In this document: positions 1 to 64,000 of the stretch, piece by piece
Layout: the number at the start of each line of letters is the position of its first letter
Position numbering within the stretch: position 1 is the stretch's first letter
Made by a program: the position numbers and the translations under genes
The notes under the pieces: model-generated
What the model saw: the letters and a program-made list of their open reading frames with translations, nothing else
Told to the model about the DNA's origin: nothing
The model's database searches: none
Assembly (NCBI RefSeq): GCF_907165195.1
Contig: NZ_OU015584.1
Span: 1,488,001-1,552,000 of the forward strand
Direction of reading: 5' to 3'
Length of the DNA stretch: 64,000 bases
Source: Parvicella tangerina
Lineage (GTDB): Bacteria; Bacteroidota; Bacteroidia; Flavobacteriales_D; Parvicellaceae

Positions 1-1
1 A

Positions 2-670
2 AACGGAGATGAGAGAGATAAAGATGTTGCCAATGCGATTTATTATGCAGTAGATAATGGAGCGAAAGTGATTAACATGAGCTTCGGAAAGTATTATTCT
101 CCGAATAAAGCTGCAGTTGATGCAGCCGTGAAATATGCACAAGAACACGATGTGTTGTTGGTACACGCTGCAGGAAATGACTCAAAAAATAAAGATGTTG
201 AAGATTCATACCCAATGAGATATTTGGATGACGGAACTGAAGTGAACAACTGGATCGAAGTGGGGGCTAGTGCCTACAAAAAAGGAAAGAAGATCATCGC
301 TAGCTTTTCCAACTATGGAAAAACAAAAGTTGATTTCTTCGCACCCGGTGTAGATATCTATTCAACGGTACCTGATCAAAAGTATGAAGATGCTTCAGGT
401 ACAAGTATGGCTTGTCCTAGTGTAGCTGGTGTTGCAGCGATTATAAGAAGCTACTTTCCTGATTTGACAGCTGCTGAGGTTAGAGATGTTTTGATGGAGA
501 CAGTGGTGCCTTATAAAAAGAAAGTGCTTTTGCCTGGAGGTATAGTTAAGGAAACTAAGAAAGGTCCAAAACGGAAGAAGAAAAAAGTGAAGATGGAAGA
601 ACTGTGTATTACAGGTGGTTTTGTGAATTGCAATAACGCAGTTGTACACCTTCTCGAAAAAGAAAAATAA
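2..670 (+). CDS. S8 family serine peptidase (subtilase), 3' part only
   Basis: The reading frame is open from base 2, so the gene starts outside the window and only about 222 C-terminal residues are present. The segment holds GAKVINMSFG, the core strand of subtilases, then HAAGND, the oxyanion-hole Asn region, and GTSMACPSVAG, which contains the catalytic Ser. The catalytic Asp and His must lie upstream. The protein ends in a Lys-rich tail (KKGPKRKKKKVK) with no T9SS sorting domain in what is visible. Subtilases of this type are usually exported endopeptidases; here the location cannot be judged because the N-terminus is missing. A GTG at 68 could be mistaken for the start, but it lies inside the catalytic domain. 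Confidence 0.93.
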   Translation, partial: NGDERDKDVANAIYYAVDNGAKVINMSFGKYYSPNKAAVDAAVKYAQEHDVLLVHAAGNDSKNKDVEDSYPMRYLDDGTEVNNWIEVGASAYKKGKKIIASFSNYGKTKVDFFAPGVDIYSTVPDQKYEDASGTSMACPSVAGVAAIIRSYFPDLTAAEVRDVLMETVVPYKKKVLLPGGIVKETKKGPKRKKKKVKMEELCITGGFVNCNNAVVHLLEKEK

Positions 671-690
671 ATTAAGTGGATTGAATTCGC

Positions 691-725
691 AAAAGCCAAT
701 TGGAGTCATCTGATTGGCTTTTTTT
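691..725 (+). terminator. Rho-independent terminator after the subtilase gene
   Basis: AAAAGCCAAT and its complement ATTGGCTTTT flank a short loop and are followed by a T run. The hairpin sits 20 bases after the subtilase stop codon and just before the next lipoprotein gene. Confidence 0.8.
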
Positions 726-737
726 ATAGTTAACACT

Positions 738-1046
738 ATGAAAACGATTTTGATTTGTTCATTATTTCTGTCGCTCTTAGGATGTGATTGCTACAGATCA
801 TACAGTGGCGTAGTTTTAGATGGAGAATCAAATGAACCGATTCAAGGAGTCGAAATTTATAACACGTCAAAAAAGAGTCGTTTGGAGACAATAACTTCCG
901 TGAATGGCACGTATTCTGGATCAATTGTAGGAGGCTTTATGAATAGCTGTACTAAAACGCATTACTTTCTCTTCTCGAAAGAAGGGTATCGAGATACCGT
1001 TTCTGCAGATTCAGGGAAGTTGATAATGGTCAAGGAAAGCAACTAA
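738..1046 (+). CDS. Small lipoprotein with carboxypeptidase-regulatory-like fold
   Basis: About 102 residues. The ATG at 738 was chosen because it gives a clean lipoprotein signal peptide, MKTILICSLFLSLLGC, with lipobox LLGC. An earlier in-frame ATG at 714 would add eight residues and lies inside the upstream terminator. After the Cys, the sequence YSGVVLDGESNEPIQGVEIY followed by NGTYSGSI resembles the CarboxypepD_reg/beta-sandwich domain common in Bacteroidota surface proteins. It is probably an envelope lipoprotein of unknown function. It is a single-gene unit, separated from the subtilase gene by a terminator and from dnaE by about 140 bases. Confidence 0.7.
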   Translation: MKTILICSLFLSLLGCDCYRSYSGVVLDGESNEPIQGVEIYNTSKKSRLETITSVNGTYSGSIVGGFMNSCTKTHYFLFSKEGYRDTVSADSGKLIMVKESN

Positions 1047-1185
1047 CCACACTTTCCGGAATAAATTATTTCCGTTGGATTAGACAGTTTAATAAATCAT
1101 CGGGTATGTTCATAAAAGAAAGAAACATCCTTTCCGAAAACTTCCTGTCTTTATTAATTTTATGCTTCCCAAATAAATCGACTGC

Positions 1186-4100
1186 ATGTATTTAATTTTC
1201 GATACCGAAACGACTGGACTACCTAGAGATTTTAACGCTCCAATTACCGATACGGATAACTGGCCAAGGTGTGTACAGATTGCCTGGCAGTTGCACGATG
1301 AAATGGGAAATCTGATAGAACAGAAAGACTTTTTGATCAAACCGGATGGCTACGATATTCCATTTCAATCTGAACAGATTCACGGTATTTCAACAAAACT
1401 TGCGGAAACAAAAGGTGTAGACGCGAAAGAGGTTTGGAAACAATTTGCAGAGGTATTAAGTAGGTCGAAGTTCGTAGTTGGACAAAACATCATGTTCGAT
1501 GTGAATGTGATGGGATGTGAGTTGTATCGTTATGGCGTAGATTCCTCGTTGACGGATTTACCGATATTAGATACCTGTACAGAAACTACGGCAGAATTGT
1601 GTCAAATACCTGGAGGTAGGGGAGGAAAGTTTAAACTGCCAACATTAACAGAGCTTCACGAACATTTGTTTGGAGTACCTTTTGCAGAAGCGCACAATGC
1701 AACGGCCGATGTGGAAGCTACAACCAGATGTTTCCTGGAGTTAATTCGTAAGCGTTCTTTTAAGGCGGAAGAACTGCAACAAGACGAGCAGTATTTTGAT
1801 CGATTTTTAGTTGAACATCCAGACCCAATTGGAACATGGGACATCAAGCACCTTAACTTAAAAGCAGAATCGGCTGCTTTAAAAGAGGACGATGGAGATG
1901 CCAGTATTTCCAGAAAAGATAAAAAGGAGAATCAGGAACGTCTCGAAGAAGTAAGGTTCTCTCACCTGCATAATCATACACAATTCTCTATTCTTCAATC
2001 AACAACAACAGTTGGGGACTTGGTAACTGCAGCTGCAAAGATTGGAAGTCCGGCAGTAGCAATCACAGATACCGACAACATGATGGCTGCGTTCCAGTTC
2101 GTAAATGCTGGTGAACGTCACAATAATGGTATCAAAGCACAGATCAAGGCAAAGCAAGAATTGTTAAATGCTGGTACGCGAATTGAAAAAAACGAAGAAA
2201 CTGGTGAAGAAAAAGAGGTCCCGCTTGTTGAAGAGGAAGTCGGAGCGTTAGAGGCTGAGATCAAATCTCTTGAAAAGCAATTTGTAAAAACAATAGTAGG
2301 TTGTGAACTTTGGGTTTGTAAAGATCGTCACAACAAATCAGTGAAGGACAATGGTCACCTGGTTGTGTTCTTAGCAAAAAATAAGAATGGTTACCACAAT
2401 TTGTCAAAACTGGCCTCTGCTGGACATATTGAAGGAAAATACTACGTTCCGAGAATTGATAAGCAAATTATTCCTGAGCTTAAAGAAGATGTCATCGCTA
2501 CTACAGGAGGATTGTCTGGTGAAATTCCACAGTTGATCTTAAACGTTGGAGAGCAGCAGGCAGAAGAAGCTTTTGTGTGGTGGTATGAACAGTTTGGTGA
2601 TGATTTCTACGTAGAATTGAATCGCCATGGGTTGGAGGAGGAAGAAGTAGTAAACGAAGTGTTATTGCGTTTCGCTAAGAAATATGGCGTGAAATACTTT
2701 GCGGCAAACAATAACTTCTACATTGATAAATCAGATGCAGATGCTCATGATATCTTACTGTGCATAAAAGACGGAGAACAAAAGTCAACGCCAATAGGTC
2801 GAGGTAGAGGCTTTAGATTCGGATTTCCAAATGATGACTTTTATTTCAAGTCTCAAGAAGACATGAAAGAAGCCTTTTTAGATTTACCTGAGGCCATTGA
2901 GTGCACTGAGGAGATTGTCGCTAAAATTGAACCGTTTACCCTTGGAAGAGATGTCTTGCTTCCAGCTTTTGATATTCCAGAAGAGTTTCAAGACGATAGG
3001 GATAAGGAGGATCCAAGCCTGAAAATAGGGGAGAATAATTACCTCAGACATTTAACCTACGAAGGAGCAAAAGAGAGGTATGGCGAAATTACGCCTGAGA
3101 TCAGGGAACGTTTAGATTTTGAACTGGAAACCATTAGAAATACAGGATATCCTGGTTACTTCCTGATTGTGCAAGATTTCATTGCAGCTGCCCGTGAAAT
3201 GGGAGTTTCTGTAGGTCCGGGTAGGGGATCTGCCGCGGGGTCGGCAGTTGCGTATTGTACGAAAATCACCAACATTGACCCGATTAAGTACGACCTGCTT
3301 TTTGAGCGTTTCCTGAATCCTGAGCGTATATCGATGCCCGATATTGATATAGACTTTGATGATGAAGGGCGTGGAAGGGTAATTGATTATGTGATCGATA
3401 AATACGGAGCGAATCAGGTGGCACAAATCATCACCTATGGTACCATGGCGGCAAAATCGTCTATTCGTGATGCGGGGCGCGTGCTGGAGTTACCATTACC
3501 TGAAACCGATCGTATTGCGAAACTTGTTCCTGATATGAAGTTGAACAAACTCTTTGGAATGTCAGAAGAACAGTTGGCAGAGAAGTTAAACAGTGACCAA
3601 ATGAAAATGGCACTGGAACTTCGTGACCTGTTAGAAAAAAATGGAATAGACGGAGAGGTAGTTCGCCAAGCCAAGACCATTGAAGGTTCCATGAGAACTA
3701 CTGGAATTCATGCGTGTGGGGTTATTATTACCCCAAGCGATATTCGAGAGCACGTTCCTGTTGCTTTGGCAAAGGATTCAGACATGTGGAGCACACAGTT
3801 TGATAACTCCGTAGTTGAGGATGCTGGACTGCTCAAGATGGATTTCTTGGGGTTGAAAACATTGACCCTTATTAAGGATACGCTAAAGATCGTCAAAGCC
3901 CGCCATGGAATTGATATAGATATTGAGAAGATCCCTTTGGATGACACAGCTACGTACGAACTGTTCCAACGAGGAGAAACCGTAGGAGTGTTCCAGTACG
4001 AATCCACAGGGATGCAGAAATACTTGAAGGATTTAAAACCCAATGAGTTTTCTGATCTGATTGCTATGAATGCCTTGTATCGTCCTGGTCCGCTGGAATA

Positions 4101-5754
4101 CATTCCCACCTTTGTTAAGCGAAAGCACGGAATAGAGGAAGTGGAGTATGACCTTCCTGCGATGGAGGAGTTCTTAAAAGAGACCTACGGAATTACGGTT
4201 TATCAGGAGCAGGTAATGTTGCTTTCACAGAAATTAGCTGGATTTACGAAAGGTGAGGCAGATACCCTCCGAAAAGCGATGGGTAAGAAAAAGAAGGATG
4301 TACTTGATAAGATGAAACCCAAGTTTCTTGAGCAAGGCGGAGCTAACGGGCACGATACTAAGATTCTCGAGAAAGTATGGAAAGACTGGGAAGCGTTTGC
4401 TTCTTATGCTTTTAATAAATCACATTCTACCTGTTATGCTTGGATAGCCTATCAAACGGCTTACTTGAAAGCTCACTATCCTGCCGAATATATGGCAGCG
4501 GTGTTGAGTAATAACATGAATGACATCAAAACGGTGACGTTCTTCATGGAGGAGTGTCGCAGAATGGGCTTGAAAGTTCTTGGTCCTGATGTGAATGAAT
4601 CTTATTATAAGTTTGCCGTGAATGATCAGGGTGAGGTGCGTTTTGGTATGGGAGGAATCAAAGGTGTTGGTCAAGGTCCCGTCCGAGCCATTATTGATGA
4701 ACGAAAGGAAAATGGACCATTTACGTCCTTCTTCGACATGGTTAGAAGAGTTTCTCTAAAAGACTGTAATAAAAGAGTTATGGAGAACTTGGCCTATGCA
4801 GGTGCATTTGATGGCTTCGGTGATTTGCACCGAGCGCAATACTTTGGAGAGGATGAAAAAGGAAGAACTTTAATTGAGAATTCGTTGAGGTATGGAACTG
4901 CTTTTCAAACCGGACAAGACTCTAATCAAGTAAGTCTGTTTGATATGGCTGGAGGAGAGGAGATTGAAATGCCAGCCCCAAGTATTCCAAATGTAGATAA
5001 ATGGAGTGTTTTTCAGGAATTGAGTGCAGAAAAAGAAGTGGTGGGAATCTATATCTCTGGTCATCCCATGGACGATTATAGTCTGGAAACAAAATACTTC
5101 TGCGATATCCAGTTGAATGACTTGAATGTACACATGAATAACCTGCCAGATAAAGAATTTGCTGTTGCAGGTATCATATCAAACTTTGCTCACCTTGAGA
5201 GTAGAAAAGGGAACAAATATGGTTTCTTCGAATTGCAGGATAAGTCAGGGGGTATGGAGTTTAGACTATTTGGAGAAACCTACTTAAAGTTGCAACATTA
5301 CCTAACACAAGGAAACTTTCTACATGTGAAAGGAGTGGTAAAACTGAAAGGAAAAAAATTCAATCCAGACGGAAAGCAAAAAGAGTTTAGTATTCAGCAG
5401 ATCGAATTGCTGACCAATATTCGTGATCGTATGCTAAGCAAAGTCTACCTTCGATTTGATGCGAATCAGATCAACAGAGACAGTTTGGCGGAACTTGAAG
5501 AAATCCTTAATAAGTATGAAGGCACCAAAACTGTTTACCTGGATTTGATAGATTATGACGAAGTAAGTGGTGTTACCTTGTTATCCAGAAACCGAAAAGT
5601 AAATGTCTCCAACGAGTTTTTGAAAGAAGTAAAAGAGGTAATTGGCTATGAAGGTTTTTCTGTGAATAAATCAGAATTGAACAGACGTCTGCATCGTTTG
5701 AAAATGGAACAGGAGAGGATGAAAGAACAGAATGAAGAATTAGTAGAAGATTAG
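1186..5754 (+). CDS. dnaE: DNA polymerase III alpha subunit with N-terminal 3'-5' exonuclease
   Basis: 1522 residues. This is the catalytic subunit of the replicative polymerase. Domains in order: a DEDDh exonuclease at about 1-185 (DTETTG at 6-11, a QNIMFDVN motif near 100, HNATADVEAT near 170); a PHP domain from about 258 (HLHNHTQFS); a charged coiled-coil insertion near 315-375; the polymerase palm with PDIDIDFDD near 718-726 and a further Asp in LLKMDFLGLKT near 885; a candidate clamp-binding motif QVSLF near 1248; and an OB-fold near 1325. It is longer than proteobacterial DnaE (about 1160) because of the exonuclease and insertions. The exonuclease lies in front of PHP, unlike PolC where it is inserted in PHP. 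As far as I know this arrangement is usual in Flavobacteriia. It is followed after 3 bases by a lipoprotein gene. Confidence 0.97.
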   Translation: MYLIFDTETTGLPRDFNAPITDTDNWPRCVQIAWQLHDEMGNLIEQKDFLIKPDGYDIPFQSEQIHGISTKLAETKGVDAKEVWKQFAEVLSRSKFVVGQNIMFDVNVMGCELYRYGVDSSLTDLPILDTCTETTAELCQIPGGRGGKFKLPTLTELHEHLFGVPFAEAHNATADVEATTRCFLELIRKRSFKAEELQQDEQYFDRFLVEHPDPIGTWDIKHLNLKAESAALKEDDGDASISRKDKKENQERLEEVRFSHLHNHTQFSILQSTTTVGDLVTAAAKIGSPAVAITDTDNMMAAFQFVNAGERHNNGIKAQIKAKQELLNAGTRIEKNEETGEEKEVPLVEEEVGALEAEIKSLEKQFVKTIVGCELWVCKDRHNKSVKDNGHLVVFLAKNKNGYHNLSKLASAGHIEGKYYVPRIDKQIIPELKEDVIATTGGLSGEIPQLILNVGEQQAEEAFVWWYEQFGDDFYVELNRHGLEEEEVVNEVLLRFAKKYGVKYFAANNNFYIDKSDADAHDILLCIKDGEQKSTPIGRGRGFRFGFPNDDFYFKSQEDMKEAFLDLPEAIECTEEIVAKIEPFTLGRDVLLPAFDIPEEFQDDRDKEDPSLKIGENNYLRHLTYEGAKERYGEITPEIRERLDFELETIRNTGYPGYFLIVQDFIAAAREMGVSVGPGRGSAAGSAVAYCTKITNIDPIKYDLLFERFLNPERISMPDIDIDFDDEGRGRVIDYVIDKYGANQVAQIITYGTMAAKSSIRDAGRVLELPLPETDRIAKLVPDMKLNKLFGMSEEQLAEKLNSDQMKMALELRDLLEKNGIDGEVVRQAKTIEGSMRTTGIHACGVIITPSDIREHVPVALAKDSDMWSTQFDNSVVEDAGLLKMDFLGLKTLTLIKDTLKIVKARHGIDIDIEKIPLDDTATYELFQRGETVGVFQYESTGMQKYLKDLKPNEFSDLIAMNALYRPGPLEYIPTFVKRKHGIEEVEYDLPAMEEFLKETYGITVYQEQVMLLSQKLAGFTKGEADTLRKAMGKKKKDVLDKMKPKFLEQGGANGHDTKILEKVWKDWEAFASYAFNKSHSTCYAWIAYQTAYLKAHYPAEYMAAVLSNNMNDIKTVTFFMEECRRMGLKVLGPDVNESYYKFAVNDQGEVRFGMGGIKGVGQGPVRAIIDERKENGPFTSFFDMVRRVSLKDCNKRVMENLAYAGAFDGFGDLHRAQYFGEDEKGRTLIENSLRYGTAFQTGQDSNQVSLFDMAGGEEIEMPAPSIPNVDKWSVFQELSAEKEVVGIYISGHPMDDYSLETKYFCDIQLNDLNVHMNNLPDKEFAVAGIISNFAHLESRKGNKYGFFELQDKSGGMEFRLFGETYLKLQHYLTQGNFLHVKGVVKLKGKKFNPDGKQKEFSIQQIELLTNIRDRMLSKVYLRFDANQINRDSLAELEEILNKYEGTKTVYLDLIDYDEVSGVTLLSRNRKVNVSNEFLKEVKEVIGYEGFSVNKSELNRRLHRLKMEQERMKEQNEELVED

Positions 5755-5757
5755 AAT

Positions 5758-6168
5758 ATGAGAAAGGTTATTTCTGTTTTATTTTTGGGGTTGATTCTAT
5801 TTTCTTTGAGTAATTGTACAAGATACGGAGAGGAAGTGATCTACCTGAAAACTGTATCTGATAATCCAAAAACTTTCAAAGCAAACAAAGAGATAGGGAT
5901 GTATTACTATGACTTTTTGAAAGATAATATGTCATTCCAAAATCAAGAAGAGTTTGAAGAGTTTTGTCATGTGACAATAACTTCTCAAAACTTTCCAGTT
6001 GCTATGCAGAGTACGAAAAATTTTGAATGTGTAGAACATGAGTCAAGCTTTCTATTATGGAATTCTCAGTACTTCTTGAATAAGGCTTGTGAGATTGACT
6101 CTACAGATTCTAAAGTTTTGCAAGCATTGAAGGATTGTAATTCGATAATTGAAGAAGTAACAAATTAA
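5758..6168 (+). CDS. Hypothetical lipoprotein
   Basis: 136 residues. The N-terminus is a lipoprotein signal peptide ending in the lipobox LSNC (hydrophobic stretch VISVLFLGLILFSL, Cys near residue 20). The mature part is mixed alpha/beta in composition, with several Cys residues (FCHV, FECV, KACEID, LKDCN) and no motif I recognise. It starts 3 bases after the dnaE stop codon, so it is probably co-transcribed with dnaE, though no functional link is evident. Confidence 0.7.
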   Translation: MRKVISVLFLGLILFSLSNCTRYGEEVIYLKTVSDNPKTFKANKEIGMYYYDFLKDNMSFQNQEEFEEFCHVTITSQNFPVAMQSTKNFECVEHESSFLLWNSQYFLNKACEIDSTDSKVLQALKDCNSIIEEVTN

Positions 6169-6231
6169 ATCAAAGTCTTTTGAAATGGTCTAGCTTCAAG
6201 CGTCCAGAATCAAAAGTCAAAAAAATAAATT

Positions 6232-7089
6232 ATGAAATTACACGTAGTAAATACAGGGAATTTTAAGTTAGACGGAGGGGCAATGTTCGGTGTGGTTCCC
6301 AAAACACTTTGGGAGAGAACCAATCCAGCAGATGAAAAGAATATGTGTACTTGGTCGATGAGGTCACTGCTGATAGAAGACGGGGATCGATTGATGTTAA
6401 TAGATTGTGGAATAGGGGATAAGCAAAGTGAAAAGTTCTTCTCCCATTACTATTTGCATGGAGATGATTCTCTGGATGGAAATTTAAAGAAGTTAGGTTT
6501 CTCTCGTGATGACATTACCGATGTTTTTTTAACACATCTACACTTTGACCACTGTGGTGGAGCCGTAGAATGGGCGAATGACGACCATACCCATACGAGA
6601 ACAACGTTCAAGAATGCACACTTCTGGAGTAATGAACTCCACTGGAAATGGGCAACCGAACCGAATGCTCGAGAAAAAGCATCATTTTTAAAAGAAAACA
6701 TCTTACCCATTCAAGAAAGTGGGCAATTGAAGTATATTGAAAGAAATGGAAGAATCACGGAGAAGGTATTTCCCAATATGGATGTCTTTTTTGCAGATGG
6801 TCATACGGAAAGCCAAATGATTCCAATCCTCAATTATAACGGTAAGAAAATTGCCTTCATGGCAGACCTTTTACCAAGCACTGGGCATATTCCCTTGCCT
6901 TATGTCATGGGTTATGATACGAGACCTTTGCTAACCTTGGATGAGAAGGGGCAGTTTCTAAATAAATGTGCAGACGAGGAAATCATTATGTTCTTGGAGC
7001 ATGACTCTGTTAACGAATGTTGTACGGTTCAACATACTGAGAAAGGGGTTAGATTGAAGGATACGTTTAAGTTGGAGGAGGTGCTCTAA
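6232..7089 (+). CDS. MBL-fold metallo-hydrolase
   Basis: 285 residues. The metal-binding motif THLHFDHCGGA (HxHxDH) lies near residue 100, preceded by LIDCGIGD. Later metal ligands are probably in FADGHTESQM and MADLLPSTGHIP, with a further His in FLEHDS. The layout matches the quorum-quenching lactonase/AttM-like branch of the metallo-beta-lactamase superfamily, soluble and with no signal peptide. The substrate cannot be told from sequence; hydrolysis of a lactone or other ester is an inference from the family. It is convergent with the histidine kinase gene, 9 bases apart. Confidence 0.9.
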   Translation: MKLHVVNTGNFKLDGGAMFGVVPKTLWERTNPADEKNMCTWSMRSLLIEDGDRLMLIDCGIGDKQSEKFFSHYYLHGDDSLDGNLKKLGFSRDDITDVFLTHLHFDHCGGAVEWANDDHTHTRTTFKNAHFWSNELHWKWATEPNAREKASFLKENILPIQESGQLKYIERNGRITEKVFPNMDVFFADGHTESQMIPILNYNGKKIAFMADLLPSTGHIPLPYVMGYDTRPLLTLDEKGQFLNKCADEEIIMFLEHDSVNECCTVQHTEKGVRLKDTFKLEEVL

Positions 7090-7098
7090 ACTGCTTTT

Positions 7099-8220
7099 CT
7101 AGTTACTTTGAAAAATTACTTTCACCACGGCTCCTGTTTGGTTGTAAAATTGAACTTTGCCACCAATTTGATCTGCCAAACTTTTGATCAGATCTAATCC
7201 AATTGATTCTTGGTGATTTTGTGCTGAGATAACTTCTGCTGGAAATCCGAGTCCATCATCAGCAATGGTTAGTTGCCATTCAAACTCATGTAGGTTCTCT
7301 AAGCTAACCGTAATCGATAATTCTTGTTGCTCATTATGTTTTATCGAGTTGGTTACAGTTTCATTAAAAATTAAGATGATGGGAAGAGCCTTTTCCATAC
7401 TGAGCTCAAGGTCTTTTCCATTAAAACTGACCTTTGTCGTCCTGTGCAGCATCACCCCATCGCTAATATCTTTTAACGTATCCAAAAGACTTAAATTTTT
7501 GAAGTCATTTGATTTATAAAGTGTTTCATGACCTTTGGCTATGGCGTGTACCATATTTATCGCCTCGTTGAATTTTCCCTCTACTTCAGGATCTTGAACA
7601 TTGCTTGATTTGATCCTAAACAGGCTGATGATCAATTGCAGGTTGTTCTTAACACGATGATTAGTTTCAGAAAGTAAAAGTTGCTTCGCAGAATTTGCTT
7701 TTTTATAGTTTTCCTGACTTTTCACGAATCTAAACCCGGTAATAACAAGGGTAATGGATACAAGGCAAGCTAAAACGATAAGAATATTCACGTAGTCCCA
7801 GTAGCTCGAAAGTGTTGCAGATTTCATACCCAGTACTTTCCTTTTTTGAAAAATGATTTGATCACAATAGGTGATGAGATCTGAACACTTTTCAGTAATC
7901 GCCTTTTTATTTTGAAGGGAGGAGTTTTTAAAAAAGGAAAGCAGAGTTGCTAATTCTAGTTTTTGTTCGCTATCAATGTTAGAAACCGATAACGCTGAAA
8001 TGGAACGAGTCTTCTCTTGGAGTTGGCTTGTGCTCCAGAGGTTGGCTGAGTCTATTATGCTGTTTGCCTTGGATGAAATCGTTGCAAGTTCACTTATTCC
8101 GTCTACTTCAAAAGAAATTTCATCTCTAATGGTATTAGACTTGCTCACCAGAAGTAAACTCAGTATAATGAAACTTACTGATGAGATGAGAAGTGTGAGT
8201 AGAAATAATCTATTTTTCAA
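7099..8220 (-). CDS. Sensor histidine kinase, HisKA_2 type
   Basis: 373 residues. A first membrane segment at about 6-25, an extracytoplasmic region of about 115 residues with predicted helices, and a second segment near 145-165. Then the phosphoacceptor motif SETNHRVKNNLQL, diagnostic of the HisKA_2 group, and a HATPase_c domain (NETVTNSIKHN, IADDGLGFP, GLDLIKSLA). HisKA_2 kinases usually phosphorylate LuxR-type or receiver-only partners. The nearest candidate partner is the LuxR-type regulator whose start is at 12238, separated only by the GH3 fusion gene and on the same strand, but that pairing is an inference. Confidence 0.9.
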   Translation of the reverse strand: MKNRLFLLTLLISSVSFIILSLLLVSKSNTIRDEISFEVDGISELATISSKANSIIDSANLWSTSQLQEKTRSISALSVSNIDSEQKLELATLLSFFKNSSLQNKKAITEKCSDLITYCDQIIFQKRKVLGMKSATLSSYWDYVNILIVLACLVSITLVITGFRFVKSQENYKKANSAKQLLLSETNHRVKNNLQLIISLFRIKSSNVQDPEVEGKFNEAINMVHAIAKGHETLYKSNDFKNLSLLDTLKDISDGVMLHRTTKVSFNGKDLELSMEKALPIILIFNETVTNSIKHNEQQELSITVSLENLHEFEWQLTIADDGLGFPAEVISAQNHQESIGLDLIKSLADQIGGKVQFYNQTGAVVKVIFQSN

Positions 8221-8322
8221 GATGGCAGTTAAAATTATTCTACATCAAAAATACTGATTAATAAGCATAAAATGCATTTGGGGCTTTCAACGGATGTATT
8301 TAGGAACTCGTACTAGACTTCG

Positions 8323-11300
8323 TCAACTGTTCACCTTCGCCAATCTTTCCTCTCCAGTTGCTATGGCATCGTACAATACTTGCATAATTCGGGTTCTTGT
8401 ACTCAACGAAATGATTTGTCTGTTTTCCGCATCAGGAAATGTTCGATTACTTAAGAAGACAAATACTAATCCGGTTTCAGGGTCAGCCCAGGTTAATGTT
8501 CCTGTAAAGCCCGAATGTCCAAAGCTTGCATCAGAGGCACATCCAGAACATGTTGGGCCATTTCCGCCTCCTCTAACAGGTTTATCAAAACCAATTCCTC
8601 TTCGGTTGCGATTGATGTCGTAATAAGGAGAAGAAGTAAATTGCTTTACCACATTCTGATCAATGTATCTTTCTCCACCATACCTTCCGTACTGCATGAA
8701 CATTTGCATCATTACACCCAGATCGTTCGCATTAGCAAATAGTCCAGCATGTCCGCAAACACCACCGAGCATAGCCGCTCCTTGATCATGAACATCTGCG
8801 TGAATGATTTGATGTCTAAACGATTGGTCATCCTCTGTAGGCGGAATCCTTGAAATATCCCATTTATCTCGTGGTTTATAACCAATATTATCTAACCCGA
8901 GTGGCTTGTAGAAAGTTTGATCAACATATTGATCTTGAGTCATTCCGGTTTTTCGTTGAATGATCTCATTGAGGAAGTAATAGCCGAGATCACTATACAA
9001 GTATTTTTTTTTGCTACTCACATCCGTAGATAGAATACGTTGAAAAATAGAATCTCTAACACCATCATGAATGTAAAGATCCTCCGCTACTCGAAGATTA
9101 AAAAAATCGGTTTGCTTTATGGAATACAGCTCAATCTTAGGTTGTCCTTTATGCAGAGTTCTGATATAAAAAGGAATCCACGCTTTAAACCCGGCTTGGT
9201 GAGTCATCATTTGTTTTAGCGTGATGTCTTCGTAGTCGGTCGAGTCAACCATGTCGTGTAAATACTCATCGAGCGTGCTATCCACGTGCACTTGTCCTTC
9301 ATCCTGAAGTTTCATGATAGAAGCTGTGCTACTGGCAATTTTTGTAATACTCGCCAAATCGTAAATATCGGTTACTTCAACGGGTTTTGCATCTTTCTCG
9401 TAAGTATGTTTTCCGTATCCTTTGTATAGAAATACCTTACCATCTTTAGCTGCTAAGATCTGACATCCAGGAAAAACACCTTGGTCCAATCCCTCCTGAA
9501 CAATCTCATCAATTTTTACAAGGTCGGCATCTTTGATTCCTAGTTCTTCAGGTAGGGTATACTTCATCCGAATAGGAGATGTTGTTTTCAACCCGTGACC
9601 TGCTGTCCATTTATCACCTATGCTTACAGGGAGAACTCCCTGAGCAGTAATCCCTCCAAAGATCAATTGCGCAGAAAGTGATTCCGTTTCTTCTCGCTCC
9701 TCATAATTAATCACAATGGCATCCACTTTATCCGTGCAATCCATTTTTTCTAGACAATAGGGATTGCCCATCACATTCAAGATGATCGTTTTACTAGAGT
9801 CCATGGCTAGCAGATTGATGAAGTCATTCGTTTCTTTTGTAAACCCGAAGTTTTGATAGGGGCGTTGACTCATATCAAAGGTTGAAACGATCACTGTATT
9901 ATACCCTTTAAGTTCATCTACTTTTTGATTTGCTTGTTCATAAGATAGCTCACGAGGCATGTCAAACTTGGTAACAGAACAATACCGATCTACCATGCTA
10001 GAAAAGGTGTTCTCAGCACCAACTCCTATGTTTACCGTTGCGATCGTTTTGGTGCTCAAGTCTCTGATGGGGAGAAGTTCGTTATCATTTTTAATAACGG
10101 TTAACGCAGATTCAAATAATCGTTGGTTCAAATAAACAGCATCCTTTTGGTTCAGGTCTTCAACGAGGTCTTTTGTCTCAATAGGAGAGAATTTATTCAA
10201 TCCAACCCAATGTTTCGCTTGAAGGATTTTTTTACAATGAGCGTCAATTTCTTTTATGGAGATTTTCTTTTGATCAATAGCGCTTTTGATGGCAACAACA
10301 GCAGCTGGAACATTTTCGGGGAATAAGAGTACGTCATTTCCAGCCTCTAGCGCAGCTACTTCAAGTTGCCCTGGATCAAAATAGGCACTAACACCCCTCA
10401 TATTCAAAGCGTCCGTGAAGATCAAACCCTGAAAACCAAGATCTGTCTGTAAGAGATCCGTAACGACCTTTTTGGATAGGGTAGAAGCTCTGTTTGGTGT
10501 TTTGTCTAAACTCGGAATGTATAAGTGGGCTACCATCATGCTGGTCAAGCCACTGTCGATCATGTGCCTAAAAGGAACAAATTCAACGGTGTCCAATCGT
10601 TCTAGGTCATGACTGATGATAGGTAATGTTTTGTGCGAGTCAGCATCAGTATCCCCATGTCCAGGGAAATGTTTACCAGAAGTTAACAACTTTTGATCCT
10701 GCATGCCATTCATATAGGCAAGACTCTTCAATGTCACTTTTTGACGATCTTCACCAAAAGACCGATAATTGATCACTGGATTGTCAGGGTTGTTATTGAT
10801 GTCGGCAACTGGCGCAAAATTGATGTGAATGCCCATTCGTTGACATTGCTCTGCAACTTGTTTTCCCATCGCATAGATCAAGTCGTTATCCTGAATAGCA
10901 CCAAGCGTCATTTGTTTGGGGTATTTGATGGTGCTGTCTAATCGCATGGCTAAGCCCCATTCACCATCAATCCCGATCATCAAAGGTATTTTGCTCTTTG
11001 CTTGAAAATGATTCGTCATCTCCACCTGTTTGGTCGGAGAGCCTTGAAAAAATATTAAACCGCCAATGTGATAGTTTTCGATCAGAGAATCCAAATCCTG
11101 CTGATGTGCTTCGTCCCGATTAGAATAAGCAGCTACCATAAATAACTGGCCGATCTTTTCTTCCAGAGACATGGTTTGTAAAATGCTATCTGCCCAGGCT
11201 TCAGACTGTTCATTCATAAAAGCAGGAGCTGAAACACTTTTTGCCTTTTTATCTTTCTTTTCTGTGGAGCTGTCTGGTTCATTAAAGAATAAAAAACCCG

Positions 11301-11349
11301 AAAACACGGTGAATGATAATAGGGCTATGGAGAAAAAGACTTGCCTCAT
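8323..11349 (-). CDS. GH3 beta-N-acetylhexosaminidase-like / beta-lactamase-fold fusion protein
   Basis: About 1008 residues from the ATG at 11349, which gives a hydrophobic export signal or anchor (MRQVFFSIALLSFTVFSGF); an in-frame ATG at 11379 would add ten residues. The N-terminal half is a NagZ-type glycoside hydrolase family 3 domain (GIDGEWGLAMRL, GKHFPGHGDTDADSHKTLP, and LIFTDALNMRG with the nucleophile Asp). A GH3 C-terminal domain follows, then a class C beta-lactamase/serine hydrolase domain with SITK (SxxK) and a YSD motif at the YxN position. The two-enzyme fusion is known in Bacteroidota and fits peptidoglycan recycling or remodelling in the periplasm: removal of N-acetylglucosamine plus a serine peptidase/esterase activity. 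The partner activities are inferred. Confidence 0.93.
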   Translation of the reverse strand: MRQVFFSIALLSFTVFSGFLFFNEPDSSTEKKDKKAKSVSAPAFMNEQSEAWADSILQTMSLEEKIGQLFMVAAYSNRDEAHQQDLDSLIENYHIGGLIFFQGSPTKQVEMTNHFQAKSKIPLMIGIDGEWGLAMRLDSTIKYPKQMTLGAIQDNDLIYAMGKQVAEQCQRMGIHINFAPVADINNNPDNPVINYRSFGEDRQKVTLKSLAYMNGMQDQKLLTSGKHFPGHGDTDADSHKTLPIISHDLERLDTVEFVPFRHMIDSGLTSMMVAHLYIPSLDKTPNRASTLSKKVVTDLLQTDLGFQGLIFTDALNMRGVSAYFDPGQLEVAALEAGNDVLLFPENVPAAVVAIKSAIDQKKISIKEIDAHCKKILQAKHWVGLNKFSPIETKDLVEDLNQKDAVYLNQRLFESALTVIKNDNELLPIRDLSTKTIATVNIGVGAENTFSSMVDRYCSVTKFDMPRELSYEQANQKVDELKGYNTVIVSTFDMSQRPYQNFGFTKETNDFINLLAMDSSKTIILNVMGNPYCLEKMDCTDKVDAIVINYEEREETESLSAQLIFGGITAQGVLPVSIGDKWTAGHGLKTTSPIRMKYTLPEELGIKDADLVKIDEIVQEGLDQGVFPGCQILAAKDGKVFLYKGYGKHTYEKDAKPVEVTDIYDLASITKIASSTASIMKLQDEGQVHVDSTLDEYLHDMVDSTDYEDITLKQMMTHQAGFKAWIPFYIRTLHKGQPKIELYSIKQTDFFNLRVAEDLYIHDGVRDSIFQRILSTDVSSKKKYLYSDLGYYFLNEIIQRKTGMTQDQYVDQTFYKPLGLDNIGYKPRDKWDISRIPPTEDDQSFRHQIIHADVHDQGAAMLGGVCGHAGLFANANDLGVMMQMFMQYGRYGGERYIDQNVVKQFTSSPYYDINRNRRGIGFDKPVRGGGNGPTCSGCASDASFGHSGFTGTLTWADPETGLVFVFLSNRTFPDAENRQIISLSTRTRIMQVLYDAIATGEERLAKVNS

Positions 11350-11548
11350 AAAACGTTGTATACAATTGGTAACTTCCATAAAAGTAAAAGTATTGTAAGC
11401 TTGATGTTGGGTTGTTTTCTTGAATTATCCACGTTTTTTTGTGTATTCCCTTAGTGATAAGCAAGAACAATTCCGAAATTAAAGATCGCTAAATACCTTT
11501 AACTCTGTATGCACAGATTATTATGCGTTCGCAAGAAATGATTTGACG

Positions 11549-12238
11549 TTAATCGAGTTCAGGAAGACCTACGTAATGATCTGGGGTAACCAGACCAGAT
11601 TTCACCGCCAGCATTACGAGACCAGCCGTGTTGTTGATGCCCAATTTCTTCATGATGTTTTTACGATGCGTGTTCACCGTGTGATTACTAATGTAAAGCA
11701 ATGCAGCGATTTGAGCATTTGTATAGCCTTCAGCAATCATTTTAATGATTTCCAATTCACGATCAGAGAGGGATACCGGATCGCAGGATAACGCTTCTTT
11801 TTCAATATTGTCAACATCTACATTCTCGTTGCGCATTTGTTCCATCAAATCGCCACAGAAGAACTGATTCCCCTTTGCGGTTTCTTTTATAGCATCTACA
11901 ATCTCGGTAGCCGAACACTCTTTCTTAACATAGCTCTTAATACCGTGTCGAATTCCTTTAAGAACCACTCCTCCTGATTTTTCTCCCGTAATGCCCACAA
12001 AATGAACGTTTCGGTTGTTGAATTTCACCTGTTCAATAACATCTATAGAGAAATTCTTAGCATGATAGTCGAAGAGCACTACATCATAGGGCTTGTTTTC
12101 ACAGAATTCAATGAGTTCGTCATTTGAGTTCGCAATGAACGCAATATTAATATCAGGCACATTTGCTAAAATATGTCGAATGCCAAACTGAAAAAGTTCA
12201 CTACTATCTGCTATGATCAAATTGATGGGCTGTTCCAT
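11549..12238 (-). CDS. LuxR-type response regulator
   Basis: 229 residues from the ATG at 12238, where the receiver domain begins (MEQPINLIIADSS); 21 further upstream codons are open but lack receiver similarity. The receiver has the phosphoacceptor Asp in VVLFDYHA and the Lys in YVKKE. The C-terminal LuxR helix-turn-helix is clear: LSDRELEIIKMIAEGYTN and ISNHTVNTHRKNIMKKLGI. One member of the usual acidic pair is replaced by Ser (IADSS rather than IADD), which may alter Mg2+ binding. It is a cytoplasmic transcription regulator and a plausible partner of the HisKA_2 kinase two genes away on the same strand. Confidence 0.92.
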   Translation of the reverse strand: MEQPINLIIADSSELFQFGIRHILANVPDINIAFIANSNDELIEFCENKPYDVVLFDYHAKNFSIDVIEQVKFNNRNVHFVGITGEKSGGVVLKGIRHGIKSYVKKECSATEIVDAIKETAKGNQFFCGDLMEQMRNENVDVDNIEKEALSCDPVSLSDRELEIIKMIAEGYTNAQIAALLYISNHTVNTHRKNIMKKLGINNTAGLVMLAVKSGLVTPDHYVGLPELD

Positions 12239-12778
12239 TTGCGAGACAAATTTATTTATAAAGTTTCTAAATAATGAGTTTTGATGGATGATTTTTGTCA
12301 TTCTTTTGACACATTCGTGCCTAGAGATTGATTAAGAAGTCTAGTTTGATCAACGGTATATGCTCTAATAACTATCTATTAACTATTAATAAATTAGATG
12401 AACCTTTTTTCCATTAGCCCCTAGCCAAAGGTTTTTTGCCTTGTCACGCCTGCCAGAGGCACTAGAAGGGAGGTGTCACATAGTGATGGAGGAGTAACCA
12501 CAACTTCCCAGATCAAACCCCACCATCCACCAAACGATATAAACGGTAATACATTAACCTCGTTGGATGAGAAATGATTAGCAAAAGAATTTAGAAAATA
12601 GAAGTGACTATTTAAAAAGTGGACTACCAAAAACAGGAAAAAGAACTAGCGCCAATTCAATAGCTCTTGGTCTTTAGATGTGTAAAATTCATCTAAAATG
12701 TAGTTAAATAATACCGCTCAAAACATGGGGCGGTTGGATATTTTGTTACATTCGTTCGTTATTTTAATCACACGAATT
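12239..12778. other. 540-bp intergenic region without a recognised gene
   Basis: I see no convincing protein gene or known RNA between the LuxR-type regulator and the dehydrogenase. The middle part, about 12415-12540, is noticeably richer in G+C than its surroundings and holds a short inverted repeat (TGCC-AGA-GGCA near 12450). It resembles the debris of an intergenic repeat. The ends are A+T-rich and presumably hold the two divergent promoters. Confidence 0.4.
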
Positions 12779-14014
12779 ATGATGAAGGATTTATTGGATA
12801 AGTTTGAGAATAAACGCCCTGAAATTGTCTTTGAATGGAAAGATGCAGAAACAGAGGCAGAAGGTTGGGTAGTAATCAATTCCCTCAGAGGAGGTGCTGC
12901 TGGAGGTGGAACGAGAATGAGAGAAGGATTGGACAAAAGAGAAGTAGAGTCGTTAGCGAAAACGATGGAGGTGAAATTTACAGTGTCTGGACCTCCTATT
13001 GGAGGAGCAAAATCTGGAATTAACTTTGATCCAAATGACCCTCGAAAAAAAGGAGTTTTAGAAAGATGGTATGCGGCCGTTACCCCTTTGCTTAAACATT
13101 ATTATGGTACTGGTGGTGATTTGAATGTGGATGAGATCCATGAGGTGATTCCAATTACAGAAGATTGTGGTGTCTGGCATCCTCAGGAAGGTGTTTTTAA
13201 TGGACATTTTCAGCCTCGTGAAGCACAAAAGATCAATAGAATCGGACAGTTGAGACAAGGAGTGATCAAAGTGATTGAAAGTGATGTGTATAGTCCAGAT
13301 GTCAATAGAAAATATGTCGTAGCTGATATGATTACCGGATATGGTGTGGCTGAATCGGTGAGACATTATTACAGGATTTATGGCGGAGAATTGAAAGGAA
13401 AACGAGTAATTGTGCAAGGTTGGGGGAATGTGGGTTCTGCAGGAGCTTATTATTTAGCACAGAGTGGAGCGATCATCGTTGGAATTATTGATAGAGTTGG
13501 CGGGTTGATTAAAGAGGAAGGTTTTACGCTGGACGAGATCAGACAACTCTTCCTGGATAAAGACGGTAATAAGTTAAACGCAGAGAAGATGTTGCCGTTT
13601 GAAGAGGTCAACAAGAGAATTTGGGATGTCCCAGCTGAAGTGTTTATTCCGTGTGCTGCATCCAGATTGATCACAAAAGATCAGGTAGATAGAATGGTGA
13701 ATGCCGGTATGGAGGTGATCGCAGCAGGTGCTAATGTTCCTTTTGCGGATCCTGAGATTTTTTTCGGACCAATAGCGGATTATGCAGACAACCGCATCAG
13801 CGTAATTCCTGATTTTATTTCAAATTGTGGAATGGCCAGAGTTTTTGCGTATCTGATGTCAACAGATTTAGGTGATGTGCTTTATGATGAATTAATCTTC
13901 AAGGATACATCCGATACGATTGAAAGAGCATTGATCAAAGCGCATGAAAAGTCAAGCGAAAAGACCAAGATCGCAAAGACAGCATTTGAAATAGCACTTA
14001 ACCTGTTGGTTTAA
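12779..14014 (+). CDS. Glu/Leu/Phe/Val dehydrogenase family protein
   Basis: About 411 residues from the tandem ATGs at 12779/12782; an in-frame ATG at 12725 would add a hydrophobic stretch that does not belong to the fold. Motifs: PPIGGAKSGINFDP, the active-site Lys loop (GGGKGG in classical enzymes, here GGAKSG); GTGGDLNVDE; the Rossmann motif VQGWGNVGSAG; and PDFISNCGMARVFAY. It should be a cytoplasmic NAD(P)-dependent amino-acid dehydrogenase. The loop differs from the second dehydrogenase of this window (27397-28680), so the two are probably of different subfamilies and substrates. Substrate not determined. Confidence 0.85.
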   Translation: MMKDLLDKFENKRPEIVFEWKDAETEAEGWVVINSLRGGAAGGGTRMREGLDKREVESLAKTMEVKFTVSGPPIGGAKSGINFDPNDPRKKGVLERWYAAVTPLLKHYYGTGGDLNVDEIHEVIPITEDCGVWHPQEGVFNGHFQPREAQKINRIGQLRQGVIKVIESDVYSPDVNRKYVVADMITGYGVAESVRHYYRIYGGELKGKRVIVQGWGNVGSAGAYYLAQSGAIIVGIIDRVGGLIKEEGFTLDEIRQLFLDKDGNKLNAEKMLPFEEVNKRIWDVPAEVFIPCAASRLITKDQVDRMVNAGMEVIAAGANVPFADPEIFFGPIADYADNRISVIPDFISNCGMARVFAYLMSTDLGDVLYDELIFKDTSDTIERALIKAHEKSSEKTKIAKTAFEIALNLLV

Positions 14015-14078
14015 GGGTATTAACAATAGGCTTTTTAAAATTGAAACTTTTGCAATTAACTCCCCCTTGAATATTAAT

Positions 14079-14086
14079 TAGATTTG
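14079..14086 (+). promoter_or_regulatory. Candidate Bacteroidota -7 element upstream of nhaD
   Basis: TAGATTTG fits TAnnTTTG and lies 39 bases before the nhaD start. No TTTG was found at the expected spacing upstream, so only the -7 half is supported. Confidence 0.35.
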
Positions 14087-14125
14087 TAATGATTTTGAGT
14101 AGTAGACTCAATAACAACTAGGAAA

Positions 14126-15511
14126 ATGGAAGTAGTAATAGTATTAGTTTTTGTGCTGGGATATCTTGCAATCACGCTTGAGCACAACCTGAAAATTGAC
14201 AAGCTGGTACCAGCTCTGTTGATGATGGCAATAGCTTGGATCTTGTTAGCGTTTGGAATTGATGGGTTTGAGACATGGTTCGATTCGCATCATAGTGCCT
14301 TACTCGATGGCCAGAAACTTCACGATGGAACGGTAATGCCCGATTTCTCTGCACTAGGGCATGAGGCTCGATTAGAAACACTTCACGGAACCTTGTTACA
14401 TCATTTTGGGAAGACATCAGAGATTTTGTTCTTCCTGGTTGGGGCAATGACAATCGTGGAAATTATTGATCATTTTGATGGGTTTGAAACAATTAAAAGT
14501 TTCGTTAAGACCAATAGCAAAAAGTCATTATTATGGATTGTTTGTATCCTCGGTTTTATCCTGTCTGCAATCATCGATAACCTAACAGCAACTATTGTGT
14601 TGATTACTGTTTTAAGAAAACTGGTTCCTGATGCCAAATTGAGAATGTGGTATGCAGGTTTGATCATTGTGGCAGCAAATGCTGGTGGAGCATGGTCTCC
14701 TATTGGAGATGTTACGACAACGATGCTTTGGATGAATGGTAAGGTTTCAGCAACTGGTTTGATGGAATATCTGATCGTTCCTTCGGTGATATGTATGGTG
14801 CTTCCAACTTTTATAGCAACTGTTCTCCCCGTTTTTAAAGGAGATTTTGAGCCTGGAGAGGCTGAAGGTAAAGTGAATCCAAGAGGCCCAATGATGATGT
14901 ATCTGGGACTATTCTTGATTGTTCTGGTTCCTGTAATCAAAACATTCACGCACCTTCCTCCCTATGTTGGAATGATGTTTTCGCTAGGTTTCTTTTCGCT
15001 AGTAGCCGAAATTGTTAGTAACAGACAATTTAGCTTAAGCAATCCAAACGGTATGCCTGACACGCACGGAGGTCATGCGAACAGCCCGACCTTTAAAGCA
15101 CTGTCTAGAATTGAAATGCCGTCAATACTTTTCTTCTTAGGAATTTTGATGACGGTTGCGGCCCTGGAGTCGCTTGGCCTCATTTATAACTTTGGAACGG
15201 CCGTTAATGAATCCATGAATACCAATCTGTTCGTATCTCTATTGGGAGCCGGTTCTGCAGTTGTAGATAACGTTCCTTTGGTAGCTGCGAGTATGGGAAT
15301 GTTCCAGTTAGAAATGGATCACGAGATTTGGCACTTCATTGCTTACGCAGCAGGTACAGGTGGTAGCATGCTGATCATTGGCTCTGCAGCAGGAGTTGTT
15401 GCAATGGGAATGGAAAAGATATCTTTCTTCTGGTACTTGAAAAATATAGCTTGGTTGGCCTTGATCGGATACCTCGCAGGAGCGGGAGTATTCTTGGCTT
15501 TCTTCAGCTAG
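14126..15511 (+). CDS. nhaD: Sodium:proton antiporter, NhaD family
   Basis: 461 residues with about 11-13 hydrophobic segments, beginning VVIVLVFVLGYLAITLEHNL. The family-typical stretches SAIIDNLTATIVLITVLRKL and WSPIGDVTTTMLWM are present, as is a second half ending GSAVVDNVPLVAASMG and GTGGSMLIIGSAAGVVAMG. NhaD exchanges internal Na+ (or Li+) for H+ at the cytoplasmic membrane and is common in marine and alkaliphilic bacteria. It stands between the dehydrogenase and exbB genes on the same strand, with 46 bases before exbB. Confidence 0.95.
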   Translation: MEVVIVLVFVLGYLAITLEHNLKIDKLVPALLMMAIAWILLAFGIDGFETWFDSHHSALLDGQKLHDGTVMPDFSALGHEARLETLHGTLLHHFGKTSEILFFLVGAMTIVEIIDHFDGFETIKSFVKTNSKKSLLWIVCILGFILSAIIDNLTATIVLITVLRKLVPDAKLRMWYAGLIIVAANAGGAWSPIGDVTTTMLWMNGKVSATGLMEYLIVPSVICMVLPTFIATVLPVFKGDFEPGEAEGKVNPRGPMMMYLGLFLIVLVPVIKTFTHLPPYVGMMFSLGFFSLVAEIVSNRQFSLSNPNGMPDTHGGHANSPTFKALSRIEMPSILFFLGILMTVAALESLGLIYNFGTAVNESMNTNLFVSLLGAGSAVVDNVPLVAASMGMFQLEMDHEIWHFIAYAAGTGGSMLIIGSAAGVVAMGMEKISFFWYLKNIAWLALIGYLAGAGVFLAFFS

Positions 15512-15557
15512 AAGTAACAAACAAACAAAAAAGTAGTTATTAAGTAAAATAAGACAC

Positions 15558-16283
15558 ATGAACATCTTTCAATTTGTAAATATTCAATTAGAGACCACAA
15601 CAACAGCGGCAAAAGAAACGGGAGAAACCGTGTCAAGAAGCTACTCAGATCTGATCTTGGGATATGACCCTTCTACAGGTGAATATAGTTTGTCCAATTT
15701 GATCGTTATGCTGATTCTGATGGTCTTGTTAGGAGTAACAATTTTTATCTTCATTGAACGATTTTTAACCATTCGAAAGTCACTCCAGGGAGAACAAGAT
15801 TTTATGCGTCAGGTAAAAAGTTACGTAGAAGACGGAAAGTTAGATGCAGCGGTTCAACTATGTCGATCTACCGATAACCCTGTGGCTAGAATGGTAGAAA
15901 AAGGAATCCTAAGAATTGGGAAGCCAATGGATGATATCGCAACTTCTGTAGAGAATGTTGCAAAAATGGAAGTGTATAGTCTGGAAGCTAGAATGTCTGT
16001 TTTGGCAACGATATCAGGTGTGGCACCAATGTTAGGAATGTTGGGAACAGTACTCGGTATGGTAGGAACACTGGCAGCAATGGCAGCGACAGGAAGTCCG
16101 AGTATTCAGGATATTTCTGGTGGTATTTATGAAGCAATGGTAACCACTATTGGTGGATTGGTTGTTGGGATCTTGGCTTATGTATCATACAATTATCTTG
16201 TCAGTAAAGTTGAAAAGGTGATCCAGAAAATGGAAGGTGGTTCAATGGAGTTCCTGGATATTTTAGAGGCACCTGGAAAATAA
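15558..16283 (+). CDS. exbB: MotA/TolQ/ExbB proton channel family protein
   Basis: 241 residues. A long N-terminal segment precedes the first membrane helix (LSNLIVMLILMVLLGVTIFI, about 50-70). After a cytoplasmic loop (AAVQLCRSTDNPVARMVEKGI) come two further helices in the conserved region VLATISGVAPMLGMLGTVLGMVG and TTIGGLVVGILAYVSYNYL. With ExbD it forms the proton-driven inner-membrane motor that energises TonB. It is the first gene of an exbB-exbD-tonB-folC run, with 6 bases to exbD. Confidence 0.93.
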   Translation: MNIFQFVNIQLETTTTAAKETGETVSRSYSDLILGYDPSTGEYSLSNLIVMLILMVLLGVTIFIFIERFLTIRKSLQGEQDFMRQVKSYVEDGKLDAAVQLCRSTDNPVARMVEKGILRIGKPMDDIATSVENVAKMEVYSLEARMSVLATISGVAPMLGMLGTVLGMVGTLAAMAATGSPSIQDISGGIYEAMVTTIGGLVVGILAYVSYNYLVSKVEKVIQKMEGGSMEFLDILEAPGK

Positions 16284-16289
16284 TTCATT

Positions 16290-16694
16290 ATGAGAAACTT
16301 AAGATCAAACAATAAAATAAAAGCAGAAGGCGGAACTTCGGCAATGACCGATTTGGTCTTCCTATTGCTGATCTTTTTTATCATTCTAACCACATTGATT
16401 TCTCCTCCAAACATTGAGTTGGAGTTACCTTCTGCAAACCCCACAAAACCAGATGAAAAACCAGAAGTGGTGAAGGTTTCTGTAGCAGCTGATAATCAAT
16501 TCTATGTAGGAGATGAAGGAAACCTCGTAACAAAGGAAGAACTAGAGTCTACGATTATGAATCAAGTGTTGATGACTGGGGATAGCATCGTTGAATTAAG
16601 TGGAGATAAGACCTCTAGTTGGGAGTCTAATGTGGCAGTCATCGACATCGCTAAGAAGAATCAACTCAAGATTGTGATCAAAACAAAGTTGTAA
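16290..16694 (+). CDS. exbD: Biopolymer transporter ExbD/TolR family protein
   Basis: 134 residues. A single N-terminal membrane helix contains the conserved Asp in MTDLVFLLLIFFIILTTLI, followed by a periplasmic domain with VKVSVAADNQFYVGDEG. It partners ExbB in the proton channel. It is translated just after exbB (6 bases) and before tonB (57 bases). Confidence 0.93.
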   Translation: MRNLRSNNKIKAEGGTSAMTDLVFLLLIFFIILTTLISPPNIELELPSANPTKPDEKPEVVKVSVAADNQFYVGDEGNLVTKEELESTIMNQVLMTGDSIVELSGDKTSSWESNVAVIDIAKKNQLKIVIKTKL

Positions 16695-16751
16695 GTGAAC
16701 CTTTTTTCGGTTTTCGTGTAACATTTAGTTGAAATCAAAGTATAAAATGTC

Positions 16752-17501
16752 ATGATTCGAGGAATAAATCCAAAATACAACCGTACAGGAAAGATTACCG
16801 GAGCAACAGTGGTTATTTTATTGTTGTTTCTTTCATTTATGTTTGACGTTGATCCGCCAATGCTCGTGGTGGATGATAAAGAAGAAGAAGAGGTTGTGGC
16901 GATCATCGACTATTCAAATGCAGGTGGTGGAAGTTCTGGAGGAAGTGAAAAACCTGCTGAAAAGCCGCAAGAAGATGCTGCGCCAGATAAACCTAATACT
17001 CCTGAAGATCCAGAACCAGAGCAAACTACTCAAGTAGAGGAGTCTCCTGTTCAATCTAACCCAAGTGAGAATTCGAGTGAATCTGATGGAGAAGGTTCTT
17101 CGCAGACACCTGCACATGACTTTGGAGGACTATTCAACGGCTCTGGAGGTGGTGAAGATGGAGGAGAAGGTGGTGGAACTGGTGATGATGGCGTAGGTCC
17201 TGGTGATGGTCCTGGAATTGGAACAGGAGTTGGTGACGGTAAAGGTAGAATAGTAGTTGAAGAACCTCACATTACGAACCCCGTTCAAGACGAGGGTAGG
17301 GTAATGCTTGAGCTAATCATTGATAGAAGTGGTAACGTGACTTCTGTGAAAGTATTGAAATCACATTCCTTGACCACAACAACAAACCCTGCGCACTTCG
17401 AAGCAGCTAAAAATGCTGCCTGGAAATGGAAGTTCAACGAAGATCCAGATGGTGAAGCAAAGCAGAAGCTCTTCAAATCAATCAACTTTACGCTTGACTA
17501 A
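16752..17501 (+). CDS. tonB: Energy transducer TonB
   Basis: 249 residues: an N-terminal membrane anchor (ATVVILLLFLSFMF, about 18-32), an acidic and Pro-rich periplasmic linker (EKPAEKPQEDAAPDKP), a Gly-rich stretch (GGGEDGGEGGGTGDDG), and a C-terminal TonB_C domain with GRVMLELIIDRSGNVTSVKV. It carries energy from ExbBD to outer-membrane TonB-dependent or TolA-like partners. Its stop codon overlaps the folC start by one base (TAATG), so the four genes are probably one transcript. Confidence 0.9.
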   Translation: MIRGINPKYNRTGKITGATVVILLLFLSFMFDVDPPMLVVDDKEEEEVVAIIDYSNAGGGSSGGSEKPAEKPQEDAAPDKPNTPEDPEPEQTTQVEESPVQSNPSENSSESDGEGSSQTPAHDFGGLFNGSGGGEDGGEGGGTGDDGVGPGDGPGIGTGVGDGKGRIVVEEPHITNPVQDEGRVMLELIIDRSGNVTSVKVLKSHSLTTTTNPAHFEAAKNAAWKWKFNEDPDGEAKQKLFKSINFTLD

Positions 17502-18724
17502 TGACCTATCAAGAGGTAATTGATTATTTATTTCACCAATTTCCTCAATATCAGAAAATAGGAGGTAAGGCGTTTAAACCTGGGCTAGATAATGTCCGTA
17601 AATTATGCAGTTACTTAGAAGATCCTCAGAATGAACTGAAGTTCATTCATGTGGCAGGCACCAACGGTAAAGGCTCTGTTTGTAGCATGTTGGCTTCCAT
17701 TTTCAAAGAGGCAGGGTATAAAGTTGGTCTGTTTACCTCTCCCCATTTAGTTGATTTTTCAGAGCGCATTCGTATTAATGGCGAAGCTATCTCGCAATAT
17801 GAGATCATCCAATTTGTAGAAAAGCACAAAGCACATTTTGATCAAAGCGGTGCTTCTTTTTTTGAGTGGTCGTTAGCATTGGCTTTGCACCATTTTAAGG
17901 AAGGTAAGGTAGATGTTGTTGTGCTAGAAACAGGATTAGGGGGACGATTAGACGCTACGAATATCGTTACTCCTATTTTGTCAGTGATTACCAGTATAGG
18001 AATTGATCATACTCAATATCTTGGAAACACACTTCGTGAAATTGCTCACGAAAAGGCAGGAATTATCAAAGAAAAAACACCTGTAGTAACAACCATTACT
18101 AACCCTGTAGAGGCAGTAGAGGTCGTCAATAAAAAAGCTGATGAACAGCAGGCACCCATCCATTTGGCACCAGCAGATGATCATTACACATGCGATTTGT
18201 TAGGTGCATACCAACGGGTGAATAAAGGTGTCGTATTAAAGTCTTTAGAGGTGTTGATTCAATCTGGGGTTTCGGTTAAAGAGGAATGTATCGTCAATGG
18301 CCTAAAGAAGGTTGCTAAGAATGCCGGCTTAAGGGGGCGTTGGGAGATATTAAAAGATAGCCCCAAAGTGATCGCAGATATTGGTCACAATTATGATGGG
18401 GTCAAAGAACTCATGACCCAACTGAGACTAGAGAAATGTAAACAACTCCGTATTGTTTGGGGAATGGTAGCCGATAAAGAGATCGATAGAATTGTGGAGT
18501 TGCTTCCTATTGATGCTAAGTACTACCTTTCCTCTCCGCAAATTCAAAGAGCGTTGAAGCAGGAAGAACTATGCCCTCACTTTCAAGGTATATTTGATTA
18601 TGAATATTTTCCGACCATACTACAGGCTTATGAAAATGCACTAAAGGATTCAGGATCAGATGATTTAATTTTCGTAGGAGGAAGTACATTTGTAGTTGCC
18701 GAAATTATTTCTGATTTTTTTTAG
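17501..18724 (+). CDS. folC: Bifunctional folylpolyglutamate synthase/dihydrofolate synthase
   Basis: 407 residues. Mur-ligase fold with the ATP-binding loop VAGTNGKGSVCSMLASI near residues 50-66, FTSPHLVDFSERIRING, ETGLGGRLDATNIV and IGIDHTQYLG. It adds glutamate to dihydropteroate/folates in the cytoplasm. It is coupled to tonB by a one-base stop/start overlap, a position that reflects transcription rather than function. The gene ends 70 bases before tRNA-Val. Confidence 0.96.
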   Translation: MTYQEVIDYLFHQFPQYQKIGGKAFKPGLDNVRKLCSYLEDPQNELKFIHVAGTNGKGSVCSMLASIFKEAGYKVGLFTSPHLVDFSERIRINGEAISQYEIIQFVEKHKAHFDQSGASFFEWSLALALHHFKEGKVDVVVLETGLGGRLDATNIVTPILSVITSIGIDHTQYLGNTLREIAHEKAGIIKEKTPVVTTITNPVEAVEVVNKKADEQQAPIHLAPADDHYTCDLLGAYQRVNKGVVLKSLEVLIQSGVSVKEECIVNGLKKVAKNAGLRGRWEILKDSPKVIADIGHNYDGVKELMTQLRLEKCKQLRIVWGMVADKEIDRIVELLPIDAKYYLSSPQIQRALKQEELCPHFQGIFDYEYFPTILQAYENALKDSGSDDLIFVGGSTFVVAEIISDFF

Positions 18725-18731
18725 AAAAATC

Positions 18732-18762
18732 TTTGTGTTATTCATTTAGAAACCTATATTTG
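18732..18762 (+). promoter_or_regulatory. Bacteroidota primary sigma promoter of tRNA-Val
   Basis: TTTG at 18732-18735 and TATATTTG at 18755-18762 are separated by 19 bases, an exact match to the Bacteroidota consensus TTTG-N19-TAnnTTTG. The tRNA starts 33 bases after the -7 element. Confidence 0.75.
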
Positions 18763-18794
18763 CACCCGCTTTAATCGAAAAGCAACCCTTTAAA

Positions 18795-18872
18795 GGGCGA
18801 TTAGCTCAGTTGGTTCAGAGCACCTGCCTTACAAGCAGGGGGTCGTAGGTTCGAATCCTACATCGCCCACCA
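18795..18872 (+). tRNA. tRNA-Val (anticodon TAC)
   Basis: Cloverleaf read by eye: acceptor GGGCGAT/ATCGCCC; D-arm with AGTTGGTTCA loop; anticodon stem CCTGC/GCAGG with loop CTTACAA (anticodon TAC); T-arm GTAGG-TTCGAAT-CCTAC; discriminator A and an encoded CCA. Its 3' end (18854-18872) is the left attachment copy of the genomic island, and the serine recombinase reading frame runs into it on the other strand. Confidence 0.96.
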
Positions 18873-20433
18873 TATAGGAGAAATTATCAAAATTGATGAT
18901 TTCTCCTTTTTTTTGCCCTCTTAAAACCCTTGTTATTTCTGGAATTGGAGCGAAAAGTGCGTTAATTCTAAAAGTTCGAACTCTGTCATTTTCTCGATCA
19001 TAGACGATACCGTCAGGAAACATAAGATTTTGCAGTCTCATTTTTAAATCGATTTTTGACATTCCCCACATTTTCAATGGATTAGAAAGTGTTTGAGATA
19101 TGAAATCAAGGCATTTTTCAAGGTTCGAACTCCCAACAGAGGTATTTCCTATCATTTTCTCTAAATCCTCAATCTCTCCTTTGTACTTAGCTTTATACTT
19201 TTTGAATAACTCCTCTGGAATATCACCTAAAACATACTTCTCTTCAATGGATTCGATTTTAGTTTTAGCCTCAGAGATTTGAGCTTTAAACCTTTTATTG
19301 GTTTCAAATTGCTCTTGAAATAAATCAGAGTAGATTGATTTAAGACCATCCTTAATTATATCAATCTGCCATTCTTCAATTGAGAATGACGATAACATTG
19401 TCTCAAACTGCTTGTGAAGCTTTTTTGCGCTCTTATTGTTCTTGCACCCTTTTACTCGACATTTGTAATAGTATAATCCTTTCTTTTTTACTAAATACCC
19501 AGTCATTGGAGTTCCACAATCACACTTTAGGAAACGTTTTAAAGGTAGTTCTTCATCTTCTTCCTTATGTGATACTGGATGACTCCTTTTATTGTCAATA
19601 ATATCATTTACTTGAATAAATAAGTCTTGACTAACCATAGGTTCGTGTTTTCCTTGGATAACCTCTCCAGGAATAAGTCTATTAACTATGATCCCACAGT
19701 AAAAAGGATTCTTAAACACCTTACTCAGTATTCGTTCATTGATATGTACGCCTAAAGCATTTAGTCTCCTTACTATTTCAGCATTTGTCATTTGCGTATT
19801 TGCTTTCCAATGAAATGCTTTCCGCATAAGCTTACCCTGCTCTGATAGAACTACTTTTTGATTGACAGCTTTACCTTTATTCAGATTGATGTATCCTCTT
19901 GGAATATTTCCAGGCATATACCCCTTCCTCATAACCTCCTTCATTCCAGTTACAGCTTTGTCCCTTCTTAGTTCATTGTCCATTTGACTGAAAAGAAATA
20001 GTATTTTTTGCTGAAATGATCCTGCTGGTGTAGTTGGATCAAGTTCTTGAGTAACTGCCAAGGTTACTACACCGTATTTTTTCAAAAGCTCATCTGCTAT
20101 TTGTGCTCCATTGATGCCAGAACGAGAAAAACGCTCATAAGAATAAACTACCAAATAGGTAATGTTCTTAGAGCGTTTCACAAACTGAAGCATTCTATTG
20201 AATTCTTTTCTATCGTCTGTTTTCGCAGATTCTACTTTACCGCCAAAATACCCAACAATATTTAGACCTCTTTTATTGGCAAAATTCTCACAGTACCTCT
20301 TTTGAGATTCTAAACTTGTATTGTCCTCTTGAGAACTGTGTGATACCCTTGTATAAATAACAGTGTTTACACCATCTTTTAGAGCTTTCTCATCTTGTGG
20401 TGCGAAATCTTTAAATTTATCTATTATGCTCAT
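18829..20433 (-). CDS. Large serine recombinase (site-specific integrase)
   Basis: 534 residues. N-terminal resolvase/invertase domain with the catalytic Ser in YTRVSHSSQ near residue 30, SYERFSRSG and LFLFSQMDNELRRD. A recombinase domain follows (GNIPRGYIN, LNALGVHIN, NPFYCGIIVN), then a zinc ribbon (CDCGTPMTG and CRVKGC) and a coiled coil near 385-430. This size and order define large serine integrases. The last codons, MVGDVGFEPTTPCL, are the antisense of the tRNA-Val 3' half, so the stop codon lies inside the tRNA. This shows integration at the tRNA and suggests the native C-terminus differs in the circular form. It presumably catalyses integration and excision of the island. Confidence 0.93.
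   Translation of the reverse strand: MSIIDKFKDFAPQDEKALKDGVNTVIYTRVSHSSQEDNTSLESQKRYCENFANKRGLNIVGYFGGKVESAKTDDRKEFNRMLQFVKRSKNITYLVVYSYERFSRSGINGAQIADELLKKYGVVTLAVTQELDPTTPAGSFQQKILFLFSQMDNELRRDKAVTGMKEVMRKGYMPGNIPRGYINLNKGKAVNQKVVLSEQGKLMRKAFHWKANTQMTNAEIVRRLNALGVHINERILSKVFKNPFYCGIIVNRLIPGEVIQGKHEPMVSQDLFIQVNDIIDNKRSHPVSHKEEDEELPLKRFLKCDCGTPMTGYLVKKKGLYYYKCRVKGCKNNKSAKKLHKQFETMLSSFSIEEWQIDIIKDGLKSIYSDLFQEQFETNKRFKAQISEAKTKIESIEEKYVLGDIPEELFKKYKAKYKGEIEDLEKMIGNTSVGSSNLEKCLDFISQTLSNPLKMWGMSKIDLKMRLQNLMFPDGIVYDRENDRVRTFRINALFAPIPEITRVLRGQKKGEIINFDNFSYMVGDVGFEPTTPCL
18854..18872. repeat. Left attachment site of the genomic island (tRNA 3' end)
   Basis: The 19 bases AATCCTACATCGCCCACCA recur exactly at 34274-34292. 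The repeat covers half of the T-arm, the acceptor strand and the CCA end, a classical integration target. Sequence on either side of the two copies differs, defining a crossover inside the repeat. Confidence 0.85.
18877..18914 (+). terminator. Terminator for tRNA-Val supplied by the island
   Basis: GGAGAAATTATCAA and TTGATGATTTCTCC form a 14-bp stem with one mismatch, followed by eight Ts. It lies just inside the island, within the recombinase gene on the opposite strand. Confidence 0.75.
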
Positions 20434-20514
20434 AACCTAATCATTGATACTCTCAAGATAGGTTTCAAGCTGTAAGTCTTCAAACAATGTTTACTAATTA
20501 GGTTCAAAATTAAG

Positions 20515-21492
20515 TTATAGATTTAATGATTGCAATAGATGTTCTTTTCTTCTTCTTTTCATTGTTTTGATTTTAGTTAATTTTCGTTGTTCTAAGATAC
20601 TTTTTTCTCTTCCGTAATATACATCAGCAGGAGTCAGATTATTCAACGATTCATGGTATCTATGATTGTTGTAATACTCAACGAACTCTTCTAATCTCTG
20701 AACGAGATCTTCAGGGAAAAAGTAATTTTCAAGTTTTACAACATTCTTCATAGATCTGTGATATCGCTCTATCTTTCCTTGAGTTTGCGGATGATTAGGT
20801 CTTCCTCTCACATGACTCATTCCTTTGTCTTGGATATAATCTGATAGTTCAGAACTGATATAGCAAGAGCCGTTATCACTCAAGAGTCTTGGAGCATTTT
20901 TCTTGCTTAATCCAGCCTTTTCTAAAGCATGATCTATTGATCTGGTTACATCGTCTACTTTCATGTTGGAACATAACTCCCAGTGGACAATATAACGGCT
21001 ATAATCATCTAAAACTGTGGATAGATAATACCATCCCCAACCGATAATCTTGAAGTAAGTAAAATCGGTTTGCCACATTTGATTCGGTCGGGTAGTTTTA
21101 TCCTTGAACTCGCTACTTGCCTGCATTACGATATAAGCAGGAGATGTAATTAATCCACGACTTTTTAAGATGCGATACACACTGCTTTCAGAGATAAAGT
21201 AATCTTTGTGATCTGTAATGCTGTGCGCAAGCTCTCTAGGAGATAATTCTGGCCGTTCTAAGGCGTATTCTACCACCTGATTACGGATTTTGTCAGGAAT
21301 ACGGTTCCACTGACTCTCAGCTGCTCTATTTTTAGGAGCAAGAGCTTCATAGCCTCCATCCTTGTATTTGCCATACCAGTTGTAAAACGTTCGCTTGGGT
21401 ATCTTCAACTCTTTCAGCGTACGATTTACCCCCAGATCAGAGTCTTCTACTAGTCGGATGATCTCGTATTTTTCTTCTTGACTAAAACGCAT
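20515..21492 (-). CDS. IS3-family transposase, orfB (DDE integrase domain)
   Basis: 325 residues. An N-terminal helix-turn-helix (EEKYEIIRLVEDSDLGVNRT) precedes an rve integrase core with the DDE residues in WQTDFTYFK, LLSDNGSCY and GKIERYHRS. The open frame extends upstream of its ATG to the slippery run at 21528-21534, so the active product is probably an OrfAB fusion made by -1 frameshifting. It catalyses transposition of the element. Confidence 0.93.
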   Translation of the reverse strand: MRFSQEEKYEIIRLVEDSDLGVNRTLKELKIPKRTFYNWYGKYKDGGYEALAPKNRAAESQWNRIPDKIRNQVVEYALERPELSPRELAHSITDHKDYFISESSVYRILKSRGLITSPAYIVMQASSEFKDKTTRPNQMWQTDFTYFKIIGWGWYYLSTVLDDYSRYIVHWELCSNMKVDDVTRSIDHALEKAGLSKKNAPRLLSDNGSCYISSELSDYIQDKGMSHVRGRPNHPQTQGKIERYHRSMKNVVKLENYFFPEDLVQRLEEFVEYYNNHRYHESLNNLTPADVYYGREKSILEQRKLTKIKTMKRRRKEHLLQSLNL

Positions 21493-21506
21493 ATACTTCT
21501 TGAACT

Positions 21507-21869
21507 TTATGCGTGACCACTCAAGTCTTTTTTTAACACTCGGATTCTAAGCGCCTGTTCAGCTACAAGCATTTTCAGGTTGTCAGACTCTTTACGAAGC
21601 TCATTAACCTCTGTGGTGTTTGCTTCGCGATCTGTATCCCCATTTAAACGCTTCTTTCCTGCTTCTAAGAAGTCTTTACTCCATTTGTAATATAGAGCTG
21701 GAGCAATGCCTTCTCTTCTGCATATCTCAGCAACAGATTCTTCTCCCTTGAGTCCTTCTAGAACAATACGGATCTTTTCTTCTGCATTAAACTTTCTACG
21801 TGTTTGTCTTTTGATGTCTTTAACAACTGCTTCAGCTGTCTTTTTCTTTGGTCTTCCTGGTCTTGCCAT
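21507..21869 (-). CDS. IS3-family transposase, orfA (HTH protein)
   Basis: 120 residues: a basic N-terminus with an AT-hook-like PGRPKKK, a helix-turn-helix region (AEEKIRIVLEGLKGEESVAE, ICRREGIAPALYYKW), and a leucine-zipper-like C-terminus (ELRKESDNLKMLVAEQALRI). It binds the element ends and is the N-terminal part of the OrfAB transposase. Ends 14 bases before the orfB ATG, in the other frame. Confidence 0.92.
   Translation of the reverse strand: MARPGRPKKKTAEAVVKDIKRQTRRKFNAEEKIRIVLEGLKGEESVAEICRREGIAPALYYKWSKDFLEAGKKRLNGDTDREANTTEVNELRKESDNLKMLVAEQALRIRVLKKDLSGHA
21528..21534 (-). other. A7 slippery sequence for -1 ribosomal frameshifting in the IS
   Basis: On the minus strand orfA reads TTA-AAA-AAA-GAC. 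A -1 slip gives a frame that continues through AGA CTT GAG TGG to the orfB ATG with no stop. This is the usual expression mechanism of IS3-family OrfAB. Confidence 0.75.
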
Positions 21870-21960
21870 TTTGTTTACTTTTTAAGGTTTTAATAATTCC
21901 TTGAAAGTATGCTTTCAAGTTAATAAACTATCAGTTAACTTTAACCTCTAGTGGTAAACA

Positions 21961-22278
21961 TTATGCTGAAGCTTTACAATAATGAACTAGTACAGCAAGA
22001 ACAACTATTGCAATAGTACTTTTAAAAGCAAAAAGTCTAGATACTTGCTGATACCCAAGGAAAATAAATGGCAAGTTCACTACTATTATTAGTATTGAAA
22101 GATTATAGTCGAATAATAAGTTTCCCATTAATGATACTCCCATTGCCCCACCGTCTAAAAATTCATTTGGTAGTAGAAAACCCTTCAATCCAATACTAGC
22201 CATTAATACTCCAAGGGTAATAAATAAAATATTTTTGATATGTTGATTAATGGAGATTTTAAGTCTAAATAGATTCAT
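21961..22278 (-). pseudogene. YitT-family membrane protein, truncated by the IS
   Basis: 105 residues remain, covering the first membrane segments: ITLGVLMASIGLKGFLLPN, the signature NEFLDGGAMGVSL, and IIVVNLPFIFLGYQ. The 326-residue homologue at 35545-36525 aligns with this piece and continues for some 200 residues that are missing here. The frame ends in a TAA that lies directly at the IS end. The start overlaps nhaA by 14 bases, so it was probably co-translated with the antiporter. The function of YitT proteins is unclear (putative membrane transporters). Confidence 0.8.
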
Positions 22279-23590
22279 TTTTACTTGGTTGTTTTAGGAT
22301 AATAAAACCGACTAAGCCAGATAATATTGAAGCAAATAATATCCCCGTCTTTGCTTGACTTATGTGATCCTCATTAGTTAATGCTAAACTGGCGACAAAC
22401 AAAGACATTGTAAATCCTATTCCAGCAATGAATCCAACTCCAATTATGTGACGCCAATTAATGTCTTGGGGCATTTTAGCAAGGTTCAGAATTCTGACTA
22501 ATTTAACCATTATTGTCACTCCAACGACCTTTCCAAATACAAGACCCAATATAATTCCATAGGTTATTGGAGAGAGGAGATCACTTAGAATATGGTTGTC
22601 AAATGTGACACCAGAATTGGCTAATGCGAAAAGAGGTAAAATGATAAATGCTACTATTGGGTGAAGCATATTTTCCATCCTTTGAAGAGGAGTGATCGCT
22701 GCGTCCACATGAACTTTCATTTTTTGAGCCAGATGTAACTGATCGTTTGAGACAAGTGTTGAAGAATTTCCATTAGAGTTTGGGTTAAACTTAGACAACA
22801 GTTCTTTCATCTTACTCACGAATCTGGAACTATCTATTTTAACATCCCCAGGTATTGCAAAAGCAGCCAACACACCAGATATAGTAGTGTGAATACCAGT
22901 GTTTGAAAATGATAACCAAAACCCTCCCAAACCTACAATTGAATAGAACAACAAGCTCCTAACTCCAAGGTAGTTAGCAATAAACATAATAGAAAGGAAT
23001 AACGATGCAATTCCCAAGCTATACATTGAAATTTCAGAAGTATAAAAAAATGCAATAACCAAAACCGCCCCAATATCATCGGCAATTGCTAGCACTGTAA
23101 GGAAGATTTTGAGACTTAAAGGTATTTTATTTCCTAAAAAATGTAATACTCCCAAAGCAAACGCTATATCGGTAGCCATAGGAATTCCCCATCCATTCGA
23201 GGCTTCACCACTATGGTTGAATGCTATAAAAATAAGTGCAGGAACAATCATCCCTCCTATACCAGCAGCAATTGGCATGATTGCATTCTTGGGGTTAGAA
23301 AGTTCTCCATTCATGATTTCTCTTTTAAGCTCTAATCCAATCACGAAGAAGAAGATCGCCATTAGGCCATCATTAATCCAATGAAGAAGACTTTTAGAGA
23401 CTTGGTGACTGCCAAGTTTTACTGAGAAATTATACTCCCACAATTCATTAAAGGAAAATGACCATGGAGAATTAGCGATTATTAGAGCTGCTATTACTGA
23501 TATGAATAATATTATACCACTAGCAAATGAACTATGAATTAATTTGCTTACTGGAATCACTATCAGACTGTCGATAGGTGTTTTTTTCAT
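22265..23590 (-). CDS. nhaA: Na+/H+ antiporter NhaA
   Basis: 441 residues with about 11-12 membrane segments. NhaA signatures: WINDGLMAIFFFVIGLELKR, PMATDIAFALGVLHFLG and LTVLAIADDIGAVLVIAFFY, which contains the paired Asp residues of the ion site. A hydrophilic loop near residues 255-300 is rich in Ser and Asn. It exchanges Na+ for H+ at the cytoplasmic membrane. It heads an island operon with the (now truncated) YitT gene and is divergent from the membrane sensor gene at 23844. It is a second, unrelated Na+/H+ antiporter beside the chromosomal nhaD. Confidence 0.95.
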   Translation of the reverse strand: MKKTPIDSLIVIPVSKLIHSSFASGIILFISVIAALIIANSPWSFSFNELWEYNFSVKLGSHQVSKSLLHWINDGLMAIFFFVIGLELKREIMNGELSNPKNAIMPIAAGIGGMIVPALIFIAFNHSGEASNGWGIPMATDIAFALGVLHFLGNKIPLSLKIFLTVLAIADDIGAVLVIAFFYTSEISMYSLGIASLFLSIMFIANYLGVRSLLFYSIVGLGGFWLSFSNTGIHTTISGVLAAFAIPGDVKIDSSRFVSKMKELLSKFNPNSNGNSSTLVSNDQLHLAQKMKVHVDAAITPLQRMENMLHPIVAFIILPLFALANSGVTFDNHILSDLLSPITYGIILGLVFGKVVGVTIMVKLVRILNLAKMPQDINWRHIIGVGFIAGIGFTMSLFVASLALTNEDHISQAKTGILFASILSGLVGFIILKQPSKNESI

Positions 23591-23843
23591 TCTGCGAAGT
23601 TATTTTGAACAGAAGTCATTTAAACAACTATTTTTAAATCACACCATACAATTCACTTAAGAACCAACAAATAATAGAGGCAAGAAAAACTCGATTGCGC
23701 TTTTTTCGCAGTGCACATCTATGATAAAATAGAAATGTTAATATATGTTAAAATTATGGGTTTTAAAAAATACAATATGCTTTACTTGAATCCCAAAGAG
23801 GGGCTTAATAGTAATATTACTTAGAATATAAAATGGAATAAGT

Positions 23844-24452
23844 ATGCCTAAAAGAATCAAATTAATAACAGCTACATTATTGATGTTTACCTTAATTCTC
23901 GCAACGAATTTAATCGATCAGGGAAACTTTCAACAGATCAGTAACTCGACTGCTCAAATTCACAATGATAGAGTAATTGCGTTAGAAATCATCTATAATC
24001 TGAGAGAGGAAATCTATAAAAAAGAAATTGCGCTAAATTCTGACTCATCAAATCTAGATCAATCTGAAGCAAATAGTACGATTTCGAATTATCTACAACT
24101 ATACGAAGCTACTTACATGAAGGAAGAAGAACTAAAATTATTTGATGGTCTTAAAGCGAATATTAAGCAACTTGAGATACTAGAATCTGAATTGGATATC
24201 CAACAGAATGAAGAGGAGTGGGTAGGTAGTATTACTCAAGACGTAAAGAAAGAACTATCCCTGATAAAATCTAACTTAGACCAGTTGATTTTCACTCAAA
24301 CAAATGAGAGTAGAAAAAAGGTGTATGAAACAGAATATTTCGTAAACATATCTGAGCTGTTCACCAATATAGAAATCATCGTGTTAATTGTACTGAGTCT
24401 CATAATTATTATTGCAGTTTTTCTTCCTAACAGTAAGAGTTCTTCAAATTAA
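23844..24452 (+). CDS. Membrane protein with four-helix-bundle sensor-like domain
   Basis: 202 residues. The pattern is a membrane helix (about 8-24), roughly 150 residues of amphipathic helices (NDRVIALEIIYNLREEIYKK, ESELDIQQNEEE) and a second membrane helix (about 178-196, IIVLIVLSLIIIIAVF), ending almost at once in the cytoplasm. This is the periplasmic 4HB ligand-binding module of chemoreceptors and kinases without HAMP or signalling output. It lies 63 bases upstream of a soluble histidine kinase and is probably its detached sensor. Such modules next to Na+/H+ antiporters and nitrogen genes hint at ionic or metabolite sensing, but no ligand can be named. Confidence 0.65.
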   Translation: MPKRIKLITATLLMFTLILATNLIDQGNFQQISNSTAQIHNDRVIALEIIYNLREEIYKKEIALNSDSSNLDQSEANSTISNYLQLYEATYMKEEELKLFDGLKANIKQLEILESELDIQQNEEEWVGSITQDVKKELSLIKSNLDQLIFTQTNESRKKVYETEYFVNISELFTNIEIIVLIVLSLIIIIAVFLPNSKSSSN

Positions 24453-24466
24453 CTTTAATTTAGAGG

Positions 24467-24483
24467 ATGTCTAATTGAGACAT
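24467..24483. promoter_or_regulatory. Inverted repeat between the sensor and kinase genes
   Basis: ATGTCT-AATTG-AGACAT is a perfect 6-bp inverted repeat with a 5-base loop, 33 bases before the kinase start. It could be an operator or a weak attenuator; there is no T run. Confidence 0.3.
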
Positions 24484-24515
24484 TATTTATTAAGTTAAAT
24501 GTAGTTTTAATCAAT

Positions 24516-25622
24516 ATGGAGAATTATACTGAATTCGAGTACAATTTACTTTCCCACAAATTATCAGAAAGAGTCAAGGAGTTAGAATGTTTGTATAGTA
24601 TATCAAGAATCGCAAGACACCATAAAAGTGATCTTGAAAAATGCCTGAATGAGATTATTGTAGAAATACCCAAAGGATGGCAATTTCCTGATAAGGTCTC
24701 TGCTTTTTTGAGCTATGGAGAGACCAGCATTGGAACTAAACCGAATGGTGAGAAATTTCAGACCACCTCGTTTCAGCTAACAAATGGAAATAAGGCAGAG
24801 TTAGTTGTTTATTACAAAACCAAAGATGTTGGTTATATTGAACAACCCTTTTTGTATGAAGAACAGTTTCTATTAAACCAAATTGGTTATGAAATTCAAA
24901 GTTTAATTGAAATTGAGATTAAGAATCAGAATGAAAGACTTATACAGCAAAGATTACGGAAGGAAGATAAATTGAATCTTTTAAGTGAAATAACAGCTGG
25001 TATAGCACATGAGTTGAATACGCCACTAACTAACATTATGGGCTATGCTCAATTGTTGATTGATAGAGAAACTGATCTTCAGAAAATCGCGGACCTTGAG
25101 AAAGTTTTAAAATCTTCCAATCATGCATCGGCCATAGTTAAAAAACTTATGTACTTCTCATGTGAAATTCCATCATCGTTTAAAGATGAAGATCTTAATG
25201 TATTAGTAAAGGAGAGCGTAGATCTACTTAAAATTCAATTAAAGGAAAAGTCAATATCAGTTAGTTTTAGGATGGACGAAAAATTGCCAAAACTCAAAAT
25301 GGACTCGATTCAATTTGCTCAGGTAATTTTCAATTTGGTCTTGAATGCCATTGATGCAATGGAGGAAAATGGCAAGCTAATTTTAACAACTAGACGAGTG
25401 AACAAAGAAGTTAGATTTGTGATTACGGACAACGGTATAGGTATGACTGAGGAAGAGTTGAAATTATTATTTCAGCCATTCTATTCTAAAAAGAGAAACG
25501 CTTCAGGAACAGGTTTAGGGTTGCCTGTTAGCAGAGGTATTATTCAAGCGCATCAAGGAAGAATTGAAATAGACTCTGAAGTTGGAAAAGGAACTTCAGT
25601 AACAATCATTCTTAAAGTATAA
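24516..25622 (+). CDS. Soluble sensor histidine kinase (NtrB-like)
   Basis: 368 residues with no membrane helix. An N-terminal region of about 150 residues (LKYLYSISRIARHH-like helices, then mixed alpha/beta) could be a divergent GAF-type domain. HisKA follows with the phosphoacceptor His in ITAGIAHELNTPLTNIMGYA, and a HATPase_c domain with NLVLNAIDAMEENG, ITDNGIGMT and SGTGLGLPVSRGI. The gene is 4 bases before the sigma-54 activator and 63 bases after the 4HB membrane protein. It most likely phosphorylates the activator in response to the membrane protein. Confidence 0.9.
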   Translation: MENYTEFEYNLLSHKLSERVKELECLYSISRIARHHKSDLEKCLNEIIVEIPKGWQFPDKVSAFLSYGETSIGTKPNGEKFQTTSFQLTNGNKAELVVYYKTKDVGYIEQPFLYEEQFLLNQIGYEIQSLIEIEIKNQNERLIQQRLRKEDKLNLLSEITAGIAHELNTPLTNIMGYAQLLIDRETDLQKIADLEKVLKSSNHASAIVKKLMYFSCEIPSSFKDEDLNVLVKESVDLLKIQLKEKSISVSFRMDEKLPKLKMDSIQFAQVIFNLVLNAIDAMEENGKLILTTRRVNKEVRFVITDNGIGMTEEELKLLFQPFYSKKRNASGTGLGLPVSRGIIQAHQGRIEIDSEVGKGTSVTIILKV

Positions 25623-25626
25623 TGTA

Positions 25627-26958
25627 ATGAAATTAATATCTGAAATCCTAATTGTTGATGATAATATTGACTTGCTTGAATTGTTAAGCAGACAATTGAA
25701 GGGTAAAGGGCTTGTGCCAACTACATCAAACAATGTGATGGATGCGATAGACCTTATCGAACATCAGGCAGTTGACTTACTCATTTCAGATATCAAAATG
25801 TCAAAAATTGGAGGGGAGCAGCTAATCAGATACGTTTCTGAACATTATCCAGATTTGCCGATATTAGTAATGACAGGATATCCGGACGTGAATTCAGCGG
25901 TTGAGTTGATGAAAATGGGCGTTTCAGAATACCTAATAAAACCTTTTCCAGCAGAGGACCTACTTAGTGCCATTATGCGCATTGGTTCTGTAGAAATTAG
26001 AGAGCCTGAAGAAGAAAAGCTTGTTGATTACTCGGCAGGTTTTCCTGGTATTATAGGTTCTTCTCCAAAAATGATTGAGCTATTTAGAACCATGGAAAAA
26101 ACCCTTAACAACAAGGCAACAGTATTGATTAATGGTGAAAGTGGTACGGGAAAAGAATTGATTGCTAGGGCAATTCATTATGAAAGCAAATTCTCTTCAG
26201 CTCCTTTTGTTCCTGTTAACTGTGGTGCAATTCCTGAACAACTAATAGAAAGTGAACTGTTTGGTCATTTGAAAGGAAGTTTTACTGGAGCTATTGGGGA
26301 TAGAAAAGGCTTTTTTGAGTCTGCGGATGGTGGTACAATATTTTTAGATGAGATAACCAATACTAGTTTAGGTGTTCAAGCGAAACTACTTAGAGTTCTA
26401 CAGGAAAAAGAAATAACTCCAGTTGGCAGTTCGCAATCGAAAAAAGTTGATGTTAGAATCATTTCTGCTACCAATCTAGATATCAAAAGCTTAGTGAGTC
26501 AAGGCAAGTTTAGAGAAGATCTCTTCTACCGATTAAATGTAATATCCCTAAATATTCCTGCTCTCAGACAACGAGATGGAGACGTTATAAAATTAATCAA
26601 TTATTTTTCTGCTAAATTTTCAAAAGAACATGGCTTACCTATTCCAAAGTTTGAAAAAGTTGTATTAAATACCTTGGAAAATTATGCGTGGCCAGGGAAT
26701 GTTAGAGAACTTGAAAACTTTATTCATCGATTGGTAATCCTCGCTGGGAATAAGGTTTCGATGTCTGATGTACCAACCTATATGAAGATGACTTTTGATA
26801 TAAATTCACCAGAAAATGAATTTGTATCACTTGAGGAGCATCAGTTAAAGTATATCAAGAGAGTCCTTAAGTCGACTGGCAATAATAAGTCAAAGGCTGC
26901 AGATATTTTAAAGATCGATCGAAAGACACTCAGAAACAAACTGAAAGACATGGGGTGA
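25627..26958 (+). CDS. Sigma-54-dependent response regulator (NtrC family)
   Basis: 443 residues. Receiver domain with VDDNIDL and the phosphoacceptor Asp in LLISDIKMSKIGG. Central AAA+ sigma-54 interaction domain with Walker A GESGTGKELIARAI, the loop GSFTGA (Ser instead of Ala at the second position, FTGA intact), Walker B GGTIFLDEI, and WPGNVRELENF. C-terminal Fis-type helix-turn-helix NNKSKAADILKIDRKTLRNK. It should activate sigma-54 promoters; a matching promoter is found 116 bases downstream of its own stop, in front of the Cys-rich protein gene. Cognate kinase is the adjacent gene. Confidence 0.95.
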   Translation: MKLISEILIVDDNIDLLELLSRQLKGKGLVPTTSNNVMDAIDLIEHQAVDLLISDIKMSKIGGEQLIRYVSEHYPDLPILVMTGYPDVNSAVELMKMGVSEYLIKPFPAEDLLSAIMRIGSVEIREPEEEKLVDYSAGFPGIIGSSPKMIELFRTMEKTLNNKATVLINGESGTGKELIARAIHYESKFSSAPFVPVNCGAIPEQLIESELFGHLKGSFTGAIGDRKGFFESADGGTIFLDEITNTSLGVQAKLLRVLQEKEITPVGSSQSKKVDVRIISATNLDIKSLVSQGKFREDLFYRLNVISLNIPALRQRDGDVIKLINYFSAKFSKEHGLPIPKFEKVVLNTLENYAWPGNVRELENFIHRLVILAGNKVSMSDVPTYMKMTFDINSPENEFVSLEEHQLKYIKRVLKSTGNNKSKAADILKIDRKTLRNKLKDMG

Positions 26959-27074
26959 TATTCCTCAGTTGGGTATTTATTACCCATTTATTTTCTTGTT
27001 AACCGTGTCCGAATATACTCTCTAAAAACTATATGCAACTGTATATCAGTATTGTACATCTTTCTTGATCTTGT

Positions 27075-27091
27075 TTGGCACACACTTCGCA
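27075..27091 (+). promoter_or_regulatory. Putative sigma-54 (-24/-12) promoter
   Basis: TTGGCAC-ACACT-TCGCA. The -24 GG (27077-27078) and -12 GC (27089-27090) have exactly the required spacing, and TGGCAC is a perfect -24 box; the -12 box is TCGC instead of TTGC. It lies 35 bases before the ATG at 27126 and directly downstream of a sigma-54 activator gene. Confidence 0.7.
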
Positions 27092-27125
27092 TAACTCATT
27101 TCAACTAATATTTTGAGATGAATTA

Positions 27126-27389
27126 ATGACTATCTGTACAGGTTGTCTGAACTACATGGGATGTGTATTTCAGAATAGTGTTTCCAATCGAAACTGGTGT
27201 TCAATGTTTCAACTAGATGAACCAAATGAGAATTTATCATTTAAGATTAATCAGACTAAAAAATTAAAGACAATGAATAGAGTTAAAGTAAAAATAGTAG
27301 ACAGCATTTGTCAAACATGTGAAATGATTGAGGGTTGTGAATTAACATTTGAAAAGAGCAAAAAGACGTATTGCGAAGAATATAAATAA
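27126..27389 (+). CDS. Small protein with duplicated C-x2-C-x5-C-x11-C module
   Basis: 87 residues. Cys 4, 7, 13 and 25 and Cys 62, 65, 71 and 83 have the same spacing, C-x2-C-x5-C-x11-C. The two halves share further residues (Ile before the first Cys, Gly before the third Cys, Ser in the long gap), so the protein is an internal duplication joined by a Lys-rich linker. Each half looks like a zinc- or iron-sulfur-binding knuckle. No family is recognised. It is the first gene after a putative sigma-54 promoter and 7 bases ahead of a glutamate dehydrogenase gene, so a regulatory or redox-sensing role toward these dehydrogenases is possible. Confidence 0.75.
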   Translation: MTICTGCLNYMGCVFQNSVSNRNWCSMFQLDEPNENLSFKINQTKKLKTMNRVKVKIVDSICQTCEMIEGCELTFEKSKKTYCEEYK

Positions 27390-27396
27390 CTACAAG

Positions 27397-28680
27397 ATGA
27401 AAGTTGAAAAAATAAATACGAAAAAGGCTGGAATGTATGAGAATGTTCTCAAGCAGTTTAATAAAGCTGCTGATATTGTAGCGTTAAATGAGGGGGTAAG
27501 GAAAATACTATCCCATACGAACAATGAAATAGTAGTTCATTTTCCTGTAAAAATGGATTCTGGTGAAATTGAGATTTTTACTGGATATAGAGTGCAGCAT
27601 AATAATTACCTTGGCCCATATAAAGGAGGTCTTAGATATCACCCTACGGTAGATATTGATGCAGCAAGGGCGTTAGCAGCTTGGATGACATGGAAGACGG
27701 CCTTAGTGGGGCTACCCTATGGAGGAGGTAAAGGAGGGATTAAGATAGATCCAAAAAATTATACAAAGTCGGAGTTAGAAAGAATTACCAGAAGATTTGT
27801 TTATGCATTAGGTGATAACATCGGCCCTGACCTAGATATTCCAGCTCCAGATGTAAACACAAATGCCCAAGTAATGGCATGGATTGCTGATACTTATGCA
27901 TCTATCAAGTCAATGGCTGAACGACAAAAGAATATGCACGTTGTAACGGGAAAACCGGTTGGATCTGGAGGTTTGGAAGGACGTGATCGTGCAACGGGGT
28001 TTGGGGTTGTGTCGATAATTCATGAATGGGCCGTTCAGAATAACTATGATTTGGAGAACAAAACCTTTATTGTTCAAGGTTTTGGAAATGTGGGTTATTG
28101 GGCTGCCAAATTTTTGGGTCAACTGGGTGCGAAATTGATTGCAATACAAGACATAAGTGGTACAATTTTGAATGAAAAAGGAATAGATCCAGATCAATTA
28201 CTGAATTATACTAGAATTAATGGCGGTGATATTGTTGGGTTTGTTGATAGTCGATTAATGGCGAATCAGGAGTTTTTTGGAATTGATTGTGATATTATTA
28301 TTCCTGCAGCCTTAGGAAATCAAATTACTACCGAAAATTGTAATGATATTAAGGCGACTTTAATAGCAGAAGGCGCAAATGGACCATTGGAAGTAGAGGC
28401 CGAAAAAATCCTTTTAGATCGTGAGGTTGTAATTCTGCCAGATATTTTATGTAATGCTGGAGGTGTGATTGGGAGTTATTATGAATGGCTTCAAAATAAG
28501 CGTAGCGAGAATTGGAAGTTAGACGAAGTCCTCCAGAAAATTGATGAGAAATTATCTGATGCATTCAACAAAGTAAATTCCACCTCAATGGAGCTATCTA
28601 CAGATTTTAGGACGTCTGCCTATGTGGTTGCACTAAGAAGATTAGAGCAAACTTATTTAGAAAGAGGTGTGTTCCCTTAA
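27397..28680 (+). CDS. Glutamate dehydrogenase (Glu/Leu/Phe/Val dehydrogenase family)
   Basis: 427 residues from the ATG at 27397; upstream in-frame codons overlap the preceding gene. Motifs: GYRVQHNNYLGPYKGGLRYHP, GLPYGGGKGGIKIDP (active-site Lys loop), DIPAPDVNTN, the Rossmann motif VQGFGNVGYWAAKF, and LPDILCNAGGVIGSYYEW. All are typical of hexameric NAD-dependent GDH, which interconverts glutamate and 2-oxoglutarate plus ammonium in the cytoplasm. It is second in a putative sigma-54-driven operon and is followed by an alanine dehydrogenase-like gene, so the operon appears to deal with ammonium release or NAD(H) balance. Confidence 0.93.
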   Translation: MKVEKINTKKAGMYENVLKQFNKAADIVALNEGVRKILSHTNNEIVVHFPVKMDSGEIEIFTGYRVQHNNYLGPYKGGLRYHPTVDIDAARALAAWMTWKTALVGLPYGGGKGGIKIDPKNYTKSELERITRRFVYALGDNIGPDLDIPAPDVNTNAQVMAWIADTYASIKSMAERQKNMHVVTGKPVGSGGLEGRDRATGFGVVSIIHEWAVQNNYDLENKTFIVQGFGNVGYWAAKFLGQLGAKLIAIQDISGTILNEKGIDPDQLLNYTRINGGDIVGFVDSRLMANQEFFGIDCDIIIPAALGNQITTENCNDIKATLIAEGANGPLEVEAEKILLDREVVILPDILCNAGGVIGSYYEWLQNKRSENWKLDEVLQKIDEKLSDAFNKVNSTSMELSTDFRTSAYVVALRRLEQTYLERGVFP

Positions 28681-28692
28681 GTATGTATTGTT

Positions 28693-29766
28693 ATGAAAAC
28701 AATTGGAGTTGTTAAAGAATATAATAGTAAGGTGGTTGCATTGACCCCTGCTAACGTAAAGAACATTGTGGATATTGCTAGAGTGGTGGTAGAGTCTGGT
28801 GCTGGGTTAGAGTCCGGATTCACAAATGAGGATTACGTAAAAGCAGGGGCTTTGCTAGCCTATAACAGAAGAGAATTAATCCGAAACTCGGAAATAATCC
28901 TAACTTATAACAGTGACATTGATGTTCAATGCCATGATGATTTGAAAGTGGTATTAGGGTGTCATCAGGTTTATGACAGTTATTTCTTATTACTTAATTT
29001 CCAAAAAAGACCGGTTAGATTATACAGCCTAACATTACTTCCAAAAAATACATTATCAAAGTATATGCGTGTAACTGAAGGTATTGAAAGATTATCTGGA
29101 TACCAGACTGTAATTTCTGGAGTTAATAAATTAAATAAAGTTGTTTCGATGATGCAAGGTAATAATGACTATATCCCCCCTTCCAAGATTATGGTTATAG
29201 GAGCTGGGGTAGCAGGACAGCAGGCCATTGAGACAGCTAAGAATATTGGAGCCGTTGTATTTGTATTTGATAATTGTGATAGGGCGATGGATGTCGTTGA
29301 AAAACTGGGGGGCATTTTTATCACCAAAGAGAACTTGTCTGGAAATAAAAATAACTCCAGTGAAATACTGGCATCATACTTAACTGAAATAGATTTAGTG
29401 ATATGCACATTAGGATATGAGGGGTTTTCCAATCCGTCATTATTATCGAAAAAAATGATTAGTACAATGAAAAATAATGCTAAGATTATTGATTTAACGT
29501 CAAGATATGGAGCAACAACTGAGCTAACAATTGAGGGAGCCATAAGTAGCTGTGAAGGTGTTGATATAATAGGTAGCTCTGAGTTATTTAATGATGTGCC
29601 ACTCACATCATCTATGATCTTAGGAAATAAAATGGAGTCGTTTTTAAGGTATTACATGGAGAATGAAACTATAAAAAATCAAAATGAAGTTTTACAATCC
29701 GCCCTTGTTGTTGATAATGGTGAGTTAGTAAATAAAAAGATTCTTAAGAAAATTGAAATTATGTAA
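28693..29766 (+). CDS. Alanine dehydrogenase / transhydrogenase-alpha-like protein
   Basis: 357 residues. The N-terminal domain starts MKTIGVVKEYNSKVVALTPANV with VVVESGAGLESGFTNEDYVKAGA, the AlaDh_PNT_N pattern. The NAD-binding domain has MVIGAGVAGQQAIETAKNIGAVV, then LVICTLGYEG and NNAKIIDLTSRYGATTELT. Classical alanine dehydrogenase has a different early part (REIKxxExRV), so it may be a divergent AlaDH or a relative of the soluble transhydrogenase alpha1 subunit; the reaction is not certain. It follows the GDH gene by 12 bases in the same direction and probably belongs to the same transcript. Confidence 0.8.
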   Translation: MKTIGVVKEYNSKVVALTPANVKNIVDIARVVVESGAGLESGFTNEDYVKAGALLAYNRRELIRNSEIILTYNSDIDVQCHDDLKVVLGCHQVYDSYFLLLNFQKRPVRLYSLTLLPKNTLSKYMRVTEGIERLSGYQTVISGVNKLNKVVSMMQGNNDYIPPSKIMVIGAGVAGQQAIETAKNIGAVVFVFDNCDRAMDVVEKLGGIFITKENLSGNKNNSSEILASYLTEIDLVICTLGYEGFSNPSLLSKKMISTMKNNAKIIDLTSRYGATTELTIEGAISSCEGVDIIGSSELFNDVPLTSSMILGNKMESFLRYYMENETIKNQNEVLQSALVVDNGELVNKKILKKIEIM

Positions 29767-29959
29767 AATCTGAGGTGGGTTAGTTTTGGTAAGGATTAAT
29801 ACTTTTAAGTTGTTTGATTTGGTGGTTCTGGAGGATTAATTGTGTGTTAGTTTTAATGCATTCCAGAACTTGTTTAATTCACAAAAAGTGAATTGCTTTT
29901 TCAGTTGGTATCTAATCAAAAGGTGAAAATCCAAACTACCCACCTCTTTTACAAATATT

Positions 29960-30640
29960 ATGAGAATTTACATTTTAATATTTTTCTTTTGTTCTTTTAT
30001 TAAAACTTATTCTCAGGTGAATGAAAAACAATTGGGAGGTTGGTATAGTTTAAGATTGACTACAGCACTTGGTAATGATTGGGAATTCAATACTGAAATT
30101 CACGATAGAAACTGGAATATAATCGGAGATCTACAACAATTTGTAATGGGGTTTGGTTTTCGAAAGAAAGTAGCTTCGAAAGGTATTGCATTAACAATGT
30201 TTAATTCCTATTTTCTTTCAAAAAAGCCGTTTCCTGAATCTAATTTCATTCCAGAATACAGAGTTCACCAAGAAATCTTGATTCCTAAAATTATATGGAA
30301 ACGATTGAACCTAAATACTCTTCTAAGAATTGAAGAAAGGTTTATCCAAAATCAGCCATTTAGACTAAGGACAAGACTTAATCAAATTGTCCGAATCCCA
30401 TTAAATAATAAGGACATAAAGGATAATACAATTTATTTGGAAGTTTCAAATGAAGTATTTCTTAATCCAAAATTATCGTCCAAAAATTCAAATTTAAAAT
30501 ATTTCGACTTAAATCGGTTTTCATTTGGAGTTGGTTGGAAAACATCTAAAAATGTTGTCTTGGAACTCGGGATAATGAATCAAACTACAAGTAGCTGGTC
30601 AAAAAATCAATTTATGATTGGTACTAGGTTTAGCATTTAA
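29960..30640 (+). CDS. DUF2490-like outer-membrane protein
   Basis: 226 residues. A signal peptide (IYILIFFFCSFIKTYSQ) is followed by GGWYSLRLTTALGNDWEFNTEIHDRN and a run of alternating beta strands ending in an aromatic residue pattern (FMIGTRFSI). This matches the DUF2490 family of small Bacteroidota beta-barrels. Function unknown. It stands alone after a 193-base gap downstream of the dehydrogenase operon and converges with (overlaps by 11 bases) the gene on the minus strand. Confidence 0.7.
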   Translation: MRIYILIFFFCSFIKTYSQVNEKQLGGWYSLRLTTALGNDWEFNTEIHDRNWNIIGDLQQFVMGFGFRKKVASKGIALTMFNSYFLSKKPFPESNFIPEYRVHQEILIPKIIWKRLNLNTLLRIEERFIQNQPFRLRTRLNQIVRIPLNNKDIKDNTIYLEVSNEVFLNPKLSSKNSNLKYFDLNRFSFGVGWKTSKNVVLELGIMNQTTSSWSKNQFMIGTRFSI

Positions 30641-31121
30641 CAAATTTTTCATGAAACATTTCTAGTAGATTGAAATCTGTTATCTGTTTAATATCCTCTT
30701 CATTCAAGTTTTTTATAACTACCATGTCCTTATCTAAATCCCCATTTCTAAATGATATTTCTAGCTGATTATCAATTAATTTGATTAAATATATTTTATG
30801 ATATGGAATTAGAAATATACAATTAAAGTCTATTTTAAAATATCCGACCACTCGAGCAATTGCAATTGGAGTTAATATGCACAGCCCTGGAAAGACTATA
30901 ATTAGTGGAAGGGTTAGTAGTGTGGTTGTGAGAAATAGAAATATTAAACAAAGTTCGAATAATAAGTTCAGTTGAATTCGACTCTTATTCTTCGCACACG
31001 TAAGATTAGTTCGCTCTCTTAGGTGTTTCAATTCTCTAGTAGAGTCCGAAAAAGTGAAATATATGTAATGATCGCTAAATCTAATGTAGCCAGTATTATT
31101 TTTGATTACGAGATCACTCAT
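30630..31121 (-). CDS. Hypothetical membrane protein, last gene of the nitrosative-stress operon
   Basis: About 163 residues from the ATG at 31121 (an ATG at 31133 is also possible). Two adjacent membrane helices lie in the middle (LLFELCLIFLFLTTTLLTLP and LIIVFPGLCILTPIAIARVV), with polar domains on both sides. No family is recognised. The start overlaps the end of the RIC gene, so it is probably translated as part of that operon. Confidence 0.55.
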   Translation of the reverse strand: MSDLVIKNNTGYIRFSDHYIYFTFSDSTRELKHLRERTNLTCAKNKSRIQLNLLFELCLIFLFLTTTLLTLPLIIVFPGLCILTPIAIARVVGYFKIDFNCIFLIPYHKIYLIKLIDNQLEISFRNGDLDKDMVVIKNLNEEDIKQITDFNLLEMFHEKFVKC

Positions 31122-31851
31122 TACTTTTGTCAAGGCTTTGTTGCAGAATTAAGCTCTTTGGGAAAAGGATGTTGTTCTCTAGATGAATATGTAGATGTAG
31201 GTCTTTTTCAAATTCTGATAACAATGAATAAGTTCGAATATAGGTGTTACAAGCATCTTCAGGAGGAGTGTATGTATTTGTTAATTCATTGATTTTTTGA
31301 AATCGCTCACCTTCTGTATTGTGTTCATCCATCATTTGGTCTATTGGACTTTTGACTGCATTTGTAGAGATAATAAACTGGTCAATTTCTCCATGAGCAG
31401 CTTTGATCATTTTACCAATGAATGGGAACAATATTAACTCTTCTTTCTTCATGTGTTTTGCCAATTCTTGCACTCCTTCCTTGAAAAGGCTATAAACTTG
31501 TTGCAATTCGGGGTGTTTTTTGCCATGTACATTTCTAACCTTTTCTAAGAGTGGTAGAATTTCATTAGATTTCTGTTCAACATAGGTGTGATGATGCTTG
31601 ACGATGTGATCGGCAAGTTCATTTAGCTTAAGGTCTGAGTAGTTTATACTCTCGCTTGTTTGCATTCCTAAAACAGCATTGATCTCAATGAGTAATTCAT
31701 TGGGGTCGTAAGCTATGGCTTCGCAAGCCTCTCGTAGGGACCTGTTTCCTTTACAACAATAGTCGATATTATATTGTTCCAATATTTTTCCGATGCGGTA
31801 ATCAAAGGTCACAATTTCTCCTAAGCTGGTGTTTTCTGTTAACTCTGTCAT
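31114..31851 (-). CDS. ric: Iron-sulfur cluster repair di-iron protein (RIC/ScdA/YtfE family)
   Basis: 245 residues. The N-terminal DUF542 domain has IVTFDYRIGKILEQYNIDYCCKG, including the CC pair. The hemerythrin-like C-terminal domain has the di-iron ligands HHHTYV, HGKKHPEL, ELAKHMKKEE, MMDEHNTEG and LHIHLENN. Members repair Fe-S clusters damaged by nitric oxide or peroxide and handle NO in the cytoplasm. It lies in a minus-strand operon with an Rrf2 regulator and a truncated globin, and overlaps the upstream membrane-protein gene by 4 bases. Confidence 0.95.
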   Translation of the reverse strand: MTELTENTSLGEIVTFDYRIGKILEQYNIDYCCKGNRSLREACEAIAYDPNELLIEINAVLGMQTSESINYSDLKLNELADHIVKHHHTYVEQKSNEILPLLEKVRNVHGKKHPELQQVYSLFKEGVQELAKHMKKEELILFPFIGKMIKAAHGEIDQFIISTNAVKSPIDQMMDEHNTEGERFQKINELTNTYTPPEDACNTYIRTYSLLSEFEKDLHLHIHLENNILFPKSLILQQSLDKSNE

Positions 31852-32291
31852 GTTTTTATAAATAGTTTGATGGTTATAAAAGCTAAGGCAAGTAGTTTTA
31901 ATAATTCGGAAATAACGTAATAGAGGTGGAGAAACGAGCTTGCCACATCTTTACCTTGGATGTGATCTTCAGCTCTAGCGTCTAATAAAGGCAATAACCA
32001 AAATGTTTGAAGGATCAATAGCACAAGTAATAAGGAGCTTACTACTAAGAGAGGTGAATTAAAATCGCTTCGATACATAATCAAATGGAAGATCAAAATA
32101 ATAGCAAGAACCCATTCGATCTTATTGAGCACAAAAAACACGAGTCTTCCTATACCAAGCCCTAAGGGTAGGGTAATGCCAGGTGCTCTAAATTTTAACC
32201 AGGCTTCCATGAAACTAATGGCGAGGATAAATCCTATCCATAATACACTGCTTATTAGCAGTATTGGGTGCTTTGTTATATATGTAGTCAT
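31848..32291 (-). CDS. Four-helix membrane protein of unknown function
   Basis: 147 residues with four hydrophobic segments (starting ILLISSVLWIGFILAISFME and ending LLKLLALAFITIKLFI). Conserved-looking polar residues sit near membrane borders (MEAWLKFRAPG, ARAEDHIQGK). No named family recognised. It overlaps ric by 4 bases and follows the globin gene by 4 bases, so tight coupling suggests a part in the same nitric-oxide response. Confidence 0.65.
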   Translation of the reverse strand: MTTYITKHPILLISSVLWIGFILAISFMEAWLKFRAPGITLPLGLGIGRLVFFVLNKIEWVLAIILIFHLIMYRSDFNSPLLVVSSLLLVLLILQTFWLLPLLDARAEDHIQGKDVASSFLHLYYVISELLKLLALAFITIKLFIKT

Positions 32292-32295
32292 CGGT

Positions 32296-32664
32296 TTAAA
32301 TGTCAGTTTTTATTAGCTCTAATTTTGCTTTGAAGACTTGGGCGATTTGTTCAGATCTTTGTTTGGCTATTTGAGCCTTCTCTCCATGGAATTTATCGTC
32401 AACCGTACGATGAAAAATTTCTACCCAACGTTCAAAGTGTTCAGCACGAATAGGGAGTTTTACGTGAGGAGGAAATGGAGATCCAGAATAAGTATGCTCC
32501 TCTAGTAGGAGTGTTTGCCAGAACTTGTACATTTTTTCAAGATGGGGTGCCCAATCTTTTATGAAAAAAGTAAAAATAGGTCCCACAGTATCATCTTCTC
32601 TTACAGATGTGTAAAAATGGTCTACCATTGTTTTAATATCGTCTAAAGTCTCTATATCTTTCAT
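32296..32664 (-). CDS. Truncated hemoglobin, group III-like
   Basis: 122 residues. The 2-on-2 globin pattern is seen in MVDHFYTSVREDDTVGPIFT, LEKMYKFWQTLLL and AEHFERWVEIFHRTVDD, where the His of EHFERW is the likely proximal haem ligand. The WAPHLEKMYKFW and HFERW combination is typical of group III (P-type) globins. Such proteins bind oxygen and nitric oxide in the cytoplasm. It lies between two small membrane-protein genes in the Rrf2-RIC operon, which favours a role in NO detoxification or delivery. Confidence 0.88.
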   Translation of the reverse strand: MKDIETLDDIKTMVDHFYTSVREDDTVGPIFTFFIKDWAPHLEKMYKFWQTLLLEEHTYSGSPFPPHVKLPIRAEHFERWVEIFHRTVDDKFHGEKAQIAKQRSEQIAQVFKAKLELIKTDI

Positions 32665-32665
32665 T

Positions 32666-32947
32666 TCAAATTAAATTGTTCAGTAGGATTAATAAGAAGT
32701 TGGTCAAAACGCTTAATAAAAACGTATACAAACACCATTTTGCTGGAGCCTGTGCAATAAAGGCTGCATTCGAGGCCATTGTGATCGTTGCTATTATAGC
32801 TAATTGTACCATGTTATTTGTCATAAATGTGTACATGGCGGCTATTGAACCAAGACAACTTTGAAACGTCATCATTAATGTCATAGCTCCAAATCTGTTC
32901 CTTTCGAAGAACTCTATAAAATCGCTAAGTAGTGTTTTGTTTTTCAT
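32666..32947 (-). CDS. Small membrane protein of unknown function
   Basis: 93 residues with two or three hydrophobic helices (FGAMTLMMTFQSCLGSIAAMY, MVQLAIIATITMASNAAFIA, WCLYTFLLSVLTNFLLILL). It starts with a short charged helix, LLSDFIEFFERNRF. No family recognised. It lies between the Rrf2 regulator (46 bases) and the globin gene (1 base) and is surely in the same transcript as the globin. Confidence 0.6.
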   Translation of the reverse strand: MKNKTLLSDFIEFFERNRFGAMTLMMTFQSCLGSIAAMYTFMTNNMVQLAIIATITMASNAAFIAQAPAKWCLYTFLLSVLTNFLLILLNNLI

Positions 32948-32960
32948 AATATAATATATA

Positions 32961-32976
32961 AAGATCTTTTTATCTT
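32961..32976. promoter_or_regulatory. Inverted repeat upstream of the globin operon genes
   Basis: AAGAT-CTTTTT-ATCTT lies between the Rrf2 gene and the small membrane-protein gene, 14 bases before the latter's start. It is a possible Rrf2-family operator; only 5 bp per arm, so the support is modest. Confidence 0.3.
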
Positions 32977-32993
32977 CTATTTTTCCAAATATT

Positions 32994-33428
32994 TTATCGT
33001 TTTAATACGGTATATCCATTTTCTAAATCATTTATCAACTGAGATAGAGTAGTGCTAGATAACATTTTCTTAAGGTCATCTCTTATTGAGACAAAGTGAT
33101 CATGAACAGGACATGGATGTTTTGAATTACATTCCTTTAACCCAAGTCCACAACCATTATAGATATTATCACCATCAATTGCTTTTACAAGGTTCATTAA
33201 CGTAATTTTGTCTAGACTAGCTTTGTCTATTTCAAACCCTCCAGACGGCCCTTTAACAGAAACTAATATTTGACTTTTAACGAGGGTTTGTAGAATTTTT
33301 GCAGTAAATGCTTCTGGTGAATCAGTTTGTTTGGCAATCTCTTTGACGCCTGTGCGCTTTCCTTTTGCCGATTGCTCTGCAACAAAAAGAGTAGCTCTAA
33401 TACCATATTCACATGCTTTTGAAAACAT
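32994..33428 (-). CDS. Rrf2 family transcriptional regulator (NsrR/IscR-like)
   Basis: 144 residues. Winged helix-turn-helix with EYGIRATLFVAEQSAKGKRT, VKEIAKQTDSPEAFTAKILQ and GPSGGFEIDK. Three Cys in NGCGLGLKECNSKHPC have spacing C-x6-C-x5-C, the position that binds an Fe-S cluster in NsrR and IscR. Proteins of this type sense nitric oxide or Fe-S status and repress stress genes. Its position at the head of an operon with a globin and RIC fits an NsrR-like role. Divergent from the folate cyclo-ligase gene, with palindromic DNA between the starts. Confidence 0.92.
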   Translation of the reverse strand: MFSKACEYGIRATLFVAEQSAKGKRTGVKEIAKQTDSPEAFTAKILQTLVKSQILVSVKGPSGGFEIDKASLDKITLMNLVKAIDGDNIYNGCGLGLKECNSKHPCPVHDHFVSIRDDLKKMLSSTTLSQLINDLENGYTVLKR

Positions 33429-33448
33429 TCTATTGATTATTTCTGATA

Positions 33449-33456
33449 CAAATATA
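33449..33456 (-). promoter_or_regulatory. Candidate -7 element of the Rrf2 gene
   Basis: On the minus strand this reads TATATTTG, an exact TAnnTTTG, 20 bases before the start codon. No clear -33 TTTG at 19 bases. Confidence 0.4.
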
Positions 33457-33478
33457 GGTCTCTATTTTTAATAAAGGA

Positions 33479-33486
33479 TATATTTG
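33479..33486 (+). promoter_or_regulatory. Candidate -7 element of the folate cyclo-ligase gene
   Basis: TATATTTG is an exact TAnnTTTG, 16 bases before the ATG at 33503, implying a very short leader. It overlaps a palindrome at 33480-33496. Confidence 0.4.
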
Positions 33487-33496
33487 TCCGAAATAT
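33480..33496. promoter_or_regulatory. Palindrome overlapping the cyclo-ligase promoter
   Basis: ATATTT-GTCCG-AAATAT, a perfect 6-bp inverted repeat with a 5-base spacer between the divergent rrf2 and cyclo-ligase genes. It could be the operator of the Rrf2 protein. Confidence 0.35.
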
Positions 33497-33502
33497 TTTA
33501 TC

Positions 33503-34048
33503 ATGAATACTACCAAAGAAGAGAAGGAGGAGTTGAGAAGTCGAATGTTGGCTTTGAGGAAACAATTGAATCCTAAAGAAAAACGTAGATTGGATCACGA
33601 TATTTGTGAAAGACTTAAGCGAATTATAATTCGAAAAGATGCTCAGGTTGTTCATGCTTATTTGCCAATAAAGGGGGAGGTAGATATAACACCTTTTATC
33701 AATTGGTTGTTAAAAAAAGGTGTTCAGGTAATTTGCCCTAAAGTATTGCCTAAAAGACAATTGTCGAATTTAGTGTTTACAGGTTTCGATAATATTGAGG
33801 TTGGAGTATTTCAGACCATTCACCCTTCTGGTAATCACTTATATGATGGACCAATAGATGTGATTGTGATGCCAGGATTAGCCTTTGATAAGGAGCTAAA
33901 TAGACTTGGATATGGAGGGGGCTATTATGATCGGTTTTTACTAAAACACCTCGATTCGCTTAAAGTTGCAGTTCAATACGGCTTTCAAGTCCATGAGACT
34001 ATTCCAATCGAAGACCACGATGTTAAAGTCGATACTCTCTTGAATTGA
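33503..34048 (+). CDS. 5-formyltetrahydrofolate cyclo-ligase
   Basis: 181 residues. The N-terminus KEELRSRMLALRKQLNPKEK and the C-terminal motif DKELNRLGYGGGYYDRFL, with ATP- and folate-binding Gly-rich loop, are typical of the family. It converts 5-formyl-THF to 5,10-methenyl-THF using ATP in the cytoplasm. By the attachment-site positions it is the rightmost island gene, which is unexpected for a housekeeping enzyme. Either it is cargo, or the right boundary has a more complex history. It is followed by a terminator at 34138-34167. Confidence 0.93.
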   Translation: MNTTKEEKEELRSRMLALRKQLNPKEKRRLDHDICERLKRIIIRKDAQVVHAYLPIKGEVDITPFINWLLKKGVQVICPKVLPKRQLSNLVFTGFDNIEVGVFQTIHPSGNHLYDGPIDVIVMPGLAFDKELNRLGYGGGYYDRFLLKHLDSLKVAVQYGFQVHETIPIEDHDVKVDTLLN

Positions 34049-34117
34049 GTTTATATTGCCTCAATATACCGTTCAACCAATTTAACATCTTCAAAGAAAT
34101 AGTTCGAACTTTCTCTG

Positions 34118-34130
34118 GTATCGCCCACTA
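34118..34130. repeat. Possible degenerate copy of the tRNA 3' end
   Basis: ATCGCCCAC at 34120-34128 matches the tRNA-Val acceptor end, and GTTCGAA occurs a little upstream (34102-34108), as in the tRNA T-loop, but the spacing is five bases longer. It could be a scar of an earlier integration event. Only nine contiguous bases match the attachment core. Confidence 0.25.
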
Positions 34131-34137
34131 AGAAATC

Positions 34138-34167
34138 AAAGCTCAACACATTGTGTTGGGCTTTTTT
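34138..34167 (+). terminator. Rho-independent terminator after the cyclo-ligase gene
   Basis: AAGCTCAACACA and TGTTGGGCTT form a stem with a three-base loop, followed by Ts. Confidence 0.7.
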
Positions 34168-34273
34168 CGGTTTTATGCTTTAGATAATTTATTTTCTGAA
34201 ATGCATGAAGATGAAAAAGCAGCCATTCGGCTTAGCTTTGATTTCGGAATTCGGGGCAGGAGGATCATAAAAT

Positions 34274-34292
34274 AATCCTACATCGCCCACCA
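34274..34292. repeat. Right attachment site of the genomic island
   Basis: Exact 19-bp copy of the tRNA-Val 3' end (AATCCTACATCGCCCACCA, also at 18854-18872). It is followed by a new hairpin terminator rather than by any tRNA body, as expected for an attR. Confidence 0.85.
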
Positions 34293-34297
34293 GACAC

Positions 34298-34333
34298 AAA
34301 CCCAGTTATACTTTAGTATGGCTGGGTTTTTTG
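34298..34333 (+). terminator. Probable original terminator of tRNA-Val
   Basis: AAACCCAG and CTGGGTTT form a stem followed by T-rich sequence, six bases after the right attachment repeat. Before island insertion it would have directly followed the tRNA. Confidence 0.65.
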
Positions 34334-34442
34334 TTTTCAGAATGTTCTATAAGATGAATTAGCATAATCCTGTCTTTAGAAGTGTTTCAATTATAAATAA
34401 TAAAGGAGCAAATTACTCTGATTTTAATTCTATTCTATGTTT

Positions 34443-34707
34443 TACAACGTTTAGTATATGGCAAGTAGGGCAGTAGAAAGCGATAAACTTTCAACTTTGC
34501 ACTGAGCCAAAACGCTGTATTTTGCTTTTAACTTTTGGTTGATCAAAAGCCAAATCAGAGATTACCCGTAGGGAAATATCTTCTTGCCCGAAAGAAAATG
34601 TTCCATTTCATGAGGGAAATATACAATTTGGCGTTCACACTTGGTCAGTTCCAAATAACCTTTATAGTCACTCAGCCCTATGTGATTTTATATATTCTAA
34701 GTTGGGT
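34443..34707. repeat. attC-like palindrome R1 (chimeric, with apical insertion)
   Basis: Left arm starts ACAACGTTTAGTATATGG and continues through AAGTAGGGCAGTAG, nearly as in R2. The right arm (CCCTATGTGATTTTATAT, then AAGTTGGGTG) is instead nearly as in R3. The apical GCCAAATC hairpin seen in R2 and R3 is split by about 67 extra bases. It ends in GTTGGGT (34701-34707), complementary to ACCCAAC at the start of R2. The ParE gene ends 12 bases to the right. Confidence 0.75.
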
Positions 34708-34719
34708 GTAGTCATTTTT

Positions 34720-35019
34720 TTATTCAGATATTCTATTCTTTAAGTCCATACGATCATGCAGAATTCTTGTGATTTCAACAATGCTGTCGTCTAGTTTACG
34801 GTAGAATACAATATGACGATTTGTTTTTAGACCAAATAGATCAGGTCGAACTCCTTCGTAATTTTTGCCCAGTTTAGGATTGTTTGCAATGTCCCGACAT
34901 GTATCTAATAATAGATTATAATATTTGTCTGCTTGGTCTTCAGACCATTTATCAAAAGTATAGTCCCAAATATTCGTCAAGTCCTGAACGGCTTTATTGG
35001 TCAATTTGTAATTAGCCAT
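34720..35019 (-). CDS. parE: Type II toxin, RelE/ParE family
   Basis: 99 residues. NYKLTNKAVQDLTNIWDYTF, LLLDTCRDIANNPKLGKNY, TNRHIVFYRKLDD and EITRILHDRMD follow the ParE pattern. ParE toxins inhibit DNA gyrase; related RelE proteins cleave mRNA, but the RILHDRMD ending fits ParE. The gene overlaps the antitoxin gene by 8 bases. The stop codon lies 12 bases from repeat R1, as in integron cassettes, and the pair is the only content of cassette 1. Confidence 0.93.
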   Translation of the reverse strand: MANYKLTNKAVQDLTNIWDYTFDKWSEDQADKYYNLLLDTCRDIANNPKLGKNYEGVRPDLFGLKTNRHIVFYRKLDDSIVEITRILHDRMDLKNRISE

Positions 35020-35263
35020 TCTTTTTACGTCTTGCTTTTAATTCGGTGAGATGATTCTCGGCATCGAAGTCTTCAGCTATTCCACTGTCAATTCCTTCTT
35101 GAATGGCATTTTTTAAAGCGATAACCTTACTTTCTTCATTCTCGAGCAAACGCAACCCAGCTCTAATTACTTCACTAACATTTTTGTATCGACCAGCAGA
35201 AACTTGAGTCTGTACAAATTGATCAAAATAATTACCAAGTGATACGGATGTATTTTTACTCAT
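35012..35263 (-). CDS. parD: Type II antitoxin, ParD family
   Basis: 83 residues from the ATG at 35263; an upstream in-frame ATG at 35311 adds residues that do not belong to the fold. Ribbon-helix-helix N-terminus (TSVSLGNYFDQFVQTQVSAG and NVSEVIRAGLRLLENEE), then an acidic toxin-binding tail. It neutralises ParE and should autoregulate the operon. The promoter must lie in the 72 bases between the start and R2. Confidence 0.92.
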   Translation of the reverse strand: MSKNTSVSLGNYFDQFVQTQVSAGRYKNVSEVIRAGLRLLENEESKVIALKNAIQEGIDSGIAEDFDAENHLTELKARRKKNG

Positions 35264-35334
35264 GATTTTATTGTTTCGAGTAAAGTTACCAAAAATTGGT
35301 ATAAAACACAAAAGAAAGGAGTTTTTTAGATTAC

Positions 35335-35529
35335 ACCCAACGGTTAGTATATGGCAAGTAGGGCAGTAGAAAGCACTGAACCTTCAAGTTTGCACTAAGC
35401 CAAAACGTTGTATTTTATTTTTATCTTATTCATTCTTAAAAGCCAAATCAACGATTTGGCGGTGTTTGTAAGTAGCACCGAACTTTCCTAAACCACTGTA
35501 CGCCCTATTTGCTATATACATTGTTACCT
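35335..35529. repeat. attC-like palindrome R2 (195 bp)
   Basis: Starts ACCCAAC (a perfect RYYYAAC) and ends GTTACCT. Arms GTTAGTATATGGCAAGTAGG and CGCCCTATTTGCTATATACA are imperfect complements. The apex is a perfect 8-bp hairpin, GCCAAATC-AAC-GATTTGGC, at 35442-35460. The YitT-family gene ends 15 bases to its right. Confidence 0.8.
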
Positions 35530-35544
35530 GCTGGTATTTTAGCC

Positions 35545-36525
35545 TCAATGTTTTAATGCTCGTTTCTTTATCTTACCTCCCTTTGTATCTTTCACACTAT
35601 TCATTACTACAAAAGCTGATGGTTCAATTTTTTCAATTTCTGTATTTAGCTTGGATAATTCTAGCCGCGTAATTACGGTATAAATTACTTTCACATCTTT
35701 TGGCTCTCCGCTTCTACCATAACCTTTGGCTCCATGATGGACAGTTACGCCACGCCCCATTTTGTTAATAATCATTTGTCGAATATCTTCACAATGCGTT
35801 GCAACTATAGTTACTCCAATATACTCTTCAATTCCTTCAACTATGAAGTCTAAAGTTTTAGAAGCTGCCAAATAGGTGATCATGGAATAGAGAGCTACAT
35901 CCACTCCAAGTAGATATGCTGCTAATCCAAATATTATTACATTAATCACAATAATTATATCCCCAATGGTAGCTCCATATTTTCTGCTCAAATATATTGC
36001 TAGGACTTCAGTCCCGTCAATAACAGCACCACCACGAATCGAAAATCCTATTCCAGCACCTAGGAAAAAACCACCGAAAACAGCAACTAATAGGTTATCA
36101 TCAGTTACATTAGGGAATGATACGGTAGCTAGAACAATAGCAAGTCCTATTATTGCTAATGTAGTTTTTATAGCAAATTGTTTACCCATTACTTTGATAC
36201 CAAGTAAGATGAAAGGAATGTTTACACAAATAATTAGTATATACAGCGGAATATGAGTCAATGCAGCAATAAGTAAAGATATTCCTGTCGCCCCGCCATC
36301 TATAAAATCATTTGTTAACAGGAAACTTTTAAACCCAAACGCTGCGGAGAAAATTCCAATTGTAATTAATGCAATGTCCTTTATCTGTCTTGTAAATGAA
36401 ATTCTATATTCTCTATAAGCTTTTGCAAGCACAAAGTCAGAATATTCCTTTTTCTTATTATTTGTTTTTTCGTCCTTATTCCTAAGTACAGAATTAATAA
36501 TTATTTGTTGCAATAAAGGATTCAT
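35545..36525 (-). CDS. YitT family membrane protein (DUF161/DUF2179)
   Basis: 326 residues. About six membrane segments with the family signature NDFIDGGATGISLLI, FAIRGG-like GFSIRGGAVIDGTEVLAI, then a cytoplasmic DUF2179 domain (GVTIVATHCEDIRQMI, GVTVHHGAKGYGRSGEPK, VIYTVITRLELSKL). Family members are probable membrane transporters of unknown substrate. It is the only gene of cassette 2, flanked by R2 (15 bases after the stop) and R3 (about 30 bases before the start), and is a full-length relative of the truncated gene at 21961-22278. Confidence 0.9.
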   Translation of the reverse strand: MNPLLQQIIINSVLRNKDEKTNNKKKEYSDFVLAKAYREYRISFTRQIKDIALITIGIFSAAFGFKSFLLTNDFIDGGATGISLLIAALTHIPLYILIICVNIPFILLGIKVMGKQFAIKTTLAIIGLAIVLATVSFPNVTDDNLLVAVFGGFFLGAGIGFSIRGGAVIDGTEVLAIYLSRKYGATIGDIIIVINVIIFGLAAYLLGVDVALYSMITYLAASKTLDFIVEGIEEYIGVTIVATHCEDIRQMIINKMGRGVTVHHGAKGYGRSGEPKDVKVIYTVITRLELSKLNTEIEKIEPSAFVVMNSVKDTKGGKIKKRALKH

Positions 36526-36554
36526 ATTTAGTCTTTTGTTTCTTTTACACTTGC

Positions 36555-36751
36555 AGGTAACGCCTCGTATAAAACACGTAGGGTAGTGGAAAGTTACAAT
36601 TTTTGTTTTTAGTACTGAGCCAAATCAGTGCATTTTGCTTTTAACTTTTGGTTGATCAAAAGCCAAATCGGTGATTTGGCGTTCACACTAGGTCAGTGCC
36701 AATTACCCTTTTTTGTTACTAAACCCTATGTGATTTTATATCTTGTTAGGC
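36555..36751. repeat. attC-like palindrome R3 (197 bp)
   Basis: Starts AGGTAAC and ends GTTAGGC (a perfect GTTRRRY). Arms CGTATAAAACACGTAGGGTA and AACCCTATGTGATTTTATAT are imperfect complements. The apex is a perfect 8-bp hairpin, GCCAAATC-GGT-GATTTGGC, at 36662-36680. The lipoprotein gene ends 15 bases to the right. Confidence 0.8.
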
Positions 36752-36766
36752 ACAGTATTTATTCAA

Positions 36767-37084
36767 TTAAGGCCCCCAATATTGAAAACGATAGGTAGTA
36801 CCTTCCATCACTTCAAATGAAATCAAACCTTCAGTCTCTGGTTTGTCAGAACAAGTAATGTTATGCTGTCCAGCTGAGATAGGACCTTTCTCTCCAATTT
36901 GATATGGCCAAATTTTACCATCTACAAATATATTCCCGCAAAGACCTCCATTATTTTCTTCCACAATTAGATATGTTTTATCGTCATGTGATTTCTTATA
37001 TTTCCCTCTCAGATCAGAACCAGTAGTGCAAGCAGATGAGAAGAGGAGTATTAGAATTGTCGGGATAAATATTTGGTTTTTCAT
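36767..37084 (-). CDS. Small lipoprotein (cassette gene)
   Basis: 105 residues. Lipoprotein signal peptide MKNQIFIPTILILLFSSAC with lipobox SSAC near residue 19. The mature part has LRGKYKKSHDDKTYLIVEEN and two Cys that could pair; no family recognised. It is the sole gene of cassette 3. The start codon is only 8-10 bases from the R4 core and the stop is 15 bases from R3, so the coding region fills the cassette. Confidence 0.7.
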   Translation of the reverse strand: MKNQIFIPTILILLFSSACTTGSDLRGKYKKSHDDKTYLIVEENNGGLCGNIFVDGKIWPYQIGEKGPISAGQHNITCSDKPETEGLISFEVMEGTTYRFQYWGP

Positions 37085-37094
37085 TTTTAATTGT

Positions 37095-37130
37095 GCCTAA
37101 CGTAGGTATAAACCCTATATGGTTTATATC
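37095..37130. repeat. Short attC-like element R4
   Basis: Starts GCCTAAC (a perfect RYYYAAC, complementary to the GTTAGGC end of R3), followed by a 7-bp hairpin ATAAACC-CTATAT-GGTTTAT (37109-37128). It lacks the long arms and GCCAAATC apex of R1-R3, so it is either a short site or a deletion derivative. It marks the right end of the array. Confidence 0.55.
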
Positions 37131-37229
37131 AACTATGGTTATTGTCGCTAATTTAATGAAATCAAAAGACTTTTATCCACCTAAATATGGGGAATAAACT
37201 GAACTCAATTTCTTTAACAAGAATAGGTA

Positions 37230-40200
37230 TTATCGCTGCAGTTCAAACGGTCCTTGATATTCGTGGACTTCGCCTCTAAAATCAGTAACCCATAAAAGAT
37301 AATAATAACCTCCTTCACTGGCCTCAAGACCGGAATAAGTTCTACCATCCCAACCACCATCTAAGGCTTCAAATTCATACATTAATTGTCCCCATCTGTT
37401 GTAAATCATACAATGAAGGTCTGTAGCATTTTGTAGCGTAAAGTGGAAGATATCGTTCTCATCATCTCCATTAGGTGTGAAGATGTTTGGAATGATAATC
37501 GAGTATTCTCCTGATGCATCGATCATAACAGAAGCGGTATCTGAACATCCAAACTCATCTGTCACAATTAGCTCAATGGTATAGTTTCCCATTTCATCAT
37601 AAGTAACGGTCGGTTCAAATTGCGCAGAATTGGTACCATTTCCCATGTCCCACAAATAAGATAGGTTACTTCCTGTAGAGTTATTGGTTGTACTTACGTT
37701 TAGTGGGATAACTCCAGAAGTTGGAGTTGGGGTAAAGTCGGCTGTAGGAGCCGCTGCGCTAATCACTGTCACGTCAGTAGATGAAGAACATCCGTTATCA
37801 TTTGTAACCGTCAATGTGTATGTCCCAGCTCCTCCAGCAGTTAGGATGTTCGTATTATCACCAGACACTAAAACACCATCTGTAGTAGTCCAAACGTACG
37901 TTTCGTTGCTGCCCGTTGTACCACTTGCATCCAGGTCTACCACTGTCACGTTACAATTTAGCGTGTCAGCTGCGTTGTAACTGATCGTAGGTGTTACCGT
38001 ATCCATTGTAACCAATAGGTCTTCGGTGTCTGAACAACCATTGTCTCCTGTAACCGTAACTGTGTATGTCCCCGCTGCATCAACTGTTGCGTTGCTTCCA
38101 GTCTGAGAAACTAGGTTTCCATCACTAGTGGTGAAGTTATAGGTTAAGTTCGTTCCAATTGAATTGCTGCCGTCAAGTATTGCTTGATTGTTTGATGTAC
38201 AAGTAATAATCGTAGATGCAGTGGCAGATAAGTCTGCCGTAGGAGATATCGTATCTGTTGAAATGGTTACAGTTGCTGTAGCCGTACAGTTGTTTGAAGT
38301 GTTCGTAACTAAAATAGTGTAATCACCTTCTTGATCAACAGATGGAGTAGTAGTGGTTCCGCTGATTATTGTACCCGTTCCTGTAGTAGACCATGAGTAA
38401 GTAATGTTCGTCCCACTATCTGAACCTGAACCATCCAAAGTGACAGGTAGGTTATTCGAAGAACATGTTACGGTAATATCCGCTCCTGCGTCTGCAACTG
38501 GGGCGTTTGAATCTGGAATAACGTCAACAATATCTGTGTCAGTACATCCATTAGATCCCGTTACCGTTAAAGTAAATGTACCAGTGGCGTCAGCATCTGG
38601 TGTAGCTGTATTTCCGTTTGTAATTGTGCCAGGCCCTGTCCAATCATAGGTAATACCTGTTCCGGTAGATCCTGAACCATCTAAAGCCACAGTAGAAACT
38701 CCACAAGGAAAGTTCACATCTGCTCCCGCCATTGCATTTGGTGATGCGGTGTCAATCGCTAAGGTAATATCTACAAAGTCACTACAACTGTTCGTAGTGT
38801 TTGTAATAGTCAACGTATACGTACCATCTTGATCAGCAGTAGTGGATAAAGAAGAAGTAGAACCAGTAATGTTTCCATCAGAAGTGCTCCATGCAATTGT
38901 GTAACCCGCTCCTGAAGAAGAGCCTGTTCCATCTAGCGTAATGGAAGGATTGTTACAATCTACGGTAGCTGCACTCGGTGTAGCCGAAACAGTTGGTAAG
39001 GTAACATCTTCTGTGATCGTAATACTTGCCGTATTCGTACATCCATTTCCTGGATCCGTTACCGTCATCGTATAATCACCAGGAGCATCAATGGTTGGAG
39101 TAGCAGTAGTTCCACCACTCACAATATTTCCTCCAGTAGTTGTCCATGAGTAGTTTACTCCAGCAGTAGTAGATGAACCTGCTATGGTCGTTGAAGTCGT
39201 ACTACAGTCTAGATCAGAAGTAGCTCCAATCTGTGCGTCTGGCGTATTCGCATCAGCAATAACTTCAACTTCATCCGTATTCGTACATCCACTAGTAGGG
39301 TTCGTAACTGTCATAGTGTAAGTACCACTTCCGTTTACATCGGGAGTAGCAGTAGATCCACCTGAAACGATACCAGGTCCTGACCAGCTAAAGTTTACAC
39401 CTCCCGTTGAAGAGGAACCGTTTAGCGTTAAAGTTGGCGAGCTACATGTTAGTGTTTGATCAAGTCCAGCATCAGCGTTAGGTGTTACTGTATCTATGGC
39501 AAGTGTCACATCTACAAAATCGCTACAGCTATTCACTGTATTCGTAATTGTCAAGGTATAGGTTCCATCTTGATCAGCAGTAGTGGATAAAGAAGAAGTT
39601 GATCCTGTAATGTTACCATCAGAAGTGCTCCATACAGTCGTATATCCAGCTCCCGAAGAAGATCCTGTACCGTCTAGTGTAATTGAAGGATTGTTACAAT
39701 CTACGGTAGTTGCACTCGGTGTAGCCGAAACAGTAGGTAAGGTAACATCTTCAGCGATTGTGATGTTGGCAGTATTGGTACATCCATTTCCTGGATCAGT
39801 TACCGTCATCGTATAATCACCCGGAGCGTCAATGGTTGGAGTAGCGGTAGTTCCTCCGCTCACAATGTTACCTCCAGTAGTTGTCCATGAGTAATTCACA
39901 CCTGGAGTTGTCGAAGATCCTGCTATGGCTGTAGAAGTAGTACTACAATCTAAGTCTGATGTAGCTCCGATCTGCGCATCTGGAATATTAGCATCAGCAT
40001 TAACTACCATATCATCTGACGCAGTACATCCATTACCTGGGTCAGTTACAGTCAGTGTGTAAGTACCTGTACCATTCACGTCTGGAGTTGCTGAAGAGCC
40101 TCCTGACACTATACTTGGCCCACTCCAGCTATAGGTAGCTCCAACAGTACTCGATGATCCGCTTAAGGTTAGAGTAGTTGTGGCACAGGTTAACGTTAGG

Positions 40201-43200
40201 TCTCCACCTGCATTCACATTTGGAGATACTGTATCAATGGTTAATGTAACATCTGTAAAGTCACTGCATCCATTATTGTTGTCAGTAATGGTTAAGGTGT
40301 AGGTTCCATCTTCATCAGCAGTAGTTGTTAAAGAGGAAGTTGAACCAGTAATGTTTCCATCAGCTGTTGACCATGCAATGGTATAACCAGCCCCTGATGA
40401 AGATCCAGTTCCATCTAGTGTGATACTGGTATTGTTACAGTCTACAACTGAAGCACTACTTCCTGCCGCTACTGTTGGAGTGGTAAGGTCGTTGTTTACA
40501 GTTGTAGTAGCTGTGTTCGTACAGGTCGTTGTTGGATCTGTTACGGTTAGTGTATAAGTTCCCGTAGCATTCACAGTTGGTGTAGCTGTAGAACCTCCTG
40601 AGACAATTCCAGGACCGCTCCAGCTATAGTTAACACCTGCTGTAGTAGATGATCCACTTAAAGATACAGATGAATTATTACAGTCTATGGTGGCTGTTCC
40701 GCCTGCATCGGCATCTGGAGTAGGGTTAACCGTAACATCAACCGTTTGAGTAGCTCCCTGACAGCTTCCAGATGTGGCAGTAGGGTAAACATCATAACTC
40801 ACTACCTGCGGAGATGTTGTGGCATTGGTTAAAGTATTGTTGATAGTAGCACTTGTTTGATTAGTAGTACTTTCACCGCCAACATTCGTATTACTAGCTG
40901 CTACCCATGTAAAAGTGGATGCGATATCAGAAGTTAATCCGAAACTCATGGTCTCTCCATCACAGATTTCATCCGTATTTCCTGAAGTCATTGTCGGAAC
41001 AGGATTAACTAATACCGCTACGCTTTGAGGGTCTCCAGAACAACCTCCAGTGGTGGCAGTTGAATAAACAGTGTAGTCAACCGTACTTGGAGATCCAGAA
41101 GTATTGGTCAACACATCTGATATAGTTGATGTAGTTTGCGTTGAGGTGCTTTCACCTGAAACGTCCGTATTTGTTGCCGCAACCCAAGCGTACGAAGCCC
41201 CCATATTACTGGTTAATGCTAAATTTGGAGATGAACCGGAACAAATTGCTGCACTATTAGCGCTAGTCATTACTGGTTTTGGGTTTACTGTAATTGTGAC
41301 AACCTGATCAGCGCCTACACAAGAACCTCCAGTACTTGTAGGTGTAACCGTGTAGTTAACGGTTTGAACAGAAGTTGTTGTATTTGTTAAGGCATCTGTA
41401 ATCGTTCCAGTAGTTTGAGTAGTGGTAGTTTCTCCAGTAACATTTGGGTTAGAGCTTGCTGACCATTCGAAGGTAGATGAAATATTACTTTGGAGTATAA
41501 TGTTCGTAGATCCTTCACTACAAATAGTTTGAGAAGATGAATTGATCATACTGGGCAATGGATTAACAACTACGTCAATATCTTGCGGAGGACCAGCACA
41601 TCCATCACTGGAGGTTGGCGTGATCGTATAAGTCACCGTTTGAGGTCCGCTTGTTGAATTAATAAGATCATCTGTAATGGTTGTTGCTGTGCTCGTTGTA
41701 GTAGTTTCTCCAGCAACGTTGGTGTTATTTGATGCAGACCAGGAGTATGTAGATGCTAGGTCTGAGGTGATCGGAATATTTAAAGCGATGTCGGAACAAG
41801 TGGTGTTCGAAGCGTTATTGGTTATGGTAGGAAGCTGATTAACATCAACCGTATGTTCCAATGTTTGTTTGTAACCACAAACTCCTTCTACTACACACGT
41901 GTAAGTAGTAGTTGTTGATGGACTCACAACGATGCTTTGTGTGGTGGCCCCTCCAGGAGACCATAAATAACTGGTTGCAGTGGCTGGTGCAGTCAATGTA
42001 GTTGTCTCACCTGAACATATCGGGTTAGCTGTCGCGGTAATTTCAGGGAAAGCCACACCAGATTCTGCTGTAATGGTGTAATTACAAATATCGCCCGCAT
42101 ATCCATCAACCATTAGGTAATAATCTTGTCCGATGGTTAAACCTGTTGCCGTAATCGTAAATCCAGTTGAACTCTCTTCAAAGTTGGAGACCGAAACGAA
42201 ATCATCACAATTTGTACCAGAGAAAACCTGCATCTGAATACCTCCACTTGGGTAACTCCCTACCCAACAATCGAAAATATCCACAAAAAGTGTAGCTGTG
42301 GTCGCAGAAGCCGTAAATGTAATCCACGAGTTATTATCAATGGTAACATCGTAATAACCAGAGGGAGATGTTCCGTTGGGGTAACCAAATGGACCACCAG
42401 AATGAACAGTATTCGTACCTCCGAGATAAACTCCACCAGTAGTTTCACCATTCCCATACATTTGAGTTCCTGAGACTCCACCAGGTCGATCTTCAGTGTA
42501 AGCAGCACTGGTTGATGCGCCATACCCATTCAAGTCGCATATATACAATGCATTCACACAATCATCATTTGTAGGAGCTTGTACACATAAGCCAAAATCC
42601 CCTGAAGAGGTTCCAAAGCCAAAGTATCTAATGTAATACGTTTGACCCGGTGTCAGTCCTGTTTCAGCTATGTAAGGTAAGAAATCATTTGAACCACCCG
42701 GGTAGTTGTTGTCGTCTGAACAGGTAATTTGCGTCAATGCTCCACAAGTACCCGAATAAAGTACCATTACACCATCGGTAATACCATAGCCGGGTTGTGG
42801 AGTAATGAATAATTCACCAGAAGCCGGGGCTTCCACACTAAACCATACATCAGCAGTACCTGTTGTAAACCCACCGATTGCGGCTCCACTTCCTCCAATG
42901 CATGCAGATGGTGCGCCAGGAGTGGTAGTCGTAGTGGCACCAGTTGTCGTAAAATTAAGATAATTACAAGCAGAAGTAACAGGAGGAAGCGCTATCGCAT
43001 TACAGGGTTCATCATTTGATGGAACCGCTGTTGGGTCGCCAACAACGCAAATCTGAAATGGATCACCACCTGTTGAGGTATAGTAATCATAAACTCTTAC
43101 GTAATAAGTATTGCCGGGTATTAAACCAACTGCATCGATTTGTTCATTCCCATCGGTAAAGCCAGAATCCTCACAATAAAGAGAAGTAAGTCCAGCACAG

Positions 43201-43874
43201 GTTCCCTCGAATAGCTGAATAACGGGATCCATTGATGAAGAAGGATCTACAGTAATGGTTTGAACGGAGTTGGTTGCCACAAAACTAAACCAAACGTCAT
43301 CATCAGCATTTCCCGCACAGCCCGTTAATGATTCTGTTGCTCCCTCTGAAGTACTCGATACATAGGTGCATGAACTGCTTACGGTTAAAGGTGTCGCATT
43401 AGAGCAGGCATCATTGGATGGGGGAGGTGTTCCCTCAGTAACACAAATCGTGAAGTTTCCAGTTCCACTACCTGCATAGTAGTCATAAACTCGAATCGTA
43501 TATGTATTACCTATGGTCAATCCAGAAGCATAGATGGTTTCAACTCCTCCGTCAAACGACTGATCCTGGCAACCTAAAGAAACTAGTGTTGAGCAAGATC
43601 CTGAGAATAGTTGCACCACCGCATCAAAACCAGCAGCACCATCTACCGTGATCTCATGGGTTGTACTTGTAGCTGTAAAAGTGTACCAAACATCATCATC
43701 TGCTGTACCAACACAACCTGTTATTGTTTGCGTTGCTCCAGTGGTGGTTCCAGCAGTAGGGGAGGAGCAGTTTGCTGTAACGGGTAGCGAAGTAGCTCCT
43801 GAACATCCATCAGACTGAGCGTAGATTGCTACTGAGGAGAAAATCCCCAGGATTATAAATCCTAAATACTTCAT
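37230..43874 (-). CDS. Giant T9SS type-B sorted adhesin with repeated Ig/PKD-like domains
   Basis: 2214 residues. Signal peptide MKYLGFIILGIFSSVAIYAQ, then three repeats of a jelly-roll-like module (for example DDDVWYTFTATSTTHEITVD and NTYTIRVYDYY), an Ig-like unit (SYLWSPGG), about five PKD-like units opening with a Cys-Ser pair (ICSEGSTN) and closing in VTVNP, and about twelve Ser/Thr/Gly-rich domains with the consensus YSWSGPGIVSGGSTATP and TYTLTVTDP. A classical PKD domain (YLWDMGNGTNSAQFEPTVTY) precedes the C-terminal gliding-motility-associated domain (IPNIFTPNGDDENDIFHF, MIYNRWGQLMYE). It is predicted to be exported by the type IX system and displayed on the cell surface. Its near-identical 741-bp DNA repeats suggest recombination-driven length change. 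Confidence 0.93.
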   Translation of the reverse strand: MKYLGFIILGIFSSVAIYAQSDGCSGATSLPVTANCSSPTAGTTTGATQTITGCVGTADDDVWYTFTATSTTHEITVDGAAGFDAVVQLFSGSCSTLVSLGCQDQSFDGGVETIYASGLTIGNTYTIRVYDYYAGSGTGNFTICVTEGTPPPSNDACSNATPLTVSSSCTYVSSTSEGATESLTGCAGNADDDVWFSFVATNSVQTITVDPSSSMDPVIQLFEGTCAGLTSLYCEDSGFTDGNEQIDAVGLIPGNTYYVRVYDYYTSTGGDPFQICVVGDPTAVPSNDEPCNAIALPPVTSACNYLNFTTTGATTTTTPGAPSACIGGSGAAIGGFTTGTADVWFSVEAPASGELFITPQPGYGITDGVMVLYSGTCGALTQITCSDDNNYPGGSNDFLPYIAETGLTPGQTYYIRYFGFGTSSGDFGLCVQAPTNDDCVNALYICDLNGYGASTSAAYTEDRPGGVSGTQMYGNGETTGGVYLGGTNTVHSGGPFGYPNGTSPSGYYDVTIDNNSWITFTASATTATLFVDIFDCWVGSYPSGGIQMQVFSGTNCDDFVSVSNFEESSTGFTITATGLTIGQDYYLMVDGYAGDICNYTITAESGVAFPEITATANPICSGETTTLTAPATATSYLWSPGGATTQSIVVSPSTTTTYTCVVEGVCGYKQTLEHTVDVNQLPTITNNASNTTCSDIALNIPITSDLASTYSWSASNNTNVAGETTTTSTATTITDDLINSTSGPQTVTYTITPTSSDGCAGPPQDIDVVVNPLPSMINSSSQTICSEGSTNIILQSNISSTFEWSASSNPNVTGETTTTQTTGTITDALTNTTTSVQTVNYTVTPTSTGGSCVGADQVVTITVNPKPVMTSANSAAICSGSSPNLALTSNMGASYAWVAATNTDVSGESTSTQTTSTISDVLTNTSGSPSTVDYTVYSTATTGGCSGDPQSVAVLVNPVPTMTSGNTDEICDGETMSFGLTSDIASTFTWVAASNTNVGGESTTNQTSATINNTLTNATTSPQVVSYDVYPTATSGSCQGATQTVDVTVNPTPDADAGGTATIDCNNSSVSLSGSSTTAGVNYSWSGPGIVSGGSTATPTVNATGTYTLTVTDPTTTCTNTATTTVNNDLTTPTVAAGSSASVVDCNNTSITLDGTGSSSGAGYTIAWSTADGNITGSTSSLTTTADEDGTYTLTITDNNNGCSDFTDVTLTIDTVSPNVNAGGDLTLTCATTTLTLSGSSSTVGATYSWSGPSIVSGGSSATPDVNGTGTYTLTVTDPGNGCTASDDMVVNADANIPDAQIGATSDLDCSTTSTAIAGSSTTPGVNYSWTTTGGNIVSGGTTATPTIDAPGDYTMTVTDPGNGCTNTANITIAEDVTLPTVSATPSATTVDCNNPSITLDGTGSSSGAGYTTVWSTSDGNITGSTSSLSTTADQDGTYTLTITNTVNSCSDFVDVTLAIDTVTPNADAGLDQTLTCSSPTLTLNGSSSTGGVNFSWSGPGIVSGGSTATPDVNGSGTYTMTVTNPTSGCTNTDEVEVIADANTPDAQIGATSDLDCSTTSTTIAGSSTTAGVNYSWTTTGGNIVSGGTTATPTIDAPGDYTMTVTDPGNGCTNTASITITEDVTLPTVSATPSAATVDCNNPSITLDGTGSSSGAGYTIAWSTSDGNITGSTSSLSTTADQDGTYTLTITNTTNSCSDFVDITLAIDTASPNAMAGADVNFPCGVSTVALDGSGSTGTGITYDWTGPGTITNGNTATPDADATGTFTLTVTGSNGCTDTDIVDVIPDSNAPVADAGADITVTCSSNNLPVTLDGSGSDSGTNITYSWSTTGTGTIISGTTTTPSVDQEGDYTILVTNTSNNCTATATVTISTDTISPTADLSATASTIITCTSNNQAILDGSNSIGTNLTYNFTTSDGNLVSQTGSNATVDAAGTYTVTVTGDNGCSDTEDLLVTMDTVTPTISYNAADTLNCNVTVVDLDASGTTGSNETYVWTTTDGVLVSGDNTNILTAGGAGTYTLTVTNDNGCSSSTDVTVISAAAPTADFTPTPTSGVIPLNVSTTNNSTGSNLSYLWDMGNGTNSAQFEPTVTYDEMGNYTIELIVTDEFGCSDTASVMIDASGEYSIIIPNIFTPNGDDENDIFHFTLQNATDLHCMIYNRWGQLMYEFEALDGGWDGRTYSGLEASEGGYYYLLWVTDFRGEVHEYQGPFELQR
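38751..40232. repeat. Two tandem 741-bp repeats inside the adhesin gene
   Basis: Units 38751-39491 and 39492-40232 encode nearly the same 247-residue, three-domain block (both contain DAQIGATSDLDCSTTST and SATPSA-TVDCNNPSITLDG). The period is a multiple of three, so unequal crossing-over would add or remove whole domains in frame. Confidence 0.8.
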
Positions 43875-43891
43875 AGATAATTTAAATAAGG

Positions 43892-44239
43892 TTAGTGATC
43901 ATCAATTTTCAGCTCGGCTGGTTGAAGATTGTGTCCTATTATGATTTTCTTTAGTTCAGTTGGTTCGAACATCTGTTGCGATTCAGAAGTTCTTGACGGT
44001 TCAGAAACATATACGATGAACTGTGCCATGTTCTGTTTTTCCGCCTTGTAGTTCAATTTTACCTTCGTTACAAATTTCAAGCTTTCAAACGCCTCAACCA
44101 CTTCGTTCAATTGTTCTTGAGAAATTACTTTAGTAACCGTATAATGATAGGTGTGACTAACCTCAGAAATGTCATCTTGAGCTATGAACCCCGTTAGTAC
44201 GAGTTGAATGAAAACAACAATTAGAAGAATTCGCCTCAT
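43892..44239 (-). CDS. Small secreted protein upstream of the giant adhesin
   Basis: 115 residues with a signal peptide (MRRILLIVVFIQLVLTGFIA, then QDDIS). The mature part has a ferredoxin-like alternation (HTYHYTVTKVISQEQLNEVV, KVKLNYKAEKQNMAQFIVYV) resembling the small HMA- or SPOR-like proteins that often accompany Bacteroidota adhesins, but no family was recognised. It is 17 bases upstream of the adhesin gene and probably in its transcript. A role in export or display of the adhesin is an inference from position only. Confidence 0.65.
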   Translation of the reverse strand: MRRILLIVVFIQLVLTGFIAQDDISEVSHTYHYTVTKVISQEQLNEVVEAFESLKFVTKVKLNYKAEKQNMAQFIVYVSEPSRTSESQQMFEPTELKKIIIGHNLQPAELKIDDH

Positions 44240-44349
44240 AAAATAAACTATTTTGTATCAAAATGACGAAATTACAACATTTGAAGTTGCCTGACAAAGA
44301 ACAAATCACTGATATTTCAACGTTTACCATCGTTATCAACAATTTGAAA

Positions 44350-44383
44350 TAAAAAAGGGATCGGATTAGACTCCCGACCCCTT
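44350..44383 (-). terminator. Terminator of the acyl-CoA synthetase gene
   Basis: On the minus strand AAGGGGTCGGG pairs with CCGATCCCTT and is followed by TTTTTT. Lies 22 bases after the synthetase stop codon. Confidence 0.65.
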
Positions 44384-44405
44384 GGTAAATAGAATTTAGA
44401 TGAGT

Positions 44406-46163
44406 TTACTTTTCCGCATAAATCTTGTCTACCAGATGCTGATTATTCGCTAAAATCACTTTTCTTTTGAAGCTTAATTTAGGCGTTAGCTCTCCAGATT
44501 CAACAGACCATTCAACTGGTAATAATTCAAACTTCTTCACTTGTTCCCAATTTCCGAAATTTTGATTGTATTTATCAACCTCTTGTTGAATTCTGGCAAT
44601 TAGCGTTTCATTTTTGCAGATTTCATCATTGGTTTTTCCAAGGTCGTGACCTTTTTCTGCAGCCCAACTTTTAATAAATTCAAATGCTGGAACGATCAGT
44701 GCAGAAGGGTGCTTATATCCTTCGCCAATAACCATGATCTGTTCAATGAACTGAGATTCTTTAAATTTATTCTCAAGTACTTGAGGTGCAACATATTTAC
44801 CTCCAGAAGTTTTGAACATTTCTTTTTTACGATCAGTGATTTTCAGGAAACCGTCATTAGAAAGTTCTCCGATATCTCCTGTATGAAACCATCCATCTTT
44901 ATCAATAACTTCATCCGTAAGGTCTTTACGTTTATAGTAGCCCATCATTAGACATGGACCTTTCGTACAGATTTCACCATCTTCAGCAATCATCACTTCA
45001 ACATTGTCTAGCTTCTTACCCACCGTTCCAAACCTCACACCTGAATCCAGCGCATTTACTGAGATCACGGGAGAGGTTTCGGTAAGTCCATACCCTTCAT
45101 AAACAGGCATTCCGATGGCGTGATAGAATCTGGCAAGCCTTGGTTGAAGAGCAGCTCCACCAGAAGCAATAGCTTGAATGTTTCCTCCAAGTTTGGCTCG
45201 AATTTTTGAGTAAACCAGTTTCTCAGCAATTTTTCGTTGAAAACTTGGGTGTTTACCATATTCATAGGTTTCGGTTAACCCTAGTGCCCATTTGAAAATA
45301 GCCGCTTTTAATCCTCCGCTTTCTGTACCTCCTTTCACAATCCCATCATACACTTTTTCAAGGAGTCTGGGTACAGCCGTAAATACATGAGGTTTAATCT
45401 CTACAATGTTATCTTTAATCGTCTCAATTGACTCTGCATAGTAAAGAGAAACACCTGAATACTGGTATAAGTAGGTGATCATTCGCTCATAAACATGACA
45501 CAAAGGCAAGAAACTCAGTCCTTGCGAAGTATCCTTCACTGGAAGTCGTGGGTAAGAACCTTTAACGTTCTCTACCAAGTTTCTATGAGAGAGCATTACT
45601 CCTTTTGGCAAACCAGTAGTTCCAGAGGTATAAATAAGTGTTGCCAGATCTGTTTCTACTATACCTTCTTGTATTTCAGTCAACTCTTTATCGTCACCCT
45701 CTTTACCTAATTCCAAAAGTTCTGTCCAATGCTTAACATTTGGTAATTTGTCAAATGAGAAAATCTCGAGGAGTGAGGGGATTTCATCTTTTACAGCTGC
45801 AACCTTATTATACAACTCCTGATCAGAAACAAAACAATACTTAACCTCAGCATCGTTAAAAATAAATTTATAATCGGCCTCGCTTATGGTAGAATAAACG
45901 GGAACATCAACCGCACCGATTTGCAGTGTTCCCATGTCAACAATGTTCCACTCCGGTCTATTGTTGCTGACTATGGCAACTTTATCCTGGACTCCAACAC
46001 CGAGTTTTCTTAGTGCATGGCTCATGAGGTTAGCCTGCTTAATATACTCTTCGGTAGAATAAGTATTCCACTTCCCATTCTCTTTTCCAGCCAGACAAAT
46101 CTCCTGTGGATATTTTTCTAACTGATACCTGGGAATGTCAAATAAACGTTTGATATCTTTCAT
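44406..46163 (-). CDS. Long-chain fatty-acid-CoA ligase (AMP-forming)
   Basis: 585 residues from the ATG at 46163. The open frame extends 68 codons upstream, but these look non-coding and include the promoter region. AMP-binding signature LIYTSGTTGLPKGVMLSHRN; then YEGYGLTETSPVISVN, GWFHTGDIG, and ITDRKKEMFKTSGGKYVAPQ with the conserved A10-like Lys region near the end. This is the FAA1-like group that activates long-chain fatty acids to acyl-CoA, at or near the cytoplasmic membrane. It is a monocistronic unit, divergent from the ECF sigma factor gene. Confidence 0.93.
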   Translation of the reverse strand: MKDIKRLFDIPRYQLEKYPQEICLAGKENGKWNTYSTEEYIKQANLMSHALRKLGVGVQDKVAIVSNNRPEWNIVDMGTLQIGAVDVPVYSTISEADYKFIFNDAEVKYCFVSDQELYNKVAAVKDEIPSLLEIFSFDKLPNVKHWTELLELGKEGDDKELTEIQEGIVETDLATLIYTSGTTGLPKGVMLSHRNLVENVKGSYPRLPVKDTSQGLSFLPLCHVYERMITYLYQYSGVSLYYAESIETIKDNIVEIKPHVFTAVPRLLEKVYDGIVKGGTESGGLKAAIFKWALGLTETYEYGKHPSFQRKIAEKLVYSKIRAKLGGNIQAIASGGAALQPRLARFYHAIGMPVYEGYGLTETSPVISVNALDSGVRFGTVGKKLDNVEVMIAEDGEICTKGPCLMMGYYKRKDLTDEVIDKDGWFHTGDIGELSNDGFLKITDRKKEMFKTSGGKYVAPQVLENKFKESQFIEQIMVIGEGYKHPSALIVPAFEFIKSWAAEKGHDLGKTNDEICKNETLIARIQQEVDKYNQNFGNWEQVKKFELLPVEWSVESGELTPKLSFKRKVILANNQHLVDKIYAEK

Positions 46164-46198
46164 TTTTCTGCTGTTGTTAAGTAAGAAATTACTGTAGA

Positions 46199-46206
46199 CA
46201 AATGTA
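46199..46206 (-). promoter_or_regulatory. Candidate -7 element of the acyl-CoA synthetase gene
   Basis: Minus strand TACATTTG fits TAnnTTTG and lies 35 bases before the chosen ATG, which supports that start. No clear -33 element. Confidence 0.35.
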
Positions 46207-46301
46207 TGAATCATTTCGTTAAAATATTCAATTCGATAGTCGAATAGTTTTCGAGAAGCAAAAAAATGGATATTTATAACCCCTATATACAAGGGATTGC
46301 G

Positions 46302-46309
46302 TATATTTG
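46302..46309 (+). promoter_or_regulatory. Candidate -7 element upstream of the ECF sigma gene
   Basis: TATATTTG fits TAnnTTTG, 84 bases before the sigma-factor start. No TTTG at 19 bases. A GTAACTTTTG sequence closer to the gene could also contribute. Confidence 0.3.
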
Positions 46310-46393
46310 AATAATAAATTTTATGCACACTGTAACTTTTGGGGGTAGTTAATTGTTCTACTATCAAAGCCGAAAGGGTAAAAATATCTTATT

Positions 46394-46882
46394 TTGAACC
46401 GAAGAGAGTACAATAAAGTGGTAGTAACATATTCTGAGAATGTGTTTCGTTATGCTTTCAAGTGGACTCGAAATGAACAGGATTCTAAAGATTTAGTTCA
46501 GGATGTTTTTGGTAAACTATGGGAATTTCGCAAAAAAGTGGAGTTCAAGAGTGCTAAACCTTGGTTATTTACTTGTATGCACAACGCACTGGTCAATTTT
46601 TCTAAGAAGAAGAGCGTTGTTGAACATATTTTAGATGTTAATGCCAAGATGCCGATCATGTACCAGCCCAATTACGCTTTGAAGGACTTGCTTCAAAAAT
46701 CATTAGCACAGCTTTCTGACGTTCAACGATCAATTGTGATCTTGAGAGATTCGGAAGGTTATAGCTATGAAGAAATAGGTGACATTCTGGAACTGTCAGA
46801 GTCTCAGGTTAAAGTTTACCTATTTAGAGCGAGAAAGAAAGTAAAAGAACAATTGAAAGATCTTTCAGAGTTAGTTGCATGA
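46394..46882 (+). CDS. ECF-type RNA polymerase sigma factor
   Basis: 162 residues with a TTG start (no upstream ATG gives a better fit). Region 2: NVFRYAFKWTRNEQDSKDLVQDVFGKLWE, the core- and -10-binding helices. Region 4: LSDVQRSIVILRDSEGYSYE and ESQVKVYLFRARKKVKEQLK. Length and the absence of region 3 make it an ECF sigma factor. Its stop overlaps the start of the next gene (ATGA, 46879-46882), whose N-terminus looks like an anti-sigma factor. It should control a regulon linked to type IX secretion or envelope state; SigP of Porphyromonas is a known ECF factor with such a role. Confidence 0.93.
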   Translation: MNRREYNKVVVTYSENVFRYAFKWTRNEQDSKDLVQDVFGKLWEFRKKVEFKSAKPWLFTCMHNALVNFSKKKSVVEHILDVNAKMPIMYQPNYALKDLLQKSLAQLSDVQRSIVILRDSEGYSYEEIGDILELSESQVKVYLFRARKKVKEQLKDLSELVA

Positions 46883-48678
46883 TTATCAATCCCAACAACA
46901 TAGAAAAATGGTGCTTCGATTATTTCGAGGGTAATCTAACTTCTCTGGAACGTTTGGAGTTCGAGCGTTTTATTCTGGAGCACCCTGAGTATCAGGATGA
47001 ATTTGAAGCCTGGAAGAATGCCTCTGATAGTGAAGATGAAAAGGTGCCGGCATTTCTCGGTGTTGAAGGTCTTATCGTGGCGATTCCTTTCTATGCTACT
47101 TGGGTTTTCAAAGTTTCGATAGGAGTGATTTTATTGTTGTCGATTGGGACGGTTGGTTATTATCAATTCGAGTCAACTTCAACACGGAAAGCGTATGCAA
47201 GTCAGTCAAGATCTGTAGATTTGAATTGGAGTCCTGAGCAACATAAATTGGCTGTGGTGCGTTATACGGATTATGCTTACGGTGAGTATGAAGTGAAGAC
47301 GAAAACAACAACTACCTATACAACCAACTATATTTATCTAAATAATACTGGAACGGATGAATCTGAAAATGTTAATAGCCTTCCAGATGTTGATCAGGAG
47401 TTAAACACTCTGCTGAATGATCACTGGAGTGAGTCTGCGCTTCACGAACTAGTTGTTGACCCTTCTGCTATGAAAGAAGAGAAGTTAGCTCAATATCAAC
47501 CTGCACCAATTGTTGAGGAATCTCTGTTTAGTAGTAATAGTAAGTTAAAATCGTCTTACCAGGTTGATGATAAAACGCTTTATGACCATTTAGGTATCAA
47601 TGCTTCTAGGTATCAATTCCTGAACTTTAACAATGGTAAAGTGAAAGGTTTAGGATCGAATTCCTCAAATAGGAATAATAAAGCAGGAAAAAATAAGAAC
47701 CACGCAACGATCATTGCTCAAAATAAACCTAACGGTAAAAAGTTAGGTAGTCACAAAAAGAAATCTTCGTTCTTTTCAAATTTGAAGCACTTGGAGTTAG
47801 GTCTTACAAATATTAATGATCCAATTTCTATCGCACCAAATTATAATACGGTCGCAACTAATCCTGCGTTGGCTGGTCAGTTAGGTGTAACAAGAATCAA
47901 AACGAATGTGAGAAACCAATGGTGGGGTACAAACGCTAGTGTTTATAAAGGATCATTCTATGTGGATACTTATTTTGAAGGTATTCAAGCAGGTGTGGCT
48001 TATGGAACTGAATATGATCTATCAGCAGATGGAAACCAGCATGTGAATAAGCATACCTTTACCTATGCACAAAAGTTCAGCATAGCTAGAGGATCAAACA
48101 TCTCCGTGGGGCTCAGTTATGAGATGACAAAAGGTTATTCCTTAAGTAATCTACCAACCGAGAATGAGTTTTATAGAAATGCTCCTATTTCCTCGGAAAG
48201 CCTGTCTAATACGTGGAGAAGCGATCTTGGTCTCTCATCTTGGTATAGTGGAAAATACTTTTTTGGAGGATTTAATGTAACCAATTTGTTGGGGAACACG
48301 TTTATCGCAACTCATGAAGAAAATACTTCATATTTCGGAAATATTAATTTCTCCCTTCAATTGGGTACAGACTATAAACGTTCAATGTTTGCTAAAACAG
48401 TGTTGAGTCCTTACATACAATATGATAAACAGGGAGATTACCAAGACTTTTGGATGGGTGGTGTAGCCAGAATCAGAGGTCTTGTGCTTGGAGGAGGTGT
48501 TGCCACCTCTAAATCCGCAAAAGCAATGCTTGGTCTTCAAGGAAATAAATTTAGATTTACAGTGAGTTCTGATTATTCAAAGTCTATGCTATTAGATCAA
48601 TATGCGTTTAGTCATGAAGTCTCTTTGAGAATTTTGATAGGAAATAAAAACAATAACTGGAGTCGTTATGATAATTAA
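46879..48678 (+). CDS. Anti-sigma-like / membrane helix / PorP-SprF-like fusion protein
   Basis: 599 residues. Residues 1-55 resemble the cytoplasmic part of anti-sigma factors (KWCFDYFEGNLTSLERLEFE, ILEHPEYQDEFEAW). One membrane helix follows at about 76-97 (VFKVSIGVILLLSIGTVGYY). A polar periplasmic linker of about 200 residues ends in a Lys/Asn-rich stretch. Residues from about 302 match PorP/SprF proteins: ISIAPNYNTVATNPALAGQL, a dozen amphipathic strands, and an ending HEVSLRILIG parallel to HEVSLGIVF of the next gene. The polypeptide thus seems to span both membranes, linking an outer-membrane T9SS component to the ECF factor encoded just upstream (4-base overlap). It overlaps the next gene by 11 bases. 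I know of no described example. Confidence 0.8.
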   Translation: MIINPNNIEKWCFDYFEGNLTSLERLEFERFILEHPEYQDEFEAWKNASDSEDEKVPAFLGVEGLIVAIPFYATWVFKVSIGVILLLSIGTVGYYQFESTSTRKAYASQSRSVDLNWSPEQHKLAVVRYTDYAYGEYEVKTKTTTTYTTNYIYLNNTGTDESENVNSLPDVDQELNTLLNDHWSESALHELVVDPSAMKEEKLAQYQPAPIVEESLFSSNSKLKSSYQVDDKTLYDHLGINASRYQFLNFNNGKVKGLGSNSSNRNNKAGKNKNHATIIAQNKPNGKKLGSHKKKSSFFSNLKHLELGLTNINDPISIAPNYNTVATNPALAGQLGVTRIKTNVRNQWWGTNASVYKGSFYVDTYFEGIQAGVAYGTEYDLSADGNQHVNKHTFTYAQKFSIARGSNISVGLSYEMTKGYSLSNLPTENEFYRNAPISSESLSNTWRSDLGLSSWYSGKYFFGGFNVTNLLGNTFIATHEENTSYFGNINFSLQLGTDYKRSMFAKTVLSPYIQYDKQGDYQDFWMGGVARIRGLVLGGGVATSKSAKAMLGLQGNKFRFTVSSDYSKSMLLDQYAFSHEVSLRILIGNKNNNWSRYDN

Positions 48679-49669
48679 TACAAAAAACATAGTGCGTGTA
48701 GGAACACTTGTTTTATTGTTCATTGCAGGAGGTAACATGACGGAAGTGAAAGCTCAAGATCCTGAGTTTACACAGTTTTATGCTAACCCCCTTTATTTGA
48801 ACCCTGCTTTGGCTGGTTCTAAAAGATGTCCAAGAATAGGTCTGAACTACCGAAATCAATGGCCAAACTTAACGGGAAGTTTTGTTACATCTTCAGCTTC
48901 TTATGATCAGTTTGTAGATGGTTTGAACGGTGGAATAGGGTTTTACGCCATGTCTGATAATGCGGCAAATACGCTGAAAACGACTCGTGCAGCTTTTATG
49001 TATTCCTACAAAATACCATTGACGAGAAAGTTCTCTATCAATCTGGCGGCAGAGGCAGCTTTCTTCCAGAAATCAATTGACGTTAATAAACTAACCTTTG
49101 GAGATATGATCGACCCAAGAAGAGGGTTCGTTTATCAAACAAGTGACATTGTTCCAGGTAATTCAGTGAGCAATGTAGATTTCTCTGCAGGAATTTTGGG
49201 ATATACTGATGTTTTCTACTTTGGTGCAGCTGCTCACCACCTAACTGAGCCAAATGAGAGTTTGCTTGGTAATCAGGGTGATCAGAATGCTAGATTGCCC
49301 ATGAAAATAACGGGGCATGCTGGAGCAATGATACCATTGAACAATACGGGAGGATCATACAGCAAAGGAAATACGTTTATTTCTCCCAATATCCTTTACC
49401 GTCAGCAAGGAACATTTACCCAATTAAATATGGGGCTTTATATCAAATCAGGAGCTCTTACTTATGGGGTTTGGTATAGAAATAAAGATGCTTTTATTGC
49501 TACAGTTGGAATTGAAACAAATAATTTTAGAATGGGATATAGTTACGATGTTACACTTTCTAAGTTGGGCATTGCCTCAGGTGGTTCTCACGAAGTTTCA
49601 CTTGGAATCGTATTTCCATGTAAACCAAAAAGAAAAAGATATAGAACAATTTCTTGTCCGTCTTTCTAA
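48668..49669 (+). CDS. PorP/SprF family type IX secretion system membrane protein
   Basis: 333 residues. Signal peptide ending near AGGNMTEVKAQ, then the family hallmark DPEFTQFYANPLYLNPALAG and RIGLNYRNQWPNL, followed by beta strands to the end (SGGSHEVSLGIVF). PorP/SprF proteins are outer-membrane components that attach specific T9SS substrates, often encoded next to a giant adhesin. Here it follows the sigma factor and fusion genes with an 11-base overlap, so three genes form one translationally coupled unit. No adhesin is adjacent. Confidence 0.95.
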   Translation: MIINTKNIVRVGTLVLLFIAGGNMTEVKAQDPEFTQFYANPLYLNPALAGSKRCPRIGLNYRNQWPNLTGSFVTSSASYDQFVDGLNGGIGFYAMSDNAANTLKTTRAAFMYSYKIPLTRKFSINLAAEAAFFQKSIDVNKLTFGDMIDPRRGFVYQTSDIVPGNSVSNVDFSAGILGYTDVFYFGAAAHHLTEPNESLLGNQGDQNARLPMKITGHAGAMIPLNNTGGSYSKGNTFISPNILYRQQGTFTQLNMGLYIKSGALTYGVWYRNKDAFIATVGIETNNFRMGYSYDVTLSKLGIASGGSHEVSLGIVFPCKPKRKRYRTISCPSF

Positions 49670-49701
49670 GAGTGGAAATAACTTTTCACTTTCCTTGCAA
49701 G

Positions 49702-49733
49702 AAAATAGCTCACCAATTGGTGGGCTATTTTTG
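49702..49733 (+). terminator. Terminator of the sigma/PorP operon
   Basis: AAAATAGCTCACC and GGTGGGCTATTTT form a strong stem followed by Ts, 32 bases after the PorP stop. Confidence 0.85.
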
Positions 49734-49752
49734 ATTTAAATCATTGTTTCGA

Positions 49753-49802
49753 GCAAATAATTGTTTTTGATTTGCAAATAATCAACAAGGTGTAATTACA
49801 CC
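49753..49802. promoter_or_regulatory. Palindromes and direct repeats upstream of the macroglobulin gene
   Basis: GGTGTAATTACACC at 49789-49802 is a perfect 14-bp palindrome. ATTTGCAAAT at 49770-49779 is another, and GCAAATAAT occurs at 49753 and 49774, exactly 21 bases (two helical turns) apart. This is a likely operator region for the following gene. Confidence 0.35.
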
Positions 49803-49847
49803 ATTTATTTGATTTATCATTGTATTGAGAAAACAAACCCAGACGTT

Positions 49848-52800
49848 ATGAAAAAACTAAACTACCTAAACCTTATACTGATAAGCATTTTAGCTATTGG
49901 CTTGTACTCTTGTTCAGAGAAAGTAACTGAGAAACTAAGAGTAACCCCTAACTTTTCGAAGTATGTGAGTGGATATACTTCTGGAGTAATCACCAAGCAA
50001 TCGGCTATACAAATACAACTTACGGAAGATTATACAGGGTCTATTAATTATGATAAGCCCATTGATAAGGAGTTGTTTACTTTCGTACCAGCAGTCAGTG
50101 GAAAGGCATATTGGGTAAGTAGAAATATGATTGAATTTGTACCTGACGTCCCATTCAAATCTGGAGAAACCTACGATGTTCATTTTGATCTTAAAGAGTT
50201 GGTTGAGGTAGAAGAAGGTTGTGAAGACTTCGCTTTTAACTTTAAGACAGTTTCATTGATCGGGGATCTGTATATCGATGAAGTGAACACTCCAAATGCT
50301 GAAGATCTCAAATATCAACAAATTCAAGGGCGTCTAGTTTTATCAGATATAGAAGACACGGCAAAGATCAAGAAGGGACTGCAAGTTTATCAGGATGGAA
50401 AAGAACTACCCGTTGAGTGGGTTTTTAATGGTGGACTCATTCATCGCTTTATGGTCAATGGTGTTGAACGAAAAAGCAAGGAGAGTGAAGTTAAAGTAAC
50501 GTGGTCTGGAGCGGCAATCAGTTCAACTTATGATGATGCAGTAACGATTGATATTCCGGCAATGGGCCAATTTGAGGTTACGAATATTGAAGTGATCCAT
50601 GAGCCCGATCAATATGTACGCGTCCATTTTTCAGATCCAATACAGACGGGTCAAGACCTAACAGGTTTGATAACAGTTGATGGTGCTGATAACTTGAATT
50701 ATCTCATCGATGGGCAAGTGATCAATGTTTATTATACATCAAGGCTATCCGGTTATAGAAACGTCACTGTAAGCAGTGGGATTAAAAATGTTGCTGGGAA
50801 ACGTATGCAAGAGGGAGACTATCTGGAATTGCTTTTTGAAGGACTAAAACCTATGGTTAAGTTATTGAACAATGGTGTTGTAGCTCCTCATACGCCAGAA
50901 GGAGTTCAGTTTCCATTTGAAGCAGTAAACCTCGCAGCAGTTGATGTATATGTAACCAAGGTCTACGAAAACAATATTTTGCAGTTTTTGCAGGTCAATA
51001 ACCTAAGTGGAGACTATCAGATGAAGCGAGTTTCTCAAGAAGTTTATCGTCAAACCATTTTACTAAATCAAAATCCAGAAATGAATCTCCACGAATGGAA
51101 TAAGTTCTTTATTGATCTTTCACCCATTGTGAGCAAAGATGAAGGGGCTTTGTATCAAGTGCAGATAAGATTCAAGAAAGAGTATAGCGTTTATGGCTGT
51201 GACGGTCAAACGGTTTCACCAACGAGCCTACAAACCATTGAACCAGAACTAGAAACAGAGTGGACCGAAGCTGGTTGGGACACTTATGATTATTGGTATG
51301 ATTACGACTATTGGGATTACTACGATCCAGAGTATGATTACAAAGAGAGAAAGAACCCTTGTAACCCCGCCTATTATTCTGGTAAAGAAGTACAAGCAAA
51401 TATTCTGGCATCTGATATTGGCATGATGGCAAAGGCAGGTGGTGATAAAACCATGCACATTTTCTTGAATAACTTGTTGACCACTGCACCTATATCCGGA
51501 GCAACCGTTGAGTTCTATAACTTTCAACAAAAATTGATTGGAAAGACCACTTCTGATGAGCAAGGAATGTGTGAAATGTACCTCGAGGAAAAACCTTATG
51601 TAGCCATTGCGAAATATGGTGAGCAAAGAGGCTATTTGAGGTTGAGAGATGGAGAGGCATTGTCGTTAAGCAAATTTGATGTTGGAGGAAGCTATGTTCA
51701 GAATGGGATCAAAGGGTTCATGTACACTGAACGCGGGGTTTGGCGTCCTGGAGATAGTATTTATATCTCTTTTATGCTTGAAGATAAAAATGACGTGCTT
51801 CCAGATAGCCACCCGGTTTCTTTTACACTTTATAATCCAAAGAATCAGGTAGTGGATAAGCAGACGGCTACGAGTAGTGTAAACGGATTGTATGATTTTA
51901 GGACAGCTACCGATGCAGAGGCGTTAACAGGTAACTATTTTGCAAAGATCAAGATTGGAAATCGTACCTTCTCAAGAGTAATAAAAGTGGAGACGGTTAA
52001 GCCCAATCGTTTGAAAATCTATTTGGATTTCGGTAAGAAACTTTTGACTAATCTGGATAAATCGAATCTTGGAAAGCTCAATGTTAAATGGCTTCACGGA
52101 GCGGTAGCTAAGAATCTGAAAGCAAAAGTAGACATGACGCTTACAAGAAAGTATACGAGCTTTAGTAAGTTCAAAGGATACATCTTTGATGATCCGCTCA
52201 AAAGTTTTAATGCAGAGGATCAGGTCATTTTTGAGGACTACGTGAATGAAGAAGGAGAGGCCTCTTTCATGCCCAATATCTATATCGGAGATAATGCCCC
52301 AGGAATGCTTAAAGCCAACTTTGTGACCAAAGTTTTTGAAAAAGGTGGAGGATTCTCGATAGATCGTTCTTCCATTGATTATTCTCCTTACAACTCCTAT
52401 GTTGGGGTAAAGGTACCTAAAGGAACGCTTTGGGGTAATACATTGGTAACGGACAAAGAACATACTTTTGAGATTGCATCTGTAGACGCAGAAGGAAATC
52501 CAGTGTCCACAAAAGATGTTCATGTTCAAGTGTACAAAGTATCCTGGAAATGGTGGTGGGATTCTTATAGTAATGACATTGCAAGCTATATCGCCCAAAC
52601 CAGTACTGTTCCAGTGTATGACAGAAATATAAGCACATCGAAAGGAAAAGCAACGTTCAACCTAACGGTTAAAAAGCCAGATTGGGGCCGATACTTCGTT
52701 AGAGTAACTGACCCGAATAGCGGACATACTACTGGCAAGATCTTTTATGTAGATTGGCCTTATGAATACCGTCATGAAAGAACCTCTATTGAGAATGCAA

Positions 52801-55448
52801 CGATGCTTAGTTTTTCTACAGACAAAGAGGTTTACAATACAGGAGACCGTGTTAAAGTATCTTTTCCTTCTCCAGATAAAGGAAAAGCGATCATTGCAAT
52901 TGAGACAGGTACTAAATTGCTCGACAAAAAGTTGATCAGCACGGTGAAAGGTGAAACAACCTATGAATTCATGACTACTCCTGATATGGCACCAAATGTA
53001 TATGTTCATATTACGTTGCTTCAACCGCATGCGAATACCTTGAATGATGCTCCAATTCGAATGTATGGTGTGGCACCCATTCAGGTAGAGGATCCGAATA
53101 CTCATTTTCATCCAGAAATAGATATGCCAGAAGTGCTGGAACCTGAAACTACAGCAAAAGTTACGGTTTCAGAGAAAGATGGTAAACCAATGACCTATAC
53201 GTTGGCCATTGTTGATGAGGGGTTATTAGATCTTACTTCCTTTAAAACGCCACAACCTTGGGATCATTTCTATGCAAAAGAAGCGCTTGGTGTTAAAACT
53301 TGGGATTTGTATGATAATGTTATGGGAGCTTTTGGAACTGAGCTGCAGAAATTGTTAGCCGTTGGAGGTGATGGTGCAGCGGAAACCAAAAAGCCGAATA
53401 AAGCCAATCGATTTGAGCCTATGGTGAGATTTGTAGGTCCCTTCGAACTCCCTGCTGGCGGATTCAAAACACATACCATTGATATTCCTAATTATATAGG
53501 TTCTGTGAGAGTGATGGTAGTTGCCGGGCAGGATGCCAAATACGGTACGGAAGAGAAAACAGTGCCGGTGAGGAGTCCGTTAATGGTGTTGGGTACGTTA
53601 CCTAGAGTGCTTAGTCCAACAGAAGAAGTGTTCCTACCTGTAAACGTCTTTGCAATGGAAGACCATGTAAAAGATGTGAAGATCAAAGTGACGACCAATG
53701 ATTTAGTAAAAGTAGTTGGGGCGAATACTAAATCGATGCATTTCGATAAAATTGGCGATGAAGTAGAGAACTTTAAACTGAAGGTTTCTGAGAAGATTGG
53801 TATTGCCAAAGTTCATATAGAAGTAACGAGTGGAAACGAATCCGCAAAGTATGATGTGGAACTGGATGTTCGTACACCAAATCCTTCGGTGTCTGATGTT
53901 TATACAGAGGCCATAGAAGCTGGAGACAGTTGGAGTCCTGAGTTTGCTTTCAGCGGAATAGAGGGAACGAACTATGCCACAGTAGAGGTGTCTACCTTCC
54001 CTCCAATCAATTTAGATCAGCGCTTGAAATACCTGGTAAGATATCCGCATGGTTGTATCGAACAGACAACTAGTGCTGCTTTCCCACAGTTGGCCTTGGA
54101 TAAAGTGATGAATCTAAATAATGATTATAAAATCACGATTGATCAAAACATCAAAGCTGCGTTAGATAGGCTGAGATTATTCCAGACCTATGAAGGCGGT
54201 TTTGCCTACTGGCCTGGACAAACGGATGCTTCCGAATGGGGGACCAATTACGCTGGACATTTTATGCTCGAGGCAGAGGCTAAGGGGTATAAATTGCCTA
54301 TCGGACTAAAATCAAGTTGGTTAAAATATCAAAAGTCGGTTGCATCCAATTATAAGGTGCTGACAGTTCCTGTCAATACCAGAGGATATAATGCCTACAA
54401 TAAACCTTACTATGCTGATCTTACACAGGCGTATAGGTTGTATACTCTAGCATTGGCTAATGCGGCTGATCTTGGTGCGATGAATAGGTTGAGAGAGAGC
54501 GCTTATTTAACGCTTCCCGCAAAGTGGAGGTTAGCGGCTGCTTATCAACTCATAGGCCAAAAGTCTGTTGCTCAGGATCTGGTGGAGTCGTTAAGTACGG
54601 ATGTGCCCAAATATAATGAGTTGTCTTATACTTACGGAAGTGATATTAGAGATGAAGCCATGATTCTGGAGACACTCGTTATGATGAAAGATAAGAAGGC
54701 AGCAGGTCTGGCAAAACAGATTGCGGAGTATATGAATTCGAAAAGATGGATGAGTACGCAAACGACCGCCTATTGCTTGATTGCCATTAGCAAGTACCTT
54801 GGAGAGAATAAGACGAGTGAAGTAATGAATTTCAGCTATGCGGTTAATGGAAAAGAGGTAGCGGTTAAGAAAACGAAGAATCCAATTTATCAGAATCAGG
54901 TGGCTACTTCTACGGATAAGAACGAGATCAGGATCAAAAACAATGGCGAAGGTGTTCTTTTTGCCAAGCTTGTAGTTGAAGGAGTTCCTGTTATCGGAGA
55001 CCAAAGTAGCGCTGAGAATAACGTAAATCTCAACATTAGATACCTTGATATGGATCGAAACGAGATCTCTCCTGAACAAATCGAACAAGGTACAGATTTC
55101 ATTGCAGAAGTAACGTTGAGCAACCCAAGCACTAGAGGATATCTCAAAGAGATGACCTTGAATCAACTATTCCCGTCTGGATGGGAGATCCATAACAACA
55201 GAATGGATGGCTTTGCAAGTACCTTGACCAACTCTTATTATGACTATCAGGATATCCGTGATGATAGGGTGTATACATATTACGCACTGAGTAAAGGCGA
55301 GAAGAAAACCTATCAGATTCAGTTGAATGCAACCTATCTGGGTAAATTCTACCTACCAACGGTAGAAACTGAAGCTATGTATGACGATGAGATCAACGCT
55401 AGAGTAGGAGGTAAGTGGGTTGAAGTAATTCAACCAAGAGCAAACTAA
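49848..55448 (+). CDS. Bacterial alpha-2-macroglobulin family lipoprotein
   Basis: 1866 residues from the ATG at 49848, which gives a lipoprotein signal peptide with lipobox LYSC (an ATG at 49809 would destroy it). N-terminal macroglobulin domains, then the MG2 signature MYTERGVWRPGDSIYISFML, an unusual Tyr/Asp-rich stretch near residues 480-500 (DYWYDYDYWDYYDPEYDY), a bait-like region, the A2M domain (YTLAIVDEGLLDLTSF) and the thioester motif YPHGCIEQTTS (Cys and Gln of CIEQ) in the TED domain, ending in receptor-like beta strands. Such proteins trap proteases in the periplasm. The usual partner pbpC (PBP1C) is not adjacent; a peptidoglycan dipeptidase lies convergently downstream. Confidence 0.95.
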   Translation: MKKLNYLNLILISILAIGLYSCSEKVTEKLRVTPNFSKYVSGYTSGVITKQSAIQIQLTEDYTGSINYDKPIDKELFTFVPAVSGKAYWVSRNMIEFVPDVPFKSGETYDVHFDLKELVEVEEGCEDFAFNFKTVSLIGDLYIDEVNTPNAEDLKYQQIQGRLVLSDIEDTAKIKKGLQVYQDGKELPVEWVFNGGLIHRFMVNGVERKSKESEVKVTWSGAAISSTYDDAVTIDIPAMGQFEVTNIEVIHEPDQYVRVHFSDPIQTGQDLTGLITVDGADNLNYLIDGQVINVYYTSRLSGYRNVTVSSGIKNVAGKRMQEGDYLELLFEGLKPMVKLLNNGVVAPHTPEGVQFPFEAVNLAAVDVYVTKVYENNILQFLQVNNLSGDYQMKRVSQEVYRQTILLNQNPEMNLHEWNKFFIDLSPIVSKDEGALYQVQIRFKKEYSVYGCDGQTVSPTSLQTIEPELETEWTEAGWDTYDYWYDYDYWDYYDPEYDYKERKNPCNPAYYSGKEVQANILASDIGMMAKAGGDKTMHIFLNNLLTTAPISGATVEFYNFQQKLIGKTTSDEQGMCEMYLEEKPYVAIAKYGEQRGYLRLRDGEALSLSKFDVGGSYVQNGIKGFMYTERGVWRPGDSIYISFMLEDKNDVLPDSHPVSFTLYNPKNQVVDKQTATSSVNGLYDFRTATDAEALTGNYFAKIKIGNRTFSRVIKVETVKPNRLKIYLDFGKKLLTNLDKSNLGKLNVKWLHGAVAKNLKAKVDMTLTRKYTSFSKFKGYIFDDPLKSFNAEDQVIFEDYVNEEGEASFMPNIYIGDNAPGMLKANFVTKVFEKGGGFSIDRSSIDYSPYNSYVGVKVPKGTLWGNTLVTDKEHTFEIASVDAEGNPVSTKDVHVQVYKVSWKWWWDSYSNDIASYIAQTSTVPVYDRNISTSKGKATFNLTVKKPDWGRYFVRVTDPNSGHTTGKIFYVDWPYEYRHERTSIENATMLSFSTDKEVYNTGDRVKVSFPSPDKGKAIIAIETGTKLLDKKLISTVKGETTYEFMTTPDMAPNVYVHITLLQPHANTLNDAPIRMYGVAPIQVEDPNTHFHPEIDMPEVLEPETTAKVTVSEKDGKPMTYTLAIVDEGLLDLTSFKTPQPWDHFYAKEALGVKTWDLYDNVMGAFGTELQKLLAVGGDGAAETKKPNKANRFEPMVRFVGPFELPAGGFKTHTIDIPNYIGSVRVMVVAGQDAKYGTEEKTVPVRSPLMVLGTLPRVLSPTEEVFLPVNVFAMEDHVKDVKIKVTTNDLVKVVGANTKSMHFDKIGDEVENFKLKVSEKIGIAKVHIEVTSGNESAKYDVELDVRTPNPSVSDVYTEAIEAGDSWSPEFAFSGIEGTNYATVEVSTFPPINLDQRLKYLVRYPHGCIEQTTSAAFPQLALDKVMNLNNDYKITIDQNIKAALDRLRLFQTYEGGFAYWPGQTDASEWGTNYAGHFMLEAEAKGYKLPIGLKSSWLKYQKSVASNYKVLTVPVNTRGYNAYNKPYYADLTQAYRLYTLALANAADLGAMNRLRESAYLTLPAKWRLAAAYQLIGQKSVAQDLVESLSTDVPKYNELSYTYGSDIRDEAMILETLVMMKDKKAAGLAKQIAEYMNSKRWMSTQTTAYCLIAISKYLGENKTSEVMNFSYAVNGKEVAVKKTKNPIYQNQVATSTDKNEIRIKNNGEGVLFAKLVVEGVPVIGDQSSAENNVNLNIRYLDMDRNEISPEQIEQGTDFIAEVTLSNPSTRGYLKEMTLNQLFPSGWEIHNNRMDGFASTLTNSYYDYQDIRDDRVYTYYALSKGEKKTYQIQLNATYLGKFYLPTVETEAMYDDEINARVGGKWVEVIQPRAN

Positions 55449-55471
55449 AAGATAAGAGATATACTCGAAAC

Positions 55472-55505
55472 GAAAGCACTTTGATTATGAGATCAGGGTG
55501 CTTTC
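55472..55505. terminator. Shared terminator between convergent genes
   Basis: GAAAGCAC and GGTGCTTTC form a stem between the macroglobulin gene and the dipeptidase gene, ending at the latter's stop codon. Confidence 0.6.
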
Positions 55506-56321
55506 TTATAATTCTTCCTTAAGAAAACTACTATCTCCCTCAACGATCCAGTATAACTCCTTCGCCTTATCGCGATAGCATGCATTAAAATGCCACCATT
55601 CTGTTTGAATATTGAAGAAATTCCCTTCCTTCATTACCTTACGTAATAGAATACGATTATCCACTTGTTCTTGAGTGAGCAATGAATCTTGCAACATAGC
55701 AGCTTCTTTAGTTGGCCACGCCAGCACACCAATATAATCGTAGGGTGTTCCCATATCCAAAGCTTGTTGGGTAGTTTCATCGTAGAGGGTAATATCTACT
55801 GCAGCTCCAAAATTATGCAGAGAACCTTTAGCTGGATTGCTTACAAATTTCACCTTTTCGTTGAGTGGCATATCAAGTAAGTCCCACATATATTGCTGAA
55901 CTAACCTTGGTCGGAGTCCGTCATAGACTAATAATGATAAATTAGAATCAATCGATTTTAGTTTTGCCTGACATACTTTGAGACGTTCGGCCACATCAGG
56001 TTGCAGATAACAATGGTTAAGACAACCGTAGACATCCTTTTTCATGAAGTTATCTGCTGTAGAATATTTTAATTCCACTTTAATCGTAGAATCAACATCT
56101 TGAATATTTGCCAGACCTTGAGAGATAAAATATTCATCCCAATAACACGGAGGTTCCTGAACCTTTTCTTGAACGGTATCAAGAATAACCGAGTCCATAA
56201 CCGTAACAGTAAGTGTTGAGTCATGTTCAGCAGATTCATGAGAGCGATCGGTTGTTACTTCATTGCTACAACCAGTTAACAAAATGAGCAGGATTAGGAG
56301 GGGAGGTAACAGATACTTCAT
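55506..56321 (-). CDS. D-Ala-D-Ala dipeptidase-like lipoprotein (M15D, VanX family)
   Basis: 271 residues. Lipoprotein signal peptide with lipobox LTGC, then a Thr/Val-rich spacer. Catalytic domain motifs: YDGLRPRLVQQYMW (active-site Arg), SLHNFGAAVDITL (zinc ligands His and Asp in SxHxxGxAxD) and QTEWWHFN (Glu base and His ligand). VanX/DdpX enzymes hydrolyse D-Ala-D-Ala; in organisms without glycopeptide resistance the lipid-anchored form probably recycles peptidoglycan peptides in the periplasm. No other resistance genes are nearby. Confidence 0.92.
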   Translation of the reverse strand: MKYLLPPLLILLILLTGCSNEVTTDRSHESAEHDSTLTVTVMDSVILDTVQEKVQEPPCYWDEYFISQGLANIQDVDSTIKVELKYSTADNFMKKDVYGCLNHCYLQPDVAERLKVCQAKLKSIDSNLSLLVYDGLRPRLVQQYMWDLLDMPLNEKVKFVSNPAKGSLHNFGAAVDITLYDETTQQALDMGTPYDYIGVLAWPTKEAAMLQDSLLTQEQVDNRILLRKVMKEGNFFNIQTEWWHFNACYRDKAKELYWIVEGDSSFLKEEL

Positions 56322-56373
56322 ACATCAAAAGTAAAAAGATATAAACAACTCCAATTAGGAGTAAAGAAAATAT

Positions 56374-56381
56374 TAACTTTG
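56374..56381 (+). promoter_or_regulatory. Candidate -7 element of the pyrR-pyrB operon
   Basis: TAACTTTG fits TAnnTTTG and lies 15 bases before the pyrR ATG, so the leader would be only about ten bases and leaves no room for a PyrR-binding attenuator in front of pyrR. Confidence 0.45.
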
Positions 56382-56396
56382 CGTAATCTTTAAAGA

Positions 56397-56945
56397 ATGG
56401 AGCCAGTAGTTATTCTAAACCAACAACGATTCGAGATCACGGTAAAGCGGCTTTGTTATCAATTAATTGAAAATCACGGAAACTTTTCCAATTCTGTTAT
56501 TCTCGGACTTCAACCAAGGGGTGTTTTTCTAGCTAACCGATTAAAGAAGGTGTTGAAAGAAGTGAGTGGAGTAGAGGTGCAAACAGGAGCCCTGGATATT
56601 ACATTTTACAGAGATGATTTCAGAAGAAAAGATAAGCCATTGATCCCTTCGGTGACTAATCTCGATTTTAGTGTAGAAGGTAAGCGTGTGATCATTGTAG
56701 ATGACGTACTTTACACAGGTAGAACAGTGAGAGCAGGAATGGAAGCTTGTTTAACGTGGGGAAGACCATCCGAAATTGAGTTGATGGCATTCATCGATAG
56801 AAGATTTCAAAGAAATATACCCATTCAACCAGACTACATCGGAAAATCAGTGGACACGATTGATGAGGAAATGGTAGTGGTAAATTGGGAAGAGACAGAA
56901 GGTGAAGACATCGTATTGTTAAAGAGAAAATCAAGCGAGCAATGA
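56397..56945 (+). CDS. pyrR: Bifunctional pyr operon regulator / uracil phosphoribosyltransferase
   Basis: 182 residues. PRPP-binding motif VIIVDDVLYTGRTVRAG near residues 98-114, ILGLQPRGVFLANRL, and DITFYRDDF, all typical of PyrR. In Gram-positives it binds pyr mRNA to cause attenuation and also has UPRT activity. Here the gene comes directly before pyrB with a 4-base ATGA overlap. There is no attenuator in front of pyrR, so either it acts elsewhere or works mainly as an enzyme. Confidence 0.95.
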   Translation: MEPVVILNQQRFEITVKRLCYQLIENHGNFSNSVILGLQPRGVFLANRLKKVLKEVSGVEVQTGALDITFYRDDFRRKDKPLIPSVTNLDFSVEGKRVIIVDDVLYTGRTVRAGMEACLTWGRPSEIELMAFIDRRFQRNIPIQPDYIGKSVDTIDEEMVVVNWEETEGEDIVLLKRKSSEQ

Positions 56946-57874
56946 GAGACCTAAGTGTAGATCATTTATTGGGAATCAAACAGATTACATCTGAAGATAT
57001 TGAGATCATTTTTCAAACTGCAGATAGCTTTAAGCAGGTCATTAACCGTCCAATTAAAAAAGTCCCTTCACTTAGAGACATTACCATTGCTAATATGTTC
57101 TTCGAGAACAGTACGCGAACACGCTTGTCTTTTGAATTAGCTGAGAAGAGACTCTCTGCGGATGTGGTTAACTTCAGTGCTGCCTCTTCTTCTGTGAAGA
57201 AAGGAGAGACTCTTGTGGATACCGTTAATAACATCCTTTCCATGAAGGTAGATATGGTCGTGATGAGACACCCCCATCCAGGTGCACACCTCTTTCTTTC
57301 AAGACATATTGATGCGAAGATCATCAATGCTGGAGATGGAACTCATGAGCACCCAACACAAGCGCTATTAGATAGTTATTCAATACGAGAGAAGCTAGGG
57401 GAGGTAGCAGGTAAAAAAGTCGTGATTGTTGGAGATATTAAGCATAGCAGGGTAGCATTGTCGAATATTTTTGCTCTTCAAAAGCAAGGAGCAGAAGTCA
57501 TGGTTTGTGGTCCAACTACGTTAATTCCTAAATACATTGGTGAGCTTGGTGTTAAGGTGGAGCACGATTTGAGAAAGGCATTGAATTGGTGTGATGTGGC
57601 GAATATGCTCCGAATCCAACTCGAGCGTCAGGAGATCAAGTACTTTCCTTCAATTAGAGAGTACACCATGCAATATGGTCTTACCAAAGAGATTTTGGAT
57701 AACCTTGATAAAGAAATTGTGGTAATGCATCCAGGTCCGATAAATAGAGGAGTGGAGATTACTTCTGAAGTGGCAGATAGTGAACATTCAATTATCCTTA
57801 ATCAGGTTGAAAACGGAGTAGCAGTGAGAATGGCGATCATCTATCTTTTGGCCTCCAAAATTAATAGGGATTGA
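56942..57874 (+). CDS. pyrB: Aspartate carbamoyltransferase catalytic subunit
   Basis: 310 residues. Carbamoyl-phosphate site FFENSTRTRLSFELAEKRL (STRT), the second loop SSSVKKGETLVDT, MRHPHPGAHLFL, HEHPTQALLDSYSI and VMHPGPINRGVEI. It catalyses the committed step of pyrimidine synthesis in the cytoplasm: carbamoyl phosphate plus aspartate to carbamoyl aspartate. No pyrI regulatory subunit is adjacent. Translationally coupled to pyrR. Confidence 0.97.
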   Translation: MRDLSVDHLLGIKQITSEDIEIIFQTADSFKQVINRPIKKVPSLRDITIANMFFENSTRTRLSFELAEKRLSADVVNFSAASSSVKKGETLVDTVNNILSMKVDMVVMRHPHPGAHLFLSRHIDAKIINAGDGTHEHPTQALLDSYSIREKLGEVAGKKVVIVGDIKHSRVALSNIFALQKQGAEVMVCGPTTLIPKYIGELGVKVEHDLRKALNWCDVANMLRIQLERQEIKYFPSIREYTMQYGLTKEILDNLDKEIVVMHPGPINRGVEITSEVADSEHSIILNQVENGVAVRMAIIYLLASKINRD

Positions 57875-57978
57875 GCTAATTAATAGCTGCTTGTTGAAAT
57901 CTATATTTTGAGTGGATTTCACTAATTCAAAAAAAAAGGCTATTTTCGGAAAGCAAACAACAAACAAAGCACTTTTTT

Positions 57979-58311
57979 ATGGCAATTAAAACGGAAAAGA
58001 ACGAGGGATTCTCACTGGTAAAAGTATCTGATGAGAAGCTAGATACCATGGTTGCACCTGACCTGAAGTCAGAGTTTGTAGTCCTTGAAAAATCTGGTGA
58101 AGACTTTGTTATCGTTGATCTTACGGATACAAAATATTGTGATTCGTCTGGTTTGAGTGCGTTGTTGGTTGGAAACAGGTTGCTAAAAGATAAGGGTGGT
58201 TTGATCCTTTATGGTTTGCAACCTAATGTAAGAAAACTCGTAGAAATATCTCAGCTGCATACTGTTTTGAATATTGCAGATGATTTGGATACCGCTAAGG
58301 CGATGATTTAA
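57979..58311 (+). CDS. STAS domain protein (anti-sigma factor antagonist-like)
   Basis: 110 residues, a single STAS domain: VIVDLTDTKYCDSSGLSALL with the conserved Asp-Ser-Ser, where the phosphorylatable Ser sits, followed by GGLILYGLQPNVRKLVEIS. STAS proteins bind kinase-type anti-sigma factors or transporter partners. In Bacteroidota a STAS gene often precedes RNase Z; here one secreted-protein gene lies between. Partner kinase not in the window. Confidence 0.88.
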   Translation: MAIKTEKNEGFSLVKVSDEKLDTMVAPDLKSEFVVLEKSGEDFVIVDLTDTKYCDSSGLSALLVGNRLLKDKGGLILYGLQPNVRKLVEISQLHTVLNIADDLDTAKAMI

Positions 58312-58334
58312 CATTAACAACTAATTGATTGAAT

Positions 58335-59078
58335 ATGAAAAAAACTTTACTATCTGCTTTATTACTTGGAGGAATGTATGCAGCGTCTGCACAATGTACT
58401 CCAGATCCTTCAATTACATCGGGTATTTCTCCTGATACGTTGACAGGAATGGCTGTTTCTTATGTAGGACAAGCCTATGAGGAAGTGTTTACTTTTGTGG
58501 TGCCTACGGATACAATGGGACTTACGATTGATTACATTAAATTGAACAATGTAACAGGACTTCCGTCAAACTACGATTATGATTGTACGCCTTCTAACTG
58601 TGAGTTTCCTGCGGGATCATCACAATGTGCAAGGGTTTTTAGTACATCAAACCCAACAACTCCGCAAATTGGTTCCTATCAGCTGACTATCGAAGCTATG
58701 GCTTATGTGATATTGCTAGGTCAGTCGGTTGCCAATCCTCAGGGAGCAACTACCTATGATGGGTATTACTTGGTGATTGCTGATGCAGCGACTGCTGGTG
58801 TAGAGCAAGTAGGTAAAGGAGATATGAAGTCTTTGATTGCATACCCAAATCCAACAAACGGAAACACAACTGTTGAGTTTGCAATGGGATACAATACAGA
58901 AGTGACTTTCACAGTTACGAACTTACTGGGAGAAGTGGTAAATAGACAAGTAATTGCAGCCCCAAAAGGCTTGAATAGAATCAACTTTGATGCTTCAAAC
59001 ATGAGCAACGGAGTGTACTTGTACACCATTACTGACGGAAAGAATTCGATTTCTAAGAAGTTGATTGTAAATAAGTAA
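58335..59078 (+). CDS. Secreted protein with T9SS type-A sorting domain
   Basis: About 247 residues from the ATG at 58335 (an ATG two codons earlier is equally possible). Signal peptide MKKTLLSALLLGGMYAASAQ. The mature N-terminal part has three or four Cys (DYDCTPSNCEF, SSQCARVF) and a beta-rich domain. The last 75 residues are a T9SS C-terminal domain: LIAYPNPTNGNTTVEF, FTVTNLLGEVV, NMSNGVYLYTITDGKNSISK and KLIVNK. It is predicted to be exported across both membranes; function unknown. Followed by a terminator. Confidence 0.88.
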   Translation: MKKTLLSALLLGGMYAASAQCTPDPSITSGISPDTLTGMAVSYVGQAYEEVFTFVVPTDTMGLTIDYIKLNNVTGLPSNYDYDCTPSNCEFPAGSSQCARVFSTSNPTTPQIGSYQLTIEAMAYVILLGQSVANPQGATTYDGYYLVIADAATAGVEQVGKGDMKSLIAYPNPTNGNTTVEFAMGYNTEVTFTVTNLLGEVVNRQVIAAPKGLNRINFDASNMSNGVYLYTITDGKNSISKKLIVNK

Positions 59079-59099
59079 GATTTTTATCGCAATAAACTC

Positions 59100-59134
59100 A
59101 ATCCAGACCTTCGAAAGGAGTGTCTGGATTTTTT
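59100..59134 (+). terminator. Terminator of the T9SS-substrate gene
   Basis: AATCCAGAC and GTCTGGATT form a 9-bp stem followed by five Ts, ending just at the RNase Z start codon. Confidence 0.8.
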
Positions 59135-60046
59135 ATGATTTTTCGCGTACAAATATTGGGAAGTGGAAGTGCAACACCTCGTTTGCACCGAAACCCTTCT
59201 GCGCAATACGTAAATGTGTTGGAAAGACATATTCTGATCGATTGTGCTGAAGGAACTCAGATTCAGATGCAAAAATATAAGGTTAAACCGCAACGCATAC
59301 AGCACATTCTGATTTCTCACTTACATGGAGATCATTATTTGGGGCTGATCGGTTTGCTCTCATCTATGCACCTAAATAGTAGAAAAAAGCCTGTCCATAT
59401 TTATGCTCCTGAAGGACTAAAGGAAATTGTGAATATGCAATTGCATTACAGCAAAACAACTTTAGGCTTTGACTTGATATTTCATCCTTTAGTTGGTAAT
59501 CAACCGGAAAAGATCTTTGAGGATAAATTGATAGAGATTTGGACGATTCCACTGGAGCACAGAATCTATTGTAATGGCTTCTTGATCAAAGAAAAAGAGA
59601 AGCCCAGAAATATCTCTAAAGAAGCGATAAAAAAGCACGGTATCCCAATTGCTATGATGCATCGTCTGGCTAAAGGAGAGGATTGGGTTCAACCCGATGG
59701 GGCAATACTGCCAAACGAAGAGTTAACGATTAATCCACCTGCACCAAGAAGTTTTGCTTATTGTTCAGACACCAGGTATTCAGAAAAGATTGTAGATACC
59801 ATACAAGGTATTGATTTGTTATATCATGAAGCAACTTTTCTAAACAACTTAAAGGACCGAGCTAAGAAGACCTATCATTCTACGGCTGAACAAGCAGCTC
59901 GCATTGCAAAATTATGTGGGGCGAAACAATTGATCATTGGTCATTTTTCTGCACGTTATATGGAGGTGGAAGCTTTTGAAGAAGAAGCTGGAGCTACTTT
60001 TGAGAATGTAAAAGCAGTAAACGATGGCGATATCTATGATATTTAG
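59135..60046 (+). CDS. rnz: Ribonuclease Z
   Basis: 303 residues from the ATG at 59135, where the conserved N-terminus begins (FRVQILGSGSATPRLHRNP); an ATG at 59120 lies in the preceding terminator. Metal site LISHLHGDHYLGLIGLL, then FAYCSDTRYSEK, LYHEATF, KTYHSTAEQAARIA and IIGHFSARY. It is a zinc endonuclease that matures tRNA 3' ends in the cytoplasm. The end overlaps the convergent Sua5/YciO gene by 4 bases. Confidence 0.95.
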   Translation: MIFRVQILGSGSATPRLHRNPSAQYVNVLERHILIDCAEGTQIQMQKYKVKPQRIQHILISHLHGDHYLGLIGLLSSMHLNSRKKPVHIYAPEGLKEIVNMQLHYSKTTLGFDLIFHPLVGNQPEKIFEDKLIEIWTIPLEHRIYCNGFLIKEKEKPRNISKEAIKKHGIPIAMMHRLAKGEDWVQPDGAILPNEELTINPPAPRSFAYCSDTRYSEKIVDTIQGIDLLYHEATFLNNLKDRAKKTYHSTAEQAARIAKLCGAKQLIIGHFSARYMEVEAFEEEAGATFENVKAVNDGDIYDI

Positions 60047-60660
60047 AGAATATCTGCATTACCTGCTCCCTCTCTGATAATCTCGCAGTGATCATTGAGG
60101 CAACTTACGATTGTTGATGGGGTTAAACCACCAATACCACCATCAATTACAATATCAACATCATTCTCAAATCGCTGAAAGATTTCGTATGGTTCACTCG
60201 TATAGTCTAAAACCTCATCTTCGTCATGAACACTCGTCACCGCTAGTGGGTTTCCCAACTGACGAACAATCTCTCTAGCAATATTATTGTCGGGAATTCT
60301 TATCCCAACCTCTCTTTTCTTACTGTCAAAAAGTTTAGGAATTCTATTTGTTGCTTCAAGAATGAACGTATAAGGACCAGGAAGTGCTTTGTTCATCGTT
60401 TTATAAACTCCACGACTAATAGGCTTTGTATACTCACTCAGCGAACTAAGGTCATGGCAAACAAGAGAGAAGTTGGCTTTTTTCAATTTCGTATCCTTGA
60501 TTCTTGCCATTTTCTCCAGCGCACGTTTATTAAAGAGATCACAAGCAAAACTGTATACCGTATCCGTTGGAATCACAATTATTCCACCCGATTGCAAAAC
60601 GTCTAAAACCTGATCAATTAGGCGCTGATCTATTGATGAAGCTCGTATTTCAATTATCAT
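60043..60660 (-). CDS. Sua5/YciO/YrdC-type L-threonylcarbamoyladenylate synthase family protein
   Basis: 205 residues. YrdC-fold motifs: GIIVIPTDTVYSFACDL near residue 30, KKANFSLVCHDLSSLSEYT, GPYTFILEAT, REVGIRIPDN and NPLAVTSVHDEDE. TsaC/Sua5 proteins make threonylcarbamoyl-AMP for the t6A modification of tRNAs; the YciO branch is similar but without proven activity. The KxR...SxN signature cannot be assigned with certainty, so the choice between TsaC and YciO is open (the KKANF and short length favour the YciO-like branch). It ends 4 bases into rnz and is directly followed upstream by the large secreted-protein gene. Confidence 0.88.
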   Translation of the reverse strand: MIIEIRASSIDQRLIDQVLDVLQSGGIIVIPTDTVYSFACDLFNKRALEKMARIKDTKLKKANFSLVCHDLSSLSEYTKPISRGVYKTMNKALPGPYTFILEATNRIPKLFDSKKREVGIRIPDNNIAREIVRQLGNPLAVTSVHDEDEVLDYTSEPYEIFQRFENDVDIVIDGGIGGLTPSTIVSCLNDHCEIIREGAGNADIL

Positions 60661-63600
60661 TTAATCTTGCTTTAATACCTTGATGGTCTTAACATTCATA
60701 TTGTTCGCATCAAAGATAATTAAAGTATAGATTCCGTTAGCTTCTGAAGAAAGGTCAATTGAGATTTGATTCTTACCTGAAGAAAGACCAAGAGACTGCT
60801 CAGCAACTATTCTTCCAGTATAATCATAAACCTTGTATTTCATGTCCAAATCTTCCAACACCTGAATGTCTAGATTGAACAGTCCATTATTAGGATTAGG
60901 AATAACTGAAGCGCTTTGAATATCAGCATCTCTCTCTAGTCGAACAACATCAGAATATTCTTTCGATCCATTTTGATCAACTAACACGAGTCGGTAATAG
61001 GAAACATCAAAAGGATCGTAATCAATCAGGTCATAATAACGCATGGTACTGCTGTTTCGTGCCGCATCCACTTCAGCTATCTTTTCAAAGTCCAAACCAT
61101 TTGCAGATTTCAGTACTTCAAAATGGTCGCTATTGATCTCAGATGCAGTTTCCCAGTACAAATGATTTACCTGTCCTTCAATTTTACCATTGAAGTCAAC
61201 TAGATTCACGGGTAATGGAATCGTAGCTTGAGCAACTCCAAATACGGAAAATCCTACCATATCTCTACGAATAACTACCGCAGCGGTAGAAGAAGCAGCA
61301 CAAGTTCCGTTCAATCCCCACGTTCCTGTCGAGATCGTTGGCTTCTTCGTAACTGTCCAACCATTAGCTGTAGCTGTGTTTGTAGCATTGGTAGGGTAGA
61401 GCGTCATATCATACATTCCGGTTGACGAGTTAGCGTCTGCCTCAATGGTCCAATAACCATTATCTTCATTTGGAATACTGTAAGTAGTAGAACACTCAGT
61501 GCCACCTTGAGTAGGGATTGCTCCTGGATACACATCAAAGCGAGCGATCAGGTTATTAATGGAAGTTGCCGCTGTAAAGTCAACTTCTGCATTCTGATAA
61601 CCTTTGGTGGTATTCCCTACGGGAAACTCATAAGCACCCGTAGATTGAAGGTTTCTTCTCAAGTTTCCGTTTACATAACTCGCCACGGATTGACCAGTTA
61701 TCGCACCCGGGGGATCGTTTTGCATAAAAACTTCAAAACCATTCGTGGTGATCAAACCATCTGTTAAGGTCAGTGTTCCAGAACTTGTCTTGGCATACAT
61801 ATTAGTAAGTAAGTTCACACCCGCTCCAGAATTGTTCATGATGATGTTGTTAAGATCGAGTTGAGAAGCACCTTCATCGTAATCTTGATTAGCAGTTCCA
61901 ATAAACGATAATGTTCCCGTAGTTCCTGTCCCTGTGTAAGTAGCGTTACCATTGAAATTGTTGAAGTCACCTTCAAGATATACATGATAACCGTTAGTAT
62001 TCAATACACTGGTATTACTTGAGCTAGTAAAGTCACCTGCGATTTCAATATCACAATTAAGGATAACTTCTCCTCCAGTTTTGTTAATCACAAAATGACC
62101 AAAATCGTTGACTCCAGTACAGCTTCCGTAGATGTTCTGCGTGGCACTTCCTCCGTCAAAAACGATTGTAGAGTTTGCGCCAAACACGATATTTCCATTA
62201 TTTGTAAAATCACCACAAACATGCAGTGTTGCATTGTTTTGAAGAGTAAGTGTAGCAGAAGGATTGATCGTTAAATCTTCAACATATCTGGTGTCACCAG
62301 TTGGTATCAATGGTTGATTTGTAACTCCGCTGGTAACAATGGCATTTACTCCACATACTGGACTAACAGAACAGTTACCCCAGTTCGCTTGGTCTGTCCA
62401 GTCCGTTGTGCTATTCCCTGCCGTCCAGTAAATGGTTGATGGTGCAGAATAATCAACCACACCAGGACCCGAATTACCAAAGTCTAAGTTAAAGCCTTGA
62501 GTACTTCCTGAGAAGTTCTGAACACATAGAAGTAAAACATCCCCAGCCGTAACACTGACAGTAGGCTCAAACGCAGCATCAAACCAACTGTTGATCGGAG
62601 CTGGCGCATTTCCGCCCGGAGCAACCCCAGTTACCCCGTCACCATCATAGTTACATGCCACTAAAGCATCTCCAGGTGAGGCAGTTATATTGTTACAGTC
62701 AGTGGTGGCGCCTGTACCAGAAATACGCCATACTAAATAGTCATAATCTGTTTCGGCACCATTCGAATTATTCGAACCATCGTTTGGCATGATGGTAAAG
62801 TTAAAGTCTCCTGTTGCAGCAATATCAATTTGTAACCACATGGAATTTTTCTCACCACCAGTACAGTTTCCTGTTCCGTCAAAGTCATCATAAGCTCCAG
62901 TTCCAGAGTATCCCGGATTTCCTACACTAAATGTAGAGCTACATAGCAGCAACGGAAAACTACAATCTTGACCAGGTACAGGTACAGGAGCATCACAGTT
63001 TCCTGTTCCTGTCCATGTCAAGCCGCTCAAGTCTGGATAATAATTGTTTTCCAGTTGATTGCCATAACCATCGTACACGTCAAAATAGCATTCATCGTCA
63101 TAGCTAGAGGCACCTGTAAAGATGATCTCAATTGCGTCACCGTTATCTGCAGGGAAAGTATGCGTTCCTGGACCTCCGCCTGAAGCTAACGTAATACCAC
63201 TTAAAACAGTACTACCGTTAACGGTAACATCTACGGTTGCTCCCTGCCATCCATCACTCCAATAGTCATATAATTCCAACGTGTGTAAACATCCAGCTCC
63301 GCAGACCCACTGTGCATAGAGTGTTACATCAGAGGCAAAACTGTAAGTAGCACCATCGGCATAAGATGTACCACTGCCATCAGCAGCTGTGTTCCATTCT
63401 AAGAAATAACAACTACTCTGTGTAAATGTATTTGAATTCAAGGAAGCAGATGAATTTCCAGCTTGAGGAGTCATAGTTCCGGTTCCACCATTGGCATTGA
63501 AGGTAACAGTATAAACCGGAGAACAGCTTCTCGAAATGGTAAAGTCACCCGTATCAGTGGATCCATCAAAAATACTGCTCGAAGCAACATAGACATAATA

Positions 63601-64000
63601 GGTCACTGCATTGGTTGTTATAAACGTGTAGCTTTCAACCCCTCCACTAAAGGCGGCATCTTCACAATCGATGTTAGTGAGTGAACCACAACTACCTGAA
63701 TAAATAACGATTTCCTGATCATATCCAGCTTCGGCATCAACGTCAATCGTTGTTTCCTGACCATCACCAGTAAACGTATACCAAACACCGTAATCACTGG
63801 CGCAACTTGCATCATCAGCTACTGCTGTGGCATAATTAGTGGTCCCAGCTAGGTTGTTTGTTCCGCAAGGAAGAGCTGTAGCATCTGCACAAAGATCATT
63901 AGAAGGAGCAGTAGGAGCTACACAAGCAGTGACACTAATATCATTGGCGTCATCTCCAGAACCTACTAATGCAGCTGTGTTATCATAAAGGTAGAAATCA
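60661..64000 (-). CDS. Large T9SS type-A sorted surface protein, 5' end missing
   Basis: At least 1113 residues are present; the frame stays open to the right edge, so the start is outside. A GTG at 63606 is internal. From the N-terminal side: jelly-roll-like modules (ADDASCASDYGVWYTFTGDG), an InlB-type B-repeat (VTFNANGGTGTMTPQAGNSS, LYAQWV), a CUB-like domain (LELYDYWSDGWQGATVDVTV), a long region of beta-helix-like strands (LTLQNNATLHVCGDFTNNGN), and a C-terminal T9SS type-A sorting domain (SVIPNPNNGLFNLDI, VYDYTGRIVAE, GIYTLIIFD, KTIKVLKQD). It is probably a cell-surface adhesin or matrix protein. It starts 1 base after the Sua5/YciO gene's start region on the same strand. Confidence 0.9.
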   Translation of the reverse strand, partial: DFYLYDNTAALVGSGDDANDISVTACVAPTAPSNDLCADATALPCGTNNLAGTTNYATAVADDASCASDYGVWYTFTGDGQETTIDVDAEAGYDQEIVIYSGSCGSLTNIDCEDAAFSGGVESYTFITTNAVTYYVYVASSSIFDGSTDTGDFTISRSCSPVYTVTFNANGGTGTMTPQAGNSSASLNSNTFTQSSCYFLEWNTAADGSGTSYADGATYSFASDVTLYAQWVCGAGCLHTLELYDYWSDGWQGATVDVTVNGSTVLSGITLASGGGPGTHTFPADNGDAIEIIFTGASSYDDECYFDVYDGYGNQLENNYYPDLSGLTWTGTGNCDAPVPVPGQDCSFPLLLCSSTFSVGNPGYSGTGAYDDFDGTGNCTGGEKNSMWLQIDIAATGDFNFTIMPNDGSNNSNGAETDYDYLVWRISGTGATTDCNNITASPGDALVACNYDGDGVTGVAPGGNAPAPINSWFDAAFEPTVSVTAGDVLLLCVQNFSGSTQGFNLDFGNSGPGVVDYSAPSTIYWTAGNSTTDWTDQANWGNCSVSPVCGVNAIVTSGVTNQPLIPTGDTRYVEDLTINPSATLTLQNNATLHVCGDFTNNGNIVFGANSTIVFDGGSATQNIYGSCTGVNDFGHFVINKTGGEVILNCDIEIAGDFTSSSNTSVLNTNGYHVYLEGDFNNFNGNATYTGTGTTGTLSFIGTANQDYDEGASQLDLNNIIMNNSGAGVNLLTNMYAKTSSGTLTLTDGLITTNGFEVFMQNDPPGAITGQSVASYVNGNLRRNLQSTGAYEFPVGNTTKGYQNAEVDFTAATSINNLIARFDVYPGAIPTQGGTECSTTYSIPNEDNGYWTIEADANSSTGMYDMTLYPTNATNTATANGWTVTKKPTISTGTWGLNGTCAASSTAAVVIRRDMVGFSVFGVAQATIPLPVNLVDFNGKIEGQVNHLYWETASEINSDHFEVLKSANGLDFEKIAEVDAARNSSTMRYYDLIDYDPFDVSYYRLVLVDQNGSKEYSDVVRLERDADIQSASVIPNPNNGLFNLDIQVLEDLDMKYKVYDYTGRIVAEQSLGLSSGKNQISIDLSSEANGIYTLIIFDANNMNVKTIKVLKQD

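Follow-up and report, generated by a model that had tools for sequence, protein, structure and literature searches.

In the window, the 64,000-nucleotide stretch of the Parvicella tangerina genome that was analyzed (contig NZ_OU015584.1, positions 1,488,001 to 1,552,000), three ORFs lie in overlapping frames on the (+) strand. They encode an ECF sigma factor (46394-46882, +), an anti-sigma/PorP-SprF fusion protein of 599 residues in one frame (46879-48678, +), and a partner PorP/SprF carrier (48668-49669, +). The sigma and fusion genes overlap by 4 bases, the fusion and partner genes by 11 bases. The first-pass annotation had described the locus as three overlapping genes for an ECF sigma factor, a 599-residue one-frame fusion, and a normal PorP/SprF, with which the ORFs, coordinates, and Pfam matches agree. 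The sigma factor (162 residues, TTG start) contains regions 2 and 4 only (Pfam Sigma70_r2, 2.6e-10; r4_2, 1.3e-15), and its size fits the ECF range of about 160-190 residues. Its best NCBIfam model is NF058625, “GFO_1088 family ECF-type sigma factor” (122.7 bits; cut-off, 130). The 333-residue partner is matched by PF11751 (3.9e-63) and TIGR03519 (244 bits). A divergently oriented fadD-like gene lies upstream of the sigma gene. It likely starts at about 46163 and not at 46367, since related proteins are about 584-586 residues long, which leaves about 230 bases for the operon promoter.

The fusion protein was modeled with AlphaFold2 from 14 homologs, and its N-terminal domain was refolded alone from 50 homologs. 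The full model carries helices at residues 8-17, 22-34, and 36-50, and the domain folded alone is a predicted three-helix anti-sigma-like domain at residues 1-50 (46879-47028, +; pLDDT about 76). When the model of residues 1-64 is compared with the whole PDB, the top ranks are taken by the anti-sigma domains of ChrR, RslA, RsiW, MucA, and RskA, all of which were solved in complex with their own sigma factor. Each match is weak (Foldseek E 1.6-6, best 1.6; Z 3.2-5.7). Two NCBIfam anti-sigma models match 16 and 7 of the 50 homologs, all below threshold; Pfam recognizes no domain in the fusion N terminus, and a PDB sequence search with the domain returned chance matches only. Because the five weak structure matches agree and the gene context fits, the N terminus may be anti-sigma-like, as had been supposed from the sequence, with the sigma factor as its putative partner.

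A single predicted inner-membrane helix follows at residues 75-97 (47101-47169, +; AlphaFold2 helix), and one hydrophobic peak, at about residues 63-80, is present in every intact fusion homolog. The helix leads into a predicted disordered periplasmic linker at residues 98-310 (47170-47808, +; pLDDT 25-45). With residues 93-308 below a pLDDT of 50, the model reproduces the one membrane helix and the linker of about 200 residues that had been proposed. Across 52 homologs the linker measures 153-275 residues, and its median identity to the window sequence is 12%.

The C-terminal part of the fusion is predicted to be a PorP/SprF/FadL-type barrel. This predicted 14-strand PorP/SprF-type outer-membrane barrel spans residues 316-590 (47824-48648, +; PF11751 and model) and lacks a C-terminal cysteine tail. 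Pfam PorP_SprF matches residues 322-584 (1.9e-20, 74 bits against a cut-off of 22.3). Against TIGR03519 the fusion scores 63.3 bits, under the family cut-off of 90.55, so the fused barrel is a diverged PorP/SprF relative and not a standard member. The first-pass annotation had let its claim of a C-terminal barrel depend on structure prediction of the fusion, and the AlphaFold2 model places about 14 strands between residues 338 and 587. Its best solved barrel matches are chain F of the T9SS translocon structures 8gl6 and 6h3i (VIA-align Z 23.4 and 22.9, respectively), which superimpose with an rmsd of 3.3-3.4 across about 250 residues. FadL is also among the matching solved structures, as are FadL-like chains of Bacteroidota BAM complexes (9n2d_B, Z 20.5; 9hjm_F, Z 19.4). 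Neither the fusion alignment nor the partner carrier matched a PDB entry when searched by sequence. SprF/PorP carriers and the fusion have the barrel family PF11751 and the 14-strand FadL fold in common. They differ in that the fusion carries a cytoplasmic domain and a membrane helix in place of a signal peptide and has neither a C-tail cysteine nor a type B cargo gene upstream.

How a single chain could be placed in two membranes had been regarded as a puzzle. It is answered by precedent, because the Dma1 and Dma2 proteins of Bacteroides already share this domain plan, with an anti-sigma domain, one membrane helix, a long disordered tether, and a C-terminal β-barrel (PMC13088901). Their genes likewise adjoin an ECF sigma gene (ECF21-group), and their effects concern vesicles and polysaccharide loci (PMC13088901). 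The Dma proteins are without an identified signal, and for Dma2 a glycan has been hypothesized (PMC13088901). Compared by plan, the fusion is a Dma-like, predicted dual-membrane-spanning protein: a single helix, a disordered tether, a barrel, and an adjacent ECF sigma gene are common to both, and the N terminus of the fusion may correspond to the anti-sigma domain of Dma. It differs from Dma in its PorP/SprF-type barrel, in the intact PorP/SprF that follows it, and in a predicted regulon of T9SS carriers. No description of a PorP/SprF-fused anti-sigma factor, or of an anti-sigma factor with a T9SS signal, was found in the open-licence literature. What is new in the operon is the type of barrel, the gene for the partner, a predicted regulon of T9SS genes, and the contrast in cysteines described below. 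In FecI/FecR-type cell-surface signaling, the state of an outer-membrane barrel also controls an ECF sigma factor via an inner-membrane anti-sigma factor. There, barrel and anti-sigma factor are separate proteins that make contact in the periplasm, whereas in the fusion they form one chain.

The first-pass annotation had suggested looking for the same domain order in other genomes. An alignment-based search recovered related loci where a single-protein query had given none, and the fused protein with an adjacent sigma gene recurred in other genomes at no fewer than 50 loci, within the genus, the family, and the order. The sigma-fusion-PorP order recurs across dozens of Flavobacteriales genomes. 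In 37 loci from named genome records (Flavobacteriales, several named Crocinitomicaceae), the fusion is immediately preceded by the sigma gene in nearly all and immediately followed by a PorP/SprF gene wherever the contig continues, except in one lineage (L066/L116, L118). Of 56 loci, 46 have a PorP/SprF gene next after the fusion, and most of the others are contig ends or belong to one lineage. In 299 genomes of the order, about 60 among the matches listed extend across the fused barrel, with frames about 500-670 residues long; a sample of 394 other genomes across the phylum contained no full-length fusion. Median identity to the window proteins is 49% in the sigma factor and 40% in the anti-sigma domain; the corresponding values are 22% (barrel) and 54% (partner, n = 37). 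In the tree, the fused barrels make up a single monophyletic clade (support 100/100), which points to an old fusion that most likely had one origin. Together with the recurring gene order, this clade shows that the fusion is real and no accident of assembly. Relatives of 420-440 residues that share the N terminus were considered as ordinary Dma proteins with a small barrel and rejected: they gave no barrel family match, and their C-terminal part is poorly conserved.

PorP/SprF proteins are specific, limiting carriers for type B cargo (PMC12618676, PMC9143113). In Flavobacterium johnsoniae the type B carriers are of low abundance and limit the secretion of overproduced cargo (PMC12618676). There are 22 genes of the PorP type in the P. 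tangerina genome, along with 43 matches to type B signals. Of the 22, 15 follow a type B gene of the same orientation, in most cases by no more than 100 bases. The partner follows the fusion and has no type B gene upstream, and the fusion, unlike those 15, does not itself come right after a type B CTD gene. In this the partner resembles the “orphan” shuttle described in F. johnsoniae, which works for several cargo proteins (PMC12618676). Beyond fadD, the window also encodes a large type B protein (37230-43874), relatives of which lie near the operon in three other genomes (G002, G010, and G023), and this protein is a candidate cargo.

Partner and fusion also differ at the C terminus, a point that goes beyond the first observation of the locus. 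The partner ends in a two-cysteine tail (CKPKRKRYRTISCPSF, 49619-49666, +), and such a tail, ending in ...SCPSF or ...RCPSF, is present in 37/37 complete partner carriers. None of the complete fusions has a cysteine in its tail, and one has a cysteine in the last strand. The SprF of F. johnsoniae has a periplasmic C-tail with two cysteines, one of which is disulfide-bonded to the track protein GldK (PMC12635249). This bond forms only after cargo loading (PMC12635249). Partner and SprF tails both hold two cysteines, but because the partner spacing is unlike the Cys-X-Cys of SprF, bonding of the partner tail to GldK can only be inferred. Judged from these sequences, the fused barrel looks like a carrier without a track connection that is tied to the inner membrane instead.

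A predicted ECF-type operon promoter, TGTAACTTTT-N11-ATTGTTCTAC, occupies 46331-46366 (+), its first base being 63 bases ahead of the sigma start. The motif is found upstream of the sigma gene in 56/56 loci, which are all those whose upstream sequence extends to 200 bases or more; its invariance is partly by construction, as the sites were located by the TGTAAC hexamer and by part of the TTG box. The consensus is TGTAACTTTT, 10-11 bases, then (A/T)TTGTTTTA, with few substitutions; the TTTT that follows TGTAAC and the TTTA that follows TTG had for the most part no role in locating the sites. In its own genome, the operon site is the sole exact motif match and the best profile match, and the operon promoter is predicted to be of the autoregulatory type. 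A genome-wide regulon drawn from the strict pattern with up to two mismatches was rejected as noise, with 27 matches in the P. tangerina genome against 29 for the reversed control. The regulon must therefore be small, as the loosened pattern shows no excess over the control.

A profile built from 37 sites was run on 12 genomes, and sites inside genes were discarded. The operon is the best or near-best site in most of the 12; in the P. tangerina genome it is the only strong one (1.8e-5, followed by 0.013 and 0.074). Further sites lie ahead of non-operon PorP/SprF genes in the P. tangerina genome (place 3426777), G002, G055, and G010, and the promoter-bearing PorP genes of P. tangerina and G002 share 42% identity and are sisters in the tree. 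In G055 a site precedes a short lipoprotein with little beyond a type B signal (TIGR04131, 42 bits, cut-off 35), in G504 a 189-residue protein similar to that lipoprotein, and in G015 a PorG-like gene (NF052316, 6e-21, under cut-off). The remaining sites include a family of small outer-membrane-like proteins (three genomes) and a small lipoprotein family (two genomes). T9SS genes stand at 7 of 13 intergenic sites sorted by eye (binomial p about 2e-9, given an estimated T9SS background of 2%), and no BAM, chaperone, or DegP gene was recognized among the annotated predicted targets.

The first-pass annotation had connected the locus with the T9SS partly through SigP. The connection itself has support beyond the fusion, because the predicted promoter also stands ahead of other PorP/SprF genes; the SigP/PorXY precedent proved to be a different route. 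In the PorXY-SigP system (with PorA) of Porphyromonas gingivalis, an ECF sigma factor is tied to T9SS genes and a surface CTD protein (PMC7712824). In both systems an ECF sigma factor and T9SS genes go together, but in P. gingivalis the signal is carried by a two-component system and there is no fused anti-sigma barrel.

The operon is best explained, with a probability of roughly 0.6, as a Dma-like anti-sigma system in which a specialized copy of the T9SS type B carrier PorP/SprF serves as outer-membrane sensor and exerts feedback on carrier supply. In this mechanism the cytoplasmic N terminus would hold the ECF sigma factor inactive, while the membrane helix and the disordered linker would tether it across the periplasm to the barrel, so that one chain would be inserted in both membranes. 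That secretion state or substrate occupancy may be the signal passed to the sigma factor had been proposed from the sequence. The barrel would most likely report the state of type B secretion, either type B cargo queued at the translocon or too small a supply of carriers. A change of state would then cause the tether to be pulled, rearranged, or cut, and the sigma factor would be freed. The freed sigma factor would transcribe its own operon, giving partner carrier and more anti-sigma factor, as well as other PorP/SprF carriers and small envelope genes, which would close a feedback loop governing carrier supply. A demand sensor would be useful, because type B carriers are scarce and limiting in F. 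johnsoniae (PMC12618676). The diverged barrel sequence, at a median identity of 22%, may count against binding of the type B signal by the fused barrel itself. The proposal that a T9SS carrier paralog, freed from the moving track, forms the surface end of a one-chain sensor of type B cargo or carrier demand, and sets carrier supply via its own sigma factor, is a tentative one.

Other readings give the barrel a different task. It could monitor outer-membrane protein assembly, such that a barrel left unfolded by BAM exposes the linker or barrel end to cleavage and the sigma factor is freed, as in sigmaE/RseA. Any barrel requires BAM, the linker is long, disordered, and fast-evolving, and the model also matches the BAM-associated FadL-like chains given above. 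The sequence family of the fused barrel is nevertheless PorP/SprF, and the predicted targets comprise carriers, proteins with type B signals, and small envelope genes, with no BAM, chaperone, or DegP gene recognized among the annotated ones, which makes assembly sensing unlikely. Even less probable is that the barrel is a mere anchor of incidental PorP/SprF origin, with envelope width, peptidoglycan, or a glycan being sensed. The known Dma proteins, with their C-terminal barrel and no identified signal (PMC13088901), and the divergence of the fused barrel are in keeping with an anchor; the PorP/SprF gene that comes next in most loci and the recurrence of the promoter at other PorP/SprF genes speak against it. 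Tension or collisions between a partner moving on the GldK track and a fused carrier held by its inner-membrane tether could also act as a mechanical signal. The tail cysteines kept in the partner and absent from the fusion, along with SprF-GldK bonding in F. johnsoniae (PMC12635249), would suit such a sensor, which is rated slightly lower again than the anchor. Cleavage after the membrane helix, with the anti-sigma part and the barrel acting apart, is highly improbable. An AYA sequence that follows closely on the helix of the window protein would fit such a cut, but the aligned homologs do not conserve it, and the single-chain arrangement has been retained since its one origin.

In the preferred reading, a feedback sensor of carrier supply, the sensor barrel comes from a family whose biochemical task is defined, and that task recurs in the predicted regulon, which makes the detected signal testable. 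The tail cysteines of partner and sensor offer a natural comparison for the attachment of carriers to the gliding track. The same genome also encodes a second class of anti-sigma-like proteins, which end in a type B secretion signal and may do likewise from the cargo side. If the reading is true, the fusion would be the first anti-sigma factor of the dual-membrane kind whose signal can be identified, and the T9SS would have a dedicated feedback control apart from PorXY-SigP.

The operon comprises the sigma factor, the anti-sigma/PorP-SprF fusion, and its partner PorP/SprF carrier. A gene for a 1879-residue alpha-2-macroglobulin-like protein lies directly downstream in the window (49809-55448, plus strand); it does not adjoin the operon in the relatives mapped. 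The window also encodes a protein of 2214 residues (37230-43874, minus strand) that bears a T9SS type B signal (TIGR04131, 48 bits) and has relatives close to the same operon in three genomes (G002, G010, and G023). This protein is possibly a cargo of the partner carrier. Another PorP/SprF (G000:C1:1434269-1435156, minus strand; L177:5215-6201) shares 62% identity and the SCPSF tail with the partner, and is adjoined by a lipoprotein gene that appears GldJ/GldK-like by eye.

The predicted promoter motif of the operon additionally precedes each member of a family of outer-membrane-like proteins of ~220 residues in three genomes (L308:871-1524 and L304:789-1508, both minus strand; L295:1523-2188), for which no Pfam match was found.

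The N-terminal motif of the fusion recurs, mostly in two copies, in sigma-adjacent relatives (L088:428-1477, minus strand; L068:7502-8773; L069:8227-9507; L070:7076-8401; L071:536-1801) that harbor a membrane helix and no recognizable barrel, and that share a C-terminal end of the F-x-(I/L)-G-x-F-x-F-x-R type. A sigma-adjacent 501-residue protein (L171:4996-6501, minus strand) combines a single early membrane helix with a barrel-like last strand, IGLNFGIGFKL, and may be an ordinary Dma-type protein.

Two further sigma-adjacent proteins of the own genome (L168:8289-9446, sigma at 9436-9999; L169:7815-9134, sigma at 9131-9700; both minus strand) carry a single membrane helix around residue 50-60 as well as PKD domain(s), and end in a T9SS type B signal (CHU_C/TIGR04131, above cut-off). 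Checking 16 and 20 loci showed that both types recur across the family and order with a sigma gene alongside. Each appears to be an anti-sigma protein and at the same time a cargo of the T9SS, a counterpart to the anti-sigma/PorP-SprF fusion.
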